From positions 1,804,501-1,868,500 of the forward strand of contig NZ_CP040517.1 in the NCBI RefSeq assembly GCF_005849285.1: a stretch of 64,000 nt of DNA. Reading direction: 5' to 3'. This DNA comes from Luteithermobacter gelatinilyticus. GTDB taxonomy: Bacteria; Pseudomonadota; Alphaproteobacteria; Sphingomonadales; Emcibacteraceae. This document shows positions 1 to 64,000 of the stretch, one piece after another. Position 1 is the stretch's first letter, and every line of letters starts with the position of its first letter. The position numbers were made by a program, and so were the translations under genes. Below the pieces are notes generated by a model. The model worked only from the letters and a program-made list of their open reading frames with translations, ran no database searches and had not been told where the DNA came from.

Positions 1-2
1 TC

Positions 3-44
3 ACACCGAACCCGAAAGAGTTCGAACTGTATTATTCCGCCTAA
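3..44 (+). CDS. C-terminal fragment of an unidentified protein
   Basis: The window opens inside a reading frame whose last 13 codons read TPNPKEFELYYSA before a TAA at 42-44. The fragment is too short to assign to a family. The hairpin at 100-134 lies about 55 bp downstream, which fits a gene ending here, but the other two frames of this short stretch cannot be excluded. Confidence 0.35.
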   Translation, partial: TPNPKEFELYYSA

Positions 45-99
45 GGTCTTGCGGAAGTTTTTGTTCTGATATAAACCTCTGCATGTGCATGAAATTGGG

Positions 100-134
100 G
101 GCCGGCCTTGCGTTAGTAAACGTCGAGGCCGGCC
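100..134. terminator. GC-rich hairpin, possible transcription terminator
   Basis: A 9-bp perfect stem (GGCCGGCCT pairing with AGGCCGGCC) encloses a second short stem, CGTT/AACG, closed by the tetraloop AGTA. It sits between the end of the first reading frame and the next gene. There is no run of T after it, so it is not a classical Rho-independent terminator. It could protect an mRNA end or act with Rho. Confidence 0.4.
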
Positions 135-253
135 TTCTGCATTTACGGATCTTATCAGAAAATTAATGACTCGGTGCTTAGAGTGAATGACGGCTTTCAC
201 GTCTGCACCATGGCATAATGAACATCTAATTCTGTAGAGAAAATCTGTACTCC

Positions 254-778
254 ATGAACACCGGCAGCTCTGAAAATACAGCTTATCTCGAATTTCAGAA
301 GAAGGTTTCAGGACAAAATATCAATCCTCAAACCTTGCTGGCGACCGATTACCTTAACCATTTTAATGAAGTTCACATGTTGCTGGAAATGCTGCCGGAC
401 ATGCCGGAATGTCTGGAAGATGTCCAACACTGGAGTCCGAAAAGTTATCAGGAACATTTTCGGGACAGCGTGTTTCAGGCCAAAGACCTGGCCATTGAGG
501 CCTATGAACATGCCCCTGATGAACATCGCCTGCCCTTTGAAAAAATTGTGCAGCGCATGGATGCCTTGATTTTGCAGACCGTCGCCCAGGTTTCCGCGGC
601 CGTCGCCGAAAAAAACGGGACCGAACTGCACAAAATCATCAAGAATTACAGCCCGAAAATGCAGAAATTGATTGATGAGTGCAGCGCCATTATCAATGGT
701 GCCCGTCCGGTTGTGCATCAGGAAGACATCGACAGCTATTTTTCCGAAACATCCAGGGCCGACGACCTGTTTGACTAG
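254..778 (+). CDS. Conserved-looking hypothetical protein, acidic and helical
   Basis: This 174-residue soluble protein is not recognised. It has no signal peptide or membrane segment and looks mostly alpha-helical and acidic (for example YEHAPDEHRLPFEKIV around residues 84-99), ending in ADDLFD. An aromatic and acidic stretch, TDYLNHFNEVHMLLEMLPD (about 31-49), looks conserved in style, and the second half could form a helical bundle. The start is the first ATG of the frame; a weak purine tract (GAGAAAA) lies 10-15 bp upstream. The stop codon TAG is the first three bases of the 38-bp repeat at 776-813. The gene converges on the tetR gene. No function is proposed. Confidence 0.75.
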   Translation: MNTGSSENTAYLEFQKKVSGQNINPQTLLATDYLNHFNEVHMLLEMLPDMPECLEDVQHWSPKSYQEHFRDSVFQAKDLAIEAYEHAPDEHRLPFEKIVQRMDALILQTVAQVSAAVAEKNGTELHKIIKNYSPKMQKLIDECSAIINGARPVVHQEDIDSYFSETSRADDLFD

Positions 779-813
779 AGTGAATTGTGCATCGGTTGGC
801 TCAATTCACTCTA
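776..813. repeat. 38-bp palindromic dispersed repeat, copy 1, overlapping a stop codon
   Basis: The element begins TAGAGTGAATTGTGCAT and ends TCAATTCACTCTA, so its ends form an inverted repeat of about 12 bp around a loop containing CGGTTGG. Its first three bases are the TAG stop of the gene at 254-778. Its reverse complement matches the copy at 10156-10193 at 36 of 38 positions. It lies between convergent genes, so one role could be a two-way terminator or mRNA end hairpin, although neither side has a T-run. Confidence 0.85.
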
Positions 814-817
814 AACC

Positions 818-1471
818 TTATCCGTCAAGGCCTGAACCGCGAAAACCAAGCTCACAGAACTCAACAATCCTGTTCCGGGTATCCTGCCAGTTCCTGGCCT
901 TGCAATGGCCATGGGATAGGATGCCGATCCTGTCAATATGATTAATGGTGTGATGCATCACCCCAAGTATGAAATGAATCCGCCAGTAAATATCCTCATC
1001 CGACATATCGGGATACAGATCCTTGATATGCGGCACGAATTTGTCAAAAACTGCCACCTCCTCTTCAAGAACATTGGCCATGTCGCTGGCTTCTTCCAGA
1101 TAGGCGCGGGCCAGAAAACGAATATAAACCCCCGTTTCCTCATCATACAGCCACCGAATGGGCGGCGAGATCAACGCGCTGATAATCTGCCGGATTGGCA
1201 GTGGGTTACCCTGTGTTTCAGCAGCTTGGGCATATTCAGCCAGCAACTCAAGACGTTCCCGGTTCATGGCCTTGGCCCGGCGCACATACACCGCCTGGAA
1301 CAATCCCTGTTTTGATCCGAAATAATAATTGACCGCGGACAGGTTAACACCGGCCTCCGTGGTCACTGTTCTGACAGAAACGCTCGCAAAGCTGCTGGTG
1401 GAAAACAGTTTTTCTGCTACATCAAGGATGCGTTCCCTAGAGTCCTGCCTCGTATTTGTTTTTTTGTCCAT
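818..1471 (-). CDS. TetR/AcrR-family transcriptional regulator
   Basis: This 217-residue protein has a typical TetR N-terminal DNA-binding domain: RERILDVAEKLFSTSSFASVSV (split here by position, about residues 12-33) followed by a turn and recognition helix with VNLSAVNYYFGSKQGLF (about 43-59). The C-terminal ligand domain, about residues 75-215, resembles those of regulators controlling multidrug or solvent pumps. It is divergent from the RND adaptor and permease genes, with about 200 bp between the starts, so it most likely represses that pair. The inducer cannot be read from sequence. Confidence 0.9.
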   Translation of the reverse strand: MDKKTNTRQDSRERILDVAEKLFSTSSFASVSVRTVTTEAGVNLSAVNYYFGSKQGLFQAVYVRRAKAMNRERLELLAEYAQAAETQGNPLPIRQIISALISPPIRWLYDEETGVYIRFLARAYLEEASDMANVLEEEVAVFDKFVPHIKDLYPDMSDEDIYWRIHFILGVMHHTINHIDRIGILSHGHCKARNWQDTRNRIVEFCELGFRGSGLDG

Positions 1472-1517
1472 CTCGCGGTCTTTATATTCATTATAAGGTG
1501 TTATGGATGTATCTGCA

Positions 1518-1538
1518 TTTAAAACAGACGTTTAAAAC
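1518..1538. promoter_or_regulatory. TTTAAAAC direct repeat in the tetR-RND divergent promoter
   Basis: Two copies of TTTAAAAC (1518-1525 and 1531-1538) stand 13 bp apart in the region between tetR and the efflux genes. The second copy is part of the near-palindrome GTTTAAAAC. This could be an operator for the adjacent TetR protein. TetR proteins usually bind inverted repeats, so the assignment is weak. Confidence 0.35.
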
Positions 1539-1674
1539 CAGTGTACGCTCATATCACTTTTTTGTTAAGTCCGAAAGAAAATTTCTGTCCTATTCTCAGT
1601 CGGTCCATAAAAAAAAGTAGGCTTTGGCCGCCATAACGATTATTAAAGGATAACATCACTCCACCCTGTATATT

Positions 1675-2790
1675 TTGACAAGTGTGAACCATAAATTGAT
1701 GAAAAAGTCTTATCTGACAGCATTGGGCATTGTTTTATTAATTATCCTTTGGGTTCTTTCCGGTGTTCTGTTTCAAACGGAGGAGGCACCGGGAAACGAA
1801 GCCGCAGATAAAGCGTTATCTGCAGATGGCTCATCCCGGGATATCATGACCGTGAGTGTGCACAGCCTTGCCCCTTTGCCATATACTCGAAAAATTATTG
1901 TCCGCGGCCATACCGAAGCCATTCGCCAGGTCACCCTCAAAAGCCAGACCAAGGGGCGGGTGGAAGCTTTGCCCGCTGCCGAAGGGACACGAGTGAAAAA
2001 AGGTGATGCGGTCTGTCGGCTGAGCATCGACGACCGCCAGGCCAATTACGAGGAAGCAAAGGCACTGAAAAAACAGCGGGAACTGGAGTATAACGCGGCC
2101 CGCCAACTGGCTGAAAAAGGGTTCCGTGCTGAAACCAGAACCGCCGAGGCCAAGGCTCTCCTCGAGGCCGCGATTGCGCGCGTGACCCGTAGCAGGCTGG
2201 AACTGGACTATACCACCATACGGGCCCCGTTCGATGGTATCGTAAATGAACATTTTGTCGAGGTGGGCACTTATCTTCAGGAAGGCGACAGTTGTGCCCT
2301 GATTATGGAGGAAAACCCTTTTCTTGTTGTGGGTGAAGTGGCAGAACGGGAAATATCCTCGCTTCGGGTTGGCGGGCCTGCGCAGGCCCGTTTGTCAAGC
2401 GGACGCATTCTTCAGGGAAAAATCCGGTATATTTCCGCAATCGCAGACCCCAATACCCGGACATTCAGAGTGGAACTTGAAGTGGAAAACCCTGACAAGG
2501 TCTTACGCGATGGCATTACGGCCGAGCTGATCATCCCCACGGAACAGACAGAAGCCTTTCATATTTCATCGGCCAATCTCGTTCTGGACGGCGCGGGCCG
2601 TGTCGGTGTGCGCACTGTGGGGGACGATAATATCGTAGATTTTGTACCGGTGGAAATCATCGGTTCCGATGATAATGGTATCTGGATTACCGGTCCGACG
2701 GAAGGCGCAGCACTTGTGGTGGTTGGACAGGATTTCGTCAAAGAGGGGCAGGAAGTCAAAACAGCACCGTATGAAGGGGCTCTCCCATGA
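1675..2790 (+). CDS. RND efflux periplasmic adaptor (HlyD/MFP family)
   Basis: A membrane-anchored periplasmic adaptor that would bridge an inner-membrane RND pump to an outer-membrane channel. The N-terminus has one hydrophobic anchor (LTALGIVLLIILWVLSGVLF, about residues 14-33). A lipoyl-like half (GRVEALPAAEGTRVKKGDAV, about 89-108), a short coiled-coil hairpin rich in A/E/K/R, the second half motif (DYTTIRAPFDGIVNEHFVEV, about 179-198) and beta-barrel segments follow, as in the family. The frame opens at TTG (1675); an ATG at 1699 (residue 9) is an equally plausible start and neither has a convincing Shine-Dalgarno. The stop overlaps the permease start by four bases (ATGA). No outer-membrane factor gene is linked. 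Confidence 0.9.
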   Translation: MTSVNHKLMKKSYLTALGIVLLIILWVLSGVLFQTEEAPGNEAADKALSADGSSRDIMTVSVHSLAPLPYTRKIIVRGHTEAIRQVTLKSQTKGRVEALPAAEGTRVKKGDAVCRLSIDDRQANYEEAKALKKQRELEYNAARQLAEKGFRAETRTAEAKALLEAAIARVTRSRLELDYTTIRAPFDGIVNEHFVEVGTYLQEGDSCALIMEENPFLVVGEVAEREISSLRVGGPAQARLSSGRILQGKIRYISAIADPNTRTFRVELEVENPDKVLRDGITAELIIPTEQTEAFHISSANLVLDGAGRVGVRTVGDDNIVDFVPVEIIGSDDNGIWITGPTEGAALVVVGQDFVKEGQEVKTAPYEGALP

Positions 2791-5700
2791 ATAGCATTAT
2801 CAACGCTGCCATAGAACATTTCAGGGTTGTCCTGCTTTGCCTGTTCATTATTTTTGTGGGCGGACTGATTTCCTATGCCAACACGCCCAAGGAAGCGGAA
2901 CCGGACATCACCATTCCCATTATTTATGTGCATATGCATCATGACGGTATCTCGCCTGAGGATTCCGCCCGTCTGCTGATCAAACCGATGGAGGTCACGT
3001 TAAGAACCATCGAAGGGGTCAAGGAACTGCGCGGCATTGCCCAGGAAGATGGCGCCAGCCTGGTGATCGAATTCAATGCGGGAATTGATCCGGATCAGGC
3101 AATTCTGGACGTCCGAGAACAGGTAGACAAGGCCCGCTCCGAATTGCCCGATGAAACGGATGAACCCAGCGTTACGGAAATCAATTTCAGCGAGTTTCCG
3201 ATTATCAACATCGTCCTTTATGGCGATGCCCCCGAACGTGCGCTCTATACCATCGCCCGGAACCTGCGGGATGATCTGGAAAGCATTCCCAGCGTTCTGG
3301 AAGCCAAGGTGACCGGGGACCGGGAAGATCTTCTGGAGGTCGTCATCGACCCCTTGCGGTTGGAAAGCTACAAACTTTCCCATACCGACATTCTGTCCGT
3401 GGTGAGCAACAATAACAAGCTCGTCGCCGCAGGTTCCCTGGATAACGGAACGGGCCGTTTTTCCGTCAAGGTTCCCGGCATCTTTCAGAATGCCCAGGAT
3501 GTATATGACCTGCCTGTCAAGGTTTCCGGAAACAGCATCGTCACCCTGTCCGACGTGGCGGAAATCAGACGCAGCTATAAGGACCCGACCAGCTATTCCC
3601 GGTTCAACGGCAAACCTTCGATCAATATTGCCGTCAGCAAACGGGCCGGCCAGAACGCCATTGACACAGTGGAAGCGGTCAAGCGCCTGATTGAAACCAG
3701 AAGCCAGAACTGGCCAACAGGCATAAATTATACGTTTGTGGGCGACAGATCCGAAGAAATCAACAATTCCGTCAGCAGCCTGGAAAACAGCGTAATTTCG
3801 GCCATCCTGCTGGTGGCGGTGGCCATTGTTGCGGCGCTCGGCAACCGTTCCGCCTTGCTGGTGGCGATTTCCATTCCCGGATCTTTCCTGCTGTCCATCT
3901 TCCTGATTTACATGTTCGGTATGGCCATTAACCAGGTCATCATGTTTGGCCTGATCCTATCGGTGGGGTTGCTGGTGGACGGGGCCATCGTGGTCAGCGA
4001 ATATGCCGACCGGAAAATGCAGGAAGGCCTGCATAAAAAAGATGCTTACCGCATGGCCTCACAACGCATGGCCTGGCCGATCCTCTCATCAACAGCAACC
4101 ACGTTGGCTGCATTTTTTCCGTTGTTGTTCTGGCCGGGCATTGCCGGGGAATTTATGAGCTATCTGCCGCTGACCCTGATTTTCACACTGTCCGCCTCTT
4201 TTCTGATGGCATTGATTTTTATGCCGACACTGGGTAGTAAAATCGGCAAAAAAGCGGACATCGAGGACGACACTGTCGCCCAGCTTGCCGCTGGTCATTT
4301 TGATGTCAAAACCCTCAGAGGCTTCACCGGCAGCTATGTACGTCTGGTGGACCGTTTGATCCGCCGCCCCTTCCGACTGATTTTTGTGCTGTTTGCCCTG
4401 CTGTTCAGCATCGTGATCCTTTTTGTCCAATCCGGCACCCCTGTTGAATTCTTTCCTGAGGATCAGCCGCAGCAGGTCGCCCTTCAGGTTCATGCTCGCG
4501 GCAACATGTCTTTGGATGAAAAAGATGTGCTGGTGCGCAAGGTGGAAAACCTGATCACTGATGTGGAAGGTATTGAAAATATCCAGTCGGAAACTCTGGC
4601 TACCGTCAGTACTGGCTCCAACGCCACAGAAGACGTCATCGGCAAGGTCACCGTTCATTTTGATGACTGGGATCGGCGGCGGCGTTCAGATCTAATTATT
4701 GAAGATCTGCGCCAGCGGGTGAGCAACATCCCCGGTGTTCTTGTCGAGGTGGTGCGTCCTGATTTCGGACCAACCCAGGGCAAGGATATTCAGATTGATG
4801 TGAGGGCCAACGATGTTCACAAAGCCCGTCAGACGGCAGAAATTATTTTCCAGCATATGGAGCAGAATGTGCAGGGCCTAATGGATCTGGACACCACGCT
4901 GCCACTGCCCGGCATTCAATGGGAATTACAGGTGGACCGGGCGTTGGCCGGTCTGTATGGCACCGACCTGCTGAATGTGGGGAGCATGGTTCAGCTCGTC
5001 ACCAACGGCATCAAGGTGGGCGAATATCGCCCGGATGATACGGATGACGAAGTGGATATTCGGGTGCGTTTCCCGGAACAATACCGTACACTTGACCAGC
5101 TGGATGACGTGCGCGTCAACACCCCCGAGGGCCTGGTCCCGATTAGCAATTTTGTCCGCAAGGTCGCCGAACAGAAGATCAGCACCATTGAACGTATTGA
5201 CACTATGCCCACCTACAAGATCCGCGCCAATGTGGTGACCCAGACGGAACGCGGCCAGAAGGTGCAGGAACTGATGTCCTGGATCAAACAACAGAATTTT
5301 GACCGCAACGTCCTGGTCAAATTCGTCGGTCAGGACGAGGATCAACAGGAATCGGAAGATTTTCTCGTCAAGGCATTCATGATGGCCTTGTTCCTCATGG
5401 CGTTGATCCTTGTGGCCCAATTCAACAGTTTTTATCACGCCTTCCTCATTCTTCTGGCGGTGCTGCTGTCCACTGTCGGGGTTCTGGCCGGAATCATGAT
5501 TTTTGACCGGAATTTCGGGATTATCATGACCGGCGTCGGTATCATTTCCCTGGCCGGGATCGTGGTGAACAATAATATTGTGCTGATTGATACCTTCGCG
5601 CGCCTGAAAAAAACCGGCATCAATCCCTATATCGCCATTGTCCAGACCGTGGCCCAACGCCTGCGTCCGGTGCTGCTGACCACCTTCACCACGGTTATTG

Positions 5701-6023
5701 GACTGGCACCCATGGTGTTTCAGGTCAATATTGATTTTACGGCCCGGAATGTGGAAATCGGCTCCCCCTACTCGATCATCTGGGTGGACCTGGCAGTTGC
5801 TGTTTCGGTGGGACTATTGTTTGCTACGGTGCTCACCCTACTGTTGACCCCGTGCATGCTGGCCGCCCGGGTCAAGGTTGAGAATTATTTCAAGAAACGC
5901 CGCGCACAGCATCAGGATAGCGAAGACGACCCCTCCCGTCCCGCCATGGCGGGAGGTGAACTGGGGGAGAGCGGAAGACTGGGCAAGACCAAATCGGCTG
6001 TTTCAGAAACGGTTTCGGAATAA
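2787..6023 (+). CDS. RND-family efflux permease
   Basis: A 1078-residue inner-membrane transporter of the AcrB/MexB superfamily, expected to form a trimer with twelve membrane helices and two large periplasmic loops. The N-terminal helix (about 10-30), the motif GLLVDGAIVVSEYADRK (about 394-410, helix 4) and AGIVVNNNIVLID (about 923-935, helix 10) place it in the hydrophobe/amphiphile branch. Of AcrB's proton-relay residues D407, D408 and K940, only the first is kept (D398); the next residue is Gly399 and the lysine position is Asn928. Such variants occur in other RND branches, so coupling chemistry may differ. It is translationally coupled to the adaptor and probably repressed by the divergent TetR protein. 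Substrate unknown. Confidence 0.92.
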   Translation: MNSIINAAIEHFRVVLLCLFIIFVGGLISYANTPKEAEPDITIPIIYVHMHHDGISPEDSARLLIKPMEVTLRTIEGVKELRGIAQEDGASLVIEFNAGIDPDQAILDVREQVDKARSELPDETDEPSVTEINFSEFPIINIVLYGDAPERALYTIARNLRDDLESIPSVLEAKVTGDREDLLEVVIDPLRLESYKLSHTDILSVVSNNNKLVAAGSLDNGTGRFSVKVPGIFQNAQDVYDLPVKVSGNSIVTLSDVAEIRRSYKDPTSYSRFNGKPSINIAVSKRAGQNAIDTVEAVKRLIETRSQNWPTGINYTFVGDRSEEINNSVSSLENSVISAILLVAVAIVAALGNRSALLVAISIPGSFLLSIFLIYMFGMAINQVIMFGLILSVGLLVDGAIVVSEYADRKMQEGLHKKDAYRMASQRMAWPILSSTATTLAAFFPLLFWPGIAGEFMSYLPLTLIFTLSASFLMALIFMPTLGSKIGKKADIEDDTVAQLAAGHFDVKTLRGFTGSYVRLVDRLIRRPFRLIFVLFALLFSIVILFVQSGTPVEFFPEDQPQQVALQVHARGNMSLDEKDVLVRKVENLITDVEGIENIQSETLATVSTGSNATEDVIGKVTVHFDDWDRRRRSDLIIEDLRQRVSNIPGVLVEVVRPDFGPTQGKDIQIDVRANDVHKARQTAEIIFQHMEQNVQGLMDLDTTLPLPGIQWELQVDRALAGLYGTDLLNVGSMVQLVTNGIKVGEYRPDDTDDEVDIRVRFPEQYRTLDQLDDVRVNTPEGLVPISNFVRKVAEQKISTIERIDTMPTYKIRANVVTQTERGQKVQELMSWIKQQNFDRNVLVKFVGQDEDQQESEDFLVKAFMMALFLMALILVAQFNSFYHAFLILLAVLLSTVGVLAGIMIFDRNFGIIMTGVGIISLAGIVVNNNIVLIDTFARLKKTGINPYIAIVQTVAQRLRPVLLTTFTTVIGLAPMVFQVNIDFTARNVEIGSPYSIIWVDLAVAVSVGLLFATVLTLLLTPCMLAARVKVENYFKKRRAQHQDSEDDPSRPAMAGGELGESGRLGKTKSAVSETVSE

Positions 6024-6077
6024 CCGCCGGCAGCAGGGCTCTGCACCATTTTCCCGTCGTCGCTTTTTATCCATTTT

Positions 6078-6902
6078 TCATTCATGCTTCAGGGCAGTTT
6101 TGCTTTTTCTGACGGCAAAAGGGATAGACAACAGATAAAATACGCCAAGAACCGACAGGGTAATCCACAAATGTGTAACCAGCAGCGACGCAAAAATCGC
6201 CACGCCGAGGAAATAAAACATCACATATTCCCGGTGAATGGCGAGACGTTTGAAACTGAAGGTGGGAATCTTGCTCACCGCCAGAAAGGCAATCAGCGCC
6301 ACATAGGCGGAACAGAATATGGGATTCCGAAATAAGGCCCAATCCGTTTCAAAAGAAAGAATCATCGGCCACAAGGACAACGCAGCGGCCGCCGGCGACG
6401 GGATTCCCGTGAAATAAGTCTTGGCTTTCTTGGCGCTGGATGGTTCCTGCCCCTGGGCCGTGTTAAACCGGGCCAGCCGCAGGGCCATACAGATCACAAA
6501 AGCCAGCGCCACAGCCCAGCCCACGCCCTTGATGTCATTGAGCACCCACATATACATAATCAACGCCGGTGCCACCCCGAAAGACACAATATCAGACAGG
6601 GAATCCAGTTCTGCGCCAAAACGGCTTGCCCCTTTCAGGAGCCGGGCCACCCGACCGTCAAGACCATCAAAAATTCCGGCCACGATTACCGCCACCACGG
6701 CGGCCTCCCACTTGCCTAGAATAGCAAAACGCATGCCGAACATGCCCGAACACAGCGCCAACACCGTAATCACATTGGGCGCCAGACTCCTGAGCGGCAT
6801 AATCGGCATATGCCGGGCCGCATCCCCCGCCGCTTTTCCGGCCTGGGCTGTGGTGTCGGCTTTGTTTTTGTCGGAGTCTTTTATCGGGTGAATATTGGTC
6901 AC
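6078..6902 (-). CDS. pssA: CDP-diacylglycerol-serine O-phosphatidyltransferase
   Basis: This membrane enzyme makes phosphatidylserine from CDP-diacylglycerol and serine, the first step to phosphatidylethanolamine. The CDP-alcohol phosphotransferase signature D-x2-DG-x2-AR-x8-G-x3-D-x3-D is complete at about residues 79-104. Several hydrophobic helices follow, and the first 35 residues are polar and variable. Length (274) is normal for the integral-membrane type found in alphaproteobacteria. Its start overlaps the stop of psd by four bases, so the two are translated from one mRNA with psd first. Confidence 0.95.
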
Positions 6903-7594
6903 CGGATTTCACCTTCACGATCACCTTCGCGCGACTTTTCATTGCCGAGAACCGTTTCCCCGGCAACCGCCCGCTGGCCCACACAGACTAATGAACTCAC
7001 CCCCTTGGGCAGATAAATGTCAACCCGACTGCCAAAACGAATCAGACCAAAGCGTTCGCCGGCCTTGACGGTCTGGCCATCCTCCACCCAACACAAAATA
7101 CGCCGGGCCACCAGTCCCGCAATCTGGACAAAGGCGATTTCCTTGCCGCTTGCGGTTTTCATCAAAATGGCGTGCCGTTCATTCTCCTCGCTGGCCTTGT
7201 CAAGCGCCGCATTGAGATATTTCCCCGGTGTATAGACCTGTCGGACGATCTGCCCGTCAGCGGGAATGCGGTTAACGTGCACATCAAATACATTCATGAA
7301 AATGCTGATTCTGACACGTTCCTCATCCCCCATTTCCAGTTCCGCCGGCGGGACGGCAGGACCCACAGACTGCACCACCCCATCCGCCGGACTGATGATC
7401 AGTCCTTCCTTGGTCGGCGTTACCCGGTCCGGATCCCGGAAAAAATAAGCACACCACAGAGTCAAAATGACCCCCAGCGGTGGCAGAAAAGGCACTTCCA
7501 TCAAATACAATAAAATTGTTGCGACGGCGAAGGCGCCCACAAATTTATATCCTTCCCGATGAAGCGGGACAAAAACCGAAAGGAGTGAATCCAT
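6899..7594 (-). CDS. psd: Phosphatidylserine decarboxylase proenzyme
   Basis: This enzyme converts phosphatidylserine to phosphatidylethanolamine at the inner membrane. The 231-residue length matches the short class of the family. Two N-terminal hydrophobic stretches (about 18-50) anchor it. DVHVNR (about 104-109) and the self-cleavage dipeptide in [11 protein letters not shown] (Gly188-Ser189) are present; cleavage there is known to create the pyruvoyl cofactor. It is the upstream partner of pssA, with a four-base overlap, so both steps of the pathway are co-expressed. Confidence 0.96.
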
Positions 7595-7676
7595 AAGCCG
7601 TAACCTATATCGTTAAAAGATAAGCTGTTCTAAAATTCCAGTCTGCCTTCATTTTTAAATCAGTATGGCAGGCTCA

Positions 7677-9560
7677 TCAAATGCTTTCAGCGTTTTCTTT
7701 GGGTCTTTTTTGTTCGTTTTCCTCCAACGCCTCCAAAAGTTCCATCGCTTCCGTGGCTTCCTGCTGCTTCCGCCACATGCCGTAATACAGCCCCTTATTT
7801 TCCAAAAGCTGTTGGTGCCGGCCCCGTTCGACGATCTCACCCTGGTCCATCACCAGAATTTCATCGGCCTCAATGATTGTCGACAAACGGTGCGCAATAA
7901 TTAACGTTGTTCGGTCCTTCGCCACCATTTTCAGAGCGGCCTGAATGTCCCGCTCCGTATGACTGTCCAGGGCACTGGTCGCTTCATCCAGCAACAAGAT
8001 GGACGGGTTTTTCAAAATCGTCCGGGCAATGGCCACCCGCTGTTTTTCCCCCCCTGATAATTTCAGGCCACGCTCGCCTACTGGCGTGTCATATCCTTCC
8101 GGAAGTGTCCGGATAAAATCATCAATCTGCGCCAGCCGCGCGGCCTCTTCCACCTCTGCATCCGTGGCATCGGGCCTGCCATAACGGATATTGTAGCGGA
8201 TGGTGTCATTGAACAATACCGTATCCTGGGGCACCACCCCAATATGCCGACGCAGCGACTCCTGGGTAACGAGACGAATGTCCTGGCCGTCGATTTTCAC
8301 GCTGCCAGCAGAGATATCATAAAACCGAAACAGGATTCGCGAAATGGTGGACTTTCCGGCCCCGCTGGCGCCGACAATGGCCGTCATCCGCCCCGCGGGA
8401 ATATGAAACGACACATTTTTGAGGATCGGGCGGTCTTCGCGGTAATGAAAAAACACATTTTCAAAGGACACTTCACCGCCCCGGATCTCAAGATCCCTGG
8501 CATAGGGCGCATCCGTAATCTCCGGTTTTTCGTGGATAATGGAAAACATCTTTTCCATATCCACCAGAGACTGTTTGATTTCCCGGTATACAAATCCCAA
8601 AAAATTGAGCGGCATATAAATCTGAATCAGCAGCGAATTGACAAGCACAAAATCCCCGATGGTCAAACGCCCCTCCACAACCCCGCGTCCTGCCATGATC
8701 AACACAATCATCAGCCCCGCAGAAATGATGGCGGCTTGCCCCACATTAAGGAAAGTCAGTGAAAGCTGGCTCCTGACCGACGCTTCCTCATACCGTTTGA
8801 GCGCCTGATCATACCGGCGGCTTTCATGAGGTTCATTGCTGAAATATTTGACAGTTTCAAAATTCAGCAGGCTGTCAATGGCCTTGGTATTGGCTTCGGT
8901 ATCCTGTTTGTTCATCTCCCGGCGAAATTTTAGCCGCCAGTCCGTTACGTACACCGTAAATCCGATATAACTCGCCAGGCTCACAAAAGTCACAAGCGCA
9001 TAAAAAAAGCCGAACTTGGCCCAGAAAATAGCGGAAATCAGAACCAGTTCAAGAATCGTCGGCAGGATATTGAACAGCATAAATCGCAGCAGAAAATCAA
9101 TACCGCGCGTGCCGCGTTCAATAATGCGGCTTAAGCCTCCCGTCTTTCGTTCCAGATGGAACCTAAGCGACAGATTGTGCAGATGACGGAATGCGTTCAG
9201 CGCAATATTCCGCATAGCGCGCTGGCCGACCCTGACAAAAACAGCGTCTCTGAGTTCACCAAACAACTGCCCCATAATACGCGCCGTCCCATATCCCAAA
9301 ATCAGCCCCAGCGGCAGAACCACCGCCAGCGTTTCAGCATCCCCTCCTCTATTTTCACCGGCCAGAATGTCCACCGCTTCCTTGAAAATAAACGGCACAT
9401 ATACCCCGATCAGCTTGGCAACCACCAAAAAGGACAGCGCCAGAACCACCCGAAAACGCAAAGCCATCTGCCCCTCCGGCCACAAATAAGGCAGAAGCGA
9501 CTTGATCGTTTGCCAATGATTATCTTGGGGGGATGGGGAACTCCGGATTGTTTCGGTCAT
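7677..9560 (-). CDS. Atm1-type ABC exporter (half transporter)
   Basis: A 627-residue half transporter: a six-helix membrane domain (about 20-330) fused to an ATPase. Walker A (GASGAGKST), the signature LSGGEKQRVAIAR, Walker B (ILLLDEATSALDS) and the H-loop (IIAHRLSTI) are intact. The N-terminus (LLPYLWPEGQMALRFRV) and the stretch around GLSRIIERGTRGIDF are typical of the Atm1/ABCB7 class, which in mitochondria and Novosphingobium exports glutathione-linked sulfur or metal compounds. The protein ends in a charged, Glu/Lys-rich tail. A glutathione reductase gene lies in this window at about 51-52 kb, so glutathione is available in the cell. Substrate is inferred from the family only. Confidence 0.93.
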   Translation of the reverse strand: MTETIRSSPSPQDNHWQTIKSLLPYLWPEGQMALRFRVVLALSFLVVAKLIGVYVPFIFKEAVDILAGENRGGDAETLAVVLPLGLILGYGTARIMGQLFGELRDAVFVRVGQRAMRNIALNAFRHLHNLSLRFHLERKTGGLSRIIERGTRGIDFLLRFMLFNILPTILELVLISAIFWAKFGFFYALVTFVSLASYIGFTVYVTDWRLKFRREMNKQDTEANTKAIDSLLNFETVKYFSNEPHESRRYDQALKRYEEASVRSQLSLTFLNVGQAAIISAGLMIVLIMAGRGVVEGRLTIGDFVLVNSLLIQIYMPLNFLGFVYREIKQSLVDMEKMFSIIHEKPEITDAPYARDLEIRGGEVSFENVFFHYREDRPILKNVSFHIPAGRMTAIVGASGAGKSTISRILFRFYDISAGSVKIDGQDIRLVTQESLRRHIGVVPQDTVLFNDTIRYNIRYGRPDATDAEVEEAARLAQIDDFIRTLPEGYDTPVGERGLKLSGGEKQRVAIARTILKNPSILLLDEATSALDSHTERDIQAALKMVAKDRTTLIIAHRLSTIIEADEILVMDQGEIVERGRHQQLLENKGLYYGMWRKQQEATEAMELLEALEENEQKRPKENAESI

Positions 9561-9678
9561 AAATATCAGCCTGATTCTGAGGGGTTAGAGAGAATGGGAT
9601 AACCTTATTTACCCTATTTTAATGGGGGCGGCGTAAGCTGTCACCGTAGAAGCGTGTTTGCGGTGATGGAGTTTTGAA

Positions 9679-10158
9679 GTGTCCAACGTTCAGAGTCAAT
9701 ATTCCCGACATGATCAGTTTGACGAGACAGGGGCGATCAGGACCAAATCGGCCAGCATATATGAACTGGACCGGGTGCTGGAGCGCCTGGCCGCGGAAGT
9801 CAAAGATCTGGATTTAAACTCCCCCCTGAATTTCAGCTTTATGTGGCATGACATCCCCTTTGCCGGCCAGATCCTGACCCTCAAGGAAAACCGGCTTCAC
9901 GAACTGAACCTTGTCGCCAATATCGGCCATCTGACCTATAGTGCAGAAGATATTGTCCGGCGCCGGAAAATGCTAGAGATCTTTTTGCCGCTTGTCGAAA
10001 AAGGCGAATTCACGATCAACCGCCACAGCCAGATACAGCTTATCGCCCAAACGACTTTCAAGGGCGGCATGCAGGCGAAAAACATTATGACGGCAATCAC
10101 CTTTACCCTGCTCGACATTCAACCGAAATTGCAGGAAATTGCTCACCGCTTTGTCTAG
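9679..10158 (+). CDS. Hypothetical protein ending on a copy of the dispersed repeat
   Basis: This 159-residue soluble protein is not recognised. It begins at GTG, supported by GGAG about nine bases upstream. The middle mixes beta-like and helical stretches (FMWHDIPFAGQILTLKENR, about 53-71); the C-terminal third is helical and ends IAHRFV. There is no signal peptide or membrane helix. The TAG stop is the first three bases of the second 38-bp palindromic repeat, exactly as for the unrelated gene at 254-778. It is divergent from the ABC exporter gene (about 118 bp apart) and converges on the LysM gene. Confidence 0.7.
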   Translation: MSNVQSQYSRHDQFDETGAIRTKSASIYELDRVLERLAAEVKDLDLNSPLNFSFMWHDIPFAGQILTLKENRLHELNLVANIGHLTYSAEDIVRRRKMLEIFLPLVEKGEFTINRHSQIQLIAQTTFKGGMQAKNIMTAITFTLLDIQPKLQEIAHRFV

Positions 10159-10193
10159 AGCGAATTGAGCCAACCTATGCACAATTCACTCTA
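10156..10193. repeat. 38-bp palindromic dispersed repeat, copy 2, inverted relative to copy 1
   Basis: It begins TAGAGCGAATTGAGCC and ends ATGCACAATTCACTCTA. Read on the other strand it matches the element at 776-813 with two mismatches (36/38), including the non-palindromic loop, so both derive from one sequence. The TAG stop of the gene at 9679-10158 lies at its left end, as in copy 1, although the element is flipped. It separates convergent genes. Confidence 0.85.
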
Positions 10194-10220
10194 AGATCAG
10201 GCGGAAGAGCCGGACAGAGG

Positions 10221-11309
10221 TCAGCTACCAGCCGTCGCCTCTTCCTGTTCTGGTTTTTGAGGCAGGGTGAATTTCTGACCGGGATAGATCAGATCCGGGT
10301 CGCGAATAATATCCCGGTTGGCGCCGAAGATGAGCGTATAATGAAAACCGGAGCCATAAAGTTTGCGGGCGATATGCCACAGACTATTGCCCGGACGCAC
10401 TACAATTTCGCCCTTCGCCCGGTTCGGATCCATTTTCAGGGCCGGGTCAAAGGGTTGTTCGATGCGCACTTCCACATCGTCCCCTTCCAGAAGCTGATCC
10501 AGCCGCAGAACATGTTCGCCGGGACCAAGGTGATGGTTAAATGTCAGGGTCCAGTTGCCGTCCTCATCCCCGGTCACTTCGCCAAGATAGCCGTTATCCA
10601 GATAAACACGAACAGAGCTGCCCGGCGCGGAGGTTCCGGAAATCATTACCTTGCCTGCATCGTCATAATCCAGAGAGTCAAGGCCCAGCCCCTTGGTCAT
10701 ATCCCCCAGGTTAACCCGGGCAGGTTTTTGCAATACTTTGCTAGGCCCGTGACCGGCGCGCGGGCTCAAAATCGCCACCACACCTTCCGTTTCGTCATCA
10801 ATAAAACGTTGTTCATCCCGCTCGGGTACCGCCACAATAACCACGTCGCTGGAATAAATGTCAAAATGCCCCGGCATCTGGGATTTCAGGCTCAGCTCCG
10901 TCGGACCGCTGGGCAGGGGATCGTCAAAAATCAACACCCATTCGCCATTGCGGTCGGCGACGGCCGCACCGATCTGCCTGTCCCAGGCATAGACATAAAC
11001 ATCGCTGTTGGGTTCCGCCCGACCCGCAATCACTCCCGTGCCGTTACGGCTGATCCGCACAATATCAAATGTTGGGATAATGGTTTCGGCCACCTCATCG
11101 GGGGCGATTTCCACCTGGGTGGTTTTTACTTCTTCTTCACTGAGCCTGTCAGAGGTAAAAAAATCCGTCCGGTCGCCGTCCAAAAAGAAAATAATCCAGA
11201 TTACAGCGCACACCGCCACCACAGCGAGTAGAACCAAGCTTACTTTCAAGGCCCAGTCCGAACTGCCGGTGTCTCTTCTCTGCGGTGTTTTCCTGAATTG
11301 CTCAGCCAA
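10221..11309 (-). CDS. Membrane-anchored LysM protein with Ig-like repeats
   Basis: A 362-residue protein with a cytoplasmic N-terminus, one membrane helix (about 22-42) and an extracytoplasmic part. Two Ig-like segments share the pattern V-I-(A/S)-G-(R/T)-A/S-x-P-x-S-x-V-x-V-Y followed by G-x-W (about 92-130 and 209-245), as in bacterial Big-type repeats. The C-terminus (about 304-350) is a LysM peptidoglycan-binding domain: VRPGNSLWHIARKLYG and YPGQKFTLP. The likely location is the inner-membrane outer face, touching the cell wall. Similar LysM/Ig proteins are widespread in alphaproteobacteria; a specific role is not known. Gene is transcribed toward the dispersed repeat at 10156-10193. Confidence 0.88.
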   Translation of the reverse strand: MAEQFRKTPQRRDTGSSDWALKVSLVLLAVVAVCAVIWIIFFLDGDRTDFFTSDRLSEEEVKTTQVEIAPDEVAETIIPTFDIVRISRNGTGVIAGRAEPNSDVYVYAWDRQIGAAVADRNGEWVLIFDDPLPSGPTELSLKSQMPGHFDIYSSDVVIVAVPERDEQRFIDDETEGVVAILSPRAGHGPSKVLQKPARVNLGDMTKGLGLDSLDYDDAGKVMISGTSAPGSSVRVYLDNGYLGEVTGDEDGNWTLTFNHHLGPGEHVLRLDQLLEGDDVEVRIEQPFDPALKMDPNRAKGEIVVRPGNSLWHIARKLYGSGFHYTLIFGANRDIIRDPDLIYPGQKFTLPQKPEQEEATAGS

Positions 11310-11613
11310 AAAATTATACCGATATTACTTACATGACACATCATTCATATATAACGCCTGCCCCGGACTTTCCAGACTGAATTTGAATTTCTGGATCAGC
11401 GTAGCCTTAAAAATATTTTCTATCGTCAAATTTCGGCAAAACTATGTCTGTAGCTTGAGAGTGAAAAATGGTATTTTAATAGAATGAGTATTACAGCTTA
11501 TGCAGACCTTTATGCAGTCTGGACTTCTTCCAACCCGACCTTTTGCAGCCCGATTTTTCTCGGTCTGAGACATTCCCGTACAAACAGAATCTGAACATGT
11601 TGAAAGGACGTAT
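11310..11613. other. Intergenic region between divergent LysM and LOG genes
   Basis: This 304-bp AT-rich stretch separates two divergent starts and must hold both promoters. AAAGGA lies eight bases before the LOG start. A GCAGACC / GCAGTCTGG imperfect repeat occurs near 11502-11521. No gene, tRNA or clear operator was found in it. Confidence 0.5.
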
Positions 11614-12198
11614 ATGGCAACAATAAAATCTCTGTGTGTGTATTGCGGCTCCCGAACCGGGAATAAAGAAAGCTATAAGATGCTGGCAGAACAGCTTGGC
11701 CAGATTCTGGCAGCAAACCACATTCGCCTGGTCTATGGCGGCGGTAGTATCGGTCTTATGGGAATTGTCGCCCGCAGCGTCATGGCCCATGGCGGAAAAG
11801 TGACTGGCATTATTCCACGTCATCTGGACATCCAGGAAGTGGGGGAAAAAAACATTACCCAGCGCATTGTGGTCAACAACATGCATGAAAGAAAACGCCA
11901 GATGTTCGATCATGCCGATGGTTTTGTCATCCTTCCCGGCAGCATCGGTACACTGGACGAAACCATTGAAATGATCACCTGGAAACAACTGCACCTGCAT
12001 GACAAACCCATTGTACTGATTAATCACAACGGGTATTGGGACCCCCTTCTGGACATGCTGCGTGATATTGTATCCGAAGGTTTCATGAACAATGGCACCC
12101 TGTCCCTGTTTGAAGTGGTGGATACTGCCGAAGAAGTCTTACCCCTGCTGCGCACCCTGCCCGAACCGCGCATAGATCCGAAAAACACCCTTTTTTAG
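11614..12198 (+). CDS. LOG-family nucleotide phosphoribohydrolase-like protein
   Basis: A 194-residue Rossmann-type protein of the family once called lysine decarboxylase and now known as LOG, whose studied members release a base from nucleoside 5'-monophosphates. The N-terminal CVYCGSRTG, the phosphate-binding YGGGSIGLMG (about 41-50) and the arginine segment HERKRQM (about 91-97) are typical. The hallmark PGGxGTxxE is changed to PGSIGTLDE (Ser110 for the second glycine). The start ATG has AAAGGA upstream. Whether it acts on cytokinin-like nucleotides or ordinary nucleotides cannot be told. Confidence 0.9.
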   Translation: MATIKSLCVYCGSRTGNKESYKMLAEQLGQILAANHIRLVYGGGSIGLMGIVARSVMAHGGKVTGIIPRHLDIQEVGEKNITQRIVVNNMHERKRQMFDHADGFVILPGSIGTLDETIEMITWKQLHLHDKPIVLINHNGYWDPLLDMLRDIVSEGFMNNGTLSLFEVVDTAEEVLPLLRTLPEPRIDPKNTLF

Positions 12199-12345
12199 AC
12201 CGATTCTGTTGTTTCGGGACTTCCCTGATGGCAAGTCCGGTGTTATGTTGCGCCACACAACGGAGCAACCCACCTGCTCTGACAAGAACCATTTCCGACA
12301 ACCCGGCAATCATCAGATTGCCATTGAAGCGAATAAGGGGTCATT

Positions 12346-13560
12346 ATGGCTAAAATTAAAGTTGACAACCCTGTCGTCGAGCTTGACGGCGACGAAATGA
12401 CACGCATCATCTGGGCCTGGATCAAGGAGCGCCTGATCCATCCCTATCTGGATATTGATCTGCATTATTACGATCTTGGCATTCAGAAACGTGATGAAAC
12501 AGACGACCAGATCACGGTCGATGCCGCCAACGCCATCAAGGAGATTGGCGTTGGTGTGAAATGCGCCACGATTACCCCTGACGAAGCCCGCGTAAAGGAA
12601 TTCGGCCTGAAACGCATGTACCGTTCTCCCAACGGCACCATCCGGAACATTCTCGGCGGGACCGTGTTCCGCCAACCGATTATTTGCAGCAACATTCCGC
12701 GGCTGGTGCCCGGCTGGACCGATCCGATTGTCATTGGCCGTCATGCCTTCGGTGACCAGTATCGCGCCACCGATTTTGTGGTGCCGGGCAAGGGCCGTCT
12801 GACCATCAAATTTGAGCCGGAAGACGGCGGCGAGGTGATCGAGCATGAGGTTTTCCAGTTCCCGGGCGGCGGGGTCGCCATGTCCATGTACAATCTGGAT
12901 GAAAGCATTCGCGATTTTGCCCGCGCCTGCATGAACTATGGTCTGGATATGGGCTGGCCGGTCTATCTCAGCACCAAGAACACCATCCTGAAAGCCTATG
13001 ACGGGCGTTTCAAGGATCTGTTCCAAGAAGTTTATGAAAACGAATTCGCCGACAAGTTTGAAAAAGCCGGTATCACCTATGAACATCGTCTGATCGACGA
13101 TATGGTGGCCTGCGCCCTGAAATGGAACGGCAAATTCGTCTGGGCCTGTAAAAACTATGATGGCGACGTACAGTCCGACACCGTGGCACAAGGGTTTGGT
13201 TCCCTGGGCTTGATGACCTCCCGCCTGATGACGCCGGACGGGAAAGTCGTGGAATCAGAAGCCGCCCACGGCACCGTGACCCGGCACTATCGCATGCACC
13301 AGGCTGGCGAAGAAACCTCCACCAACCCCATTGCATCCATCTTTGCCTGGACCGGCGGTCTGAAACATCGTGCCAAACTGGACAACAATGAAAAACTGGC
13401 CAATTTTGCCGAGACACTGGAAAAAGTCTGTGTCGATACGGTCCAATCCGGCTATATGACCAAGGACCTGGCCCTGCTGGTGGGACCGGATCAGAGCTGG
13501 CTGACCACCGGCAAATTCTTTGACAAGATTGACGAGAACCTGAAAGCCGCCATGGCCTGA
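12346..13560 (+). CDS. icd: Isocitrate dehydrogenase, NADP-dependent
   Basis: This TCA-cycle enzyme oxidises isocitrate to 2-oxoglutarate with NADP. The 404-residue protein belongs to the eukaryote-like subfamily common in alphaproteobacteria: N-terminal [16 protein letters not shown], substrate loop [13 protein letters not shown] (about 93-105), [14 protein letters not shown] (about 303-316) and [16 protein letters not shown] precedes the ATG by six bases. It is a single-gene unit followed by a good terminator at 13583-13610. Confidence 0.97.
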
Positions 13561-13582
13561 TCAGGGAAAAAATCCAATGTTG

Positions 13583-13610
13583 AGGCCCGCCGCTCCGGTG
13601 GGCCTTTTTA
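13583..13610 (+). terminator. Rho-independent terminator after icd
   Basis: The 9-bp stem AGGCCCGCC / GGTGGGCCT has one G-T pair and the loop GCTCC, followed directly by TTTTTA. It lies about 20 bp after the icd stop and before the 3' end of the convergent channel gene. Confidence 0.85.
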
Positions 13611-13631
13611 TATCTCTTGTTATATCTCTTG
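13608..13631. repeat. 12-bp tandem duplication at the end of the channel gene
   Basis: TTATATCTCTTG occurs twice in a row (13608-13619, 13620-13631). The second copy encodes the last codons and stop of the channel gene on the minus strand; the first copy lies just beyond the stop, next to the icd terminator. Confidence 0.85.
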
Positions 13632-14819
13632 GGACGGGTCCTCCTCCGGCTGGCCGTAATCCTCCATGATCCAAGCCTGTTCCCGGATCCGCCGGTTCAA
13701 TGTCGGATGGTTTTCCATCAAATGGTGAAAGTCATTGGCTTCCAAAACCAGGAGCTGACAGCGGGACTTGGCGATATAACTGGCCGGAAGCACCGTATTT
13801 TCATACAAGGAGCGCGCCCCGAAAAACGCCCCTTCCTTCAGGGTTACCACCCCCTTCCGGTCGCGACGCGCCACTTCCCCCGAAACAATCAGATACATGC
13901 GTTCGGCTTTGTCCCCCATATGCGCAATCAGCTTGCCTTCCGCAACCACCCGCGAGCGCAGATATTTGGCAATGGTAGTGATCAGCGAGGCATCCAGCCC
14001 CCGAAACAACGGCACGCTGGCCACCAACCCCCAACGCACCACAAATTCCCGTCGATGGATTTCGCTGGAAAATCCCGAAGCAATAATGGCAATGGGCAAG
14101 GCAAACATCCCCAGACCGAACAACATGACAAAACTGCCGAAGAATTTGCCCGCCACGGTGACCGGCACCACATCGCCATAGCCTACGGTGGTCAGGGTGG
14201 CAATCGCCCACCACATGGCTTTGGGGATGTTACCGAAATGCTCTGGCTGGGCATGGCGTTCCAGATAATAGATCAGGGTCGCGGAAAACAGAATGAGCCC
14301 CAGCATAATAATCAGCGCCGCCAGCAGCGCCCGGCGTTCCTCGTAAATCACATTGGCAAGAGTGCCCAGCGCCGGGGAATAGCGCATCAGTTTGAACAAC
14401 CTCAGAAAACGGAACACCCGCAGAATTCTGAAATCAATGCCCAAAAAGGAAAACATCACGGTCGGCGCAATGGCGATAAAGTCAATAATCATCAGGGGGG
14501 TGAACAGAAAGCGCCCCCGGAAGGCGGCCTGTCCACTGGCATCAGGACTTTGCCGGTATTCCACACATACCCAAACCCTGAGCAGATATTCGATCCCAAA
14601 AATTATCAGGGAAAAAAATTCAAACCACAAGAATTCAATGTGGTAGTTCTGCTCCAGCGGCTGCACGGTCTCCAGCGCGACAGCAATAATATTCAACAGG
14701 ATCAGCAACACCATAAAAACATCAAAAATCAGCCCTGCAGATGTGCGCGTGCCGCCAATCTCCATGATTTCAAAAAGTCTGCGTCTCAGCCCCCTGCCCC
14801 GCGCCTGCATGGTTTTCAT
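13620..14819 (-). CDS. Voltage-sensor-type K+ channel with cyclic-nucleotide-binding-like domain
   Basis: A six-helix ion channel. The arginine-rich S4 segment FRILRVFRFLRLFKLMR (about 130-146) and the pore with the K+ filter TVGYGD (about 211-216) are clear. A C-terminal domain (about 265-385) has the cNMP-binding fold pattern, but the usual glutamate in FGE is alanine (FFGARSLY) and the usual arginine of the phosphate cassette is missing (NTVLPASY), so ligand binding is doubtful. The start chosen is the ATG at 14819, because GGAGG lies five bases upstream; an upstream in-frame ATG at 14846 would add nine residues and lacks a site. It converges on icd and lies downstream of alaS, with a terminator between. 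Confidence 0.9.
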   Translation of the reverse strand: MKTMQARGRGLRRRLFEIMEIGGTRTSAGLIFDVFMVLLILLNIIAVALETVQPLEQNYHIEFLWFEFFSLIIFGIEYLLRVWVCVEYRQSPDASGQAAFRGRFLFTPLMIIDFIAIAPTVMFSFLGIDFRILRVFRFLRLFKLMRYSPALGTLANVIYEERRALLAALIIMLGLILFSATLIYYLERHAQPEHFGNIPKAMWWAIATLTTVGYGDVVPVTVAGKFFGSFVMLFGLGMFALPIAIIASGFSSEIHRREFVVRWGLVASVPLFRGLDASLITTIAKYLRSRVVAEGKLIAHMGDKAERMYLIVSGEVARRDRKGVVTLKEGAFFGARSLYENTVLPASYIAKSRCQLLVLEANDFHHLMENHPTLNRRIREQAWIMEDYGQPEEDPSQEI

Positions 14820-14833
14820 ATCCCCTCCAGAAA

Positions 14834-14861
14834 ACAAAAAGGCCACCGTTACGGCAGCCTT
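14834..14861 (-). terminator. Terminator after alaS
   Basis: On the minus strand AAGGCTGCCG pairs with CGGTGGCCTT (10 bp with two G-U pairs, loop TAA), followed by TTTTTG. It lies 14 bp past the alaS stop and upstream of the ribosome site of the channel gene, so it separates the two units. Confidence 0.8.
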
Positions 14862-14874
14862 CTTGGCCTCACTC

Positions 14875-17529
14875 TCACATGTCGCGGAGCAGCCCCTCCA
14901 CGGCGTTTAACGCCTCTTGCGCCCTGGTCCCGTCAGGTCCGCCGGCCTGCGCCATGTCCGGGCGACCGCCGCCACCCTTGCCGCCAACCGCCGCCGCCCC
15001 GGCCCGCACCAAATCGACCGCATTGATGCGTTCCTTGAGGTCATCGGTCACTGCCGTCAACACGGCAGCCTTGCCGTCATTGACCGCCACGAACGCAATC
15101 ACGCCGGACCCGATCCGGTCTTTGGCGGCATCGGCCAGCCCCCGCAGATCCTTTGCTGGTACGCCGTCCAGCACCTGTCCGAGAAAGTTATAGGCTCCGA
15201 CTGTCCGGATTTCCGGTCCTCCGGCCGTCCCGCTGCCGCCCATGGCGATTTTCTTGCGCAGATCCGCAATTTCCTTTTCCAGGGCCTTGCGTTCCTCCAG
15301 CAGGTTTTTCACCCGCTCCGGCAACTGCTGCACCGAAATTTTCAGCAGCGCCGTGGCCTCCTGCAACAGGTCCTCTTCCTGTGCCACAAAATTCAGTGCT
15401 GCCGCGCCGGTCACTGCCTCGATACGCCGCACCCCGGCGGACACGGCGCCTTCGGAAATGATTTTAAACAGGCCAATATCGCCGGTACGGCGCACATGGG
15501 TTCCACCACATAATTCAACGGAAAAATTGTCCTTGCCCGCTGTAGTCGCTCCCAAAGACACAACCCGTACCTCATCGCCGTATTTTTCACCGAACAGGGC
15601 GATAGCGCCGGCCGCAATGGCCTCGTCTGGTGTCATCAGATGGGTAACCACCTCGCTGTTCTGACGGATCACCTCATTCACCTGCTCTTCCACGGCCCGG
15701 AGCTCCTTATGGCTCAACGCCTTGGAATGGCTGATGTCAAAGCGCAACCGATCGGGGGCCACCAGTGACCCCTTCTGTGTCACGTGCTCGCCCAATATAT
15801 TGCGCAACGCGGCATGCAGAATATGAGTGGCAGAATGGTTGGCCCGCAGCTTGTCGCGGTTTTCCTCATCCACTTCCAGATGAACAATATCTCCCACCGA
15901 AACGCTGCCCTGTTTCACCACACCATGATGTACATGCAGCGCCCCAAGCTGTTTTGACGTGTCCTGCACCTCGATCAGCAGACCGTCTGGCCCGGTGATC
16001 ATGCCCACATCCCCCATTTGACCACCAGATTCACCATAAAACGGGGTCTGGTTGGTGATCACGGCCACCTTATCGCCCTGGCCTGCCGCAAGGATTTGTT
16101 TTCCTCCCACCACAAGATCAAGCACCTTGCCTTCGGATGTGGTCGAATTGTAGCCTACAAATTCCGTGGCCCCATGTTTTTCCCGCGCCTCGAACCATAT
16201 GTCATCTGTGGCGGTCTCACCGGACCCTTTCCAGGCGGCGCGGGCTTCGGCTTTCTGTTTTTCCATGGCCTTGTGGAAACCGGCCTCATCCACACTCAAC
16301 CCCTTGCTCCGCAAGGCATCCTGGGTCAAATCCAGTGGAAAACCATAGGTATCATACAGCCGGAACGCCACTTCACCCGGCAAGGCTCCCCCTTCACCCA
16401 GGCGGGAAACTTCTTCATCCAGAAGCTTAAGGCCGCGCTCTAGCGTATTTTTAAACCTTGTTTCTTCCAGTTTAAGGGTTTCTCTAATCAGCGCCTCGGC
16501 CCGGGTCAGTTCCGGATAGGCCTGTCCCATTTGCGCCATAAGCGCAGGTACCAGCCGGTACATCAGCGGTTCGCTGCACCCGATCATATGGGCATGACGC
16601 ATGGCCCGACGCATGATCCGCCGCAGCACATATCCGCGCCCTTCATTGGACGGCAAAACACCGTCGGCGATCAGGAAACAGCAGGCCCGCAAATGATCCG
16701 CAATCACCCGATGGGACACATTGTGATCGCCATATGGGGCCACGCCGCTGAGTTCCGCGGAGGTTTCGATGAGATGGCGGAACAGGTCGGTTTCGTAATT
16801 GTCGTGGACCCCCTGCAAGACGGCGGCAATCCGTTCCAATCCCATGCCCGTATCAATGGACGGTTTGGGCAACGCGACCCTGTTGCCACCGGCCTGCTGG
16901 TCATACTGCATAAACACCAGATTCCAGATCTCCACAAAGCGGTCCCCGTCTTCCTCCGCACTGCCTGGTGGGCCGCCCGGAATATCCGCCCCATGATCAT
17001 AAAAAATCTCGGAACAGGGACCGCACGGACCGGTATCTCCCATGGACCAGAAATTGTCTGCAGTGGCAATACGCACGATCCGTTCTTCCGGCAAACCGGA
17101 TATTTTCCGCCACAGGTCATAAGCCTCGTCATCCTCGTGATAGACTGTAACCATGAGCCTGTCTGCCGGCAGGTCATATCCTTTGGTAATCAGATCCCAG
17201 GCGTAAAAAATAGCTTTTTCCTTGAAATAATCACCAAAGGAGAAATTCCCCAGCATTTCAAAAAAGGTGTGGTGACGGGCGGTATACCCCACATTGTCCA
17301 GATCGTTGTGCTTGCCGCCTGCGCGCACACATTTCTGACTGGATGCCGCACGTACATAATCGCGCCGCTCCACGCCGGTAAACACATTCTTGAACGGCAC
17401 CATGCCCGCATTGGTGAACATCAGGGTCGGATCGTTATGAGGCACCAACGGGCTGCTGGGCACGATCTCATGGTCGTTTTTTGCAAAATACTCCAAAAAA
17501 GCACTGCGGATGTCGTTGGTGCCTTTCAT
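14875..17529 (-). CDS. alaS: Alanyl-tRNA synthetase
   Basis: This enzyme charges tRNA-Ala and edits mischarged serine and glycine. The 884-residue length is standard. The class II catalytic core opens with [20 protein letters not shown] and [16 protein letters not shown]; the editing domain carries [12 protein letters not shown] (about 561-572) with the zinc-site CGGTHV (about 664-669); the C-terminal DHHA1/Ala domain ends with a glycine-rich segment ([16 protein letters not shown]). It is transcribed downstream of recA but 418 bp away, with a terminator in the gap, so it has its own promoter. Confidence 0.98.
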
Positions 17530-17947
17530 ATATGCCTTACCCTTTCTGTCACTTATCTGCGGGACCGGGGGTCAGATCCGTCGAATTGGCCCTTTCCCCT
17601 CGGTGCCATCACCCTTACATCTTGATAGCCTTTTACCTTGTGCCCCTTTCCCTGTCCAGTGCTGTCTCATGGGGAACCACACCCCGGAACTCTATCTGGA
17701 ATCATATCATGTCTTTTATCCTACTGATATATCCCCGGCATGCTTGTAAACAGTTTACAGTGAAGTGTTATGAGATGGCTTCCAGACCTGGTCAGTCCAG
17801 TGTGGGGAACGTGAAGTTCCTGTCATTAATTATAGAAATAGAAAAGACATATAAAAAATGCCGCAGGTGAACATGTAAACACGTAGACATGTAAAAAAGG
17901 CGCCGCATGGCGACGCCTGAAAGTCGGATTAAAACCCGGAAACTCTC
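17530..17947. other. Intergenic region between alaS and recA with palindrome
   Basis: This 418-bp stretch holds the alaS promoter, the recA terminator and no convincing gene. Two elements are visible: a perfect palindrome GGAAC-GTGAA-GTTCC at 17806-17820, and a direct repeat ACATGTAAA at 17871 and 17887, 16 bp apart. The palindrome may be an operator for alaS; nothing identifies the regulator. Confidence 0.5.
17893..17918 (-). terminator. Rho-independent terminator after recA
   Basis: On the minus strand AGGCGTCG pairs with CGGCGCCT (8 bp, one G-U), with loop CCATG and the run TTTTTT. It begins 30 bp after the recA stop. Confidence 0.88.
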
Positions 17948-19018
17948 TTACTCCTCGTCTGCGACTGCCCCGCCGTCTTTCAGCATAACCTCGTCCAGAA
18001 TGCCGGAATTTTTCCGCACGGCCTGTTCAATGGCCTGGGCAACTTCCGGGTTTTCCTTAAGAAACCGTTTGGCGTTTTCCCGGCCCTGGCCGATCCGCTG
18101 GCTGTCATAGGAATACCAGGATCCGGACTTTTCCACGACCCCGGCCTTGACCCCGAGATCAATCAGTTCACCGGTTTTGGAAATACCTTCCCCGTACATA
18201 ATGTCAAATTCTACCGTTTTGAACGGTGGGGCCACCTTGTTCTTGACCACCTTGACCTTGGTCTGATTCCCGACGATTTCGTCCTTTTCCTTGATGGCGC
18301 CCGTCCGACGAATGTCCAGACGCACCGACGCATAAAACTTCAGCGCATTACCGCCGGTGGTAGTTTCCGGACTGCCATACATAACACCGATCTTCATGCG
18401 GATCTGGTTGATGAAAATCACCATGCATTTGGACCGGGAAATGGAACCGGTCAGTTTCCTGAGGGCCTGGCTCATCAAGCGGGCCTGCAGCCCCACATGG
18501 GAATCCCCCATTTCCCCCTCCAGTTCGGCGCGCGGGGTGAGCGCGGCCACACTGTCGATCACCAGGAGGTCCACCGCTCCGGAGCGCACCAGCGTATCGG
18601 CAATCTCCAGCGCCTGTTCCCCGGTGTCCGGCTGGGAAATCAGCAATTCATCAATATCCACCCCCAACTTGCGGGCATAAACCGGGTCCAGGGCATGTTC
18701 CGCATCCACAAAAGCCGCCACACCACCAGCCCGCTGAATTTCCGAGGCCACATGCAACGCCAGCGTGGTTTTCCCGGAGCTTTCCGGACCATAAATTTCA
18801 ATAATTCGTCCTTTGGGCAATCCGCCAATGCCGAGCGCAATATCCAGACCGAGGGAGCCGGTGGAAACGGCCTCGATATCCACGGCCGTATTGTTCTGCC
18901 CCAGCTTCATGACCGATCCCTTGCCAAAAGCCCGTTCAATCTGCCCCAAGGCCGCTTCGAGCGCTTTTTGTTTATCCATGTTTTCCTGTCCGACCAGTTT
19001 TAATTGTGTTGTCGCCAT
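17948..19018 (-). CDS. recA: Recombinase A
   Basis: RecA forms filaments on single-stranded DNA, drives homologous recombination and triggers LexA self-cleavage. The 356-residue protein has Walker [10 protein letters not shown] (about 80-88), the core [20 protein letters not shown], loop L2 around [20 protein letters not shown], and the acidic C-terminus VADEE. The frame starts [24 protein letters not shown] (given in part); alphaproteobacterial RecA often starts near the second methionine, so the first 13 residues may be an extension. It is a single-gene unit, with its own terminator and an AT-rich upstream region holding a candidate LexA operator. Confidence 0.98.
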
Positions 19019-19080
19019 GTTGCGTCTCCTCTTATTCCATAGCCTGTGGCAGGTTGCAAACAGGTATAATGTACACTATT

Positions 19081-19100
19081 TGTTCTATTTTACAAGAACA
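19081..19100. promoter_or_regulatory. Candidate LexA operator upstream of recA
   Basis: A perfect inverted repeat TGTTCT-N8-AGAACA lies about 63-82 bp before the recA start codon, in a strongly AT-rich stretch. Known alphaproteobacterial LexA boxes are direct repeats GTTC-N7-GTTC; that form was not found here. The GTTC/GAAC content and position make this the best SOS-box candidate, but the arrangement is inverted. Confidence 0.45.
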
Positions 19101-19147
19101 TTTTTAACTTATTGTTTTTAAATTGTAAAACATAAAATATTCGATAA

Positions 19148-19159
19148 ATGTTCTCGTAA
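19148..19159. promoter_or_regulatory. Second ATGTTCTYGTAA site upstream of recA
   Basis: ATGTTCTCGTAA matches, in opposite orientation, ATGTTCTTGTAA read on the minus strand at 19090-19101 (11 of 12). The second copy lies inside and beside the inverted repeat at 19081-19100. Two copies of a 12-mer in one promoter region suggest protein binding at both. Confidence 0.4.
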
Positions 19160-19180
19160 CGTGAAAAAATCAACAACATA

Positions 19181-19208
19181 AAAAAGCGCGCCTTGAGACA
19201 AAACGCGC
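19181..19208 (-). terminator. Possible terminator after cckA
   Basis: On the minus strand GCGCG pairs with CGCGC across a 13-base loop and is followed by TTTTTT. The stem is short, so this is tentative. It lies about 90 bp past the cckA stop. Confidence 0.45.
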
Positions 19209-19255
19209 CAGAATCAAGCAGAATCAAGAATCAAACAGAATCAAGCAGAATCAAA
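19209..19255. repeat. Nested tandem repeat of CAGAATCAAG
   Basis: The 10-mer CAGAATCAAG occurs as two adjacent pairs (19209-19228 and 19236-19255, the last copy ending in A), offset by 27 bp with AATCAAA between. It fills the space between the possible cckA terminator and the cckA stop. It looks like repeated slippage or duplication, not a coding sequence. Confidence 0.8.
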
Positions 19256-19297
19256 TCGAAACAGCCAAACCAAAAAAGGACGGGCCGGCAACCGCAC

Positions 19298-21814
19298 TCA
19301 GTTTTCCAAAACTTCCTTCACCTGCTCGGCCAACTGTTTCAGGCTAAAGGGTTTGGGTAGAAAATTAAAATCCTCCTGCCCCATGCTTTTGTCAAAGGCG
19401 TCTTCGGCATAGCCGGAAATAAAAATCACCTTCAGATCGGGGTTGGTTTCCCTGATTTTTTTCACCAGGGTCGGCCCGTCCATCTGCGGCATGACCACAT
19501 CGCTGATCACCAGATCCAGCTTGCCCTCCAGTTCCTCCACCAGTTGCAGCGCCTTGTCACCGCCGCTGGCTTCGAAAATCTTGTATCCCTTATTCTTGAG
19601 CGCGCGCGAGGCAAACATGCGCACAGCGTCCTCATCCTCCACCAGAAGAATATTGCCCTTGCCGGTCAGATCTTTGGCTGCCTTACCCGCCCCTTCCTCA
19701 CCACCGGCCGGAGCTTTTTCCCGGCCGGCCTCCTTGTGAATCGGCAGATAAATGCTGAACACCGTTCCCCGGCCCAGTTCGCTGGTCGGGAAAATAAATC
19801 CGTCGGTCTGCTTGACAATGCCATAAACCGTAGACAGGCCAAGCCCAGTCCCCTTGCCCACCTCCTTGGTGCTGAAAAAGGGTTCGAAAATCTTGCCCAG
19901 ATGTTCCTTAGGGATCCCGGTTCCGGTGTCTTCCACTTCCAGAAGGACATAGTCATTGGGCGGCATGACCTTGTACCGCTGGCTGATTTTCAGGGATTCC
20001 TTATAAGAAACATTGCGCGTGCGGATCACGATCCGCCCGCCATCCGGCATGGCGTCACGGGCATTTACACATAGATTGATGATCACCTGCTCCAATTGCC
20101 CCTGGTCCACTTTCACCAGGCCCAAATCACGCCCGTGTTTCATCTCCAGTTCGATATTCTCCCCGATCAACCGCCTGAGCAGGTTGGACAGTTCCGCCAG
20201 CACGTCGGTAATCAGAAGAACCTTGGGACGCAACGTCTGCTGGCGGGAAAAGGCCAGTAGCTGCCGGACCAGATTGGCCGCCCGATTGGCGTTCTGTTTG
20301 ATCTGGATGATGTCGGAAAAGGACTGGTCTCCCGGCCCATGGCGCACCAGCAGCAGGTCGCAGAACCCGGTAATCGCTGTCAGCAAGTTGTTAAAGTCAT
20401 GGGCAATTCCCCCCGCAAGCTGCCCCACGGCCTGCATCTTCTGGGATTGAGCAAACTGCAATTCCAGGCTTTTCTGCTCCGTCGTGTCAATCAGATACAG
20501 AATGGCCACAGCGTCATGACCGGCAAAATTTTCAAGCCGGGTAATATAAAGTTGGCCCCGCTTGTCGGCATCTCCCTTGAAATTGACATCCGCTACGGTA
20601 TTGGCCGCGCCGGAAGCGATGGTATCATCCACCTTGCCCAGAATATCCCGGTAATCCTCAGCTTCGATAAAGTCTTCGAGCGTTCTGACCTTACCCAATC
20701 CCAGATCCCGAAGAAAGTCTCGGAAAACATTGTTGCGTTCCAGCATCTTGCCGCGGGTCGTCACAACGGCAATTCCGATGGGAGAATCCGTGAAAAACCG
20801 ATCAATCCCCACGCCTTTTTCTCCTGAGACGGACATGGTCGAGTCCGACGTCATATCCGGATTTCTGTCCACGCCACTTTGGGTCACGGCATAACAGGTC
20901 AAGTCCTGTTTCTCAAAAATAGAGGCCAGCGCCTTGATCAGCAGGAAATCCAGCACCATTTTCCGCCCCCCGCGAGACGTCAGGGTTACCCGTTCCGGGA
21001 CTTGTCCGCCCCCCGTACCAAACAGTTCCGAGAACGACGCCGGCAAGGCTATTTCACCGGCGTCAAAAGGTTCCAGAAATTCCTGCACCACAGCATTCAT
21101 GAAGATGACTTCATGGTGGTCATTAACCGCCAGAAATCCCTGCCCACTTTGCGCCAGAACGGCCCCAATATCTTCCAAACTGATCCGACGGTCCCGGCCC
21201 GTGTGCAGGCTTCTTTGGTGTCCCCTATCGGGAGAGACCATCCAGCGGATATAGCCTTCTTCCTCCTTTTCCCGCTCCACAGTCAGGCACAGCGCGTGTT
21301 TTTTCCCATCACTGCTGAGGATATCCACTCCCATCTCAAAGCTTTGCCCCCGCGCCATGTTCATGACCGTTACATCCAGTTCGGCCCGCTCCGCCTTATC
21401 GGCAAAATTCATGGCCAGAGGAGAGACGATACGATTGTCACTCAGCTGTTGCATCAATTGACGGTAGGCCGTGTTGCAATAGATCGTTTCGCCCCGACGG
21501 CTGGTCAGCAGATAGGGGACTTCCGGCGAAACATCCGCTTGCGGAGAGGCGACATCAGCCTGATCCAGCGCCCGCATATACTGTTTCAGGATATAAATCA
21601 TGATCCCCACCGTCACCAGCACCGACAGGGCGGCCAGGAAAATACCCAGCTCAGGACGGCCGAATCCCAGGCCCAGAAGATAACAGGCCAGCCCCGCCAG
21701 AAGACCCGTCCCGGCCAGCGCCACAAGAAACGGATAATCTCTGCGGGGACCCTTCACCAAATTGAAAGGACGGGACCGAGCGTGTTGTGAAGGTCTGGGA
21801 CTGATGTCATTCAT
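19298..21814 (-). CDS. cckA: Hybrid histidine kinase CckA
   Basis: In alphaproteobacteria CckA phosphorylates ChpT, which passes phosphate to the cell-cycle and motility regulator CtrA; it can also act as a phosphatase. The 838-residue protein has two N-terminal membrane helices (about 28-52 and 57-78), PAS-like regions (about 100-190, 215-310 and 338-445), a dimerisation domain with phosphoacceptor His472 in [11 protein letters not shown], an ATPase domain ([26 protein letters not shown]) and a C-terminal receiver with Asp772 in [13 protein letters not shown]. This order is diagnostic of CckA. It lies next to the flagellar cluster, whose intergenic regions carry CtrA-type boxes. Confidence 0.93.
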
Positions 21815-22010
21815 GATCTTGGTCTTATCTTTGCCATGTGGATTGATGAGAAATATCGCATATATCCCAAAGAAGTTTCAAACAAGTTTACAATGCCTCC
21901 CCCTTCTCCTGTACCTAATTGTGATGAGATGTCATCGTCATCTCGAGTGAGCGTAAGCGAACGCGGCAATTTTTGGGCCTTGTCCTCTTGAAATTCTTTG
22001 AGACCATCCC

Positions 22011-23120
22011 TTATCCTTCTTCCGTAACCGCTGCTGTTGGACGATAGGTTACCCGTTCCCCTTTTTTCAGGCGCAAAAGATAACTGATCACCTCCGCCAC
22101 GGCCTTGTAATGTTCAGGATGGATTTCCTCATCCACCTCCACCACCGCATAAAGGGACCGCGCCAAAGGCGGGTTCTCCAAGACCGGAATCTCATGTTCC
22201 TCGGCAATTTCCCGAATTTTCAGGGCAATATGATCCATGCCCTTTGCCACCACTTTCGGGACGTCCATTTCTCCATGTTTATACTGCATGGCCACTGCAT
22301 AATGGGTCGGGTTAGTGACCACCACATCCGCCTCCGGCACCGCACTCATCATCCGGTTTCGGGCCCGCTCCATTCTGATCTGCCGCAGCCGCGCCCGGAC
22401 CATAGGGTCCCCTTCGGTTTGCTTCAACTCGTCCTTGACTTCCTGTTTGGTCATCCGCAACTGCTTGAGAAACTGAAACCGCTGGAACAGATAATCAAAA
22501 CCGGCAATCAGTGCCATGATCGCCACCACGCCGCCGAGAATCCGGAGCACCATCAAAAAAACAATATCCACAGCTTCCGAAATCTCATAGGTCATCATGA
22601 CTTCAAGCTGATCCCGTTCCGGCCAAACCAACAAAAGTACCACACAGGCCACAATAATGATTTTGAGCAGGGATTTCAGGAACTCCACCACATTCTGCAT
22701 GGAAAATAACCGTTTCACACCGGCCAGCGGGGAAATCTTGCTCAGCTTGGGTTTGATTTTTTCGACGGAAATCATGGGCCTGTGTTGCACCATCGCCCCG
22801 GCCAACGCCCCCATGATGAGCAAAATCACCGGCAGCACCATAAAAGCAGCGACATCCAGAAATAGTCCTGCCACATAGGTTTCCAGGCCGGGTCCATCCA
22901 TCGGCACCGCATAGGAATATTCAAAAACCCGGGCCAGAAGATTACCTATGCCCCTCATGGCACCGGAAGCAGAGACCAAAATAATCAGAGTTGCCGCCAG
23001 AAGGATAAAAAAATGCCTGACCTCCTGGCTTTTCGCCACCTCCCCTTTCTCCAGGGCATCCTGGAGTCTCTTCTGGGTCGGCTCTTCTGTCTTCTGGGAT
23101 TGGTCCTGATCTTCCGCCAT
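22011..23120 (-). CDS. flhB: Flagellar export gate protein FlhB
   Basis: A component of the type III export gate that switches substrate class from rod/hook to filament. The 369-residue protein has four membrane helices (about 33-55, 85-110, 145-166, 186-208) and a cytoplasmic domain with the self-cleaving NPTH at residues 270-273. It is the last gene of flgB-flgC-fliE-fliQ-fliR-flhB, 21 bp after fliR. A separate FlhB C-domain paralogue is encoded at 25759-26133. Confidence 0.97.
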   Translation of the reverse strand: MAEDQDQSQKTEEPTQKRLQDALEKGEVAKSQEVRHFFILLAATLIILVSASGAMRGIGNLLARVFEYSYAVPMDGPGLETYVAGLFLDVAAFMVLPVILLIMGALAGAMVQHRPMISVEKIKPKLSKISPLAGVKRLFSMQNVVEFLKSLLKIIIVACVVLLLVWPERDQLEVMMTYEISEAVDIVFLMVLRILGGVVAIMALIAGFDYLFQRFQFLKQLRMTKQEVKDELKQTEGDPMVRARLRQIRMERARNRMMSAVPEADVVVTNPTHYAVAMQYKHGEMDVPKVVAKGMDHIALKIREIAEEHEIPVLENPPLARSLYAVVEVDEEIHPEHYKAVAEVISYLLRLKKGERVTYRPTAAVTEEG

Positions 23121-23141
23121 GAGATCGTCCGCCTTTTTGCA

Positions 23142-23900
23142 TCACGCCAGAAACTGGCCGATTCCCTTTTCCATATATTCCAGGAACCACGCCATCGCCG
23201 CGCCGATCACAATCAGAAAAATAAGAAATCCCATTATGATGTTCAACGGCATGGCGATAAAGAACACCTGCAATTGGGGCATCAGCCGGGCCAATATACC
23301 TAGGCCGATGTTAAAAATCAGGCCATAAACAATAAACGGCATGGCAATCTGCACCCCCAACCTGAAAGCCCCCGCCACGGTGTCCAGTACCTGCTGGGCA
23401 AAATCAGTAATTTTAATGTCCGAGCCGGCAGGAAACAGAACATAACTGTCGCGCATAGCCAAAATCATCATATGATGCAGATCCGTCACCAGAATAAGCG
23501 TCGTCCCCACCAGTGTGAGAAAGGTCCCCATTAGCGCGCTTTGTGCGCCCTGTACGGGGTCAAAAGCCTGGGCCACCGCCAATCCCGTCTGCATGGCGAT
23601 AATGGTGCCGGCCACATGCAGCGCGCTGGCAATCAGGCGAATGGCGGTCCCAATCAGCAGCCCCACCACCACTTCCCGGAAGATCAGCATGAAAATACCC
23701 AGTGGCGTTGCCGGTAGGTCCGGTAGCGCAGTGCGCACCACAACATAAATCAGAAGCGAGACCCCCAGCGCCAGAATCAGCCGCACCCGGATTGGCACTG
23801 CCGTCTCCCCCAAGGCAGGAAGCACCATAAAAATACTTCCAAGTCGTGAAAAAACCAGCAGAAAACCAAAAATTTCCTGCGGCAGATATAAGCTAAACAA
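23142..23900 (-). CDS. fliR: Flagellar export gate protein FliR
   Basis: An inner-membrane protein of the export gate. The 252 residues are almost all hydrophobic helices, with the family features FLLVFSRLGSIFMVLPALG near the N-terminus and QTGLAVAQAFDPVQGAQSA (about 123-141). Its start overlaps the end of fliQ by eight bases, so translation is coupled. Confidence 0.96.
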   Translation of the reverse strand: MFSLYLPQEIFGFLLVFSRLGSIFMVLPALGETAVPIRVRLILALGVSLLIYVVVRTALPDLPATPLGIFMLIFREVVVGLLIGTAIRLIASALHVAGTIIAMQTGLAVAQAFDPVQGAQSALMGTFLTLVGTTLILVTDLHHMMILAMRDSYVLFPAGSDIKITDFAQQVLDTVAGAFRLGVQIAMPFIVYGLIFNIGLGILARLMPQLQVFFIAMPLNIIMGFLIFLIVIGAAMAWFLEYMEKGIGQFLA

Positions 23901-24159
23901 GACCTATGATCCGTTCGGCAATACGTTGCATGAAAGCACCCAGGGTTTCCCCCATAAACGGCAGGAAAAAAAACAAAGAAATAAAAATGGCCACAATTTT
24001 GGGCACAAAGGTCAGGGTCATTTCCTGGATTTGGGTTAACGCCTGGAACATGGAAATAAACAAGCCGACCACCAGGGCCACAATCATCACGGGACCAGCC
24101 ACCTTGATCAGCACCCACAGAGCATCCTGCGCCACATCAATAACATCTGCCCCATTCAT
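23893..24159 (-). CDS. fliQ: Flagellar export gate protein FliQ
   Basis: This 88-residue protein has two membrane helices (about 15-38 and 52-75), the normal size and layout for FliQ, and the pattern VALVVGLFISMFQALTQIQE between them. It forms the export gate with FliP and FliR. fliP is encoded in a divergent unit on the other strand about 2.3 kb away. Confidence 0.96.
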   Translation of the reverse strand: MNGADVIDVAQDALWVLIKVAGPVMIVALVVGLFISMFQALTQIQEMTLTFVPKIVAIFISLFFFLPFMGETLGAFMQRIAERIIGLV

Positions 24160-24204
24160 TTAAGCGGATCCTTTAGTTTCAGAGCCCGTAAAGTTTCATG
24201 CCCT

Positions 24205-24546
24205 TCAGATGGGCATTTTGATAATGTCCTGATAGGCAGCAATCACCTTATCCCGCACGGCCACCACCGTTTCCAGCACCATTTCAGCATTCTGCACATG
24301 GGTAACCACATCCACAAGATCGGCCTGTTTGTTCAGGGCCTCAATTCCCACAGATTCACTTTTTGCAATGCTGTCCGCGGCATCGCTCAGACTTTCCTTG
24401 AGAATAGCGCCAAATGACGCCGACCCTTCAGCTTCCGCCGACCCGACAGGAGAAATTTTTTCGATCTTCTCGTCCGGACCGGCAATCCCCTGATTTTTCA
24501 GGGCACTTGAATAGGCGTTAACGGCGTCCAGAGCTTTGATATTCAT
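24205..24546 (-). CDS. fliE: Flagellar MS-ring/rod junction protein FliE
   Basis: FliE links the MS ring to the proximal rod. The 113-residue protein has the family's C-terminal region (DLVDVVTHVQNAEMVLETVV, about 77-96) and ends with AYQDIIKMPI, very typical of FliE. It lies 25 bp after flgC in the rod/export operon. Confidence 0.94.
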   Translation of the reverse strand: MNIKALDAVNAYSSALKNQGIAGPDEKIEKISPVGSAEAEGSASFGAILKESLSDAADSIAKSESVGIEALNKQADLVDVVTHVQNAEMVLETVVAVRDKVIAAYQDIIKMPI

Positions 24547-24571
24547 GACACAGTTTCCTCATTTCCCGTGT

Positions 24572-24979
24572 TTAGCGCAACAAGTCGATCGTTCGCATGA
24601 TCATGTTTTTGGACACATCAATGGCATTGAGATTCGCCTCATAGCTGCGCTGGGCCTGTTTCATGTCAATCGCCTCCACCAGGCTGTTGACATTGGGGGT
24701 TTTGATATAACCGTTTTCATCCGCCGCCGGATGCCCGGGATCGTATCGCAGACCAAAATTGCTTTGATCGAATTTGACATCATTCACCTTGACCCGCTGC
24801 ACCCCGAGTTCACGGTCCAGTTCATTCACAAAGGTCACAACCTTGCGCCGGTACGGGTCCTGATCGGGTGACAGGGCTACGGAATCCGCATTGGCCAAAT
24901 TTTCGGAAATCACGCGCATCCGCACTGTCTGGGCTTTCATCCCCGCCGCAGATATCATCATGGCTTTTGACAGGTCCAT
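24572..24979 (-). CDS. flgC: Flagellar proximal rod protein FlgC
   Basis: This 135-residue rod protein has the N-terminal heptad segment with MKAQTVRMRVISENLANADS and the C-terminal VDMKQAQRSYEANLNAI-like region (here IDMKQAQRSYEANLNAI), both standard for FlgC. It is separated from flgB by about 46 bp that consist largely of tandem copies of the flgB 3' end. Confidence 0.96.
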   Translation of the reverse strand: MDLSKAMMISAAGMKAQTVRMRVISENLANADSVALSPDQDPYRRKVVTFVNELDRELGVQRVKVNDVKFDQSNFGLRYDPGHPAADENGYIKTPNVNSLVEAIDMKQAQRSYEANLNAIDVSKNMIMRTIDLLR

Positions 24980-24993
24980 CTAAGGATCTCCTT

Positions 24994-25038
24994 AATCAGC
25001 TTTTCTTGAATCAGCTTTTCTTAAATCAGCTTTTCTTG
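24994..25038. repeat. 15-bp tandem triplication at the flgB 3' end
   Basis: AATCAGCTTTTCTTG is repeated three times in a row (24994-25008, 25009-25023 with one change, 25024-25038). The last copy contains the final codons and stop of flgB on the minus strand; the other two lie in the flgB-flgC gap. Each extra copy would keep a stop codon just after the first one. Confidence 0.9.
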
Positions 25039-25442
25039 CCCAGGGCCGTTTTCAAAAGCCCCACATGCTTGCGGTACAAATTAACCGCCATGGTATAGTC
25101 CATCTGGGTTTCCGTCATCTTCATGAGTTCATCCTCAAGATTAACGGCATTCCCATCAGGCGACGTGCTCATATAGCGGGCCTCCACCTTTTTGATTTCA
25201 AAAGACGCACCAGCGCCGCCATTCGGCTTCATATGTTCTTTCTCGTCAACCTGCATCTGCAGGGTGCCGGACGTTGAATAACGGTCCACATGTGCCTTGA
25301 AACTGACGTTCTTCAGATCCTTGGGGATATATCCCGGTGTATTGGCATTGGCAATATTCTGTGCCAGGACCTTCTGTCGTTCATTCAGCCATTCCATTTT
25401 CTTGCTAAGTGAACTGAAAAGAGAAATTTTGTTCAGGTCCAT
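25026..25442 (-). CDS. flgB: Flagellar proximal rod protein FlgB
   Basis: This is the first gene of the rod/export operon. The 138-residue protein has the expected N-terminal pattern MEWLNERQKVLAQNIANANT and a helical C-terminus with MTETQMDYTMAVNLYRKHVG. The start at 25442 gives MDLNKISLF, the usual beginning of FlgB, with AAGGG seven bases upstream; the longer frame starting at 25508 adds 22 residues of no FlgB character. Promoter DNA upstream carries a perfect CtrA-type box at 25564-25578. Confidence 0.95.
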   Translation of the reverse strand: MDLNKISLFSSLSKKMEWLNERQKVLAQNIANANTPGYIPKDLKNVSFKAHVDRYSTSGTLQMQVDEKEHMKPNGGAGASFEIKKVEARYMSTSPDGNAVNLEDELMKMTETQMDYTMAVNLYRKHVGLLKTALGKKS

Positions 25443-25563
25443 TCCACAACCCTTGCTTCCTGTATCGTATTTTTCCGCCTTCCCCTCACGATTGGGCTGG
25501 ATGCACAAAATACGAAATGAGCCTTACGATACTACACCCTGCTGTTATTGTGGAGAGATAAAA

Positions 25564-25578
25564 TTAACATTCTGTTAA
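25564..25578. promoter_or_regulatory. Perfect CtrA-type box between divergent flagellar operons
   Basis: TTAA-CATTCTG-TTAA matches the published CtrA consensus TTAA-N7-TTAA exactly. It lies 122 bp upstream of flgB and 185 bp upstream of the FlhB-like gene, so it could control both. The nearby cckA gene encodes the top kinase of the CtrA pathway. Confidence 0.6.
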
Positions 25579-25603
25579 GTTCCGGCACCAGGATAAGTTT
25601 CTC

Positions 25604-25611
25604 TTAACCAT
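25604..25611. promoter_or_regulatory. TTAACCAT half-site
   Basis: TTAACCAT is the half-site form described for CtrA binding. It lies 26 bp from the perfect box at 25564-25578, on the fliO/fliP side. Such an 8-mer can occur by chance; its position gives it weight. Confidence 0.35.
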
Positions 25612-25659
25612 ATTTGTCTTTAAAGAGTCACATAATGGCTGACAAGGCCGCCAGCCTAT

Positions 25660-25698
25660 GATTAATATCTGGGATTAATATCTGGGATTAATATCTGT
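25660..25698. repeat. 13-bp tandem triplication
   Basis: GATTAATATCTGG occurs three times in a row (25660-25672, 25673-25685, 25686-25698, the last ending in T). It lies about 60 bp upstream of the FlhB-like start, inside its promoter region. Confidence 0.9.
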
Positions 25699-25758
25699 AT
25701 CGACCGAAAAAACCGGTGCTAAGCCCCAAAAGATTTCAAACGAAACCGGACCGAAAGC

Positions 25759-26133
25759 ATGACAGGAAACGACGCCCCATTTTCTCAAAGACAAAAGGCC
25801 CAAAGACAAAAGGCAGTAGCCCTGAGTCAGGCGGGGAACCGGGAAAACATTCCCCGCATTACCGCCACGGGATTTGGGGCAAACGCCGAAAAGATCCTTG
25901 AACTCGCCTTTGCCAGTGGTGTCAAGGTCAGACAGGATGAGGATCTTGTCTCCATTCTGTCCAGTTTCGACGAAGGCAGCCTGATTCCCTTGGAAGCCTT
26001 GCAAGCCGTTTCGGAAATCCTGAGTTACCTCTATAACGAACCGATCAGACTGCAAGAACAGAAATATCACGAAATGGCCCGGAAGGATCAGCCGCCCACA
26101 CCGTCTGGCACAACCCGCAAAGGGGAAAACTGA
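25759..26133 (+). CDS. FlhB C-terminal-domain paralogue (EscU/YscU/HrcU-like)
   Basis: This 124-residue protein matches the cytoplasmic half of FlhB: RITATGFGANAEKILELAF (about 33-51), then GVKVRQDEDLVSILSSFDEG (about 54-73) and LEALQAVSEILSYLYN. It has no membrane helices and no NPTH cleavage site. Stand-alone FlhB C-domain proteins (FlhX or YlqH type) are known in other bacteria and can partly replace the FlhB C-domain. The N-terminus carries QRQKA twice, caused by a 15-bp tandem duplication. The stop is immediately followed by the fliO start, so it forms one unit with fliO and fliP. Confidence 0.85.
   Translation: MTGNDAPFSQRQKAQRQKAVALSQAGNRENIPRITATGFGANAEKILELAFASGVKVRQDEDLVSILSSFDEGSLIPLEALQAVSEILSYLYNEPIRLQEQKYHEMARKDQPPTPSGTTRKGEN
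25786..25815. repeat. 15-bp in-frame tandem duplication in the FlhB-like gene
   Basis: CAAAGACAAAAGGCC is repeated twice with one change at the end (25786-25800, 25801-25815). It keeps the frame and duplicates the peptide QRQKA near residues 10-19. Confidence 0.85.
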
Positions 26134-26484
26134 ATGGACATTGCAGCCTATATACAGTTTATCATTGCCTTGCTGTTTGTGATTGGCCTTATCCTGCTTC
26201 TGGCTTACGGCGCGAAAAGGCTGGGCCTGGCGGCCCGAGTGACCATCAACTCCCCCAAAGCCCAGGAACGCCGGCTGAATATTGTCGAGGTATTGACAGT
26301 TGATTCCAAACGCCGGCTGATGCTGATCCGGCGGGACAATGTAGAACATCTTATCATGCTGGGAGTGGAAAAGGATCTTGTGATCGAACAGAATATTCCC
26401 TGTGAGTCCGGCCTGGACAGCTCCGCAAAGGCCATAAAAGAGACCATAAAAAAGAGCTCAACAAAAATCAGGCAGACATCATAA
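26134..26484 (+). CDS. fliO: Flagellar export protein FliO
   Basis: FliO helps assemble FliP in the export gate. The 116-residue protein has one membrane helix (about 8-28) and a small cytoplasmic domain with RRLNIVEVLTVDSKRRLMLIRRD (here in part, about 48-69), the typical FliO pattern. It starts directly after the FlhB-like stop and its stop TAA overlaps the fliP ATG by one base. Confidence 0.9.
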   Translation: MDIAAYIQFIIALLFVIGLILLLAYGAKRLGLAARVTINSPKAQERRLNIVEVLTVDSKRRLMLIRRDNVEHLIMLGVEKDLVIEQNIPCESGLDSSAKAIKETIKKSSTKIRQTS

Positions 26485-27266
26485 TGTTGACATTACGCAG
26501 CGTGTGTAAAGACAACCGCTTTTTCCGGTATTCCTTATGGGCCGTGGGTGGTCTCTCTCTGATCGTTCTTCTGTTTTTTGCCGCCTCTCCCGCGCTGGCG
26601 CAACAGTTCAGCCTGGATCTTGGGGAAGACGGCACCCTATCCGGCCGGGTTGTGCAGCTGTTGATGCTGATGACGGTGCTCAGCCTGGCCCCGGCCATTC
26701 TGGTGGTGGTCACCTCCTTCACCCGCATCATTATTGTCTTTTCGCTGCTCCGCAGTGCGCTGGGCACCCAACAGACGCCGCCCAATGTGGTGCTCATCAG
26801 TCTGGCCCTGTTCATGACCGGTTTCATCATGGCTCCCACCTTAAAGTCGGCCTATGAGGAAGGAGTCAGTCCGCTCATCGAGGAACAGATCAGCGAAGAA
26901 GAGGCCTTTGATAAAATCACCCAGCCTTTTCATGATTTTATGATGCGTCATGTTCGCGAAAAGGACTTGCAGTTGTTTGTGGATCTGTCGGGCCGGGAAC
27001 CACCGGCGGATCGGACCTCCACCCCGTTTGAGATTCTCGTACCGGCCTTCATGATCAGCGAATTGCGCCGGGCCTTTGAAATTGGTTTTCTGATTTTTGT
27101 GCCTTTTATTGTGATTGATCTGGTGGTTTCATCAATCCTGATGTCCATGGGCATGATGATGTTGCCGCCCATTATGATTTCTCTGCCCTTTAAGCTGATC
27201 TTTTTTGTGCTGGTCGATGGCTGGCATCTCATTGCCGGAAGCCTGATCCAGAGTTTTGGCACCTGA
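26484..27266 (+). CDS. fliP: Flagellar export gate protein FliP
   Basis: The core of the export gate. The 260-residue protein has an N-terminal cleavable signal (hydrophobic about 19-36, AxA before QQFSLDLG), a first helix pair with SFTRIIIVFSLLRSALGTQQ-like sequence (about 78-97), a periplasmic loop and C-terminal helices with MGMMMLPPIMISLPFKL. The one-base overlap with fliO couples translation. It converges on the TPR gene, with 19 bp between the stops and no terminator visible. Confidence 0.97.
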   Translation: MLTLRSVCKDNRFFRYSLWAVGGLSLIVLLFFAASPALAQQFSLDLGEDGTLSGRVVQLLMLMTVLSLAPAILVVVTSFTRIIIVFSLLRSALGTQQTPPNVVLISLALFMTGFIMAPTLKSAYEEGVSPLIEEQISEEEAFDKITQPFHDFMMRHVREKDLQLFVDLSGREPPADRTSTPFEILVPAFMISELRRAFEIGFLIFVPFIVIDLVVSSILMSMGMMMLPPIMISLPFKLIFFVLVDGWHLIAGSLIQSFGT

Positions 27267-27285
27267 AGGCCCTGATCTTGGAAAG

Positions 27286-30270
27286 TTAACTACCGCTGTT
27301 TTCCCCGTCTGGTCTGGTGGAAAATTCGTTGCGGTAGCTATCCATGAAGGTTTCCAGCCGCTCCACACTGGCAATACTCTGGGTCAGGCGTCGCACATCT
27401 GCCCCGCTATCCTGCTGCTGGGCCGTGATCACCTCAAAGGCTTCCGCATATCGCCCCCGTTCCATCAACGGCATATAGCGTCTGCGAAGCACCTCAAGCC
27501 CTTCCTTGTCTTCTGCCAACGACAACGCCACAGCCAGACGCAGCACCGTCTGCCTTTCATCCAGCGTCAGATCTTCGGGATTTTCCCAGCGCCGGCCCAG
27601 CAGTTTGTTATTCTGCTGAACCACCATCGGCCAGTTCTCCGCATTCCAGTAAATATCTGCCCGCAACCGGTCCACATCGGGGCCTTCCTCCTGCTGCAAG
27701 AGGACTTCGGCCTCTTCAAACCGGTCCAGCTGAATAAGCGCCCGGGCCTCAATCAATCGTCTTCTGCGCTCAATATCCTCTGGTGTTTGCGCCTGACGCG
27801 TCGCCCGCAGGATTTTCAGGGCCTCTTCCGGTTTGGCATCCAGAATATAGATCATCGCCAGCCGGCTCGCCACATCCGCCTGAGCCACCCCTTTCAAGCG
27901 ATAACGGATCTGGTGTTCAAGAATTTCCGCCGCCTTGCCCAGAAGATCCACCGACACCAGCCGGTCTGCGAGCCGGCGGGCCATATTGTCGCCTGCCGGG
28001 CCCAGCGGGGTCAATTCCCGAAAATCATTATAAAGGGCGACCGCCTTGATCGGGGCCAGCTTGTCCGCTTCACCTTCCAGAAACAGCTTGCGGTAAATAT
28101 CGGACATTAATGTTGTCAGTTCCCGGGTTTTGGCTGATCTTTTGAAATAGGTCGCCGCCTGTTTTAGGGTTTCCAGACCGGTGCGATATTCCTGCTGCGC
28201 AACATAAAGTTCCCCCAACCGGGCCAGAAGGCGCAGTTCAAAATCGTCCCCCCGCCAAGCATACCGCAGTTTTTCCAACCGGTCGATTGCCTCTGCCGGC
28301 GTGATCTTGCCGGTTTTCAGTTCCAGATTGGCCAAAGCAAGTCGGGCCCAGGCCGCGGTTTTGCGCACCCCGGCCTTGATCACCTTTTCATATTCGCCCT
28401 GGGCCTTTTCCATATTACCGGAATCTTCGGTCAGACGCGCTTTCCAGTAGTCCAGTTCCGTCACCTGTTCCGCCGACAGGGGATAACGTCGAAGGATCTT
28501 GATCTGCTCATTCATAAATTCCCGATCCCCCGTCCGATAGGCCGCACGGATTGCCGCCAGCACAAACCTAGCACGGTCAGCCGCCTCATGCAGCGACAGG
28601 ATATCTGCCCCTCTTCGGTAGTCCTCCAGGGCTTCACGATCACGCCCCAACGCCTCATTGGCGACAGCCCGCCACAAATAAGCATCCAGTTCCGTCTCCA
28701 GCGTCTTGTGGGTCAGGTGGCGGACCGCCTCTTCATAACGGCGCAAATGAATCTGGGTTACGCCCAACACCGCCCTGAATTCCGGTGTTTGCAACAGTTC
28801 CGGATCCCGTTCCAGCATCAGTTGTAAAATGCCATAGGCATCCGGCGCATATCCGTTGGCAAGATAAAACCGCGCCAGATCCCAGCGGGCCATGTTGCGT
28901 TCATCTTCACTGGATTGAGACAGCCTATAGAGAAGATTCTTGCGATTGGGGTTATATCCCGACGCCGGATCGGGACCCTCCCGCCATTTTCTGAAATCAA
29001 TCAGCCTTATTTTTTCAATCCCGTCGGTCTGTCGGGCGTCGCCTTGGTCAATATCGAACTGATTGGACAAACGACTTTTGGACAGGGCCAGGCCTTGCTC
29101 TGTAGCTATTCCCACACCGTTTCTGAACCGAGTGACCTGCAACCGGTCGGCATGAAGTTCTACAGCCACGCCTTGCGCCGTTTCCAACACCGTAAACTCG
29201 GTGAATTCACGGGGCTTAATGACCCCCTGAGAGGTTTCCAAAGCCGGGATGATGGCCAATTCATCCCCAATCACCGGATCCTGAAGGCGAAAAACGGACC
29301 CCGGCGCCTCAAAAGCAAAAAAGAAGTTCTCCCCATGGCCGCTGCCGCGCTGCTGGCCATTGCGGATGGGCAGTTTGGCGGTAGCATAACCGGGCTGAAG
29401 ATAAACCTTCCAGTCGGTTCCCTTACGATCCACCTTGACAAAATATCCCGGTGTCAGACTGTATTGCAGGACCGTCGCATCCGGATGGTCAATCTCCCTT
29501 ACTTCATGAACAATTTTACCAAGTCGCGCCCTCAAGGCGGCATGGTCAAAGTCAGCTTGTTTTTCGAAAACCACCCATAGCAGATCATGACGGGTAAAGA
29601 TGGCCGCCCGCACCTTTTCTGGCCAGGGATAGGTAAGCGTTAAAGCATTACCGGCGTCTTCAACCCCAACCAGCAGCCCGCCTTCGTGATCCACAGGTTG
29701 ATTGCCTGAAGAAGAAGGAAGAGAGGCCTGCTCCACTTCGACAGAAGCCACCGCCGGGGACGTCGGCTCTTGGTGCAGTTTTTTTTGTTGCAAGGCGGCT
29801 TTCCCGCCCCCCCTGTCATTGGTTGCCCTTTCCTGTACCGGAGCCACCTCGATAATGTCCACCGCAACTTTTGTCCCGTCGCGGAAATGATGCAGCCTGC
29901 CCGGCTCAAGAATGTCCAGCGTGACAACCAGACGGCCTTCATCCTGTCTGTATCGGGGATTGCCGAAGAACCGCAATGGCCTGTTTTGCAACCTGCCAAA
30001 ATCAGGAACAGCGTTGCGCCCAAAAGTGATGCGCAGTGTATCTTCGGACAACACCGGCGTGTAGGACACGCGTTCGGCCCAGTCAAATACAATCCGGCTG
30101 AAATTGGGATGATCCGCGGACCGGACAGTGAGCGGAACCTGGGCGACGGCCTCGACTCTTCCCCCCATCACCAAGATAAGCGCCAGAACAGGAATCAGAG
30201 CAGGCGCCAAAATCCACATTCCGAAGATTCTGTTCGTCTTTTTCTGGAAATAATGCCCGCACACCATCAT
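27286..30270 (-). CDS. Large exported TPR protein in the motility operon
   Basis: This 994-residue protein is not a named family to my knowledge. A hydrophobic N-terminal signal (about 18-44) ends near VEAVAQ, so it should be exported to the periplasm or membrane. The next 200 residues are beta-rich, with paired motifs (FSRIVFDWAERVSYTP and LTYPWPEKVRAAIF) that resemble AMIN-like segments. From about 440 onward the protein is a long helical array of TPR-type repeats (ARFYLANGYAPDAYGILQLM, AWARLALANLELKTGKITPA). Start uncertain: the ATG at 30219 also fits. It lies 32 bp after the MotB-like gene, at the end of the fliL-to-motB unit, suggesting a role in motor or stator assembly. Confidence 0.8.
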   Translation of the reverse strand: MMVCGHYFQKKTNRIFGMWILAPALIPVLALILVMGGRVEAVAQVPLTVRSADHPNFSRIVFDWAERVSYTPVLSEDTLRITFGRNAVPDFGRLQNRPLRFFGNPRYRQDEGRLVVTLDILEPGRLHHFRDGTKVAVDIIEVAPVQERATNDRGGGKAALQQKKLHQEPTSPAVASVEVEQASLPSSSGNQPVDHEGGLLVGVEDAGNALTLTYPWPEKVRAAIFTRHDLLWVVFEKQADFDHAALRARLGKIVHEVREIDHPDATVLQYSLTPGYFVKVDRKGTDWKVYLQPGYATAKLPIRNGQQRGSGHGENFFFAFEAPGSVFRLQDPVIGDELAIIPALETSQGVIKPREFTEFTVLETAQGVAVELHADRLQVTRFRNGVGIATEQGLALSKSRLSNQFDIDQGDARQTDGIEKIRLIDFRKWREGPDPASGYNPNRKNLLYRLSQSSEDERNMARWDLARFYLANGYAPDAYGILQLMLERDPELLQTPEFRAVLGVTQIHLRRYEEAVRHLTHKTLETELDAYLWRAVANEALGRDREALEDYRRGADILSLHEAADRARFVLAAIRAAYRTGDREFMNEQIKILRRYPLSAEQVTELDYWKARLTEDSGNMEKAQGEYEKVIKAGVRKTAAWARLALANLELKTGKITPAEAIDRLEKLRYAWRGDDFELRLLARLGELYVAQQEYRTGLETLKQAATYFKRSAKTRELTTLMSDIYRKLFLEGEADKLAPIKAVALYNDFRELTPLGPAGDNMARRLADRLVSVDLLGKAAEILEHQIRYRLKGVAQADVASRLAMIYILDAKPEEALKILRATRQAQTPEDIERRRRLIEARALIQLDRFEEAEVLLQQEEGPDVDRLRADIYWNAENWPMVVQQNNKLLGRRWENPEDLTLDERQTVLRLAVALSLAEDKEGLEVLRRRYMPLMERGRYAEAFEVITAQQQDSGADVRRLTQSIASVERLETFMDSYRNEFSTRPDGENSGS

Positions 30271-30302
30271 GTTTTCTTACACACACCCCGTTCACTCAGC
30301 AG

Positions 30303-31058
30303 TTATTCAGCCCGGTCTTCCTTATGCCGGTCTTCCTTATGCCGGTCTTCCTTATGCCGGTCTTCCTTATGAACGACAATATCCACCCGCCGCGCCAGAA
30401 CATATCGTTCATGCAAGGGAATTTCAGGATCAAGTTCCTTAAACCGTGACGGACCGTTGCCATAGGCTTCAATTGCCTCGGGATACCCGGCCTGACGGAT
30501 AATGCGTGCCACGGCAATGGCCCGCACCAACGACAATTCCCAGTTGGTGGGATAGCGCACCCCCGTGGTTGGTTCAAGATCCGTATGCCCAACCACGACA
30601 ATTTTGTTGGGAATGTTGCGTAGTGCCCCGCCCAGCTCCAGCAGCGCCCGATAGGCTTCCGAGGGCAATTCCGAGCTGCCTTTTTCAAAAATCATGTCTG
30701 TGGGCACGGATATGGCCAGACGATCATCCAGAACCGTTACCGTACTGCGTTTCAGCAAGGGGTCATATTGCAGTTTGTCTTCAAAAACCTTTTTCAGATA
30801 CATTAGGCTCAGGGCCGGTTCCTTGTGCACAAGCGCCGTTTCCACCTTTTGCCAATCCGTATCGTCAATTTTCGCCCGTTCAGGATTCAACTGTTCGCTC
30901 AGTGATTCCACCACAGCCTTCCATTTGGACACCTGGACCGAATTCATGGAAAACATCAACACAAAAAAGGTGAGCAACAGCGCCAGAAGGTCAGCAAAAA
31001 CAATCATCCAGCTGCTGGCCACTTTTTTGCGGCTGACGTTCACCCCCTTCTCAATCAT
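30303..31058 (-). CDS. MotB-like stator protein with OmpA domain
   Basis: A 251-residue inner-membrane protein with one helix (SSWMIVFADLLALLLTFFVL, about 15-34) carrying Asp23 where MotB has its proton-binding aspartate. The C-terminal OmpA domain (about 105-228) binds peptidoglycan: IFEKGSSELP and VVVGHTDLEPT. The end of the protein is four tandem HKEDR units (about 230-249), produced by a 15-bp DNA repeat. Its start overlaps the upstream MotB-like gene by eight bases. No motA gene is in the window, so the ion-channel partner must be elsewhere. Confidence 0.88.
   Translation of the reverse strand: MIEKGVNVSRKKVASSWMIVFADLLALLLTFFVLMFSMNSVQVSKWKAVVESLSEQLNPERAKIDDTDWQKVETALVHKEPALSLMYLKKVFEDKLQYDPLLKRSTVTVLDDRLAISVPTDMIFEKGSSELPSEAYRALLELGGALRNIPNKIVVVGHTDLEPTTGVRYPTNWELSLVRAIAVARIIRQAGYPEAIEAYGNGPSRFKELDPEIPLHERYVLARRVDIVVHKEDRHKEDRHKEDRHKEDRAE
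30312..30371. repeat. 15-bp tandem repeat x4 encoding a charged tail
   Basis: CCGGTCTTCCTTATG is repeated four times without change. On the minus strand it encodes HKEDR repeats at the C-terminus of the MotB-like protein. Because the unit is 15 bp, copy changes alter length but not frame. Confidence 0.95.
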
Positions 31059-31809
31059 TCCGCCCCCCTCCTACGGGGAAAAAAGGCTCTTCCTGCCTTT
31101 CCAGGCTTTGAATCGAAGAGAGTCTCTCCCGGTTATAAAAGGTGATTTCGACTTTGTTCTTGTCTCCCTGTACAACGCCTGTTGAAATTTGTTCCTCAGG
31201 CACCCCCATATTTTTTAACCGATGGACTATAGCGCCAGCCCGGAGAATATGCAGATCTTCCCAGTATTTCGGTCCCTGGGGCAAATCGCGACCGGTATAG
31301 ACAAGAAAATCAATTTCCCGTCGCTCAGCGGTCCGCCCACCTTTCAAGAAAGCCGCCAACTGATTAAGGAAGTTCTGCTGATCCAAGCGGAACTGTGCCG
31401 TCCCGCGCTCAAAAAGGTCATTGGCCTCAAATTTGACCACAATGATATGGCCGCCCTGGGTCGGAAACTTGCCTTCAAAACCAACAAGCGAGGCAAACAC
31501 CCCCTGAATCTGGGCATAAAATTCATCGTTGGGAGTTTGCGCCTCAGGATCAGAGGTCACGTCGACAAAATCCGCCTCCGGCTCGAATGGATTTTTGAAA
31601 GCCCGGGTCACACTCTCCGTCGCGGCCGCCACCCGGTTTTCTTCCTGGTTGGAAATCGAATTCATCACCATAAAAAAGGCCAGCACAATCAGATACAGGG
31701 ATACAAAGATCCCTGTTGTCTGGTCCGAAGCCCCCTTAGAGGTGTCATTGTTTTCAGAAGACCCCGGAAGGTTTTCGGTATATCCAGGAAGTCGAAAGTT
31801 TTTATCCAT
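31051..31809 (-). CDS. MotB-like protein lacking the proton-binding aspartate
   Basis: A 252-residue protein built like MotB: a single helix (TTGIFVSLYLIVLAFFMVMN, about 31-50) and an OmpA-like C-terminal domain (about 115-235, with LFERGTAQFRLDQQNFL). Aligned by the FFxxM end of the helix, the position of the MotB aspartate is Ser37, so it cannot conduct protons in the usual way. It may be a structural or regulatory partner of the next gene, which keeps the aspartate. A TTAACCAT half-site lies upstream at 31872-31879. Confidence 0.8.
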   Translation of the reverse strand: MDKNFRLPGYTENLPGSSENNDTSKGASDQTTGIFVSLYLIVLAFFMVMNSISNQEENRVAAATESVTRAFKNPFEPEADFVDVTSDPEAQTPNDEFYAQIQGVFASLVGFEGKFPTQGGHIIVVKFEANDLFERGTAQFRLDQQNFLNQLAAFLKGGRTAERREIDFLVYTGRDLPQGPKYWEDLHILRAGAIVHRLKNMGVPEEQISTGVVQGDKNKVEITFYNRERLSSIQSLERQEEPFFPVGGGRND

Positions 31810-31871
31810 ATCGGGGGACTACCTGATTTTCACCATTCATAAAACAGGCGTCATTGATGTCAACCGGCCCG

Positions 31872-31879
31872 TTAACCAT
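31872..31879. promoter_or_regulatory. TTAACCAT half-site upstream of the first MotB-like gene
   Basis: TTAACCAT lies in the 105-bp gap between cheZ and the MotB-like pair, 63 bp upstream of the start codon on the minus strand. It matches the half-site form of the CtrA motif. Weak evidence taken alone. Confidence 0.3.
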
Positions 31880-31914
31880 AAGTGCAGCCAGCCTATACAA
31901 TATTGCCCTCACAA

Positions 31915-32556
31915 TCAATCAAAGCTCGCCAGTAACGCATCAATCGCATCTTGGTCATTGGCCTCATGCGACAATTGTGGGCCGTGCAACAGTTCGTCGT
32001 GGTCCATTTCTTCTGGTACTTTATCAACAGGGCACTCTTCCGGCAGTTCCGTATCACCAATGGCGCGAGCCAGTTCCGCAAGTTTTTCTTCAAGATGCTT
32101 AAGGGTATTGACCACCCTGCTGACGCGCTGTCCCGTAATATCCTGAAAGCTGGACGCCTCAAAGATTTTGGTCGAAATGGCTTCTAGCCTTTCTGCCAGT
32201 TCCCCTTTTGCCCCAGCGGCCAGTTCGCCGATCTCTTCCGCCGCATCCATGATGCTGGAAGCGGCCTCTTCCGTGGCATTCACCACTTCATCCAGTTGGT
32301 CGGAAGCCTCGGGGATTTTATTTTCGCTCAGATGCTTGGGGCGGATTTGCGAAATGTCGATCTTGGCCTTTTCAATAAAATCCAGAAGTTCCCGGAGTTC
32401 ATCCTGAAAATGGATGTCAATGAGGGCGACATCTCCTTCAAAGCTCCCCATGACCTCCCCGACAATTTTGGTAACATCCCTGACCGGCACCTGATCACCG
32501 AATTTCTTACGGATACTGTCAATCCGCTCTTCAAGGGCGACGATATTGGAACACAT
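31915..32556 (-). CDS. cheZ: CheY-P phosphatase CheZ
   Basis: CheZ removes phosphate from CheY and so resets motor signalling. The 213-residue, mostly helical protein has the catalytic signature SSFQDITGQRV; Asp139 and Gln143 correspond to the E. coli residues Asp143 and Gln147. The C-terminal peptide QDAIDALLASFD resembles the CheY-binding tail. The middle (about 85-135) forms the long helical hairpin. AAGGGG precedes the ATG. The gene is 100 bp after motE and that gap contains a perfect CtrA-type box. Confidence 0.92.
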   Translation of the reverse strand: MCSNIVALEERIDSIRKKFGDQVPVRDVTKIVGEVMGSFEGDVALIDIHFQDELRELLDFIEKAKIDISQIRPKHLSENKIPEASDQLDEVVNATEEAASSIMDAAEEIGELAAGAKGELAERLEAISTKIFEASSFQDITGQRVSRVVNTLKHLEEKLAELARAIGDTELPEECPVDKVPEEMDHDELLHGPQLSHEANDQDAIDALLASFD

Positions 32557-32618
32557 AACTTTCCCCTTGCTCCTTGCTGATTGAGGATTTTTTATCCCTG
32601 TAGCCTAACAAGGAGTTC

Positions 32619-32633
32619 TTAATAGCCGGTTAA
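32619..32633. promoter_or_regulatory. Perfect CtrA-type box upstream of cheZ
   Basis: TTAA-TAGCCGG-TTAA matches the CtrA consensus exactly, 63 bp before the cheZ start in the gap after motE. It suggests that cheZ and the MotB-like genes have an internal CtrA-controlled promoter. Confidence 0.6.
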
Positions 32634-32656
32634 ATCTGCGGTTTTGGACTTAAGGC

Positions 32657-33358
32657 CTACCCCTCTATGTCGGGAAGTTGCCGTCGGGTCGCCAGCTCTG
32701 TTGTCAGTTTTTTTGCAATTTCCGGCGACATATCGGACAGGATAGCGCCCACATTCTTTTCTTTCATTTTTTCCACAATACGGATCAGAATATCCATATC
32801 CAGTTTATCAAAGATGCGCGCTGCATCCTTGGACTTCATGGACGAATATGTTTTCACAAGCATATCGAGCTGGGCCTGCTCGCGTTCATCATGAATTTTC
32901 AGCAACCCTTCGATGCGGCTTTCAATTTTTTTCAGGGACGCGATTTTTTCATCAATGCGGTTTTCTGTAGCCTTCAACAGCTTCTCCCGCATATCCAGCT
33001 CCCGGGACCGGCGTTCAAGCTCTTCACGTCGTTCGGCAAGATCCTGCAAAATCTGAACTTCGGAGCGGCTCCAGACAGCAGGATAGCCCGCCTCATCTGT
33101 TATCGCGTCCACAGCCCCGCCCGTTGCGGCCTCAGCCGGGGACGATGTGTTTTCTGTGGGGGGGAGTTGAGTTTCACTCGACGCAGTCTGGTCCCCGGCT
33201 GTGGGTGTTACTGCCTCAAGGGTACCGGCCTGCGGTTCAACATTCTCAGCATCCTGGGCCATCGACGTTTCGATGCCCACGGCAAGGTCATAGACCCGGA
33301 TGCCAAAAAACATCACCAGAACCACAATCATCAAAGGCAACAATCTGAACCCACGCAT
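32657..33358 (-). CDS. MotE-like flagellar protein (MgtE N-domain fold)
   Basis: A 233-residue protein with an N-terminal membrane anchor or signal (about 5-30), a Pro/Thr/Ser-rich linker (about 40-95), a long coiled coil (about 100-165) and a C-terminal MgtE-N-like domain (YSSMKSKDAARIFDKLDMDI, about 169-188). This order matches MotE, which in Sinorhizobium is a periplasmic chaperone for motor proteins. It lies between DUF6468 and cheZ in the motor operon. Confidence 0.82.
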   Translation of the reverse strand: MRGFRLLPLMIVVLVMFFGIRVYDLAVGIETSMAQDAENVEPQAGTLEAVTPTAGDQTASSETQLPPTENTSSPAEAATGGAVDAITDEAGYPAVWSRSEVQILQDLAERREELERRSRELDMREKLLKATENRIDEKIASLKKIESRIEGLLKIHDEREQAQLDMLVKTYSSMKSKDAARIFDKLDMDILIRIVEKMKEKNVGAILSDMSPEIAKKLTTELATRRQLPDIEG

Positions 33359-33382
33359 CTTAAAGTTTTTCCTTCCGTTCCC

Positions 33383-33421
33383 GCGATATGCTCTCGCTAT
33401 ATGCTCTTGCTATATGCTCTC
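33383..33421. repeat. 13-bp tandem triplication upstream of motE
   Basis: GCGATATGCTCTC, GCTATATGCTCTT and GCTATATGCTCTC follow one another (33383-33421) and fill most of the 70-bp gap between the DUF6468 gene and motE. Confidence 0.85.
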
Positions 33422-33428
33422 TGGCAAG

Positions 33429-33839
33429 TTAACGAACATTTCTTAATGTTTTCAGAATGTCATTTTCCGGTTTTGGGTTTTTCTCTTCTTCCGGTTCCTG
33501 CATCTGATCCACGGCCGTACGTCCCTGAGCCAGCCCCTGCTCCAAACGGTCCGCCAGCGCCGTGCCCACATCGGTCATCACCGACAGTTCATCTGCAATA
33601 CGTCGCGCCTTACCCAAAAGTTCACTCAGACGGGCTTCCTCCTCGCCAAAGGAAGATTTAAGGGTGGCGATGCTTTCCTGGGCCCGGGCCGTGGTCTCAT
33701 TAAGCTGGCGCACTACCGCTGCCATTTCCTGCTGGGCGCCCCGAAATCTTTTCAGACGATTGTTGAGGATAACGCTGTAGACGATCAGTACGGCCAGAAG
33801 TAACAGCACCGCGGCATCAATGACCAGTTCCAGCCCCAT
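33429..33839 (-). CDS. DUF6468-type flagellar-operon protein
   Basis: A 136-residue protein with an N-terminal membrane helix (about 6-26) and a coiled-coil cytoplasmic part ending in an acidic segment (MQEPEEEKNPKPEND). Small proteins of this form are found between fliM and motE in alphaproteobacterial flagellar loci and are catalogued as DUF6468, from memory. Function unknown; the location suggests work at the motor base. It starts four bases after fliM. Confidence 0.75.
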   Translation of the reverse strand: MGLELVIDAAVLLLLAVLIVYSVILNNRLKRFRGAQQEMAAVVRQLNETTARAQESIATLKSSFGEEEARLSELLGKARRIADELSVMTDVGTALADRLEQGLAQGRTAVDQMQEPEEEKNPKPENDILKTLRNVR

Positions 33840-33843
33840 CTTC

Positions 33844-34929
33844 TTATCCTCCTGCCATATGGCGTTTGATCTGATGAATTTTGACCGCTACATACCGCCC
33901 CATGCGCCCAATCTTGCCACGCATCATCGGCACACCGGAACAGCGGATGTCAATATCCCCGTCCGGGACGGCATTCAATAGAAGTGTCTGCCCGACTTCC
34001 AGGCCCAGAACCTCGCCCAGGGTCATGGTTTGTTCGTCCAGAACGGCTTCCAAAGACACATCGGTCTGCAAAAGTTCGCTGGCCAAGTGATTTTCCCAGA
34101 TGGTATCCCGGCCGAATTTCTCCCCCATATAACGCTGTAACAGCAGTTCGCGCACGGGTTCAATGGTGGCATAGGGTAGCACCATTTCCAGACGGCCGCC
34201 CCGGTCTTCCATATCCGCCCGCATTTTAATCAACAACGCCGCATTGCTGGGTTGGGCAATGGTGGCAAAACGCGGGTTGGTTTCCAACCGGTCAAGCGTA
34301 AACGTTACCGCGCTCAACGGCTCAAAAGCCGCGCACAGGTCTTTGAGTATCACCTGCAGCATCTGTTCCACCAGCGTATGCTCAATGGTGGTGTAGGGCC
34401 GCCCTTCGATCCGCATGGGCGCCGTCCCCCGCCGCCCCCCCAGCAGGGCATCCACCACGGAATAGATCAGATTGCTGTCAATGGTGATCAGGCCGTAATT
34501 ATCCCATTCCTTGGCTTTGAAAACCGCCAGCATCGCCGGCAGTGGAATGGAGTTCAGATAATCTCCAAACCGGATCGAAGTCATGTTATCGATGGACACC
34601 TCGAAATTGTCCGACGTAAAATTCCTGAGCGACGTAGACATCATCCGCACATAGCGGTCAAAAATGATGTCCAGCATGGGCAGGCGTTCATAGGCCACAA
34701 GACCGCTGTTGATCAGCGCCTGAATACCGGATTTTGTGGTGTCATCATCGTCGTCGCCGTCAAAGCCGAGAAGACTGTCGATCTCATCCTGATCCAGAAC
34801 CCGGTCCGCCCCCATGGCGGCAGCCATATCTGTCTCGTCATCATCAAAGCCATCTTCGCCGGCTTCCGCGGCGGCCATCGCCTCCCATTCGGCGGCAACG
34901 GCATCATTGTCAATCTCGTCTTCAGCCAT
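33844..34929 (-). CDS. fliM: Flagellar motor switch protein FliM
   Basis: FliM forms the middle of the C-ring and binds CheY-P to switch rotation. The 361-residue protein has the CheY-binding motif DQDEIDSLLGF at about 46-56, the middle domain (YLNSIPLPAMLAVFKAKEW) and the C-terminal SpoA domain (LGEVLGLEVGQTLLLNAVPDG). Unusually, the motif is preceded by about 44 acidic residues and followed by another Asp-rich run (DGDDDDDTT). It is eight bases after fliL. Confidence 0.96.
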   Translation of the reverse strand: MAEDEIDNDAVAAEWEAMAAAEAGEDGFDDDETDMAAAMGADRVLDQDEIDSLLGFDGDDDDDTTKSGIQALINSGLVAYERLPMLDIIFDRYVRMMSTSLRNFTSDNFEVSIDNMTSIRFGDYLNSIPLPAMLAVFKAKEWDNYGLITIDSNLIYSVVDALLGGRRGTAPMRIEGRPYTTIEHTLVEQMLQVILKDLCAAFEPLSAVTFTLDRLETNPRFATIAQPSNAALLIKMRADMEDRGGRLEMVLPYATIEPVRELLLQRYMGEKFGRDTIWENHLASELLQTDVSLEAVLDEQTMTLGEVLGLEVGQTLLLNAVPDGDIDIRCSGVPMMRGKIGRMGRYVAVKIHQIKRHMAGG

Positions 34930-34937
34930 GACTTCAG

Positions 34938-35462
34938 CTATCCGTTGATCAGAATTTCCTTAAAAAGCACGTCATGAACGCGAGTGGGGTATACGGCTTC
35001 ATTGACTCGGATCAGCAACTCTTCCTTGAGGCGGAACATGCCCGCCGATCCGTTCAGATCCTCAACCCGCAATTCCCTCAGATAAACCTGAAAATTATCA
35101 ATGATCCGGGGCAGTTTCTGCTGCAAATCCTCCAGTGAGCTTTGTTTGTCCACTTCAAGAGAAATGGTCAGCTTAAGATAGCTCGGCTTCCCCCCTGCGG
35201 TATTCAGATTAACCAGCATAGGATCCAGATCAAGAAACAGCAATTCTGTGGGTTCGTTGGCTTTCGCCGCCGCCAGGGCCGCTTGCTCTTCCCCGGCCGC
35301 AGCATCATTGCCATCTTCACCGCCAAGCAGCATCAGAGCAAGGCTTCCCCCCCCCAGAAGAAGCAGCGCCGGCAAAACAATAAACAGCACGATCTTCTTG
35401 CCGCTGATTTTCTTTCGTTCCAGCCCCTCGGCAAGGTCTTCATCATTTATTTCATCACTCAT
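34938..35462 (-). CDS. fliL: Flagellar basal-body protein FliL
   Basis: FliL is an inner-membrane protein around the stator. The 174-residue protein has a short cytoplasmic head, one membrane helix (about 24-46), an Ala/Glu-rich linker and a periplasmic domain (LDPMLVNLNTAGGKPSYLKL) typical of FliL. It is the first gene of the fliL-fliM-DUF6468-motE unit and probably of everything down to the TPR gene. Confidence 0.94.
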   Translation of the reverse strand: MSDEINDEDLAEGLERKKISGKKIVLFIVLPALLLLGGGSLALMLLGGEDGNDAAAGEEQAALAAAKANEPTELLFLDLDPMLVNLNTAGGKPSYLKLTISLEVDKQSSLEDLQQKLPRIIDNFQVYLRELRVEDLNGSAGMFRLKEELLIRVNEAVYPTRVHDVLFKEILING

Positions 35463-35528
35463 GCGCTATTTGACGTCCCTTAAAGATCTGCAGAATATAG
35501 TGCTTTTGCCCAACTTATCGTTCGATAG

Positions 35529-35543
35529 TTAATAACTCGTTAG
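35529..35543. promoter_or_regulatory. Near-perfect CtrA-type box (TTAA-N7-TTAG)
   Basis: TTAA-TAACTCG-TTAG differs from the CtrA consensus at one base. It lies about 67 bp upstream of the fliL start on the minus strand, a sensible place for control of the fliL operon. Confidence 0.45.
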
Positions 35544-35565
35544 GATATGTCCCAGGATATGCCCC
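35542..35565. repeat. 12-bp tandem duplication
   Basis: AGGATATGTCCC and AGGATATGCCCC are adjacent, with one mismatch, and overlap the end of the CtrA-like box. Confidence 0.8.
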
Positions 35566-35651
35566 TATCGGGACTTGACCGCTTTTTTCCGCTGCTTCGT
35601 CCCTTGCGCATATGGCTAACACATTATGGTTAACGCCGTGTGTCTAACATA

Positions 35652-35683
35652 CCAGCAAGTGCCCCGGCCAGCAAGTAATCCGG
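35652..35683. repeat. 16-bp tandem duplication
   Basis: CCAGCAAGTGCCCCGG is followed directly by CCAGCAAGTAATCCGG, with three mismatches, about 200 bp upstream of flgF. Confidence 0.75.
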
Positions 35684-35823
35684 ATTGCAACAAAGATATG
35701 TTCTCCCCAAAACCATGCCACAACCATAAATGAGGAAATTCCTGCCCGGCAAACTCTGCCAATTCTCCTGGGATCCTCGCCCATAAACACCCTATCCCTT
35801 TGTTTTATATAGATAAAAGAATC

Positions 35824-35840
35824 TGGCACACTCCCTGCAT
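35824..35840 (+). promoter_or_regulatory. Sigma-54 promoter for flgF-flgG-flgA-flgH
   Basis: TGGCACACTCCCTGCAT has GG at 35825-35826 and GC at 35837-35838, the exact GG-N10-GC spacing of sigma-54 (-24/-12) promoters, with the full TGGCAC upstream half. Transcription would start near 35850, about 33 bp before the flgF ATG. Sigma-54 control of late basal-body genes is known in Caulobacter and relatives, usually with the activator FlbD. Confidence 0.75.
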
Positions 35841-35882
35841 GTAAAACGGCGAAACAGGTGACTGGCTAGAAGGAGCCAAGAC

Positions 35883-36629
35883 ATGGACACAAATATTTAT
35901 GTTGCTTTATCCCATCAGGTCGCCATGCGCCGACAGATGGATATTATCGCCAACAATGTTGCCAATATGAACACCACCGCTTTCAAAAGGGAATCGGTGA
36001 TGTTCCGCGAATATGTCAATGACGTAAAAGGGGCATTACCCCACTCCCTGCGTAATGTGGCCTTTGTCCAGGATTATGGAATTTCCCGCGAAATGAGTGA
36101 TGGGGAATACCAGACCACAGGGAATCCCTTTGACGTCGCCATCAGCGGTAAGGGCCTGTTCAAGGTACAGCGGGACAACGGTGACATCGCCTATACCCGC
36201 AATGGCCGGCTGGCCCTGGCCGAAGACGGCACCATTGTCCTGTCCACCGGACAACCCATCCTCGATGCGGACGACAATACCATTCAGCTTCCCTCCCCGG
36301 CCTATTTCAGCGGAATCGAATTTGCCAATGATGGGACCATCTGGTCCAAGGAAAACGGTATCATCGGCAAACTGGCCATGGTGACCTTTGAGGACACATC
36401 AAAATTGAACAAAATCGGGGATAACTTGTTCATCACCGATCAACCCCCCATTGAAGACCCCGATTCCCGGCTGCTTCAGGGGGTAACCGAAAGCTCCAAT
36501 GTCCAGCCGATTGTGGAAATTACCAAAATGATCAATGTCACCCGCTCCTATATCCAGATGGCCAAGATGATCGAGGATGTCCAGAATTCCCAGAATCAGG
36601 CCATCAACCGGCTGACACGACTTGGCTAA
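35883..36629 (+). CDS. flgF: Flagellar proximal rod protein FlgF
   Basis: A 248-residue rod protein of the FlgF/FlgG family. The N-terminal helix motif IIANNVANMNTTAFKRESVM (about 24-43) and the C-terminal VEITKMINVTRSYIQMAKMI (about 214-233) are standard. AGGAG lies eight bases before the ATG, and a sigma-54 promoter lies about 45 bp upstream. First gene of a four-gene plus-strand unit. Confidence 0.96.
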   Translation: MDTNIYVALSHQVAMRRQMDIIANNVANMNTTAFKRESVMFREYVNDVKGALPHSLRNVAFVQDYGISREMSDGEYQTTGNPFDVAISGKGLFKVQRDNGDIAYTRNGRLALAEDGTIVLSTGQPILDADDNTIQLPSPAYFSGIEFANDGTIWSKENGIIGKLAMVTFEDTSKLNKIGDNLFITDQPPIEDPDSRLLQGVTESSNVQPIVEITKMINVTRSYIQMAKMIEDVQNSQNQAINRLTRLG

Positions 36630-36656
36630 CAGGGATCAGAAAACAGGAAAAAGATC

Positions 36657-37442
36657 ATGAAAGCACTCAGTATCGCAGCAACCGGCATGTTGGCCCAGCA
36701 GCTTAATGTGGAAGTTATTTCCAACAACATCGCCAATATGAACACCACAGGCTTTAAACGTCAGCGGGCAGAGTTTCAGGATCTTCTGTATCAGAATATC
36801 GAACGGGTGGGCGCCGCCTCTTCCAATGCCGGGAATATTGTGCCCAGCGGGATTCAGATCGGTGTGGGCGTGAAGGCCGGCGGCGTATACCGCATTACCG
36901 AACAGGGCGAACTGGTCAACACCGACACCCCTTTTGACATGGCCATCAACGGCAGCGGTTATTTCCGCATCCAGCTGCCCGATGGCCAGGATGCCTATAC
37001 CCGGGCCGGTTCTTTTCAGCTAAGCCCTCAGGGCCAACTGGTCACCCCCGAGGGGTATGTGGTCTCCCCCGGCATTACCATCCCGCAGGACGCCATTGAC
37101 ATTTCCATCAACCCTGAAGGCGAGGTTCAGGTCAAACTGGCCGGACAGATCGACCCACAGGTGGTCGGACAGCTGGAACTGGCCATATTCCCGAACCCGG
37201 CCGGTCTTGAAGCCACGGGGCAGAATCTGTTCCTGGAAACGCCGGCCTCCGGCGCCGCCAATGTGGGCACCCCCAATGAAGCCGGTTTCGGGGCCATTAT
37301 CCAAGGGTTTCTGGAAACCTCCAACGTCAACTCGGTGAGCGAGATCACCTCCCTGATCACCGCCCAGCGGGCGTATGAAATGAATTCCAAGGTGATCAGC
37401 TCCGCCGATGAAATGATGAGCGTCACATCAAATCTGAGATAA
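36657..37442 (+). CDS. flgG: Flagellar distal rod protein FlgG
   Basis: A 261-residue distal rod protein, typical length. It has the N-terminal SIAATGMLAQQLNVEVISNN (about 5-24) and NIANMNTTGFKRQRAEFQDL, and the C-terminal VSEITSLITAQRAYEMNSKV (about 229-248). Follows flgF by 27 bp. Confidence 0.97.
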   Translation: MKALSIAATGMLAQQLNVEVISNNIANMNTTGFKRQRAEFQDLLYQNIERVGAASSNAGNIVPSGIQIGVGVKAGGVYRITEQGELVNTDTPFDMAINGSGYFRIQLPDGQDAYTRAGSFQLSPQGQLVTPEGYVVSPGITIPQDAIDISINPEGEVQVKLAGQIDPQVVGQLELAIFPNPAGLEATGQNLFLETPASGAANVGTPNEAGFGAIIQGFLETSNVNSVSEITSLITAQRAYEMNSKVISSADEMMSVTSNLR

Positions 37443-37456
37443 GGGTAAAACACGCC

Positions 37457-38449
37457 ATGACCCGAATTAAATATATCTGCGCCGGCCTCCTGTGTACCCT
37501 GGTCTGGATGACCGGGTTTCCCGCAGCTCCGGCTTATTCGGCGAGGGCGGACATTGCCGAAATCAAATCCGAAGCCCAGGTCGATGACAATGTCATCACC
37601 CTGGGGGATCTGTTCGATAACCTTGATCAAAAACAGAACCTCTGGGTGATGGACGCCCCTCTGCCGGGCCGCAAAACCTATGTCCCCGCCAGCTATCTTG
37701 TGCAATTAACCCGCCAGCACGGCATTTACTGGCGCAACCCCCGCGCTGTGCGGCAGGTTGTGGTCACCCGGACCGGCACGCTTGTGGAGCCGGCCGAACT
37801 CAAAACCCTGATCCAGGAGCAAGTCATCCGCCAGCATGCGGACCGCAACCGCCAGGTCAGCCTGTATGGCATGGGGCAGAAAATTGTCCTGCCGCTGGGT
37901 TATGACATCCAGGATCTGCGTCTCAGCCGGCTGGACATTGACGGCGGCAGTGGCAAATTTACCGCCGTTATCGAATACCCCGCGGGCAACAACACCTATC
38001 GTGAAACCCGCCTTCATGGCCGGCTGGAAGAAGTCACTCGTGTTCCGGCCCTGCGCAACGCCGTTCATCCCGGCGCGCCGATCACCCGTCGGGATATCAC
38101 CTGGATTACCGTGCCAGCCATCATGGTGCGCAAGAATGTGGTGACCAGCCTGGATGATCTGATCGGCATGACCCCGCGGCGGCCGCTCAAGGCTGAAAAC
38201 ATGATTCGGGTTTCCGACCTCAAGCGCCCGGAAATTGTCGAGCGGGGCAAATTGGTGAACATCACCTATGCCACCGCCAAAATGACCTTAACTGTTTTGG
38301 GAAAAGCCATTGAAAGCGGTGGCAAGGGCGATGTGATTCAGGTGATGAATACCGCCTCCCGCAAAACAATCGACGCCGTTGTGACCGGGCCTGCCGAAGT
38401 TCATGTCATTGCGGCGGGCAGCAATCTGGCGGCGCTGACCGGAAAATAA
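37457..38449 (+). CDS. flgA: P-ring assembly chaperone FlgA
   Basis: FlgA helps FlgI form the P ring in the periplasm. The 330-residue protein has a signal peptide (hydrophobic about 7-22, cleavage near AYSA), a middle region and a C-terminal SAF domain with GKLVNITYATAKMTLTVLGK (about 262-281) and GDVIQVMNTASRKTIDAVVT. It starts 14 bp after flgG. No flgI is in the window. Confidence 0.93.
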   Translation: MTRIKYICAGLLCTLVWMTGFPAAPAYSARADIAEIKSEAQVDDNVITLGDLFDNLDQKQNLWVMDAPLPGRKTYVPASYLVQLTRQHGIYWRNPRAVRQVVVTRTGTLVEPAELKTLIQEQVIRQHADRNRQVSLYGMGQKIVLPLGYDIQDLRLSRLDIDGGSGKFTAVIEYPAGNNTYRETRLHGRLEEVTRVPALRNAVHPGAPITRRDITWITVPAIMVRKNVVTSLDDLIGMTPRRPLKAENMIRVSDLKRPEIVERGKLVNITYATAKMTLTVLGKAIESGGKGDVIQVMNTASRKTIDAVVTGPAEVHVIAAGSNLAALTGK

Positions 38450-38486
38450 GACCGGACCATAAAACCGGAAGATGAAGGAAATTCTG

Positions 38487-39317
38487 ATGTTGAAAAGTCT
38501 TGTGAAAATTTGCGGATCATATTCCGGGCCGTACCGGAAGAGAATTTTTGCGCGGGGCGCCTTGATGCTGTTGTCCAGCTTCGCCCTGGCGGGCTGTGGT
38601 GCCGTGGACCGTATCGCCAGCATCGGCAAGGCCCCGGACCTGGCCCCTATTGAGGCAGATTCCGTGGTGCCACAAAATGCACCGCCGGAAAAACAGGTGG
38701 TGGTCTACCGCCACCCCCCGGCCCCCTATGCCGCCACATCGCACCCCAACGCCAACAGAAACAATTCCCTGTGGAAGATCGGTGCCAAACATTTCTTCAA
38801 AGACCAGCGAGCCAGCCAGATCGGTGACATCCTGACCGTCAACATCACCATTAATGACGAAGCCACCATCAATAACAGCACAACCCGCAAACGAACCAAT
38901 TCGGACAAGGCCAACTCAACCAATTTCCTGGGCCTGGAAAGCAAGCTTGGCGACGTTCTACCCGATGCGGTCGATCCGGCCTCGCTGGTGGACATGGGCA
39001 GCACCACCAGCAACTCCGGTTCCGGCACCGTGGATCGCAAGGAAGAAATCAAGCTCACCGTGGCGGCGGTCGTGACCCAGATCTTGCCCAATGGCAACCT
39101 CGTCATCCAGGGCCGTCAGGAGGTGCGGGTAAATTTTGAAGTGCGCGAACTGACCATTATGGGGGTGGTTCGGCCGGAAGACATCAGTTCCACCAACACC
39201 ATCCAGCACACCCAGATTGCCGAGGCCCGGATTTCCTATGGCGGTCGGGGACAGTTGACCGATGTGCAACAACCCCGCTACGGCACACAACTGTTTGACA
39301 TTCTGTTTCCCTTCTAG
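38487..39317 (+). CDS. flgH: Flagellar L-ring lipoprotein FlgH
   Basis: FlgH forms the outer-membrane L ring. The lipobox FALAGC places the lipidated cysteine about residue 38. LWKIGAKHFFKDQRASQIGD and ILTVNITINDEATINNST are typical, as is the glycine-rich C-terminal region ISYGGRGQLTDVQQPRYG. The ATG at 38487 is preferred because AAGGAA lies six bases upstream; another ATG at 38472 has no site. The TAG stop is the first three bases of a copy of the dispersed repeat at 39315. Confidence 0.94.
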   Translation: MLKSLVKICGSYSGPYRKRIFARGALMLLSSFALAGCGAVDRIASIGKAPDLAPIEADSVVPQNAPPEKQVVVYRHPPAPYAATSHPNANRNNSLWKIGAKHFFKDQRASQIGDILTVNITINDEATINNSTTRKRTNSDKANSTNFLGLESKLGDVLPDAVDPASLVDMGSTTSNSGSGTVDRKEEIKLTVAAVVTQILPNGNLVIQGRQEVRVNFEVRELTIMGVVRPEDISSTNTIQHTQIAEARISYGGRGQLTDVQQPRYGTQLFDILFPF

Positions 39318-39336
39318 AGTGAATTGTGAATAGGGC
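39315..39336 (+). repeat. Dispersed repeat, copy 3 (half element), on the flgH stop
   Basis: TAGAGTGAATTGTGAATAGG (continuing GC) starts on the flgH stop codon. It matches the copy at 60113-60134 (read on the minus strand) at 21 of 22 positions and shares the 14-bp core TAGAGTGAATTGTG with copy 1. There is no right-hand palindromic arm. Confidence 0.85.
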
Positions 39337-39383
39337 AAGAAAATATTTGTGTCTGCTGAGCTTCAGCATATTTCATCGCCAAA

Positions 39384-39416
39384 AAGGCCGCCCCAGAAAA
39401 GGGCGGCCTTTTTTGT
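39384..39416. terminator. Bidirectional Rho-independent terminator
   Basis: The perfect 10-bp stem AAGGCCGCCC / GGGCGGCCTT with loop CAGAAAA is preceded by AAA and followed by TTTTTT. It can end flgH transcription on the plus strand and the convergent monooxygenase-domain gene on the minus strand. Confidence 0.93.
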
Positions 39417-39433
39417 ATCGTACAAGAACGGCT

Positions 39434-40036
39434 TCAGGATGACTTTTGCGGATAAAGCCAGCCTTTAAACAGGGTGGTGAGCCGGGGCATGATCACGTAG
39501 GTCATCAACAGAATCTGGAAAACACACTGCACGACAATCTTGACCTCTACCGGCCAGTGACCGGCCAGCGGCGCCAGCAGCGTGTTGACCAGCAATACCA
39601 GAGCAACAACTGTGGGAATCATAATCACCACCATTTTCCAGCGCGGCGGCGGTGCCGCTTCGGGCACTTCCGCATAAGGAAACCAGAACTCAAAGCCCGT
39701 GGCTTTGGCGATTTCCGTTTCCCCTTCCACAAGGTCCTCATCCCTAAGGCGTTGCAGAAACGCGGCGCGCACCGGGGATTGTTCCCAGGCCTGCTGATGT
39801 TCATGGCTGTCGAAATGCAGCATAAAAACATAACGGCCGCCGGTGGTCACACTGGGGCGGAAAATGCTTAAATTCTGATGGCCCATAAACTCCCGGGCCG
39901 CCAGGGACACCTCCTTCGCCCAGCGCTCATACGCCTTTTCCCGCCCGGGCTTGACCTTGCGGGAAATGGTGACCGTCACCGGTTCATTGTCCTGCTCGGG
40001 GCAAATTTCAGGGGTTTTGAGTGCTTCTGCGTACAT
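39434..40036 (-). CDS. Antibiotic-biosynthesis-monooxygenase-domain membrane protein
   Basis: A 200-residue protein with an N-terminal ABM-type ferredoxin-like domain (VTVTISRKVKPGREKAYERW and FMLHFDSHEHQQAWEQS, about 20-110) joined to a C-terminal membrane part with two helices (about 133-155 and 165-185). ABM domains occur in monooxygenases and heme-related proteins; the membrane-fused form is known only as an uncharacterised family. The ATG at 40036 has AAAGGT upstream and fits; the frame could extend to 40081. It converges on flgH. Confidence 0.8.
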   Translation of the reverse strand: MYAEALKTPEICPEQDNEPVTVTISRKVKPGREKAYERWAKEVSLAAREFMGHQNLSIFRPSVTTGGRYVFMLHFDSHEHQQAWEQSPVRAAFLQRLRDEDLVEGETEIAKATGFEFWFPYAEVPEAAPPPRWKMVVIMIPTVVALVLLVNTLLAPLAGHWPVEVKIVVQCVFQILLMTYVIMPRLTTLFKGWLYPQKSS

Positions 40037-40128
40037 ATTCCGACCTTTAAGACTTGTCTTATAAAAAGGTAAGCCATGCACACAGGAAAGACCAGATGCG
40101 TGTTACGGCAGTCTGCTATGCACTCAAT

Positions 40129-40152
40129 GCAGATCAAATGGCAGATCAAATA
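40129..40152. repeat. 12-bp tandem duplication
   Basis: GCAGATCAAATG is followed by GCAGATCAAATA, one mismatch, in the 186-bp gap between the ABM-domain gene and the hybrid kinase. Confidence 0.8.
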
Positions 40153-40222
40153 CGCCGACCACAAGCAAAAAAACCGCCACCCTATTAAAAGGAAAGCGGC
40201 TATGACGGCACAGGGGGAAACG

Positions 40223-42331
40223 TCATCGAGAGCCCCCGCCTATGTCTTTCCCTGTTATATTTTTTTCTTCAAGGCTTTTGACAAAGTCTTCCAGAGAATT
40301 CTGAACCGTTTCTGCCTTTTCGGGCTTAAGGTCAGGCGAAGACGTATTTTTTTCCAGGTAAACAATTTTCAACCTATCCACCTGGGCGGTAATCGCCTCA
40401 TATAATTTGGGAAGATCAACCGGCTTACTGACATAACCGTTCATGCCAGCCTTCAGATACACATCACGGTCCCCGGCCATGGCGTTCGCCGTCAAAGCAA
40501 TGATCGGCACGTCTCTGTTTTCCCCGTCCATCGTCCGGATGGCGCGCACCGCCTCCACCCCATCCATCTCGGGCATGTGAATATCCATCAGCACAAGATC
40601 AACCTGTTCCTGGTGCAAAGCTCTCACCGCCTCATGCCCGTTCGTCGCATAATGGAGACGAACCTTCGGCACCTTCAACATGGATTCAATCACGGCTCTG
40701 TTAATGCTGTTGTCCTCGGCAATCAAAATGGAAACCGGCGCCTCTGCCACAAGCCGTATTTTTTTCCCAATGTCCTTATTGGCCCCATATCCAGAGGCTT
40801 TGATAATCTTTGTCTGCGGCGTTTTGGCAAGACGGAGCGTAAACCAGAAATTTGTTCCCTTGCCAGGAACGCTGGTCACATCTATCTCCCCATCCATCAA
40901 TTCCACCAGTTCCCGGCAAATAGACAGCCCCAATCCCGTACCGCCATATTTCCGGGTCGTGGACGCATCCGCCTGATTGAACTTGTCAAACAGAAAGTGT
41001 TTCTTTTCCACATCAAACCCGATGCCCGTGTCCTGAACTTCGAAACGCAACAGTCCATATTCTTTATTTTCTGACAACAAAGTCACCCGAACCAGAATGC
41101 TGCCTTTTTCGGTAAATTTCAGGGCATTGCTGATCAGGTTATGCAATAACTGCCGCAGGCGAACCGGGTCACCCTTCCAGATATCCTCAAGCTGGTCGTC
41201 AATCAGCACCTTAAAGGTTAGCCCCTTTTCCCGGATTTTCGGTTCCCACAGATTGGAAATGCCCTCCAGCGCCTTCCGCAGGCTGAATTCTATGGACTCC
41301 AGCTCAATCTTCCCCGCTTCGATTTTGGTCAGGTCCAGAAGATCATTCAGCATCCGCAGCAGGGAAAGGCCGGAATCCCGCGCCGTTTTAAGATATTCCC
41401 GTTGCTGGCGGGTCATGTCCGTATCCAGCAGCAAGGAAATCATGCCCAGCATGCCGTTCATAGGCGTGCGGATTTCATGGCTCATGGCGGCCAGGAAATC
41501 AGTCTTGGCCTTATTGGCCTTTTCCGCCTCAAAGCGGGAGCGGAGATTCTCCTCAAACACCTTCTCATAAGCCGCCTGTTTGGCGCTAAGCTGTTTTTGT
41601 GTGGCTTTCAGTTCAGCAATATGTTTTTTTAGTTCCTTCTCATGCGCTTCGGCCAACGCCTTGCCTTTGAGGGCTTCGTCCGCCAGAATCTGGTTCAGGA
41701 TCTTCAGTTTCACGGAATGGCGGATATTGTTTTCAATACTGCGGGCGAGAATATTGACGAAAATCGTATAAAACGACACCATGCTGGCCATTTCGGTGTG
41801 TCCCGCGACAACCAGATACAGAATCAACGCCATCAATGGCGGCAGATTGAAGGCCGTATACGCCTTAACATAAGAAGCCGAGGATACAAGCGCCCCCGCC
41901 GTCATCCCGGATATGACAAAAACAATAATCAGAATATCTTCATACTGAGTGGCCTGAAACAACAGCCCCACAGTACTGGCCCAGACGAGCCCCATGAGGA
42001 AGGTTCCGGACAAAAAAATCCTCAGCCATTTGCCCGGAGACTTTTCCCAATCGCTTTTCCTGAAACTGTACCATGACAGAAAACGATAGGCGCTGACCAG
42101 ATACACCCCCGCATACCATAATTCCATATATTTTTCGAAAGGCGGCTTGTGCATAGCCAGAAACAGGAAAGTGGCAATCAGGATATTGCTGAACGCAATC
42201 AGCACAATATGTTTGTAAAGAAGCCCCACCTGCTCGATTTGAAAAGCGCGCCGCAGATCATGTGGCGTCACATCCTTAAGATATGACGTTTCCGGATAAT
42301 GATCTTGCACTGTGGCAACGGTCCTAGACAA
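40223..42331 (-). CDS. Membrane hybrid histidine kinase
   Basis: A 702-residue hybrid kinase. About six membrane helices fill residues 38-200, with short loops and no large periplasmic sensor. A coiled coil (about 215-275) leads to the kinase core: His285 in [15 protein letters not shown]-box [22 protein letters not shown], and [15 protein letters not shown]-terminal receiver has Asp583 in [13 protein letters not shown]. Target and signal are unknown; no response regulator gene is adjacent, so phosphate may pass to a separate protein. The gene stands alone, facing away from rpsD's direction of terminators. Confidence 0.92.
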
Positions 42332-42463
42332 ACGGGTCGACTCCCATAGATATTCCTCAGGGATATTGCTCGGGATACGCTATTTCGTTTTTCTTAAATT
42401 TCCGATAATACGTGCAACCGGAAGACAGAAAAATCGCCGGAATGTCCTGCCCTTATACCACAA

Positions 42464-42492
42464 CAAAAAAGCCGCTCAAAGGAGCGGCTTTT
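42464..42492. terminator. Rho-independent terminator after rpsD (possibly two-way)
   Basis: AAGCCGCTC pairs with GAGCGGCTT over a short AAAG loop. AAAAAA flanks the left side and TTTT the right, so on the minus strand it ends rpsD with TTTTTT. It lies about 20 bp past the rpsD stop. Confidence 0.9.
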
Positions 42493-42512
42493 CCCAGAAG
42501 AAAATATCTTAC

Positions 42513-43127
42513 TTAGCGGGAGTAGAACTCGACAATCAGGTTCGGTTCCATCTGCACAGGATAGGGAATTTCATCCAGTGCCGGCTGACGCAGGAAGGTC
42601 ACCTTGCACGGGTCCTCCACCTGAATATAATCCGGAATGTCACGCTCGGCAGACTCCTGGGCCTGAAGCACCATCGGAATGTTGCGGGACTTTTCCCGAA
42701 TTTCGATCACGTCGCCGGGTTTAACCTGATAGCTGGGAATATTCACTTTTTTGCCGTTCACCAGCACATGGCCATGGTTCACGAACTGACGAGCCGCAAA
42801 AACAGTCGGCACAAATTTGGCCCGGTAGACCACCGCGTCCAGACGCCGCTCCAGCAGGCCGACCAGGATTTCCCCGGTATCGCCGCGCCGACGGTCGGCT
42901 TCTTTATAAATGCGTTTGAACTGTTTTTCCGTAATATTACCGTAATACCCTTTCAGCTTCTGCTTGGCGCGCAGCTGGATGCCGAAGTCGGACAGTTTGC
43001 CACGCCGGTTCTGACCATGCTGGCCCGGACCATATTCACGGGAATTGACGGGAGATTTCGGACGTCCCCAGATGTTTTCACCCATCCGGCGGTCAATTTT
43101 ATATTTGGCCTGAATACGTTTTGTCAT
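42513..43127 (-). CDS. rpsD: 30S ribosomal protein S4
   Basis: S4 binds 16S rRNA early in small-subunit assembly. The 204-residue protein is normal in length, with [20 protein letters not shown] at the start, the S4 RNA-binding domain [18 protein letters not shown] and [20 protein letters not shown], and a typical C-terminus. It is monocistronic here, with its own terminator, as is usual in alphaproteobacteria. Confidence 0.98.
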
Positions 43128-43311
43128 CTTTCGAATCGCTTCTGTTAAGAGTTAAAAGTCAGCGCCATAACCCGGTTTTCCAACTATCTAAGACATTTCA
43201 GAAAACGGATTATGCAACCCGGGACCTTCCCCCGGGTCATTCGCATTGGCCGGACTATACGCAACTGAAGAAACCTGTCAATAAAAAAGCCTGGAAACCT
43301 GGTTTTTTATG

Positions 43312-43349
43312 CCACAACGCCCCGAAAATTCCACAACGCCCCGAAAATT
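43312..43349. repeat. Perfect 19-bp tandem duplication
   Basis: CCACAACGCCCCGAAAATT occurs twice back to back (43312-43330, 43331-43349). It lies in the 289-bp region between rpsD and trmJ, which shows no gene. Confidence 0.95.
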
Positions 43350-43416
43350 AAAGGGCGCGCCATTGCCATGTGCGTCATGATGGATCATACCCCGAAGAAA
43401 GCCGCGGCGCCTTGTT

Positions 43417-44238
43417 TTATTCCTTTTCGGGATTTCCGTCTGTTTCCCGCGCCGCTTTTTCCTGTTGCCAGCCCGCCCCTCCCATGGTGGCGAGTGCGCG
43501 GATCACGCCCCGGAGGGTGCTGACCTCCTGATGGGTGAAACGAGCCCGGGACAGCATATTGCGCAGATTACGGATCATCACCGGCCGGCGTTCCTCATGG
43601 CGCAAATACCCGCTTTTCATCAGTTCGCTTTCCAGATGATCAAACAGTCCTTGCATCTCCTCACCCGTGGCCGGCCGGGTGTCCAGCTCGGGAATATATT
43701 CTGCCGGCGTCTCGTCCCCTGCCTGAAACCATTCATAGGCCACCAGGACCACCGCCTGCGCCAGATTAAGACTGGCAAAGGCCGGATTAAGCGGCACCGA
43801 TACAATTGCGGCGCAAGGCGCCACATCCTCGTTTTTAAGCCCTGCCTTTTCCGGGCCAAACAACACCCCAACCTTGTGCCCCTGACTTACCTGTCGGCGC
43901 ATCAGGTCGGCGCATCTGCGCGGCGTAATCACGGATTTTTTCATATCCCGCGACCGCGCCGTGGTGGCATAGACATGATGCAGATCGGCGGTCGCCTCGG
44001 CTGTAGTGGCATAAATGCGGGCATTGTCCAGCACCACATCTGCACCGGCCGCCGCCGGCCAGGCCGCCGGGTTAGGCCAACCATCACGCGGCGCCACCAG
44101 TCTAAGATCGGTCAGGCCGAAATTATACATGGCGCGTACCGCCTTGCCGATATTTTCGCCAAGCTGCGGCCCCACCAGAATAATTGCCGGACCGTTATCA
44201 TGAAGGATTGCGGGTTGTGTATGGTCTGTGCCTGCCAT
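43417..44238 (-). CDS. trmJ: tRNA 2'-O-methyltransferase TrmJ
   Basis: A SPOUT-class methyltransferase of the TrmH/TrmJ group that modifies the ribose at tRNA position 32. The 273-residue protein shows the SPOUT knot segments IILVGPQLGENIGKAVRAM (about 19-37), VGVLFGPEKAGLKNEDV (about 122-138) and VSVPLNPAFASLNLAQAVVL (about 144-163), with a C-terminal helical extension. It lies 20 bp downstream of the hotdog-like gene and probably belongs to the same minus-strand unit as cysS and gltX. Confidence 0.92.
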   Translation of the reverse strand: MAGTDHTQPAILHDNGPAIILVGPQLGENIGKAVRAMYNFGLTDLRLVAPRDGWPNPAAWPAAAGADVVLDNARIYATTAEATADLHHVYATTARSRDMKKSVITPRRCADLMRRQVSQGHKVGVLFGPEKAGLKNEDVAPCAAIVSVPLNPAFASLNLAQAVVLVAYEWFQAGDETPAEYIPELDTRPATGEEMQGLFDHLESELMKSGYLRHEERRPVMIRNLRNMLSRARFTHQEVSTLRGVIRALATMGGAGWQQEKAARETDGNPEKE

Positions 44239-44258
44239 GGGTTTTCTGACTGCTCACC

Positions 44259-44981
44259 TTATTCAATTCTGATCCAGGTGGATTTGGCCGCCCCCAGCAA
44301 ATCGCCATTATGATCAAAAATGGCCGCGCCTGAGAACAGCTTGCGGCCGTCGCGGCGGATCGGCCAACTGATCACAATATAATCCTGCGCCACGGCAACC
44401 TCTTTTAACAGCGCCAGATGCTGCCGGCCAATCAGGGCTTTTTCACCGGGTTCAAAAATTGCCCAGGCCGACGGACAATCCAGCACTGCCGCCATCTGCA
44501 AGGCGGACACCGTTTCACCCTCGTCGGCCAGATACAGGGACGGCCGCCAGACACAAGCCAGAAGCCCGTCCTTGCGTCCCGCCACCGGTCCGGACATCAA
44601 ATGCGGGGCGTCACGGGGATCCCGCCTATCGCCGCAGACATAACAGTCGCGGAACGGATTATAGCCCGGAAACACACAGGCTTTTTCCGCCGCCAACGCC
44701 TCTTCATAAGTGACAGCCGGGGGAATGTCCTTCAGCACCGCGTCAAGATCATAAGGTTTTCCCTCCACCAGAAGCGTATCGTCCTGATGGAGGCGGGACA
44801 GGCCGTCCTGTCGGGACAGATTGAGCGGAACGTCCATGGGGATCGGTTTATACAGGCTCACTTCCGCCGCCATGGGATAGTCCTGCCCCAAAGCCTGAAG
44901 CGCAAGGCCAATGCAATAGCCCCCATTGGCACCAAATGGCGGTCCCTGAAACCGTTTGTCGATGGTGATCTGTTGTATCAT
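44259..44981 (-). CDS. Thioesterase-like (hotdog-fold) protein
   Basis: A 240-residue soluble protein with N-terminal RFQGPPFGANGGYCIGLALQ (about 10-29), a pattern seen in the thioesterase superfamily, and a second half resembling a hotdog repeat (VSALQMAAVLDCPSAWAIF, about 158-176). Cysteines appear in a CYVCG motif (about 111-115), unusual for the fold and possibly a metal site. Substrate unknown. It lies six bases after cysS. Confidence 0.65.
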   Translation of the reverse strand: MIQQITIDKRFQGPPFGANGGYCIGLALQALGQDYPMAAEVSLYKPIPMDVPLNLSRQDGLSRLHQDDTLLVEGKPYDLDAVLKDIPPAVTYEEALAAEKACVFPGYNPFRDCYVCGDRRDPRDAPHLMSGPVAGRKDGLLACVWRPSLYLADEGETVSALQMAAVLDCPSAWAIFEPGEKALIGRQHLALLKEVAVAQDYIVISWPIRRDGRKLFSGAAIFDHNGDLLGAAKSTWIRIE

Positions 44982-44987
44982 CTGGAC

Positions 44988-46313
44988 TTATTTCCGTTCC
45001 CATGTGGTGCCATCCGGGCCATCCTTGAGGATCACCCCCTGCGCCGCAAGTTCGTCCCGAATCCGGTCAGCCGTGACAAAATCCTTGTTTTTCTTGGCTT
45101 CGGCGCGCTCTTCGATCAGACGGTTGACTTCGACCTCCTCGATGGCGTCTTCCCCCCCCGCCATGGTAAACCAGTCGTCCTGGTGCAACAGGCCGAACAT
45201 ATTGGCCGCCGCCTTCAGTTCCTTCACCTTGCCCTCCCGCGCCAGCGCGCTCAGAACCGCAATGGCTTTCGGGGTATTAAGATCATCTCTGAGCGCCTCC
45301 AGAAAGTCTTCCGGAATATCTTCTTCCGTGGCTTCGACCCCTTCGGTCAGGCGGTACCAGCGGTCAAGCTGTTTCTTCGCCTGGTCAATGCCGTCGCGGC
45401 TGAAATCCAGTGGCTGGCGATAATGGGCGCTGAGCAAAGCGAGGCGAATGGCCTCTCCCCGCACGCCTTCTTCCAAAAGCTCATGCACGGTAATAAAGTT
45501 GCCCAGCGACTTGGACATTTTTTCGCCCTCGACCGTGAGATAGCCGTTATGCACCCAGTAACGCGCCAGCGCCGCCCCGCCATGAGCACAGCGGCTTTGG
45601 GCGATCTCATTTTCATGATGCGGAAAAATCAGATCCAGTCCGCCGCCGTGAATGTCAATGGTTTCCCCCAAGGTATCTTCAATCATGCAGGAACATTCCA
45701 GATGCCAGCCGGGCCGACCCCGTCCCCAGGGACTGTCCCAGCCAGGCTGATCGGCACGGCTGGGTTTCCACAAGACAAAATCGGATGCATCCTTTTTATA
45801 AGGCGCCACCTCCACCCGGGCACCGGCGATCATCTCTTCGCGGTTGCGGCCGGACAGTTCGCCGTAATTTTCCATGCTTGGCACATGAAACAGCACATGG
45901 CCATCCGCCACATAGGCATACCCCTTGTCGATCAGGGTCTCGATCATGGCAATCATCTGCGGGATATAGTCGGTGGCCCGGGGTCTAAGGTCCGGTAATT
46001 CGGCATTCAGCGCCCCCATATCCTCCTCATAAATACGGGTATATTTGGTGGTAATGGCCGAAATATCCTCACCCGTTTCCTGGCTTGCGGTGATGATCTT
46101 GTCGTCAATATCGGTGATGTTGCGGGCGTAAGTGACTTTCGGAAAGTCATGACGCAACAGCCGGGCCAGAAGATCGAACACCACCACCGGGCGCGCATTG
46201 CCCACATGGGCGTAGTTATAGACGGTCGGTCCGCAAACATACATTTTCACATGATGCGGATCCAGCGGCACAAAGTCTTCTTTCTTTTTGGTCAGCGTAT
46301 TGAACAGTTTCAT
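44988..46313 (-). CDS. cysS: Cysteinyl-tRNA synthetase
   Basis: This class I synthetase charges tRNA-Cys. The 441-residue protein has zinc-ligand Cys28 in [18 protein letters not shown] (HIGH-like HVGN), the zinc-site segment LECSCMIED with the later [18 protein letters not shown], and the KMSKSLGNF loop. Its start overlaps the gltX stop by four bases, so the two synthetases are translated from one mRNA. Confidence 0.98.
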
Positions 46314-47647
46314 GCCGTCTCCCCCAAAAGCCGGGCGCGCACCTTTTCCCGCCCGATAAGCGGCAACAGCGCCCCCATTTCCGGGCCATGATCAAGCCCT
46401 GTTATCGCCTGACGGAGCGGCAGGAACAGGGCTTTGCCCTTGGCCCCCGTGGCGTCTTTCACAGCTGTGGTCCAACTTTTCCAGGTGCCCTCGTCCCAGT
46501 CTTCTTCCGGCAGCAGTTCTGCCGCCCGCGCGGTAAAGGCCGGGTTCTCGATTTTTGGACGAACCGGCCCCTCTACCAGCGCCCGCCACTCCTTCACATC
46601 CCGCAGTTTTTTCAGATTGGGACGCACCGTCAGCCAGAACGCCTCACTGACCCCGGTCATTTCCGGCCGGGTTTTCACCTCATCATAGCTGGTGTCGTGC
46701 AAAATCTTGGCATTCAAGACATCCAGGTCATGCGGATCGAATTTCGCCGAAGACCGGCTGTATTTACCAAAGTCAAAACTTTCCACCAGCGGCTCCAGGC
46801 GGCAAAACGGTTCAATCGGGTCCGACGATCCCAGCCGCGCCAGCAGGCTGTTGATCGCCATGGGTTCGTACCCGTCTTCCTCACGATAGGCCTGGATGCT
46901 GGCGCTGCCAAGCCGTTTGGAGAGCCCTTCCCCACCCTTGCCGGTGAGCAGCGAGAAATGGGCATAGGCGGGCACCTTGCCGCCCAGGGCCTCAAAAATC
47001 TGCGCCTGAACCGCGCTGTTGGTGGCGTGATCCTCACCACGCATGATATGGGTGATGCCAAAATCAATATCATCCACCACCGAAGGCAGTGTATAGAGAT
47101 AAGACCCGTCCTCACGGATCAGGATAGGATCACTCACTGCGGCAAGATCAAAACTCAAATGCCCCTTCACCAGATCGTCCCATTCTATGCGGGCCGGAAG
47201 CTCCAGCCTGAAGCGCCAATGGGGCTTGCGTCCTTCCGCCTCATACGCCTTAATCTGTTCCGGCGTGAGGTTCAGCGCTGCCCGGTCGTAAACCGGTGGT
47301 TTGCCCTGTCCCAGCTGAATCTTGCGTTTAAGGTCCAGTTCCTGGGCCGTTTCATAACAGGGGTAAAGCCGGCCGGCGGCTTTCAGCTTTTCTGCCGCCG
47401 CGTGATAGCGGTCAAAACGGTCCGACTGCCGCACTGTTTCATCCCAATCTAGCCCCAGCCATGTGAGATCTTCCATAATTCCCCGGACATATTCCTCGCT
47501 GGAACGCGCCGTGTCCGTATCATCCAGACGCAGCATGAAGACGCCCTTCTGCTGTCGGGCAAACAGCCAGTTCACCAGCGCGGTGCGGATGTTTCCCACA
47601 TGAAGCCGGCCCGTGGGGCTCGGCGCGAAACGAACTTTTACCGTCAT
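46310..47647 (-). CDS. gltX: Glutamyl-tRNA synthetase
   Basis: This enzyme charges tRNA-Glu, and in many alphaproteobacteria one of two copies also acts on tRNA-Gln. The 445-residue protein shows the HIGH motif ([18 protein letters not shown]) and a KMSKS-like loop [10 protein letters not shown], and is slightly shorter than the E. coli enzyme. Which of the two alphaproteobacterial types it is cannot be said firmly. It starts the gltX-cysS-hotdog-trmJ unit. Confidence 0.97.
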
Positions 47648-47810
47648 AAACTATCCCTGACCTTTGATCTTTGTGTCATGGCCGCATTTTCCGATCATAC
47701 TCATACCGGGATTTATGATTTAATCAAAGAATTTTTCAACCGCTCACTTGGAACGAATGGAATGCGATTGACTCTCGTCTTCTGACTCTAAAATGCGCAT
47801 CATATGTGTC

Positions 47811-47842
47811 TCAGGCTCTTTGTATCTCAGGCTCTTTGTATC
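47811..47842. repeat. 16-bp tandem duplication
   Basis: TCAGGCTCTTTGTATC occurs twice in a row (47811-47826, 47827-47842), with a partial third copy (TTAGGCCC). It lies in the 240-bp gap between gltX and nadE, close to the dispersed repeat on the nadE stop. Confidence 0.9.
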
Positions 47843-47876
47843 TTAGGCCCTTCGAAATTTCAGAGTCAAAATGATG

Positions 47877-47890
47877 TACAATTCACTCTA
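47877..47890 (-). repeat. Dispersed repeat, copy 4, on the nadE stop
   Basis: On the minus strand TAGAGTGAATTGTA starts exactly on the nadE stop codon (47888-47890) and matches 13 of 14 bases of the TAGAGTGAATTGTG core. Only the left arm is present. Confidence 0.8.
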
Positions 47891-49570
47891 GGCATCCAGA
47901 TCGCGCAAACGGGCGTTGCGGTACCCATTGGTGATCGGATACCTGCGTTCCCGACCGAAACTGCGGCGGGTGATCTTGACCCCCGGCGGGGACTGGCGCC
48001 GTTTATATTCCGCCACATACAGCAGATGTTCGATGCGGGCCACCGTTTCCGCATCATGGCCCTTCTCAACAATCTCGTGGAAGGCCATTTCCTTTTCCAC
48101 CAGACATGCCAGAATATCGTCCAGCACCTCATAAGGCGGTAGGCTGTCCTCGTCCTTCTGGTCCGGCCGCAGTTCCGCGCTTGGCGGTTTGGTAATAATA
48201 TTTTCCGGAATGACCTGGCCCGCCGGTCCCCGCGCCCCGCGGGGATGATGTTCGTTGCGCCAGCGACTGAGCCCGAACACATCCGTCTTGTAAATATCCT
48301 TGAGCACGGAATAACCGCCACACATATCGCCATACAGTGTGGCGTATCCCACGGACATTTCCGACTTGTTCCCGGTGGTCAGCAGCATGTGGCCAAACTT
48401 ATTGCTGAGCGCCATCAGCGTCATACCGCGAATGCGGCTTTGCAGGTTTTCTTCAGTGCTGTCCGGTTCGGTTCCGGCAAAGGCCCCGGTCAACATTTGC
48501 GCCATGGCCTCCACGGCCGGCACAATGGGGATATTGTCAAGACGCGCCCCGATCATGGCCGCGCAGTCAGCCGCATCCAGCAAGCTTTCCTGACTGGTAT
48601 ATTGGGAGGGCATCATCACCAGATGCACCCTTTCCGCCCCCAGAGCATCCACCGCCACCACGGCGCTCAAGGCACTGTCAATGCCCCCGGACATCCCGAT
48701 CACCACCCCGGGGAAACGGTTTTTTTCCACATAGTCCCGAAGCCCCAGCATCATGGCCTGATAAATATCCGCGTAACCTTCACCATAAGGGTGCACGTCG
48801 CTTTTTTCACACCCCCAGCCCGCTTCTGTGCGCTTCCAGGACAACACTTTCACCTGCTCCTGCCAGCACCGCCCCTGAAAAGCCAGATGATAATCCGCAT
48901 TAAGGACAAAAGAGCCCCCGTCAAACACCAATTCGTCCTGTCCGCCTATCTGGTTCACATAAATCAGCGGCAGACCGCTTTCCTTGACCCGGCGCACGGC
49001 GAGATTCAGGCGTTCATGATGTTTATCCGTTTCAAAGGGAGACCCGTTACTGACCACCAGAAGTTCCGCTCCGGTTTCGGCCAGACACTCGGTCACTTCC
49101 GGATACCACATGTCCTCGCAGACCAGCACCCCCAGACGCACCCCGCGAAAATTCACCGGTCCCTGCAAGGGGCCGGGCCGGAACACCCGCACTTCATCAA
49201 ACACCCCGTAATTGGGCAAGTCATGTTTGTAGCGTATGGCGGCGATTTCTCCCCCGTCCAGCAGGATCAGGGCGTTGTACAACCGGCCATTCTCCTCAGC
49301 CCAGCAACTGCCAATAAGCATGGCCGGTCCACCGTCACCAGTGACTTTGGCCAGACGACGGACTTTAGCCATCGCCTGGCGCTGGAAAACCGGTTTGAGG
49401 ACAAGGTCATCCGGCGGATAGCCGATGAGTACCAGTTCACTGTAGACAACAAGATCTGCCCCCTCCTGCGCCGCCTTATCCCGGGCCTCGAGGATTTTCC
49501 GGGCATTGCCTTCAATATCTCCGACAGTGGGATTAAGCGTCGCCAGGGCGATCTTCAAGTTATTTGTCAT
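47888..49570 (-). CDS. nadE: Glutamine-dependent NAD+ synthetase
   Basis: This enzyme makes NAD from deamido-NAD, taking ammonia from glutamine. The 560-residue fusion has an N-terminal nitrilase-type glutaminase (LATLNPTVGDIEGNARKIL; catalytic Cys in VLVCEDMWYPEV) and a C-terminal synthetase with the ATP P-loop SGGIDSALSAVVAVDALG and TGNKSEMSVGYATLYGDM. It ends on a copy of the dispersed repeat. DAHP synthase lies 21 bp upstream and may be co-transcribed. Confidence 0.97.
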   Translation of the reverse strand: MTNNLKIALATLNPTVGDIEGNARKILEARDKAAQEGADLVVYSELVLIGYPPDDLVLKPVFQRQAMAKVRRLAKVTGDGGPAMLIGSCWAEENGRLYNALILLDGGEIAAIRYKHDLPNYGVFDEVRVFRPGPLQGPVNFRGVRLGVLVCEDMWYPEVTECLAETGAELLVVSNGSPFETDKHHERLNLAVRRVKESGLPLIYVNQIGGQDELVFDGGSFVLNADYHLAFQGRCWQEQVKVLSWKRTEAGWGCEKSDVHPYGEGYADIYQAMMLGLRDYVEKNRFPGVVIGMSGGIDSALSAVVAVDALGAERVHLVMMPSQYTSQESLLDAADCAAMIGARLDNIPIVPAVEAMAQMLTGAFAGTEPDSTEENLQSRIRGMTLMALSNKFGHMLLTTGNKSEMSVGYATLYGDMCGGYSVLKDIYKTDVFGLSRWRNEHHPRGARGPAGQVIPENIITKPPSAELRPDQKDEDSLPPYEVLDDILACLVEKEMAFHEIVEKGHDAETVARIEHLLYVAEYKRRQSPPGVKITRRSFGRERRYPITNGYRNARLRDLDA

Positions 49571-49591
49571 GAACCTGACCCAACACCTTGA

Positions 49592-50983
49592 TCAAGAAAC
49601 TTTTTTCATCTCCGCATTCCGGGCATCCCGTTCTTCTTTCAGGCTTTCGGCGATCAGGAAGGCCAGTTCCAGAGACTGGCTGGCGTTAAGCCGCGGATCA
49701 CAATGGGTGTGATACCGGTCCGCCAGTTTTTCATCCGTAATCGCTTCCGCCCCGCCGATGCATTCGGTGACATTCTGACCGGTCATTTCAAAATGCACAC
49801 CACCGGCATAGGTGCCTTCACCCTTATGCACCTTGAAGAAACTGCGCACTTCCTGCAATACCCGGTCAAAGGGGCGGGTTTTGAATCCGCTGGTGGATTT
49901 GATGGTGTTGCCATGCATTGGGTCCGACGACCACACCACCGTGCGGCCTTCCTCCTTAATGCGCCGGATCACCGGCGGCAGTTTGTCTTCCACCTTGTCC
50001 GCGCCCATACGACAGATCAGGGTGATGCGCCCGGCTTCATTGGACGGGTTGAGCTTGTCCAGGATGCGTATCAATTCATCAAGATCCGTGGTCGGTCCCA
50101 CCTTGACACCAAGCGGATTTTCGATACCCGACAGAAACTCCACATGCGCCTCATCCAGAACCCGGGTCCGGTCTCCGATCCACAACATATGACCGGAGGT
50201 GTCATACCATTTCCCGGTGGTGCTGTCGGTACGGGTCAACGCTTCTTCATACCACAGCAGCAATGCCTCATGGGATACATAGAAGTCCGTGCCCTGGAAT
50301 TGCGGCAATTCAGCATTGACCCCACAGGCTTCCATGAATCTGAGCGCTTCGTCAATACGGTCCGCCATATCCTGATATCGTTCTGCTGCGGGGCTATTGC
50401 TGACAAAATCCAGATTCCACTGATGCACCTTGTGCAGGTTGGCAAAGCCCCCCTGGGCAAAGGCCCTGAGCAGGTTCAGAGTGGCCGCCGCCTGACTGTA
50501 GGCCCGGCTCATACGCCGGGGGTCCGGGATACGGGCTTCGGGTGTAAAATCAATACCGTTGATGATATCGCCGCGGTAGCTGGGCAATTCCACCCCGTTC
50601 TGGACTTCCGTTGCGGCACTGCGCGGTTTCGCAAACTGGCCGGCCATACGCCCCACTTTTACCACCGGACAGGACGCCGCAAAAGTGAGCGCCACCGACA
50701 TCTGCATCAAAACCCGGAATGTATCGCGAATGTTATTGGCGTGAAATTCCGCAAAACTTTCTGCACAGTCCCCCCCCTGCAACAAAAAAGCCTTGCCCGC
50801 GGCCACATCCGCAAGCTGGCTTTTCAGGCGCCGGGCCTCGCCGGCAAACACCAGCGGCGGAGAGTTCCGCAGTTCTTCTTCCACAGCCTCAAGCTCTCCC
50901 TGATCGGGATATTCCGGAACCTGCCGGATCGGCTTTGATCTCCAGCTGTCAGGTGTCCAGGTCTTCGTCATCACGTCATCCAT
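49592..50983 (-). CDS. 3-deoxy-7-phosphoheptulonate synthase, class II
   Basis: This enzyme opens the shikimate pathway by joining erythrose 4-phosphate and phosphoenolpyruvate. The 463-residue length and motifs [12 protein letters not shown] (about 69-80), [14 protein letters not shown] and [11 protein letters not shown] place it in the plant-like class II group found in many alphaproteobacteria. Class II enzymes are named aroG or aroF variously, so no symbol is given. The start could also be the second methionine (residue 5). Confidence 0.96.
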
Positions 50984-51140
50984 TCACATTTAACTGTTAC
51001 GATTTTGTCATCATTGCGCACCTAATGGCGGCGTTTTTAGATACGCCTGGGCCCATCATATAAGCCTCTTCCAGACTGAATACCAGAAGAAAGCTAGAAA
51101 ACCCCTATTTTATTCCATTGCGCAGAACTGAAAAGAAATA

Positions 51141-52493
51141 TTATTTCATCAGCACAAATTCTTCCGCGGAGGACGGATGAACCGCCACTGTGCTGTCAAA
51201 CTGCGCCTTGGTGGCCCCGCATTTCAGCGCAATAGCCACCCCCTGAATGATTTCCGCCGCATCCGGTCCGATCATATGCGCCCCAATCACCTTATCCGTG
51301 CTTTTTTGCACAATCAACTTCATCAGGGAGCGTTCCTCCCGTCCCGGCAGGACATATTTCATGGCGCGAAATTCCGAGCGGTACACCTCGATATCCTCAC
51401 CGAACTTTTCCCGGGCCTCTTCTTCACCATATCCCACTGTGCCGATGGGCGGCTGCGAAAAAATCGCCGTCGGAATATAGTCATAATCCACCCTGGTGGG
51501 TGTTTTGTTGAACTGGGTCGCGGCCAGGGCCGCCCCTTCCTTGATCGCTACCGGAGTAAGCTGGACCCGGTCGATCACATCGCCCACGGCAAAAATATTG
51601 TCGATGTTGGTTCGATATTCCTCATCCACAATAATGGCGCCGTTTGGTTTCGTCGCTACCCCCAGTTCCTCAAGCCCCAGATTTTCCACATTGGGGACCC
51701 GACCGGTGGCATACATGACAGCGCCAACCTCAAGAACAGACCCATCAGTAAGTTTCAGGCTCAAGCCGCGATCTGTCTTTTCGATTGCCGTTACATTGGT
51801 TTCAACGCGCACCTCCACGCCTTTTTTGCACATTTCCATATTCAGTTTATCACGAATTTCCCGGTCGAACCCTCGTAAAATCTGTTCCCCCCGATACAAA
51901 AGTGAGGTCTTGACACCCAGCCCGTTGAAAATGCCCGCAAATTCCACAGCAATATAACCTCCGCCCACCACGGCGATACGATCCGGCAATTCTTCAAGGT
52001 GAAACGCTTCGTTGGAGGTAATGGCATGCTCGATGCCGGGAATATCCGGCAATTGCGGCCGGGCTCCGGTGGCAATCAGAATCTTGTCTGCTGTTACCGT
52101 CGTTGTGCCCTCAGCCCCCCTCAGTTCAATGGTGTGACGATCCACAAGCCGACCGCGGGCCTCAATCACCTCCACATTGTGGTTCTTGAGAGTATTCAGG
52201 TACAACCCGTTCAGCCGGTCGATTTCCTTATCCTTAGCCCGCACCAGTTCAGGCCAGTTGAATCTCACGCCATCATGATGCCAGCCATATCCCGCAGCAT
52301 CTGAAAAATGTCCTTTAAATTCAGAAGCATAAACAAATAGTTTTTTAGGTACACACCCCCGGATGACGCAAGTGCCACCAACCCGGTAGTCTTCACACAA
52401 ACCGACTTTGGCTCCATAACTGGCGGCCATGCGGCTGGCCCGCACCCCGCCGGAGCCAGCGCCTATAACAAAAAAATCATAATCAAACATCAT
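51141..52493 (-). CDS. gor: Glutathione-disulfide reductase
   Basis: This FAD enzyme reduces glutathione disulfide with NADPH. The 450-residue protein has the FAD fold VIGAGSGGVRASRMAA, the redox motif GGTCVIRGCVPKKL (Cys42 and Cys47), the NADPH fold VGGGYIAVEFAGIFNGLG and the C-terminal VAVHPSSAEEFV with the catalytic His. The motif form GTCVIRGC is common in alphaproteobacteria and plants. It is divergent from the DUF945 gene. TTAGAGTGA lies just upstream of its start. Confidence 0.97.
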   Translation of the reverse strand: MMFDYDFFVIGAGSGGVRASRMAASYGAKVGLCEDYRVGGTCVIRGCVPKKLFVYASEFKGHFSDAAGYGWHHDGVRFNWPELVRAKDKEIDRLNGLYLNTLKNHNVEVIEARGRLVDRHTIELRGAEGTTTVTADKILIATGARPQLPDIPGIEHAITSNEAFHLEELPDRIAVVGGGYIAVEFAGIFNGLGVKTSLLYRGEQILRGFDREIRDKLNMEMCKKGVEVRVETNVTAIEKTDRGLSLKLTDGSVLEVGAVMYATGRVPNVENLGLEELGVATKPNGAIIVDEEYRTNIDNIFAVGDVIDRVQLTPVAIKEGAALAATQFNKTPTRVDYDYIPTAIFSQPPIGTVGYGEEEAREKFGEDIEVYRSEFRAMKYVLPGREERSLMKLIVQKSTDKVIGAHMIGPDAAEIIQGVAIALKCGATKAQFDSTVAVHPSSAEEFVLMK

Positions 52494-52641
52494 ATTGCGT
52501 CACTCTAAGTTTATCAGAAATATGATTATGACATCGTGTATAGCATGAAAATATCAAGTGACTGAGCGAAAGAATGCGGTATAGTCGGGAACAACTCTTT
52601 GTGAGCTTCTCTTGTTCGGACACATATAAAGGGGGATTTCC

Positions 52642-54132
52642 ATGACCAGAAAACGCCTCACCTTGACCTCACTTCTGGGCGTTGTTGTTATAATTTTGGG
52701 CGTACTTCCGTATTTTTTCGGGGATAAGGCCCGTGAAACGCTGGAACAGCAGGCCGCTGTCATCTCCGACATCCCAGGATATGCCCTTGTCATCAAGGAC
52801 TATGAACAAGGTTGGTTTACTTCCCATGTTGTTTTTAACTTCGGGTTTGACGCCCATACAATTGAAATTATGGAAGAATCCGAAGCCCAGAATGACGCTG
52901 AACGCGTTCTGCTGGATCTGCTCAAGGCGGGAGCGGATTTCGAGGCAACCGTGGCCCATGGCCCCGTCACCTTCCAAAACGGTCTGAACTTTGCCTTGCT
53001 GAGCCTTGAAGGCCGGCTCAAAGATATTGATTCCCAACTCTATCAGGATTTCCGGAAACTGGCCGGAGTGCCCAATTTTCTGAACTTCCATACTGTCATC
53101 GCGTATAACGGCGTAACCACCGCCGATGTAACAAGCCCTGCGTTCAAAGCCGCCCTTCCTACAAATCAGGAACAGCAAATCACCATTGAATCCGGCGGCC
53201 TGACCAGTCACACAACCGTCAATGCGGACGTCACTCATTACGTCACCGAGGCAAAAATGCCTCTGTTCAAATTCGAGGCGACCGAAGGCGGCATCATGTT
53301 GAAGGATATGTACCTGTCCATGCAAGCCGACAGACTAAATGATTATCTGTGGCTGGGACAGGGGGAAACAGAAATTGGCGAAATAACCGCTCTTGTCGCG
53401 GGTAAGAGTTCATTTTCCCTTAAAAACCTGAAAACCACCCATGAAATCAACCGCGAGAGTGATGACACCCTTCAGGCCAGTCTTAAAATGACCCTAAGCC
53501 AGGCGGGCGCGGGGGGTAACAATGTAACCGACGGTATTCTTGATCTGACTTTCAATCGCCTGGATATTGACGGCTTAACCCGCTATGTCGAGGAAATCCA
53601 GGCCATCTCCCTGACGGAAGACGATCAGCCTCCCCTCACAGAAGAAGAAATTGCCCAGAAGACCATGGACATTATTTCCAGAACCGGTTTCCTTCTTGCG
53701 CAACGCTCCCCCGAAATGAGCATCAACAGCCTCAAATTCAAGTTTGGCGAGGGGAATTTCGCTGGTATCGGTACCGTTGCTCTCAAGGGCGAAGGATTGA
53801 AAAAGCTTGAAACCCTGAATGATCCACAGACCCTTCTGTCACGACTGGCCGTAGACCTTACTGCAGGATTTGATCAAGCCCTGGCTGAAGCCATCGTAAC
53901 CATCGGCATGAAGCAGCAGATGGCGGGCACCGGTATCGACATGAGCCATCTTCCGGAAGAACAGCTACAACAGGCCGTCAACATCCAGACAACACTGATG
54001 TTACAGACCTATGTGAATCAGGGACTTATTGTTGTTGATGAAGAAAACGGCCTCTATAACGCCCATATTGAAATCAAGAACGGCCAGCAGCTGATCAATG
54101 GCAAGCCACTGGATATTCCGCTGGGTCAGTAA
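52642..54132 (+). CDS. DUF945 (YdgA-like) membrane-anchored protein
   Basis: A 496-residue protein with one N-terminal membrane helix (TSLLGVVVIILGVLPYFFG, about 9-27) and a long beta-rich extracytoplasmic part. The opening GDKARETLEQQAA and YEQGWFTSHV (about 54-63) and the repeated Thr/Asn-rich segments match the YdgA/DUF945 group, whose molecular role is unknown. It is divergent from gor and converges on the TPR/2OG gene. Confidence 0.82.
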   Translation: MTRKRLTLTSLLGVVVIILGVLPYFFGDKARETLEQQAAVISDIPGYALVIKDYEQGWFTSHVVFNFGFDAHTIEIMEESEAQNDAERVLLDLLKAGADFEATVAHGPVTFQNGLNFALLSLEGRLKDIDSQLYQDFRKLAGVPNFLNFHTVIAYNGVTTADVTSPAFKAALPTNQEQQITIESGGLTSHTTVNADVTHYVTEAKMPLFKFEATEGGIMLKDMYLSMQADRLNDYLWLGQGETEIGEITALVAGKSSFSLKNLKTTHEINRESDDTLQASLKMTLSQAGAGGNNVTDGILDLTFNRLDIDGLTRYVEEIQAISLTEDDQPPLTEEEIAQKTMDIISRTGFLLAQRSPEMSINSLKFKFGEGNFAGIGTVALKGEGLKKLETLNDPQTLLSRLAVDLTAGFDQALAEAIVTIGMKQQMAGTGIDMSHLPEEQLQQAVNIQTTLMLQTYVNQGLIVVDEENGLYNAHIEIKNGQQLINGKPLDIPLGQ

Positions 54133-54175
54133 GCCGTCCCGCAAAAATTATCCTCCCCTGGAAATTATCCGGCCC

Positions 54176-56014
54176 TCAGGCCGGCATCAGATCACAGGGG
54201 GCCGTCATACGGTACTGGTCGGATTGAAACGGATAAGTGCCGTGCCAAGTATAAGAGGGGAAGAATACCTGCATGCCCTCTTGGGGTTTGATGATTTTGC
54301 GGGGAAAGTTCCGGTCTCCCAGATCGAGATTGGCTTCCCCGAATTTGACCCAGCCGGACTTGTCCTGCTTCCCGTCGGCCCGTTTCACTTCATCCGGCAG
54401 GGAAACATAATACGGTCCGCTGACCCAGCCTTTGGGGTGCACGTGATTGGTATGAAACCCTTGGCTTTTCAGGCGGCAGGACCAGGACCCGCTAAACGTA
54501 ATATCGCCGCTCAAACGCCGGACCACAGGATGGGCCGGATCATCGGGCAATCCGGCCACATAACGCCGGGCCGCGTCGTATACGGCCTGCCTCAGTTTCC
54601 GGATCACCTCATGTTTTTCCTGATACAGGCTGCCTACCGTCTGGGTCCCGCCGCGCAGAGTCTGGTCCAGGGGCTGGCGCTGGAAGACATGTTTTTCATT
54701 CAGAACCTCGGCCAGCGCCTCGTTAAATTCATCCAGCGACGCATATCCTTCTGGCACTTCGATTTCGATGCCGCGCACCAGACGATCATAGTCATTCAGC
54801 CAGAACTCCCGTTCGTCCTCTGTCAGGCGCCAGCACACACCCCGCAGCGCCCACATGAGCTGATCATCGGGGTCGATTTTTTCCGCCTCGTCAAGCTGCC
54901 GGTGGGCATAGTCCAGATCCCCTTCGGTGATCAACAACTTTGCATATTCGATATGAAACTTTTCCTGCCCCGGCTGTTTCGCCACACAGCGTTCATAATA
55001 GTCTTTGGCTTTATCCTTTTCCCCGACCAGAGCATACAGTTCCGCAAAAGCAAAGTCGATTTCAGGCGCATCCGGGAATCGTTGCCGTGCCTGCAGAAGC
55101 ATTTGCTCCGTCCGGTCCGGCATGCCTGCCTGATTAAGAGCCGTTGCATAACTCAACGGCAGGTCCACCACATCCGGGCGTTGTTGCATGGCCCATTCAT
55201 AGGATTGCAAAAACTGATCCTGCCTTTCGGCTTCCCAGAGAATGTTGTTTAATATCTTATGGCTTTCCAGATGAGCCGGATCCAGTTCCAGAATTTTCTG
55301 ATACGCCTTGATCGCCTGCTCCACATCCCCTTCTTCATGAAACACTGCAGCAAGATTCTGCCAGCTCTCCTGCTGCCGGGGATTGCGTCTTAGAACCTCA
55401 AAAAAACACTTCTTGGCCTCACCAAGTCTTTTTTCATCCCGCAACAGACCACCCAGATTATGCAGGGCCTTCACATTGTTGGGGTTCAAGGAAACGGCTT
55501 TTTCAAACGCCTCAATGGCGTCATCCATCCGGGTCTGCTTTTTAAGGCACAGGCCCAAGGCGTTGTAATAACGGCTGTTCTTGGGATTGAGTTTCAGCGC
55601 CTGCTTCAGTTTCTTCAGAGCTTCCTCAAACCGCTCCAGCTTATACAAGGCCACCCCCCAATTGAACCACGCCTCCGCAAAACGGGGTTCCTGTTTCGTG
55701 GCTTTTTCATAATGGGGAAGAGCTTCCTCAAGCCGCCCCATATCCGCCAGAAGATTGGCATAGTTCCCCTCAACCGCCGGGTTTTTCGGATTGGCTTTCA
55801 GAGATTTTTTCAGAAAATCCTCTGCAGCGGCATAATCGCCCGCCTGCTTGCGAAAAAGCCCCATAAAATGCAGGGCATCCGGCTGAGCGGGGTGGGTCAG
55901 GAGAATCTGCTTACAAAGCTGCTCCGCTTCAGCAACCCGGCCCGCCTTCTGAAATTGCAAAACGGTTTGCAGTTTTTGGTGTAGCGTATTTTGAAACATG
56001 CCTTCTTGTAACAC
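54176..56014 (-). CDS. TPR protein with C-terminal 2OG-Fe(II) oxygenase-like domain
   Basis: A 612-residue soluble protein. The first 380 residues are TPR repeats (typical pairs ALHFMGLFRKQAGDYAAAED and AWFNWGVALYKLERFEEALK). The last ~115 residues resemble the short 2-oxoglutarate/iron oxygenases found fused to TPRs: GFHTNHVHPKGWVSGPYYVS carries the iron-binding His pair, and FFPSYTWHGTYPF with a following Arg gives the distal His and 2OG-binding Arg. It probably hydroxylates a protein or sugar; target unknown. The GTG start at 56014 is uncertain; an ATG at 55999 follows. The 3' end forms a CCGGCC-CTCA-GGCCGG hairpin over the stop. Confidence 0.8.
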   Translation of the reverse strand: MLQEGMFQNTLHQKLQTVLQFQKAGRVAEAEQLCKQILLTHPAQPDALHFMGLFRKQAGDYAAAEDFLKKSLKANPKNPAVEGNYANLLADMGRLEEALPHYEKATKQEPRFAEAWFNWGVALYKLERFEEALKKLKQALKLNPKNSRYYNALGLCLKKQTRMDDAIEAFEKAVSLNPNNVKALHNLGGLLRDEKRLGEAKKCFFEVLRRNPRQQESWQNLAAVFHEEGDVEQAIKAYQKILELDPAHLESHKILNNILWEAERQDQFLQSYEWAMQQRPDVVDLPLSYATALNQAGMPDRTEQMLLQARQRFPDAPEIDFAFAELYALVGEKDKAKDYYERCVAKQPGQEKFHIEYAKLLITEGDLDYAHRQLDEAEKIDPDDQLMWALRGVCWRLTEDEREFWLNDYDRLVRGIEIEVPEGYASLDEFNEALAEVLNEKHVFQRQPLDQTLRGGTQTVGSLYQEKHEVIRKLRQAVYDAARRYVAGLPDDPAHPVVRRLSGDITFSGSWSCRLKSQGFHTNHVHPKGWVSGPYYVSLPDEVKRADGKQDKSGWVKFGEANLDLGDRNFPRKIIKPQEGMQVFFPSYTWHGTYPFQSDQYRMTAPCDLMPA

Positions 56015-56080
56015 AAGATAGCCCCAAAAAGAATTGATATAAATTAACCCTTTCGGGGGTTCCGAGGTCTTATTTCTAAC

Positions 56081-57907
56081 TCACTCTACCGTTACCGATT
56101 TGGCAAGGTTGCGCGGCTGATCCACATCCGTGCCCTTGGCCACCGCGACATGATAAGACAACAACTGTACCGGAATCGCATAAAGCAGCGGGGTTACAAA
56201 CTCATCAAGCATCGGCAGTGCAATGGTAGCTTCCGCCTCCTCGCTATCAGTTTTGGCCCCCTGTTCATCAGTGATAAAGATCACCCGGCCCTTTCGGGCA
56301 ATAACTTCCTGCATGTTGGAAACGGTTTTTTCAAACAACCGGCCCGTGGGTGCAATTACAATAATCGGCACGTTTTCATCAATCAGGGCAATGGGACCGT
56401 GTTTCATTTCCCCAGCGGCATAGCCTTCGGCATGAATATAGGAAATTTCCTTGAGCTTCAGTGCCCCTTCCATGGCGATCGGATATTCCGGGCCGCGCCC
56501 CAGGTAAATCACGTCCCGCGCCTTGGCCACATCATCGGCCAGCGCCTGAATGGCTTCGTCATGGTTCAGCACCTCCGCCATGCGCGCCGGCACTTCGGTC
56601 AATGCCTGGCACAGGCGTTCTTCTTCCCCATGGTCAATCTGTCCGCGCGCCTTCGCCATGGCAATGGCCAGACAGGCGAGCACCGCCAGCTGACAGGTAA
56701 AGGCCTTGGTGGACGCCACGCCCACCTCCGGCCCTGCATGGGTGTGAAGCACCATGTCGCTTTCCCGTTCCATGGAGCTTTGTGGCACGTTGACTATGCT
56801 GAGAATATGCTGACCCTGCGCCTGCGCATAACGCAGTGCGGCCAACGTGTCGGCCGTCTCCCCTGATTGGGAAATGAAAATGGCGAGCCCGCCTTTGGGC
56901 ATGACCGCTTCCCGATAGCGGAATTCGGACGCGATATCCACCTCCACATTGAGCCGCGCCTTTTGTTCCAACCAGTATTTGGCCACCATGCCCGCATAAT
57001 AGGAAGTACCGCAGGCTATGATGGTTACCCGGTCGATGCCCGCAAGATCAAAGGGAAACTCCGGCAATGTAATCTTGCCCTGCAAGGGATCAATAAGTGT
57101 GCCCAAGGTCTGCCCGATCACGGTGGGCTGCTCATAAATTTCCTTAAGCATAAAATGGCGATAATTGCCCTTGTCAATCATACCGCCGGAAATGGTCGCC
57201 ATCGTAACAGGGCGAATCACTTCGCGCCCCGCCTCATCAAACAGGCGAGCGCCATTGCGGGTCAGTTCCACCCTGTCGCCTTCCTCCAGATAGGTGATCT
57301 TCCGGGTCAGGTGCGCCAGGGCAATGGCGTCGGAGCCGAGATACATTTCTCCCTCGCCATAGCCCAACACCAGCGGGCTGCCGCGCCGGGCGCCGATCAT
57401 CAGGTCCTCTTCGCCATCAAAGATCATGGCAAGTGCAAAAGCCCCTTCCAGGCGTTTCAGGGCCGCTTCTGCGGCGGCACGGGGATCAAGCCCCTGGTCC
57501 AGAAAACTGGTGATAAGATGGACAATGGTTTCCGTATCGGTTTCCGTTTCGAACTGATGCCCGGCGGCCGAGAGTTCTTCGCGCAAATCACGGAAGTTTT
57601 CGATAATGCCGTTATGGACAACGGCCACACGCGGGGTGGCGTGGGGATGGGCGTTCTGTTCCGTCGGCGCCCCGTGGGTGGCCCAGCGGGTGTGTCCAAT
57701 ACCGATCGTGCCCAGCAGCGGGATTTCCCGCAGGCGCTCTTCAAGATTGACCAATTTGCCCTGGGCCCGGCGACGGTCAATTTTTTTCCCATCATAAAGC
57801 GTGGCGATTCCAGCCGAATCATACCCCCGATACTCCAGCCGTTTCAGCCCCTCCATGATCCGGGGCACCACCTCCTCTTTGCCAATAATCCCGATAATTC
57901 CGCACAT
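56081..57907 (-). CDS. glmS: Glucosamine-fructose-6-phosphate aminotransferase
   Basis: This enzyme makes glucosamine 6-phosphate from fructose 6-phosphate and glutamine, the first step of UDP-GlcNAc. The 608-residue protein starts MCGIIGI with catalytic Cys2 of the glutaminase, followed by GHTRWATHG and two SIS sugar domains (CGTSYYAGMVAKYW and GVASTKAFTCQLAVLA). It ends with SVTVE and its TGA overlaps a TAGAGTGA-like motif on the minus strand. The upstream glmU is 21 bp away and co-transcribed. Confidence 0.98.
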   Translation of the reverse strand: MCGIIGIIGKEEVVPRIMEGLKRLEYRGYDSAGIATLYDGKKIDRRRAQGKLVNLEERLREIPLLGTIGIGHTRWATHGAPTEQNAHPHATPRVAVVHNGIIENFRDLREELSAAGHQFETETDTETIVHLITSFLDQGLDPRAAAEAALKRLEGAFALAMIFDGEEDLMIGARRGSPLVLGYGEGEMYLGSDAIALAHLTRKITYLEEGDRVELTRNGARLFDEAGREVIRPVTMATISGGMIDKGNYRHFMLKEIYEQPTVIGQTLGTLIDPLQGKITLPEFPFDLAGIDRVTIIACGTSYYAGMVAKYWLEQKARLNVEVDIASEFRYREAVMPKGGLAIFISQSGETADTLAALRYAQAQGQHILSIVNVPQSSMERESDMVLHTHAGPEVGVASTKAFTCQLAVLACLAIAMAKARGQIDHGEEERLCQALTEVPARMAEVLNHDEAIQALADDVAKARDVIYLGRGPEYPIAMEGALKLKEISYIHAEGYAAGEMKHGPIALIDENVPIIVIAPTGRLFEKTVSNMQEVIARKGRVIFITDEQGAKTDSEEAEATIALPMLDEFVTPLLYAIPVQLLSYHVAVAKGTDVDQPRNLAKSVTVE

Positions 57908-57928
57908 GGTTCTGTTCCTGCTGCTGCA

Positions 57929-59281
57929 TTATTTTTTATGTTTTTGCTGTTTGCTCCGGAAGCGGGCCGCCCAGCCGCCCAGTTCCTTCTGTTCCGCCCG
58001 GGTTACCGCAAGGGCATCGCCACTCACATTCCGGGTGACGACACTGCCGGCGCCGATAATGGCTCCCTCACCAATCACTACCGGGGCCACCAGCGACGTA
58101 TTGGAACCAATAAAGGCTCCCTTGCCGATTTCCGTTCTGAACTTATTGAACCCGTCATAATTGCAGGTAATGGTTCCAGCACCGATATTGGCCCCGGCCC
58201 CCACATGGGCATCCCCAATATAGGTCAGATGACTGACTTTGGCCCCTTCTTCGATGACGGATTTCTTGACCTCGACGAAATTCCCGATCTTGGCTTTTCG
58301 GCCAACGTCTGCTTTGGGCCGGAGCCGTGCAAATGGCCCCACAGAGGCCCCTTCACGCACGACCGCCCCTTCCAAATGGGAGAAGCTGTGGATGGTCACA
58401 TTGTCCTCAACAACAACGCCCGGTCCGAAAAATACATTGGGGCCGATCACCACATCCTGCCCTATTTTCGTGTCATAGGAAAAATACACTGTGGCCGGGT
58501 CCAGAAGGGTTACCCCTTCGGCCATAAAATGATCCCGCATGCGGGCCTGAAAAATCGCTTCAGCTTCGGCCAGTTCTTTGCGGGAATTGATACCCATAAC
58601 CTCCTCTTCGGGAGCCTCGACCACTGCGCAGGATTGTCCGCGTTGCCGCGCAATGGCAACAATATCTGTCAGATAATATTCCCCAGAGGCATTGGTATTG
58701 CTGATTTGCTCCAGAAGATCAAATAACATCCGGCCATCCACTGCCATAATGCCGGAATTGCACAAGGTAATCTGCCGCTGTTCCGTTGTGGCATCCTTGT
58801 GCTCTATAATCGCTTCGAGCTCCCCGCTCTCGTTCAGCACAAGACGACCATAAGCCTTGGTATCCTGGGGCCGGAAACCCAATACAACAACGGCCGGCGC
58901 TTTCCCGTCCGCCCGAGTGCGGGCAGTCACCATGGCCATCAGGGTATCTTCTGTCAGCATCGGCACATCACCATACAGAATCAGCACATTGCCCTGAAAA
59001 TCTCCGAGCGCCTCCCGTGCCATCTGCACGGCATGCCCGGTACCCAGCTGCGGCTCCTGGACAACAATTTCCGCCTGATCACCTATGGTAGCCTGCACCT
59101 GGTCCTTACCTGCCCCGACCACCACTATTTTTTTAACAGGATTCAGTGCCTCCAGACGATCCATAAGGTGCAGTAACATGGGGCGGTTGGCCAGAGGGTG
59201 AAGCACCTTATGCAGAGAGGATTTCATGCGGGTTCCCTTGCCCGCTGCCAGGATAACAACTGCCAGATCAGAAGAATTCAT
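57929..59281 (-). CDS. glmU: Bifunctional UDP-GlcNAc pyrophosphorylase / GlcN-1-P acetyltransferase
   Basis: GlmU makes UDP-GlcNAc for cell-wall and lipid A synthesis. The N-terminal uridyltransferase has AVVILAAGKGTRMKSSLHKV (about 7-26) and ILYGDVPM; the C-terminal left-handed beta-helix has the hexapeptide run with GAGTITCNYDGFNKFRTEIG and GSNTSLVAPV. Length 450 is normal. It precedes glmS in one unit. Confidence 0.98.
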   Translation of the reverse strand: MNSSDLAVVILAAGKGTRMKSSLHKVLHPLANRPMLLHLMDRLEALNPVKKIVVVGAGKDQVQATIGDQAEIVVQEPQLGTGHAVQMAREALGDFQGNVLILYGDVPMLTEDTLMAMVTARTRADGKAPAVVVLGFRPQDTKAYGRLVLNESGELEAIIEHKDATTEQRQITLCNSGIMAVDGRMLFDLLEQISNTNASGEYYLTDIVAIARQRGQSCAVVEAPEEEVMGINSRKELAEAEAIFQARMRDHFMAEGVTLLDPATVYFSYDTKIGQDVVIGPNVFFGPGVVVEDNVTIHSFSHLEGAVVREGASVGPFARLRPKADVGRKAKIGNFVEVKKSVIEEGAKVSHLTYIGDAHVGAGANIGAGTITCNYDGFNKFRTEIGKGAFIGSNTSLVAPVVIGEGAIIGAGSVVTRNVSGDALAVTRAEQKELGGWAARFRSKQQKHKK

Positions 59282-59437
59282 GACTTGTATTCTTTATTCC
59301 ATTATATAGTACCAACACTGAGCTCAGGAAATCCGGATTGTTCCGGCATGGCATCCATCGCCCCGTTTTCGGGCACTTTGCCACAAGTTTCCTAAAATTT
59401 GTATAACTCAAATGTCTTATTCCATGGTTCAGAAGAA

Positions 59438-60151
59438 ATGTCAGCGTTTAATGTCGATTTTATGTCAGAAAAACTATCCGCGGTGCTTTTTGATCTGGAC
59501 GGCACCTTGGTGGACAGCGCCCGGGATCTTACCCTGAGCCTGAATCATGTGCTGCGTCAAACGGGACGTCCCGAAGTTTCATTGGATGAAGTGCGCCATA
59601 TGGTTGGACACGGCGCCCGGGCCCTGATCATGAAAGGCATGGAAAAAACCGGCGACGTACCGCCGGAGGAAGAAATTGATCAGCTTCAGGATATGTTTCT
59701 GGCCTATTACCAAGCCCACATGTCTGAGGAAACCGTTGTTTTTCCTGGTGTGCACGATGCGCTCAGCCGCCTGAAAAAAAATGGTATTGATCTGGCTATA
59801 TGCACCAACAAATCAGAGCTCCTGACCCATAAACTGCTTGAGGAACTGGAACTTGCGCCATACTTCACCGCTGTCACCGGCGGCGACAGTTATCCGTTCA
59901 GGAAACCGGATCCCCGCACCCTGCTGGCAACCCTGGAAAAAATGGGTCAGTCTGCCGAGAAAGCGCTGATGGTGGGGGATTCCGCCAATGACATCGAGGC
60001 CGCCCGGGCGGCGGGTCTTCCCGTCATCGGGGTATCCTTCGGTTATACGCCAGTCCCGGTTCAGGACCTCAAACCGGATATAGTCATTGATCACTATAAC
60101 GAATTTTTTCCCGCCCTATACACAATTCACTCTAATGTTCCTGTCCCTTGA
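59438..60151 (+). CDS. gph: Phosphoglycolate phosphatase-like HAD hydrolase
   Basis: A HAD-family phosphatase. The motifs are complete: nucleophile AVLFDLDGTLVDSARDLTLS, CTNKSELL with the conserved Thr/Asn, and KPDPRTLLAT with GDSANDIEAARAAG. Clearing 2-phosphoglycolate is the likely role by family. ATG at 59438 with AGAAGAA just upstream is chosen; the frame can extend back to a TTG at 59399. The last ten residues (YTIHSNVPVP) are read through the dispersed repeat at 60113-60134, which overlaps the convergent gene; normal family members end near FFPAL. Confidence 0.88.
   Translation: MSAFNVDFMSEKLSAVLFDLDGTLVDSARDLTLSLNHVLRQTGRPEVSLDEVRHMVGHGARALIMKGMEKTGDVPPEEEIDQLQDMFLAYYQAHMSEETVVFPGVHDALSRLKKNGIDLAICTNKSELLTHKLLEELELAPYFTAVTGGDSYPFRKPDPRTLLATLEKMGQSAEKALMVGDSANDIEAARAAGLPVIGVSFGYTPVPVQDLKPDIVIDHYNEFFPALYTIHSNVPVP
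60113..60134 (-). repeat. Dispersed repeat, copy 5, on the nucleotidyltransferase stop
   Basis: On the minus strand it reads TAGAGTGAATTGTGTATAGG, then GC, starting on the TAG stop of the nucleotidyltransferase gene. It matches copy 3 at 39315 at 21 of 22 positions. On the plus strand it supplies the last codons of gph, which overlaps the convergent gene by 20 bp. Confidence 0.88.
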
Positions 60152-61214
60152 GCCGCCGCAGGGTTTTTGTCGCCAGATGTCGACTGAGCAGAAGCGGCGG
60201 CATCCGCAGAGCATGGGCGCGCAGATACAACAGCTTACAAGACAGCCAACACAGCAGTCCCTTGCGCGGGGCCAGAAGGGCTTCTGGCACCGCAACATCC
60301 ATAAAGCGGCGCAGAACGGGCGGCGGCTCAGCACCTTGAAGAGCCTCAAAAGCCTGTTCCGGGATCCGGGTGTCCAGAAGCCGGGCGCAATATCGCAATG
60401 TATAATAAAGCGGACGGCTGAGACCAAGCTGTTCTGCGCGGCTGGTAAGCCGTTCCCAAAATCCGGGCATCGTCCCGAATTCAGTCAACATGTCATGCTG
60501 TTCCAGAAGGTTTCTTAAAGCACCCGCAATCTCACCGTCATGAAAAAGATGCACACTGCTGTGCAGGATCATGTCTTCTGGCGCAAACACCCTCAGCCCC
60601 GGTTCGATCTCCCGGCTGGCCGCCCACATCCGGGAAATATCAGGGGTTAAACGACTGGTCAGTGGCAGGATGGTATGATGTACATCGGTACTCACGCCCC
60701 GGTCCGGGTGCCGCAGCGGGGGCAATTCATGGGCCCACTGCCGATAATATTTCTGGTCATATTCGTCTGTCACATGATGCACCCATCCGGCATCAAGCAA
60801 CATTTTTTCCACCGTCTCCAGACGGTCGCGGGCCACCAGGATATCAATATCCGCACTCAAACGCCCCCGCGCCGCCTGCAAACCGCATTTGATATAGGCC
60901 ACGCCCTTCAAGAGCAGAATATCTCCCCCATCATCAAACAGCGCCCGCTGGATGCGATTGACTTCCCAGACGATCTGTCGCTGGCGCGCCTCGCTGACCA
61001 GCTTGGCAGATGTCAGCAGATCCTGCACCTTTGGCGGCAACAGCGACCATATCTCGGTTTTTTCGGCATCCGCCGCCAGACGGCCAGACAGGCTGTGAAG
61101 ATGCGCAAGAAACAGGCAGGCGTTCCACTGAGCCGGGCTGAACTTCGGCATGTCTTGCGGGCGGGTCAGCGCACGCAGCAGGATATTGTTTTTAATCGCG
61201 GAAAACTGTGACAT
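60132..61214 (-). CDS. Nucleotidyltransferase family protein (NTP_transf_5-like) of the HprK-like locus
   Basis: A 360-residue protein of the group catalogued as NTP_transf_5 (PF14907, from memory). The core signature LLKGVAYIKCGLQAARGRLS (about 98-117) with the acidic pair ADIDILV (about 118-124) fits a nucleotidyltransferase active site; the rest is helical, with an aromatic C-terminal half. The ATG at 61214, after the stop of the HprK-like gene, is chosen over one at 61238 inside it. It is the last gene of the operon with the HprK-like and PqqD-like genes. Family members often occur beside peptide-modification or polysaccharide genes. Confidence 0.82.
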   Translation of the reverse strand: MSQFSAIKNNILLRALTRPQDMPKFSPAQWNACLFLAHLHSLSGRLAADAEKTEIWSLLPPKVQDLLTSAKLVSEARQRQIVWEVNRIQRALFDDGGDILLLKGVAYIKCGLQAARGRLSADIDILVARDRLETVEKMLLDAGWVHHVTDEYDQKYYRQWAHELPPLRHPDRGVSTDVHHTILPLTSRLTPDISRMWAASREIEPGLRVFAPEDMILHSSVHLFHDGEIAGALRNLLEQHDMLTEFGTMPGFWERLTSRAEQLGLSRPLYYTLRYCARLLDTRIPEQAFEALQGAEPPPVLRRFMDVAVPEALLAPRKGLLCWLSCKLLYLRAHALRMPPLLLSRHLATKTLRRLKGQEH

Positions 61215-61221
61215 CGGCCCC

Positions 61222-62172
61222 CTACTCCGGCACTTCACGATCCATGATCCGGTTCACCAGATCAACGCCGTCCTTTAAGGTGGGGTAAACAATTTCCCGA
61301 ACTATGGACTGATCCACAATCCGGCCAATGGCCCGAAAGGCTTTTTCCCCAATATCCGCATAATTGGCCGAAGACAGCACAAGTTTAAAAAAGGCCATAG
61401 GCCGATTCATCGTCCGTATTTCAGGTTTGGCGGACGGGTCAAAGACCGGGAAAATCACCGCTTTTACCGGAGCTGGTTGCATCATATGCCGTAAGGAATC
61501 CGAAGGCGGGCGCAAATAACATATGGTGCCTTTGGGGGTGCCTTCATATTCGGGGCTGAAACGCTCTGCTTCTCCCACCCAGGCCTTCATGACAGGGATC
61601 GCCTCATTTTTCAGGGAAATTGGCCGCGGATAAGGCACCAGTTCCGCTGTTTGCAGATCCGCCATGCCGAACTCGTCGGAAAACAACCGCCATCCGGCAT
61701 AGGCCAGTCCCGCTGATAGCGTGCTTTTGCCACTACCCGACATGGCCGGCATGATCACAGCCTTATTATCCCGACTCACCACCCCGGCATGAAACAACAA
61801 ATAATGGCGGCATCCTACCGCAATCTGCCAGTTCAGGCCCATTTCCGCCGCCACCGCTCCCAGACGCGCCGGCAAAGGAATAAAGTGATCATTCATCAAT
61901 GTTTCCACATAGGCTTGGGGCTTGATCCAGCGACGATAGAAGGTACGCCCGAACACATGTAAATGGCTGTTCAGAATTGTCCTGTCGGCATCGCTGACGG
62001 GATAGTCCCGGTACAAAGACAGAAATTCTTCCCGCACCCGCGCAAAACCAATACGCACATTGACGGCAAAATGCCCCACATTCACCACCAGTCCATCGGT
62101 GGAAAGCAATTTGTGAGCGTGTTTTCGGGGAATCTGTCCCACGGTCATGTTCAAGGGGGCAGTAATGTTCAT
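61222..62172 (-). CDS. HprK-related kinase A
   Basis: A 316-residue P-loop kinase related to HPr kinase/phosphorylase. Walker A is MSGSGKST (about 144-151), followed by AYAGWRLFSDEFGMAD (about 157-172) with the acidic residues of the Walker B region, and FHAGVV (about 127-132) just before. It lacks the N-terminal regulatory domain of HprK and clear HprK/P signature. The family name HprK-related kinase A (TIGR04352, from memory) was coined for genes next to PqqD-like and NTP_transf_5 genes, exactly as here. It sits seven bases upstream of the nucleotidyltransferase gene. Confidence 0.85.
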   Translation of the reverse strand: MNITAPLNMTVGQIPRKHAHKLLSTDGLVVNVGHFAVNVRIGFARVREEFLSLYRDYPVSDADRTILNSHLHVFGRTFYRRWIKPQAYVETLMNDHFIPLPARLGAVAAEMGLNWQIAVGCRHYLLFHAGVVSRDNKAVIMPAMSGSGKSTLSAGLAYAGWRLFSDEFGMADLQTAELVPYPRPISLKNEAIPVMKAWVGEAERFSPEYEGTPKGTICYLRPPSDSLRHMMQPAPVKAVIFPVFDPSAKPEIRTMNRPMAFFKLVLSSANYADIGEKAFRAIGRIVDQSIVREIVYPTLKDGVDLVNRIMDREVPE

Positions 62173-62261
62173 GAGCCCTCTATATACCCAAAATATGAAT
62201 GATCGCCTAATAAGGGAAGTCTACGCAGCGAAAAAAAGAAACGTCAATGTAAAACAATGCC

Positions 62262-62576
62262 TCATTCTCTGCCAGTCGGCTGCCGGACAGGCTCGATAAG
62301 GCCCATTTTGTCAAATTCTTTCAGCGTGTCGAGAATCTGTTGCCCCAGGGCCGCACTCAAAGGCTGGCCCATAATATTCTCCAGCTCCCGCAGAATATCA
62401 CCCAGCGAACAGGAGTGATCTTCGATTATCGCCAACACCTCCCGCGCCAACTCGTTCATGGCTTGGGTATGCCCTGAGCGCGTATCATAAATGACATAGG
62501 CATCATCCCAGTGCTGCCATAAAAAGCGGGCTGTATCAGGAACCCTGAATACAGCCTTTTCATAAAATGCCATCAC
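62262..62576 (-). CDS. PqqD-like peptide-binding protein of the HprK-like locus
   Basis: A 104-residue protein resembling PqqD, a winged-helix that binds leader peptides of ribosomal natural products. HWDDAYVIYDTRSGHTQAMN (about 22-41) forms the strand part, and LAREVLAIIEDHSCSLGDIL with LGQQILDTLKEFDKMGLIEP the helices. In this context it probably recognises a leader or tail peptide for the kinase and nucleotidyltransferase. It lies 89 bp upstream of the kinase gene. Confidence 0.82.
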   Translation of the reverse strand: MMAFYEKAVFRVPDTARFLWQHWDDAYVIYDTRSGHTQAMNELAREVLAIIEDHSCSLGDILRELENIMGQPLSAALGQQILDTLKEFDKMGLIEPVRQPTGRE

Positions 62577-62675
62577 AATACAATACCCCCGGTTTTACCC
62601 CCTCGTGCTCCAAAAACAAAATTGTCGCAGGCCCCGGATATTTCGCCCGACAGCTTCCCTGAGCTCTCCCGTGCC

Positions 62676-63089
62676 TTAAGGGGTCCAGTCAATATCCCCG
62701 ATTTCCGTCAATTTCTGCGTAAGAGCGGACGTTGAAATGGACGTCAGGCAGGACAGACCATCCTGATAAGACGCATGTTCTTTGAGATAGAACCAATGAG
62801 ACGCCTTGGTGCGGTCAAAATCAACCCATTCATTGCGGTTTTCTTTGACCCGCAGACCAAGCTGGTCAATGTTTTCATACAGATTGGCAAAACACCGCCC
62901 ATCAGATACCAGTCCCGGGTTAACGCCCGTGGCCCAGGCATTCCCTGCGCTCAAGGTGATCGCCAACGGCGCCATGGCCGCGCCTGTTTTCAATAACCGG
63001 CGACGATGCGCTCTTAACTGTTCTTCCGAAGTAAGAGAGGGCGATACTCCCGCACCAGAACCAGTTTTATGAGTGTTTAGATCTTCCAT
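62676..63089 (-). CDS. Small twin-arginine exported protein, candidate substrate of the HprK-like locus
   Basis: A 137-residue protein, not recognised. A hydrophilic N-terminal stretch is followed by a twin-arginine type signal: HRRRLLKTGAA (about 28-38), a hydrophobic core, and AWA before the predicted cut near residue 53. The exported part would have about 84 residues, two cysteines (Cys66 and Cys114), and a C-terminal ending GDIDWTP. As the first gene of the operon with the PqqD-like protein, it is a candidate for the peptide that is recognised and modified. It has no homology that I can name. Confidence 0.65.
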   Translation of the reverse strand: MEDLNTHKTGSGAGVSPSLTSEEQLRAHRRRLLKTGAAMAPLAITLSAGNAWATGVNPGLVSDGRCFANLYENIDQLGLRVKENRNEWVDFDRTKASHWFYLKEHASYQDGLSCLTSISTSALTQKLTEIGDIDWTP

Positions 63090-63457
63090 TATTCCAGCCT
63101 CATGAAATTGTGCTGTTCAAAAAATGTCGCCAGTGCCAAAATGCTGAACTGTCAAAATACTGAACAAAACTATCGGTTTAATGCCATATGCTCACTTTAT
63201 ATGCAAAATAGGGGCCATATGTTATTCCCTTTAAATTACAATAAGTTACCAAATAACGCCACGAAGAAAAAACCCAATGTGTAAATTATTCCGACACCCG
63301 TTCCTATAATGGGCCAAAATGCAGGGTTTTTCAAATAAAGTTTTGTCTGACTAAAAAATAATAAAAGGCAAAAATGTTATTTTTTTGTGACAAACGTGAC
63401 TTTACCCGTAACACAGGATAGGTTTTCGCAGATTTTGTTTTTTTGCACTGGACAGAG
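63090..63457. other. Divergent promoter region of the HprK-like locus and sensor kinase
   Basis: A 368-bp stretch clearly richer in A+T than its neighbours. It contains an imperfect tandem pair GCCAAAATGCTGAACT / GTCAAAATACTGAACA (63135-63166, three mismatches). No gene is supported. TGAC occurs twice nine bases apart near 63389-63401, but this does not match the Pho box. Confidence 0.55.
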
Positions 63458-64000
63458 ATGACAAAAAAGAACAGCACATTCCCGTCCCTTCCCCGCGAGC
63501 TCAGACCTTTGCTTCTGATGCTTCCGCTTGCTCTGGTGCTGTCCTTGCTGATCTATCTTGAGACCATCAGCGTTACAGTGGCGTTTGTGTTGTCCATAGT
63601 GTTTATTTTGTGCCTGTTTCAGTTGAGCCGCAAATATGAACAGGAAATGGCGGAGTTGCGCCGCAAAATCATTTTACAGGAACATGAAAGCCGCGACACC
63701 AAGGCCTCGCAACTTCTGCTGACGAGCATCATGGAAAACCTGGCTGACCCGTTTCTGCTTCTGGACGCCCGCAAAAGAATCCTCATGGCCAACAAATCCG
63801 CTCTGGATATGCTGGGCCATGATATCCTGCGCAAGGATCTATCTCTTTTTATCCGCAGTCACGAAGTCAATGACGCCATCGGGGAGACCATTGAAAGCGG
63901 AACATCACACACGGTGGAATATCTTTATGGTAATGTGATGCCACGCAATCTTCTGGTGCGGATTCATGCCCTGGACATTCCTTCGCAAGATCCCGCCTCC
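63458..64000 (+). CDS. PhoR-like sensor histidine kinase, N-terminal part
   Basis: The frame is open to the end of the window (181 codons seen). The N-terminus has two adjacent membrane helices with almost no periplasmic loop (about 20-35 and 38-55), a charged linker and then a PAS domain starting LLTSIMENLADPFLLLDARK (about 85-104) with MLGHDIL. Two close helices plus PAS is the layout of PhoR, the phosphate-starvation kinase, but the kinase core lies outside the window. It is divergent from the HprK-like locus. Confidence 0.75.
   Translation, partial: MTKKNSTFPSLPRELRPLLLMLPLALVLSLLIYLETISVTVAFVLSIVFILCLFQLSRKYEQEMAELRRKIILQEHESRDTKASQLLLTSIMENLADPFLLLDARKRILMANKSALDMLGHDILRKDLSLFIRSHEVNDAIGETIESGTSHTVEYLYGNVMPRNLLVRIHALDIPSQDPAS

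Follow-up and report, generated by a model that had tools for sequence, protein, structure and literature searches.

Three sites in the flagellar cluster of the window, the whole 64-kb stretch of DNA that was analysed, are very probably CtrA boxes within class-II-type, CtrA-activated sigma-70 flagellar promoters. CckA feeds the CtrA pathway that controls early flagellar genes in Caulobacter, and CtrA at flagellar genes is expected biology, encountered here in the little-studied family Emcibacteraceae; our literature search found no study of CtrA motility control in this family. The reading draws on what can be observed directly, namely the position of the sites over the -35 region, the conservation of their half-sites while the spacers drift, their spacing, and the presence in the genome of every member of the CckA-ChpT-CtrA relay.

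Three boxes lie upstream of flgB, cheZ and fliL

Box 1 (25564..25578, minus strand; TTAACATTCTGTTAA, or TTAACAGAATGTTAA read towards flgB) is a perfect 8/8 match with palindromic half-sites and occupies the equivalent position in related genomes. It separates the rod gene flgB (25026..25442, minus strand; Pfam Flg_bb_rod on ORF 25026-25508, with the start placed at 25442 by tblastn with relatives), which leads flgB-flgC-fliE-fliR-flhB, from the divergent FlhB C-terminal-like gene flhX (25759..26133, plus strand; Pfam Bac_export_2, C-terminal part), after which come fliO and fliP. Box 2 (32619..32633, minus strand; TTAATAGCCGGTTAA, or TTAACCGGCTATTAA read towards cheZ), also perfect, precedes cheZ (31915..32556, minus strand; Pfam CheZ, 64.6 bits). 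Box 3 (35529..35543, minus strand; TTAATAACTCGTTAG, or CTAACGAGTTATTAA read towards fliL) carries one mismatch and precedes fliL (34938..35462, minus strand; Pfam FliL), the lead gene of fliL-fliM-DUF6468-motE-like. The intergenic gaps holding the boxes are AT-rich. The sequence-only reading had described these three boxes with the same neighbours, and both positions and neighbours were confirmed.

A further candidate with one mismatch, TTATCGGAAATTTAA-N11-TAGCGT (42377..42408, minus strand), lies 45 nt upstream of a hybrid histidine kinase gene (40223-42331); flhA was ruled out as the identity of this ORF. In the window's genome, no comparable box was found within 300 nt upstream of motB2 or motE, and no box with a -10 upstream of flgI.

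The -10 element follows each box at a fixed step of 11 nt

At all three boxes a -10-like hexamer begins exactly 11 nt downstream: CACAAT for flgB (25547..25552), TAGGCT for cheZ (32602..32607) and TAAGTT for fliL (35512..35517), all on the minus strand. Relative to the inferred transcription start, the box thus spans about -38 to -24, and it is from about -38 to -24 that CtrA activates in Caulobacter. The N11 rule was first noticed on these three promoters and only later tested elsewhere. Genome-wide, 10/76 orientations of perfect boxes had TAnnnT at offset 11, compared with 5 at offset 12 and a mean of 1.2 (maximum 4) at 34 other offsets; with one mismatch allowed there were 70 matches at N11 vs 35 at N14. 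Requiring the step selects sites more stringently than the motif alone, giving 10 matches where about 1 is expected, and so narrows the candidate CtrA targets to a small set open to testing. Gene listing was given for 54/70 one-mismatch N11 matches, those omitted being mainly second orientations of palindromic sites, and 20 ORFs downstream of listed matches were searched against Pfam, besides other downstream ORFs. The candidates include sciP, motA, diguanylate cyclases and the mraZ/dcw cluster; cas1 was an unexpected member.

Box and -10 share the same architecture at sciP (TTAGGTCTTTTTTAA-N11-TATCTT), motA and a cheY-like gene, with TATAA at N11 in 16/28 motA upstream regions. At mraZ the box itself is conserved, and a conserved TACCAT stands within a CCA repeat with a 10-nt period, which we take to resemble MraZ boxes; because TACCAT belongs to this repeat, mraZ was set aside as a clean proof of the N11 step.

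Half-sites are conserved while spacers drift

Allowing up to one mismatch, a box was observed upstream of fliL in 19/21, cheZ in 17/19 and flgB in 9/9 testable genomes, the window included, counts that are not independent because of shared descent. While the boxes stay in place before these genes, the spacers between the half-sites drift, with 1.7-1.9 bits per column in the half-sites, 0.5-1.0 in the N7 spacer and 0.4-0.5 in the N11 step. Near-identical rows were dropped before the bits were computed (cheZ 1, flgB 1, motA 3). Rows were used for 19/21 cheZ and 9/21 flgB regions, the others being skipped when the tblastn match was missing or started too far inside the gene, or when the stretch ended. 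TAnnnT occurred at N11 in 17/21 fliL and 14/19 cheZ upstream regions, and the flgB regions carried an nAnAAT hexamer there in 8/9. One fliL row (L033) had its box at -97. No N11 promoter was seen in one member of the family or in several relatives at the order level (fliL rows L028, L039, L042 and L043; cheZ rows L040-L044).

The step was also found in other alphaproteobacteria, at N11 in 30/77 fliL upstream regions (0-7 at 15 other offsets) and in 15/55 cheZ upstream regions (0-1 at other offsets); the two sets of relatives overlap by two loci (L112 = L030, L130 = L028). To judge from sequence alone, CtrA control of flagella through a box set at an exact distance from the -10 appears to operate in Emcibacteraceae and well beyond, a result that supports the view of motility as an old CtrA task.

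The genome encodes the complete CtrA relay

The hybrid histidine kinase gene heading the CtrA relay, cckA, lies at 19298..21814 (minus strand). Its best NCBIfam score, to CckA, is 722.5 bits, below the curated equivalog cut-off of 1000, and it matches the PDB CckA chains 5idj and 5idm, with E 3.3e-68 to a CckA-type chain. CtrA was identified elsewhere in the genome (NF045991, 422.8 bits vs a cut-off of 350), together with ChpT (Pfam PF10090, 91.2 bits, above the Pfam cut-off but below the NCBIfam equivalog cut-offs), so that by profile matches orthologues of all three relay proteins are present. The sequence-only reading had pointed out that cckA is near. Such nearness is no sign of control, since ctrA (about 1.326 Mb) and chpT (about 1.32 Mb) sit in a chemotaxis cluster, about 0.5 Mb from cckA. 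An ORF at 1875371, near the window end, was rejected as ctrA; by eye it reads as PhoB beside pst genes.

The genome also holds one sigma-54 gene (RpoN) and one FliX, and later flagellar classes may therefore still use them. A scan for the sigma-54 -24/-12 pattern TGGC-N7-TTGC with one mismatch gave 104 matches vs 91 expected, none of those listed lying upstream of flgB in 25442-25758, and was too noisy to have power.

Chance, sigma-70 alone or another regulator are poor explanations

Raw counts are what one would expect if the matches were chance TTAA pairs in AT-rich gaps. Shuffling gave 0.61 perfect boxes per 64 kb, and the 3,145,891-bp genome holds 38, about 1 per 83 kb, a density close to the shuffle rate that bears out the earlier estimate of about 1 per 100 kb. 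Because 12/100 shuffles of the window gave at least two perfect boxes, two such matches are not significant alone; the sequence-only reading needs correcting on this point, and we dropped the perfect-box count in the window from the argument. Matches with one mismatch are likewise at chance level in the window (13, with at least 13 in 67/100 shuffles). Genome-wide, the 38 perfect boxes showed no excess over a reversed control pattern (65), and controls of spacing and offset were therefore used instead. The 7-nt spacing was in excess, with 38 matches vs about 19.7 for each other spacing (Poisson P 1.6e-4; the value is approximate, as overlapping matches may have been merged when variable gaps were counted). 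This excess, the orthologous conservation with drifting spacers, and a fixed distance to the -10 whose offset is unique both in this genome and in others place the sites beyond chance, so that chance pairing is largely refuted and highly improbable. Furthermore, 5/38 perfect genome boxes adjoin motility or chemotaxis genes (flgB/flhX, cheZ, motA, a flagellin and an MCP); as far as the proposed genome-wide check near flagellar genes could be run, this favours the idea, as a count rather than an exact enrichment.

Standard sigma-70 promoters that work without CtrA and have TTAA-rich -35 and UP elements by accident would account for the -10 element at all three sites and for the AT-rich gaps. However, the distance from the ends of the two half-sites to the -10 is 22 and 11 nt, in neither case the usual sigma-70 spacing of about 17 nt, and the half-sites are kept exactly 7 nt apart while the bases between them drift; we consider such promoters a very unlikely source of the pattern. 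The boxes might instead serve another OmpR/PhoB-family regulator, as the genome encodes six proteins with a Trans_reg_C domain. Yet one of the six is CtrA itself, by an NCBIfam equivalog match above cut-off, and the known CtrA-circuit genes sciP, ftsZ and motA carry the TTAA-N7-TTAA box in this genome. This pattern is the CtrA motif in several alphaproteobacteria, according to PMC7200025 and PMC9437464, and a different regulator thus seems scarcely credible.

A model for CtrA-dependent flagellar transcription

Binding by CtrA, its phosphorylated state, and activation rather than repression are inferred. In our model, phosphate would flow from CckA through ChpT to CtrA, and phosphorylated CtrA would bind TTAA-N7-TTAA over the -35 region. 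Bound CtrA would then recruit sigma-70 polymerase to the -10 hexamer, switching on fliL-fliM, cheZ and flgB-flgC-fliE-fliR-flhB.

The flgB -10, CACAAT, is a weak one and shares bases with CTCCACA, which PMC4287350 lists among DnaA motif forms. In the gap between flgB and flhX, the conserved geometry points to flgB; for flhX-fliO-fliP, the other face of box 1 may serve, or a weaker second box (25593..25607, plus strand; ATAAGTTTCTCTTAA, then CCAT; one mismatch). N11 after this weaker box leads to TTTAAA, and the box is a possible flhX-fliO-fliP promoter. Where the two readings of a row share one box, nACAAT stood at N11 on both sides only in L026; a strictly bidirectional single box may operate here.

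Comparison with known CtrA systems

In the early-branching orders (Magnetospirillum, Rhodospirillum) flagellar genes are under CtrA, as proposed here, and their CtrA motility regulons are said to have been described by Greene et al. in 2012 and by Bird and MacKrell in 2011. The CtrA-activated promoters of Caulobacter crescentus (fliQ, fliL, ctrA P2) place TTAA-N7-TTAA over the -35, likewise as here. The Caulobacter fliQ box is CTAA-N7-TTAA (PMC11264516), the variant seen at fliL here, and the ctrA P2 box starts at -39 (PMC4287350), against about -38 here. Flagella are under CtrA in all studied orders, according to PMC8116508.

The following comparisons draw on PMC6180460. Whereas flgB has activator geometry here, in Caulobacter this rod gene is repressed by CtrA from a shared site, and most Caulobacter rod genes depend on RpoN/FlbD. 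In Rhodobacter sphaeroides fla2 (flgB2/fliI2, fliL2/fliF2), CtrA sites likewise lie at the -35 of divergent promoters, with one shared or two separate boxes. The partner of flgB there is fliI and here flhX-fliO-fliP, and the half-sites are 6 nt apart at flgB2/fliI2 vs 7 nt here.

A box upstream of type II cas1

We tentatively suggest, as something rather less probable than its opposite, that in Emcibacteraceae the CtrA grammar (TTAA-N7-TTAA-N11/12-TAnnnT) took in type II cas1, so that CtrA would raise spacer acquisition in flagella-building cells. If true, acquisition would be raised in the cells open to flagellotropic phages. Relatives of cas1 in plasmids were all under 60% identity and were left unused, and none were found in viral contigs. 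The type II cas1 of this genome has a perfect box and a -10 just past the cas9 stop codon. In its three closest relatives the box is kept 53-54 nt upstream of cas1 with changed N7 and N11 spacers, and one of them keeps it despite about 580 nt between cas9 and cas1.

CtrA-type boxes recur at flagellar promoters

The sequence-only reading had placed CtrA-type boxes (TTAA-N7-TTAA) in the flagellar cluster near cckA. We located all three exactly where it had put them: two perfect boxes, between flgB and flhX (window 25564-25578) and before cheZ (32619-32633), and a third with one mismatch before fliL (35529-35543). The window occupies 1804501-1868500 of one 3,145,891-bp contig. Pfam identifies near the boxes a flgB-type rod protein, flhX (FlhB C-terminal-like), fliO, fliP, two OmpA/MotB-type proteins and CheZ; the same cluster holds a MotE-like protein, DUF6468, FliM and FliL and, farther along, FlgF, FlgG, FlgA and FlgH. 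This order is common to the named relatives Emcibacter/Emcibacteraceae (order Emcibacterales). The MotB-like ORF (30303-31058) carries tandem copies of CTTCCTTATGCCGGT close to its 3' end (30318-30370).

The reading's chance rate, about one perfect box per 100 kb, has the right value (0.61 per window in dinucleotide shuffles). Alone, it leaves the two-box finding unremarkable, as 12 of 100 shuffles carry at least two. The spacing control is more telling than the count in the window: TTAA-N(0-20)-TTAA occurs 432 times in the genome, and spacing 7 contributes 38, the genome's perfect boxes, versus about 19.7 for each other spacing (Poisson P 1.6e-4, an approximate value since the variable-gap count may fuse overlapping matches).

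We then compared 20 stretches (at most 20 kb each) of related genomes, 13 from the family and 7 from the order, across which gene order is kept. With the window counted, a box that is perfect or has one mismatch lies upstream of fliL in 19/21 testable rows, of cheZ in 17/19 and of flgB in 9/9; the fliL box reads CTAA-N7-TTAA in 12 of 13 same-family relatives. Box columns carry 1.7-1.9 bits, versus 0.5-1.0 in N7, 0.4-0.5 in the 11 nt beyond the box and 0.3-0.8 in the flanks. Thus, the half-sites have been retained while their surroundings drifted.

A fixed step separates the box from the -10

In the alignments, a -10-like hexamer follows 11 nt after the box (N11) at each promoter: TAAGTT at fliL, TAGGCT at cheZ and CACAAT at flgB. 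TAnnnT stands at N11 in 17/21 fliL and 14/19 cheZ rows, and nAnAAT in 8/9 flgB rows. We first noticed the step in these alignments and then checked it in other data. For the genome's 38 perfect boxes, read in both orientations, TAnnnT occurs at offset 11 in 10 of 76 cases, cheZ itself being one, and at offset 12 in 5, whereas the 34 other offsets average 1.2 and never exceed 4 (binomial P 3e-7 for offset 11). With one mismatch permitted, the genome holds 70 N11 matches versus 35 for a pattern shifted to N14. In 192.5 kb of own-genome sequence, from stretches partly picked for boxes, N11/N12 gave 16 matches versus 1-5 at eight control offset pairs.

The step also appeared in 80 named alphaproteobacterial loci found via FliM, upstream of fliL in 30/77 regions and of cheZ in 15/55, versus 0-7 and 0-1 at 15 other offsets; offset 11 was absent upstream of fliM (0/79), motE (0/63) and DUF6468 (0/46) in these loci. 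The loci bearing it include records of Emcibacter, Sneathiella, Azospirillum, Paramagnetospirillum and Telmatospirillum.

If the -10 is taken as -12 to -7, the box covers -38 to -24, and both half-sites are out of register with a standard sigma-70 -35 element; this geometry favours an activator acting across the -35 region. The exact step fits the placement already known, as the standard full CtrA site is described as TTAA-N7-TTAA at -35 (PMC4287350, PMC11264516, PMC6180460, PMC7200025). Class-wide CtrA regulon predictions by Brilli et al. 2010 show enrichment for motility in nine organisms (PMC2877005), and flagellar genes are described as CtrA-controlled in all studied orders (PMC8116508). 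We found no study on CtrA in Emcibacteraceae in the literature searched (Emcibacter, Kordiimonas); thus, this is probably a new case of known control.

At the shared flgB/flhX region, the conserved -10 points to flgB as the predicted target, away from the divergent flhX. A mirror hexamer on the flhX side of the same box is present in one related locus only, L026 (GACAAT at N11). Two boxes occur in the relatives L041 and L045, and the window itself contains an additional, weaker one (25593-25607), followed at N11 by TTTAAA towards flhX. This geometry suggests that flgB would be activated. In Caulobacter, flgB and fliO are reported to share one site, with flgB repressed and fliO activated (PMC6180460), a difference that would be of wiring, not kind. 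The conserved flgB -10 block CTCCACAATA (25540-25556) includes CTCCACA, a form of the DnaA motif listed for Caulobacter (PMC4287350). Upstream of flhX, GATTAATATCTGG occurs in near-perfect tandem copies (25659-25700).

The CtrA relay and other candidate targets

The genome encodes CtrA at ~1,326,228-1,326,932 (NCBIfam CtrA 422.8 against a cut-off of 350; best PDB match the CtrA receiver, 4qpj), in a chemotaxis and CtrA relay cluster with chpT, cheA, cheY, cheB and a cheR-like gene, named by its sequence (L074:8872-16933, G000:C1:1318871-1326932). CckA in the window has a clear PDB match, yet scores under clade-specific NCBIfam cut-offs. Upstream of ctrA we saw, by eye, TTAC-N6-TTAA and TTAACCAT; the apparent resemblance to the autoregulated Caulobacter promoter is a lead. 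A hybrid histidine kinase, preceded at 45 nt by a one-mismatch box with N11-TAGCGT (window 40223-42408 for kinase and box together), is a possible extra relay member.

The same architecture precedes sciP (DUF1153; TTAGGTCTTTTTTAA-N11-TATCTT), motA (N11-TATAA in 16/28 upstream regions), a CheY-like protein gene, two GGDEF proteins (680198 and 2436940), a TPR histidine kinase (684571) and a sugar transferase (298067). Perfect boxes also lie at ftsZ (823140) and, with N12, at a flagellin (1539650) and an MCP (1290525, on the MCP strand). At mraZ (L046:8158-8778, G000:C1:807157-807777), heading a division/cell-wall cluster, 23/29 upstream regions have the box and 12/29 TAnnnT at N11, although the TACCAT following the box may be a MraZ repeat rather than a -10. 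Another perfect box (G000:C1:801301), between a LuxR-type regulator with an autoinducer domain and a PAS protein, is followed at N11 by TATTGT on the PAS side and may link quorum sensing to CtrA. Noise-like matches occur too, as boxes within long open frames (e.g. 1567567, 2957288), and one-mismatch matches also precede genes without evident link.

A box upstream of cas1

Directly upstream of type II cas1, past the cas9 stop, lies a perfect box, TTAACTCCGCCTTAA-N11-TATCAT (in the region L062:1539-2514, G000:C1:3035138-3036113), kept in the three closest cas1 relatives (loci L303, L304 and L305). We examined the regions upstream of cas1 in 16 cases. A box at -53 to -57 is present in all four whose identity is 66% or higher, the genome's own among them; of the three relatives, two carry it perfect, with N12-TATAAA, and one with a single mismatch and N11-TACTAT. 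The 12 more distant regions contain no perfect box (0/12) and one-mismatch matches in 3/12, without TAnnnT at N11. In L304 the cas9 end is ~580 nt off and the box still sits beside cas1, and the four upstream stretches (~110 nt) have an ungapped identity of 34-53%. These four related sequences prompt the suggestion of CtrA-type control of cas1 through putative binding; at the level of titles and listings, we found no report of CtrA control of CRISPR genes in the literature searched. Elsewhere in the genome, at G000:C1:1073893-1074696, 1076268 and 2028262-2028993 (stretches L318, L106 and L320), lie additional Cas1 matches and another HNH/RuvC Cas9-like ORF, so that two or more type II CRISPR loci are apparently present.
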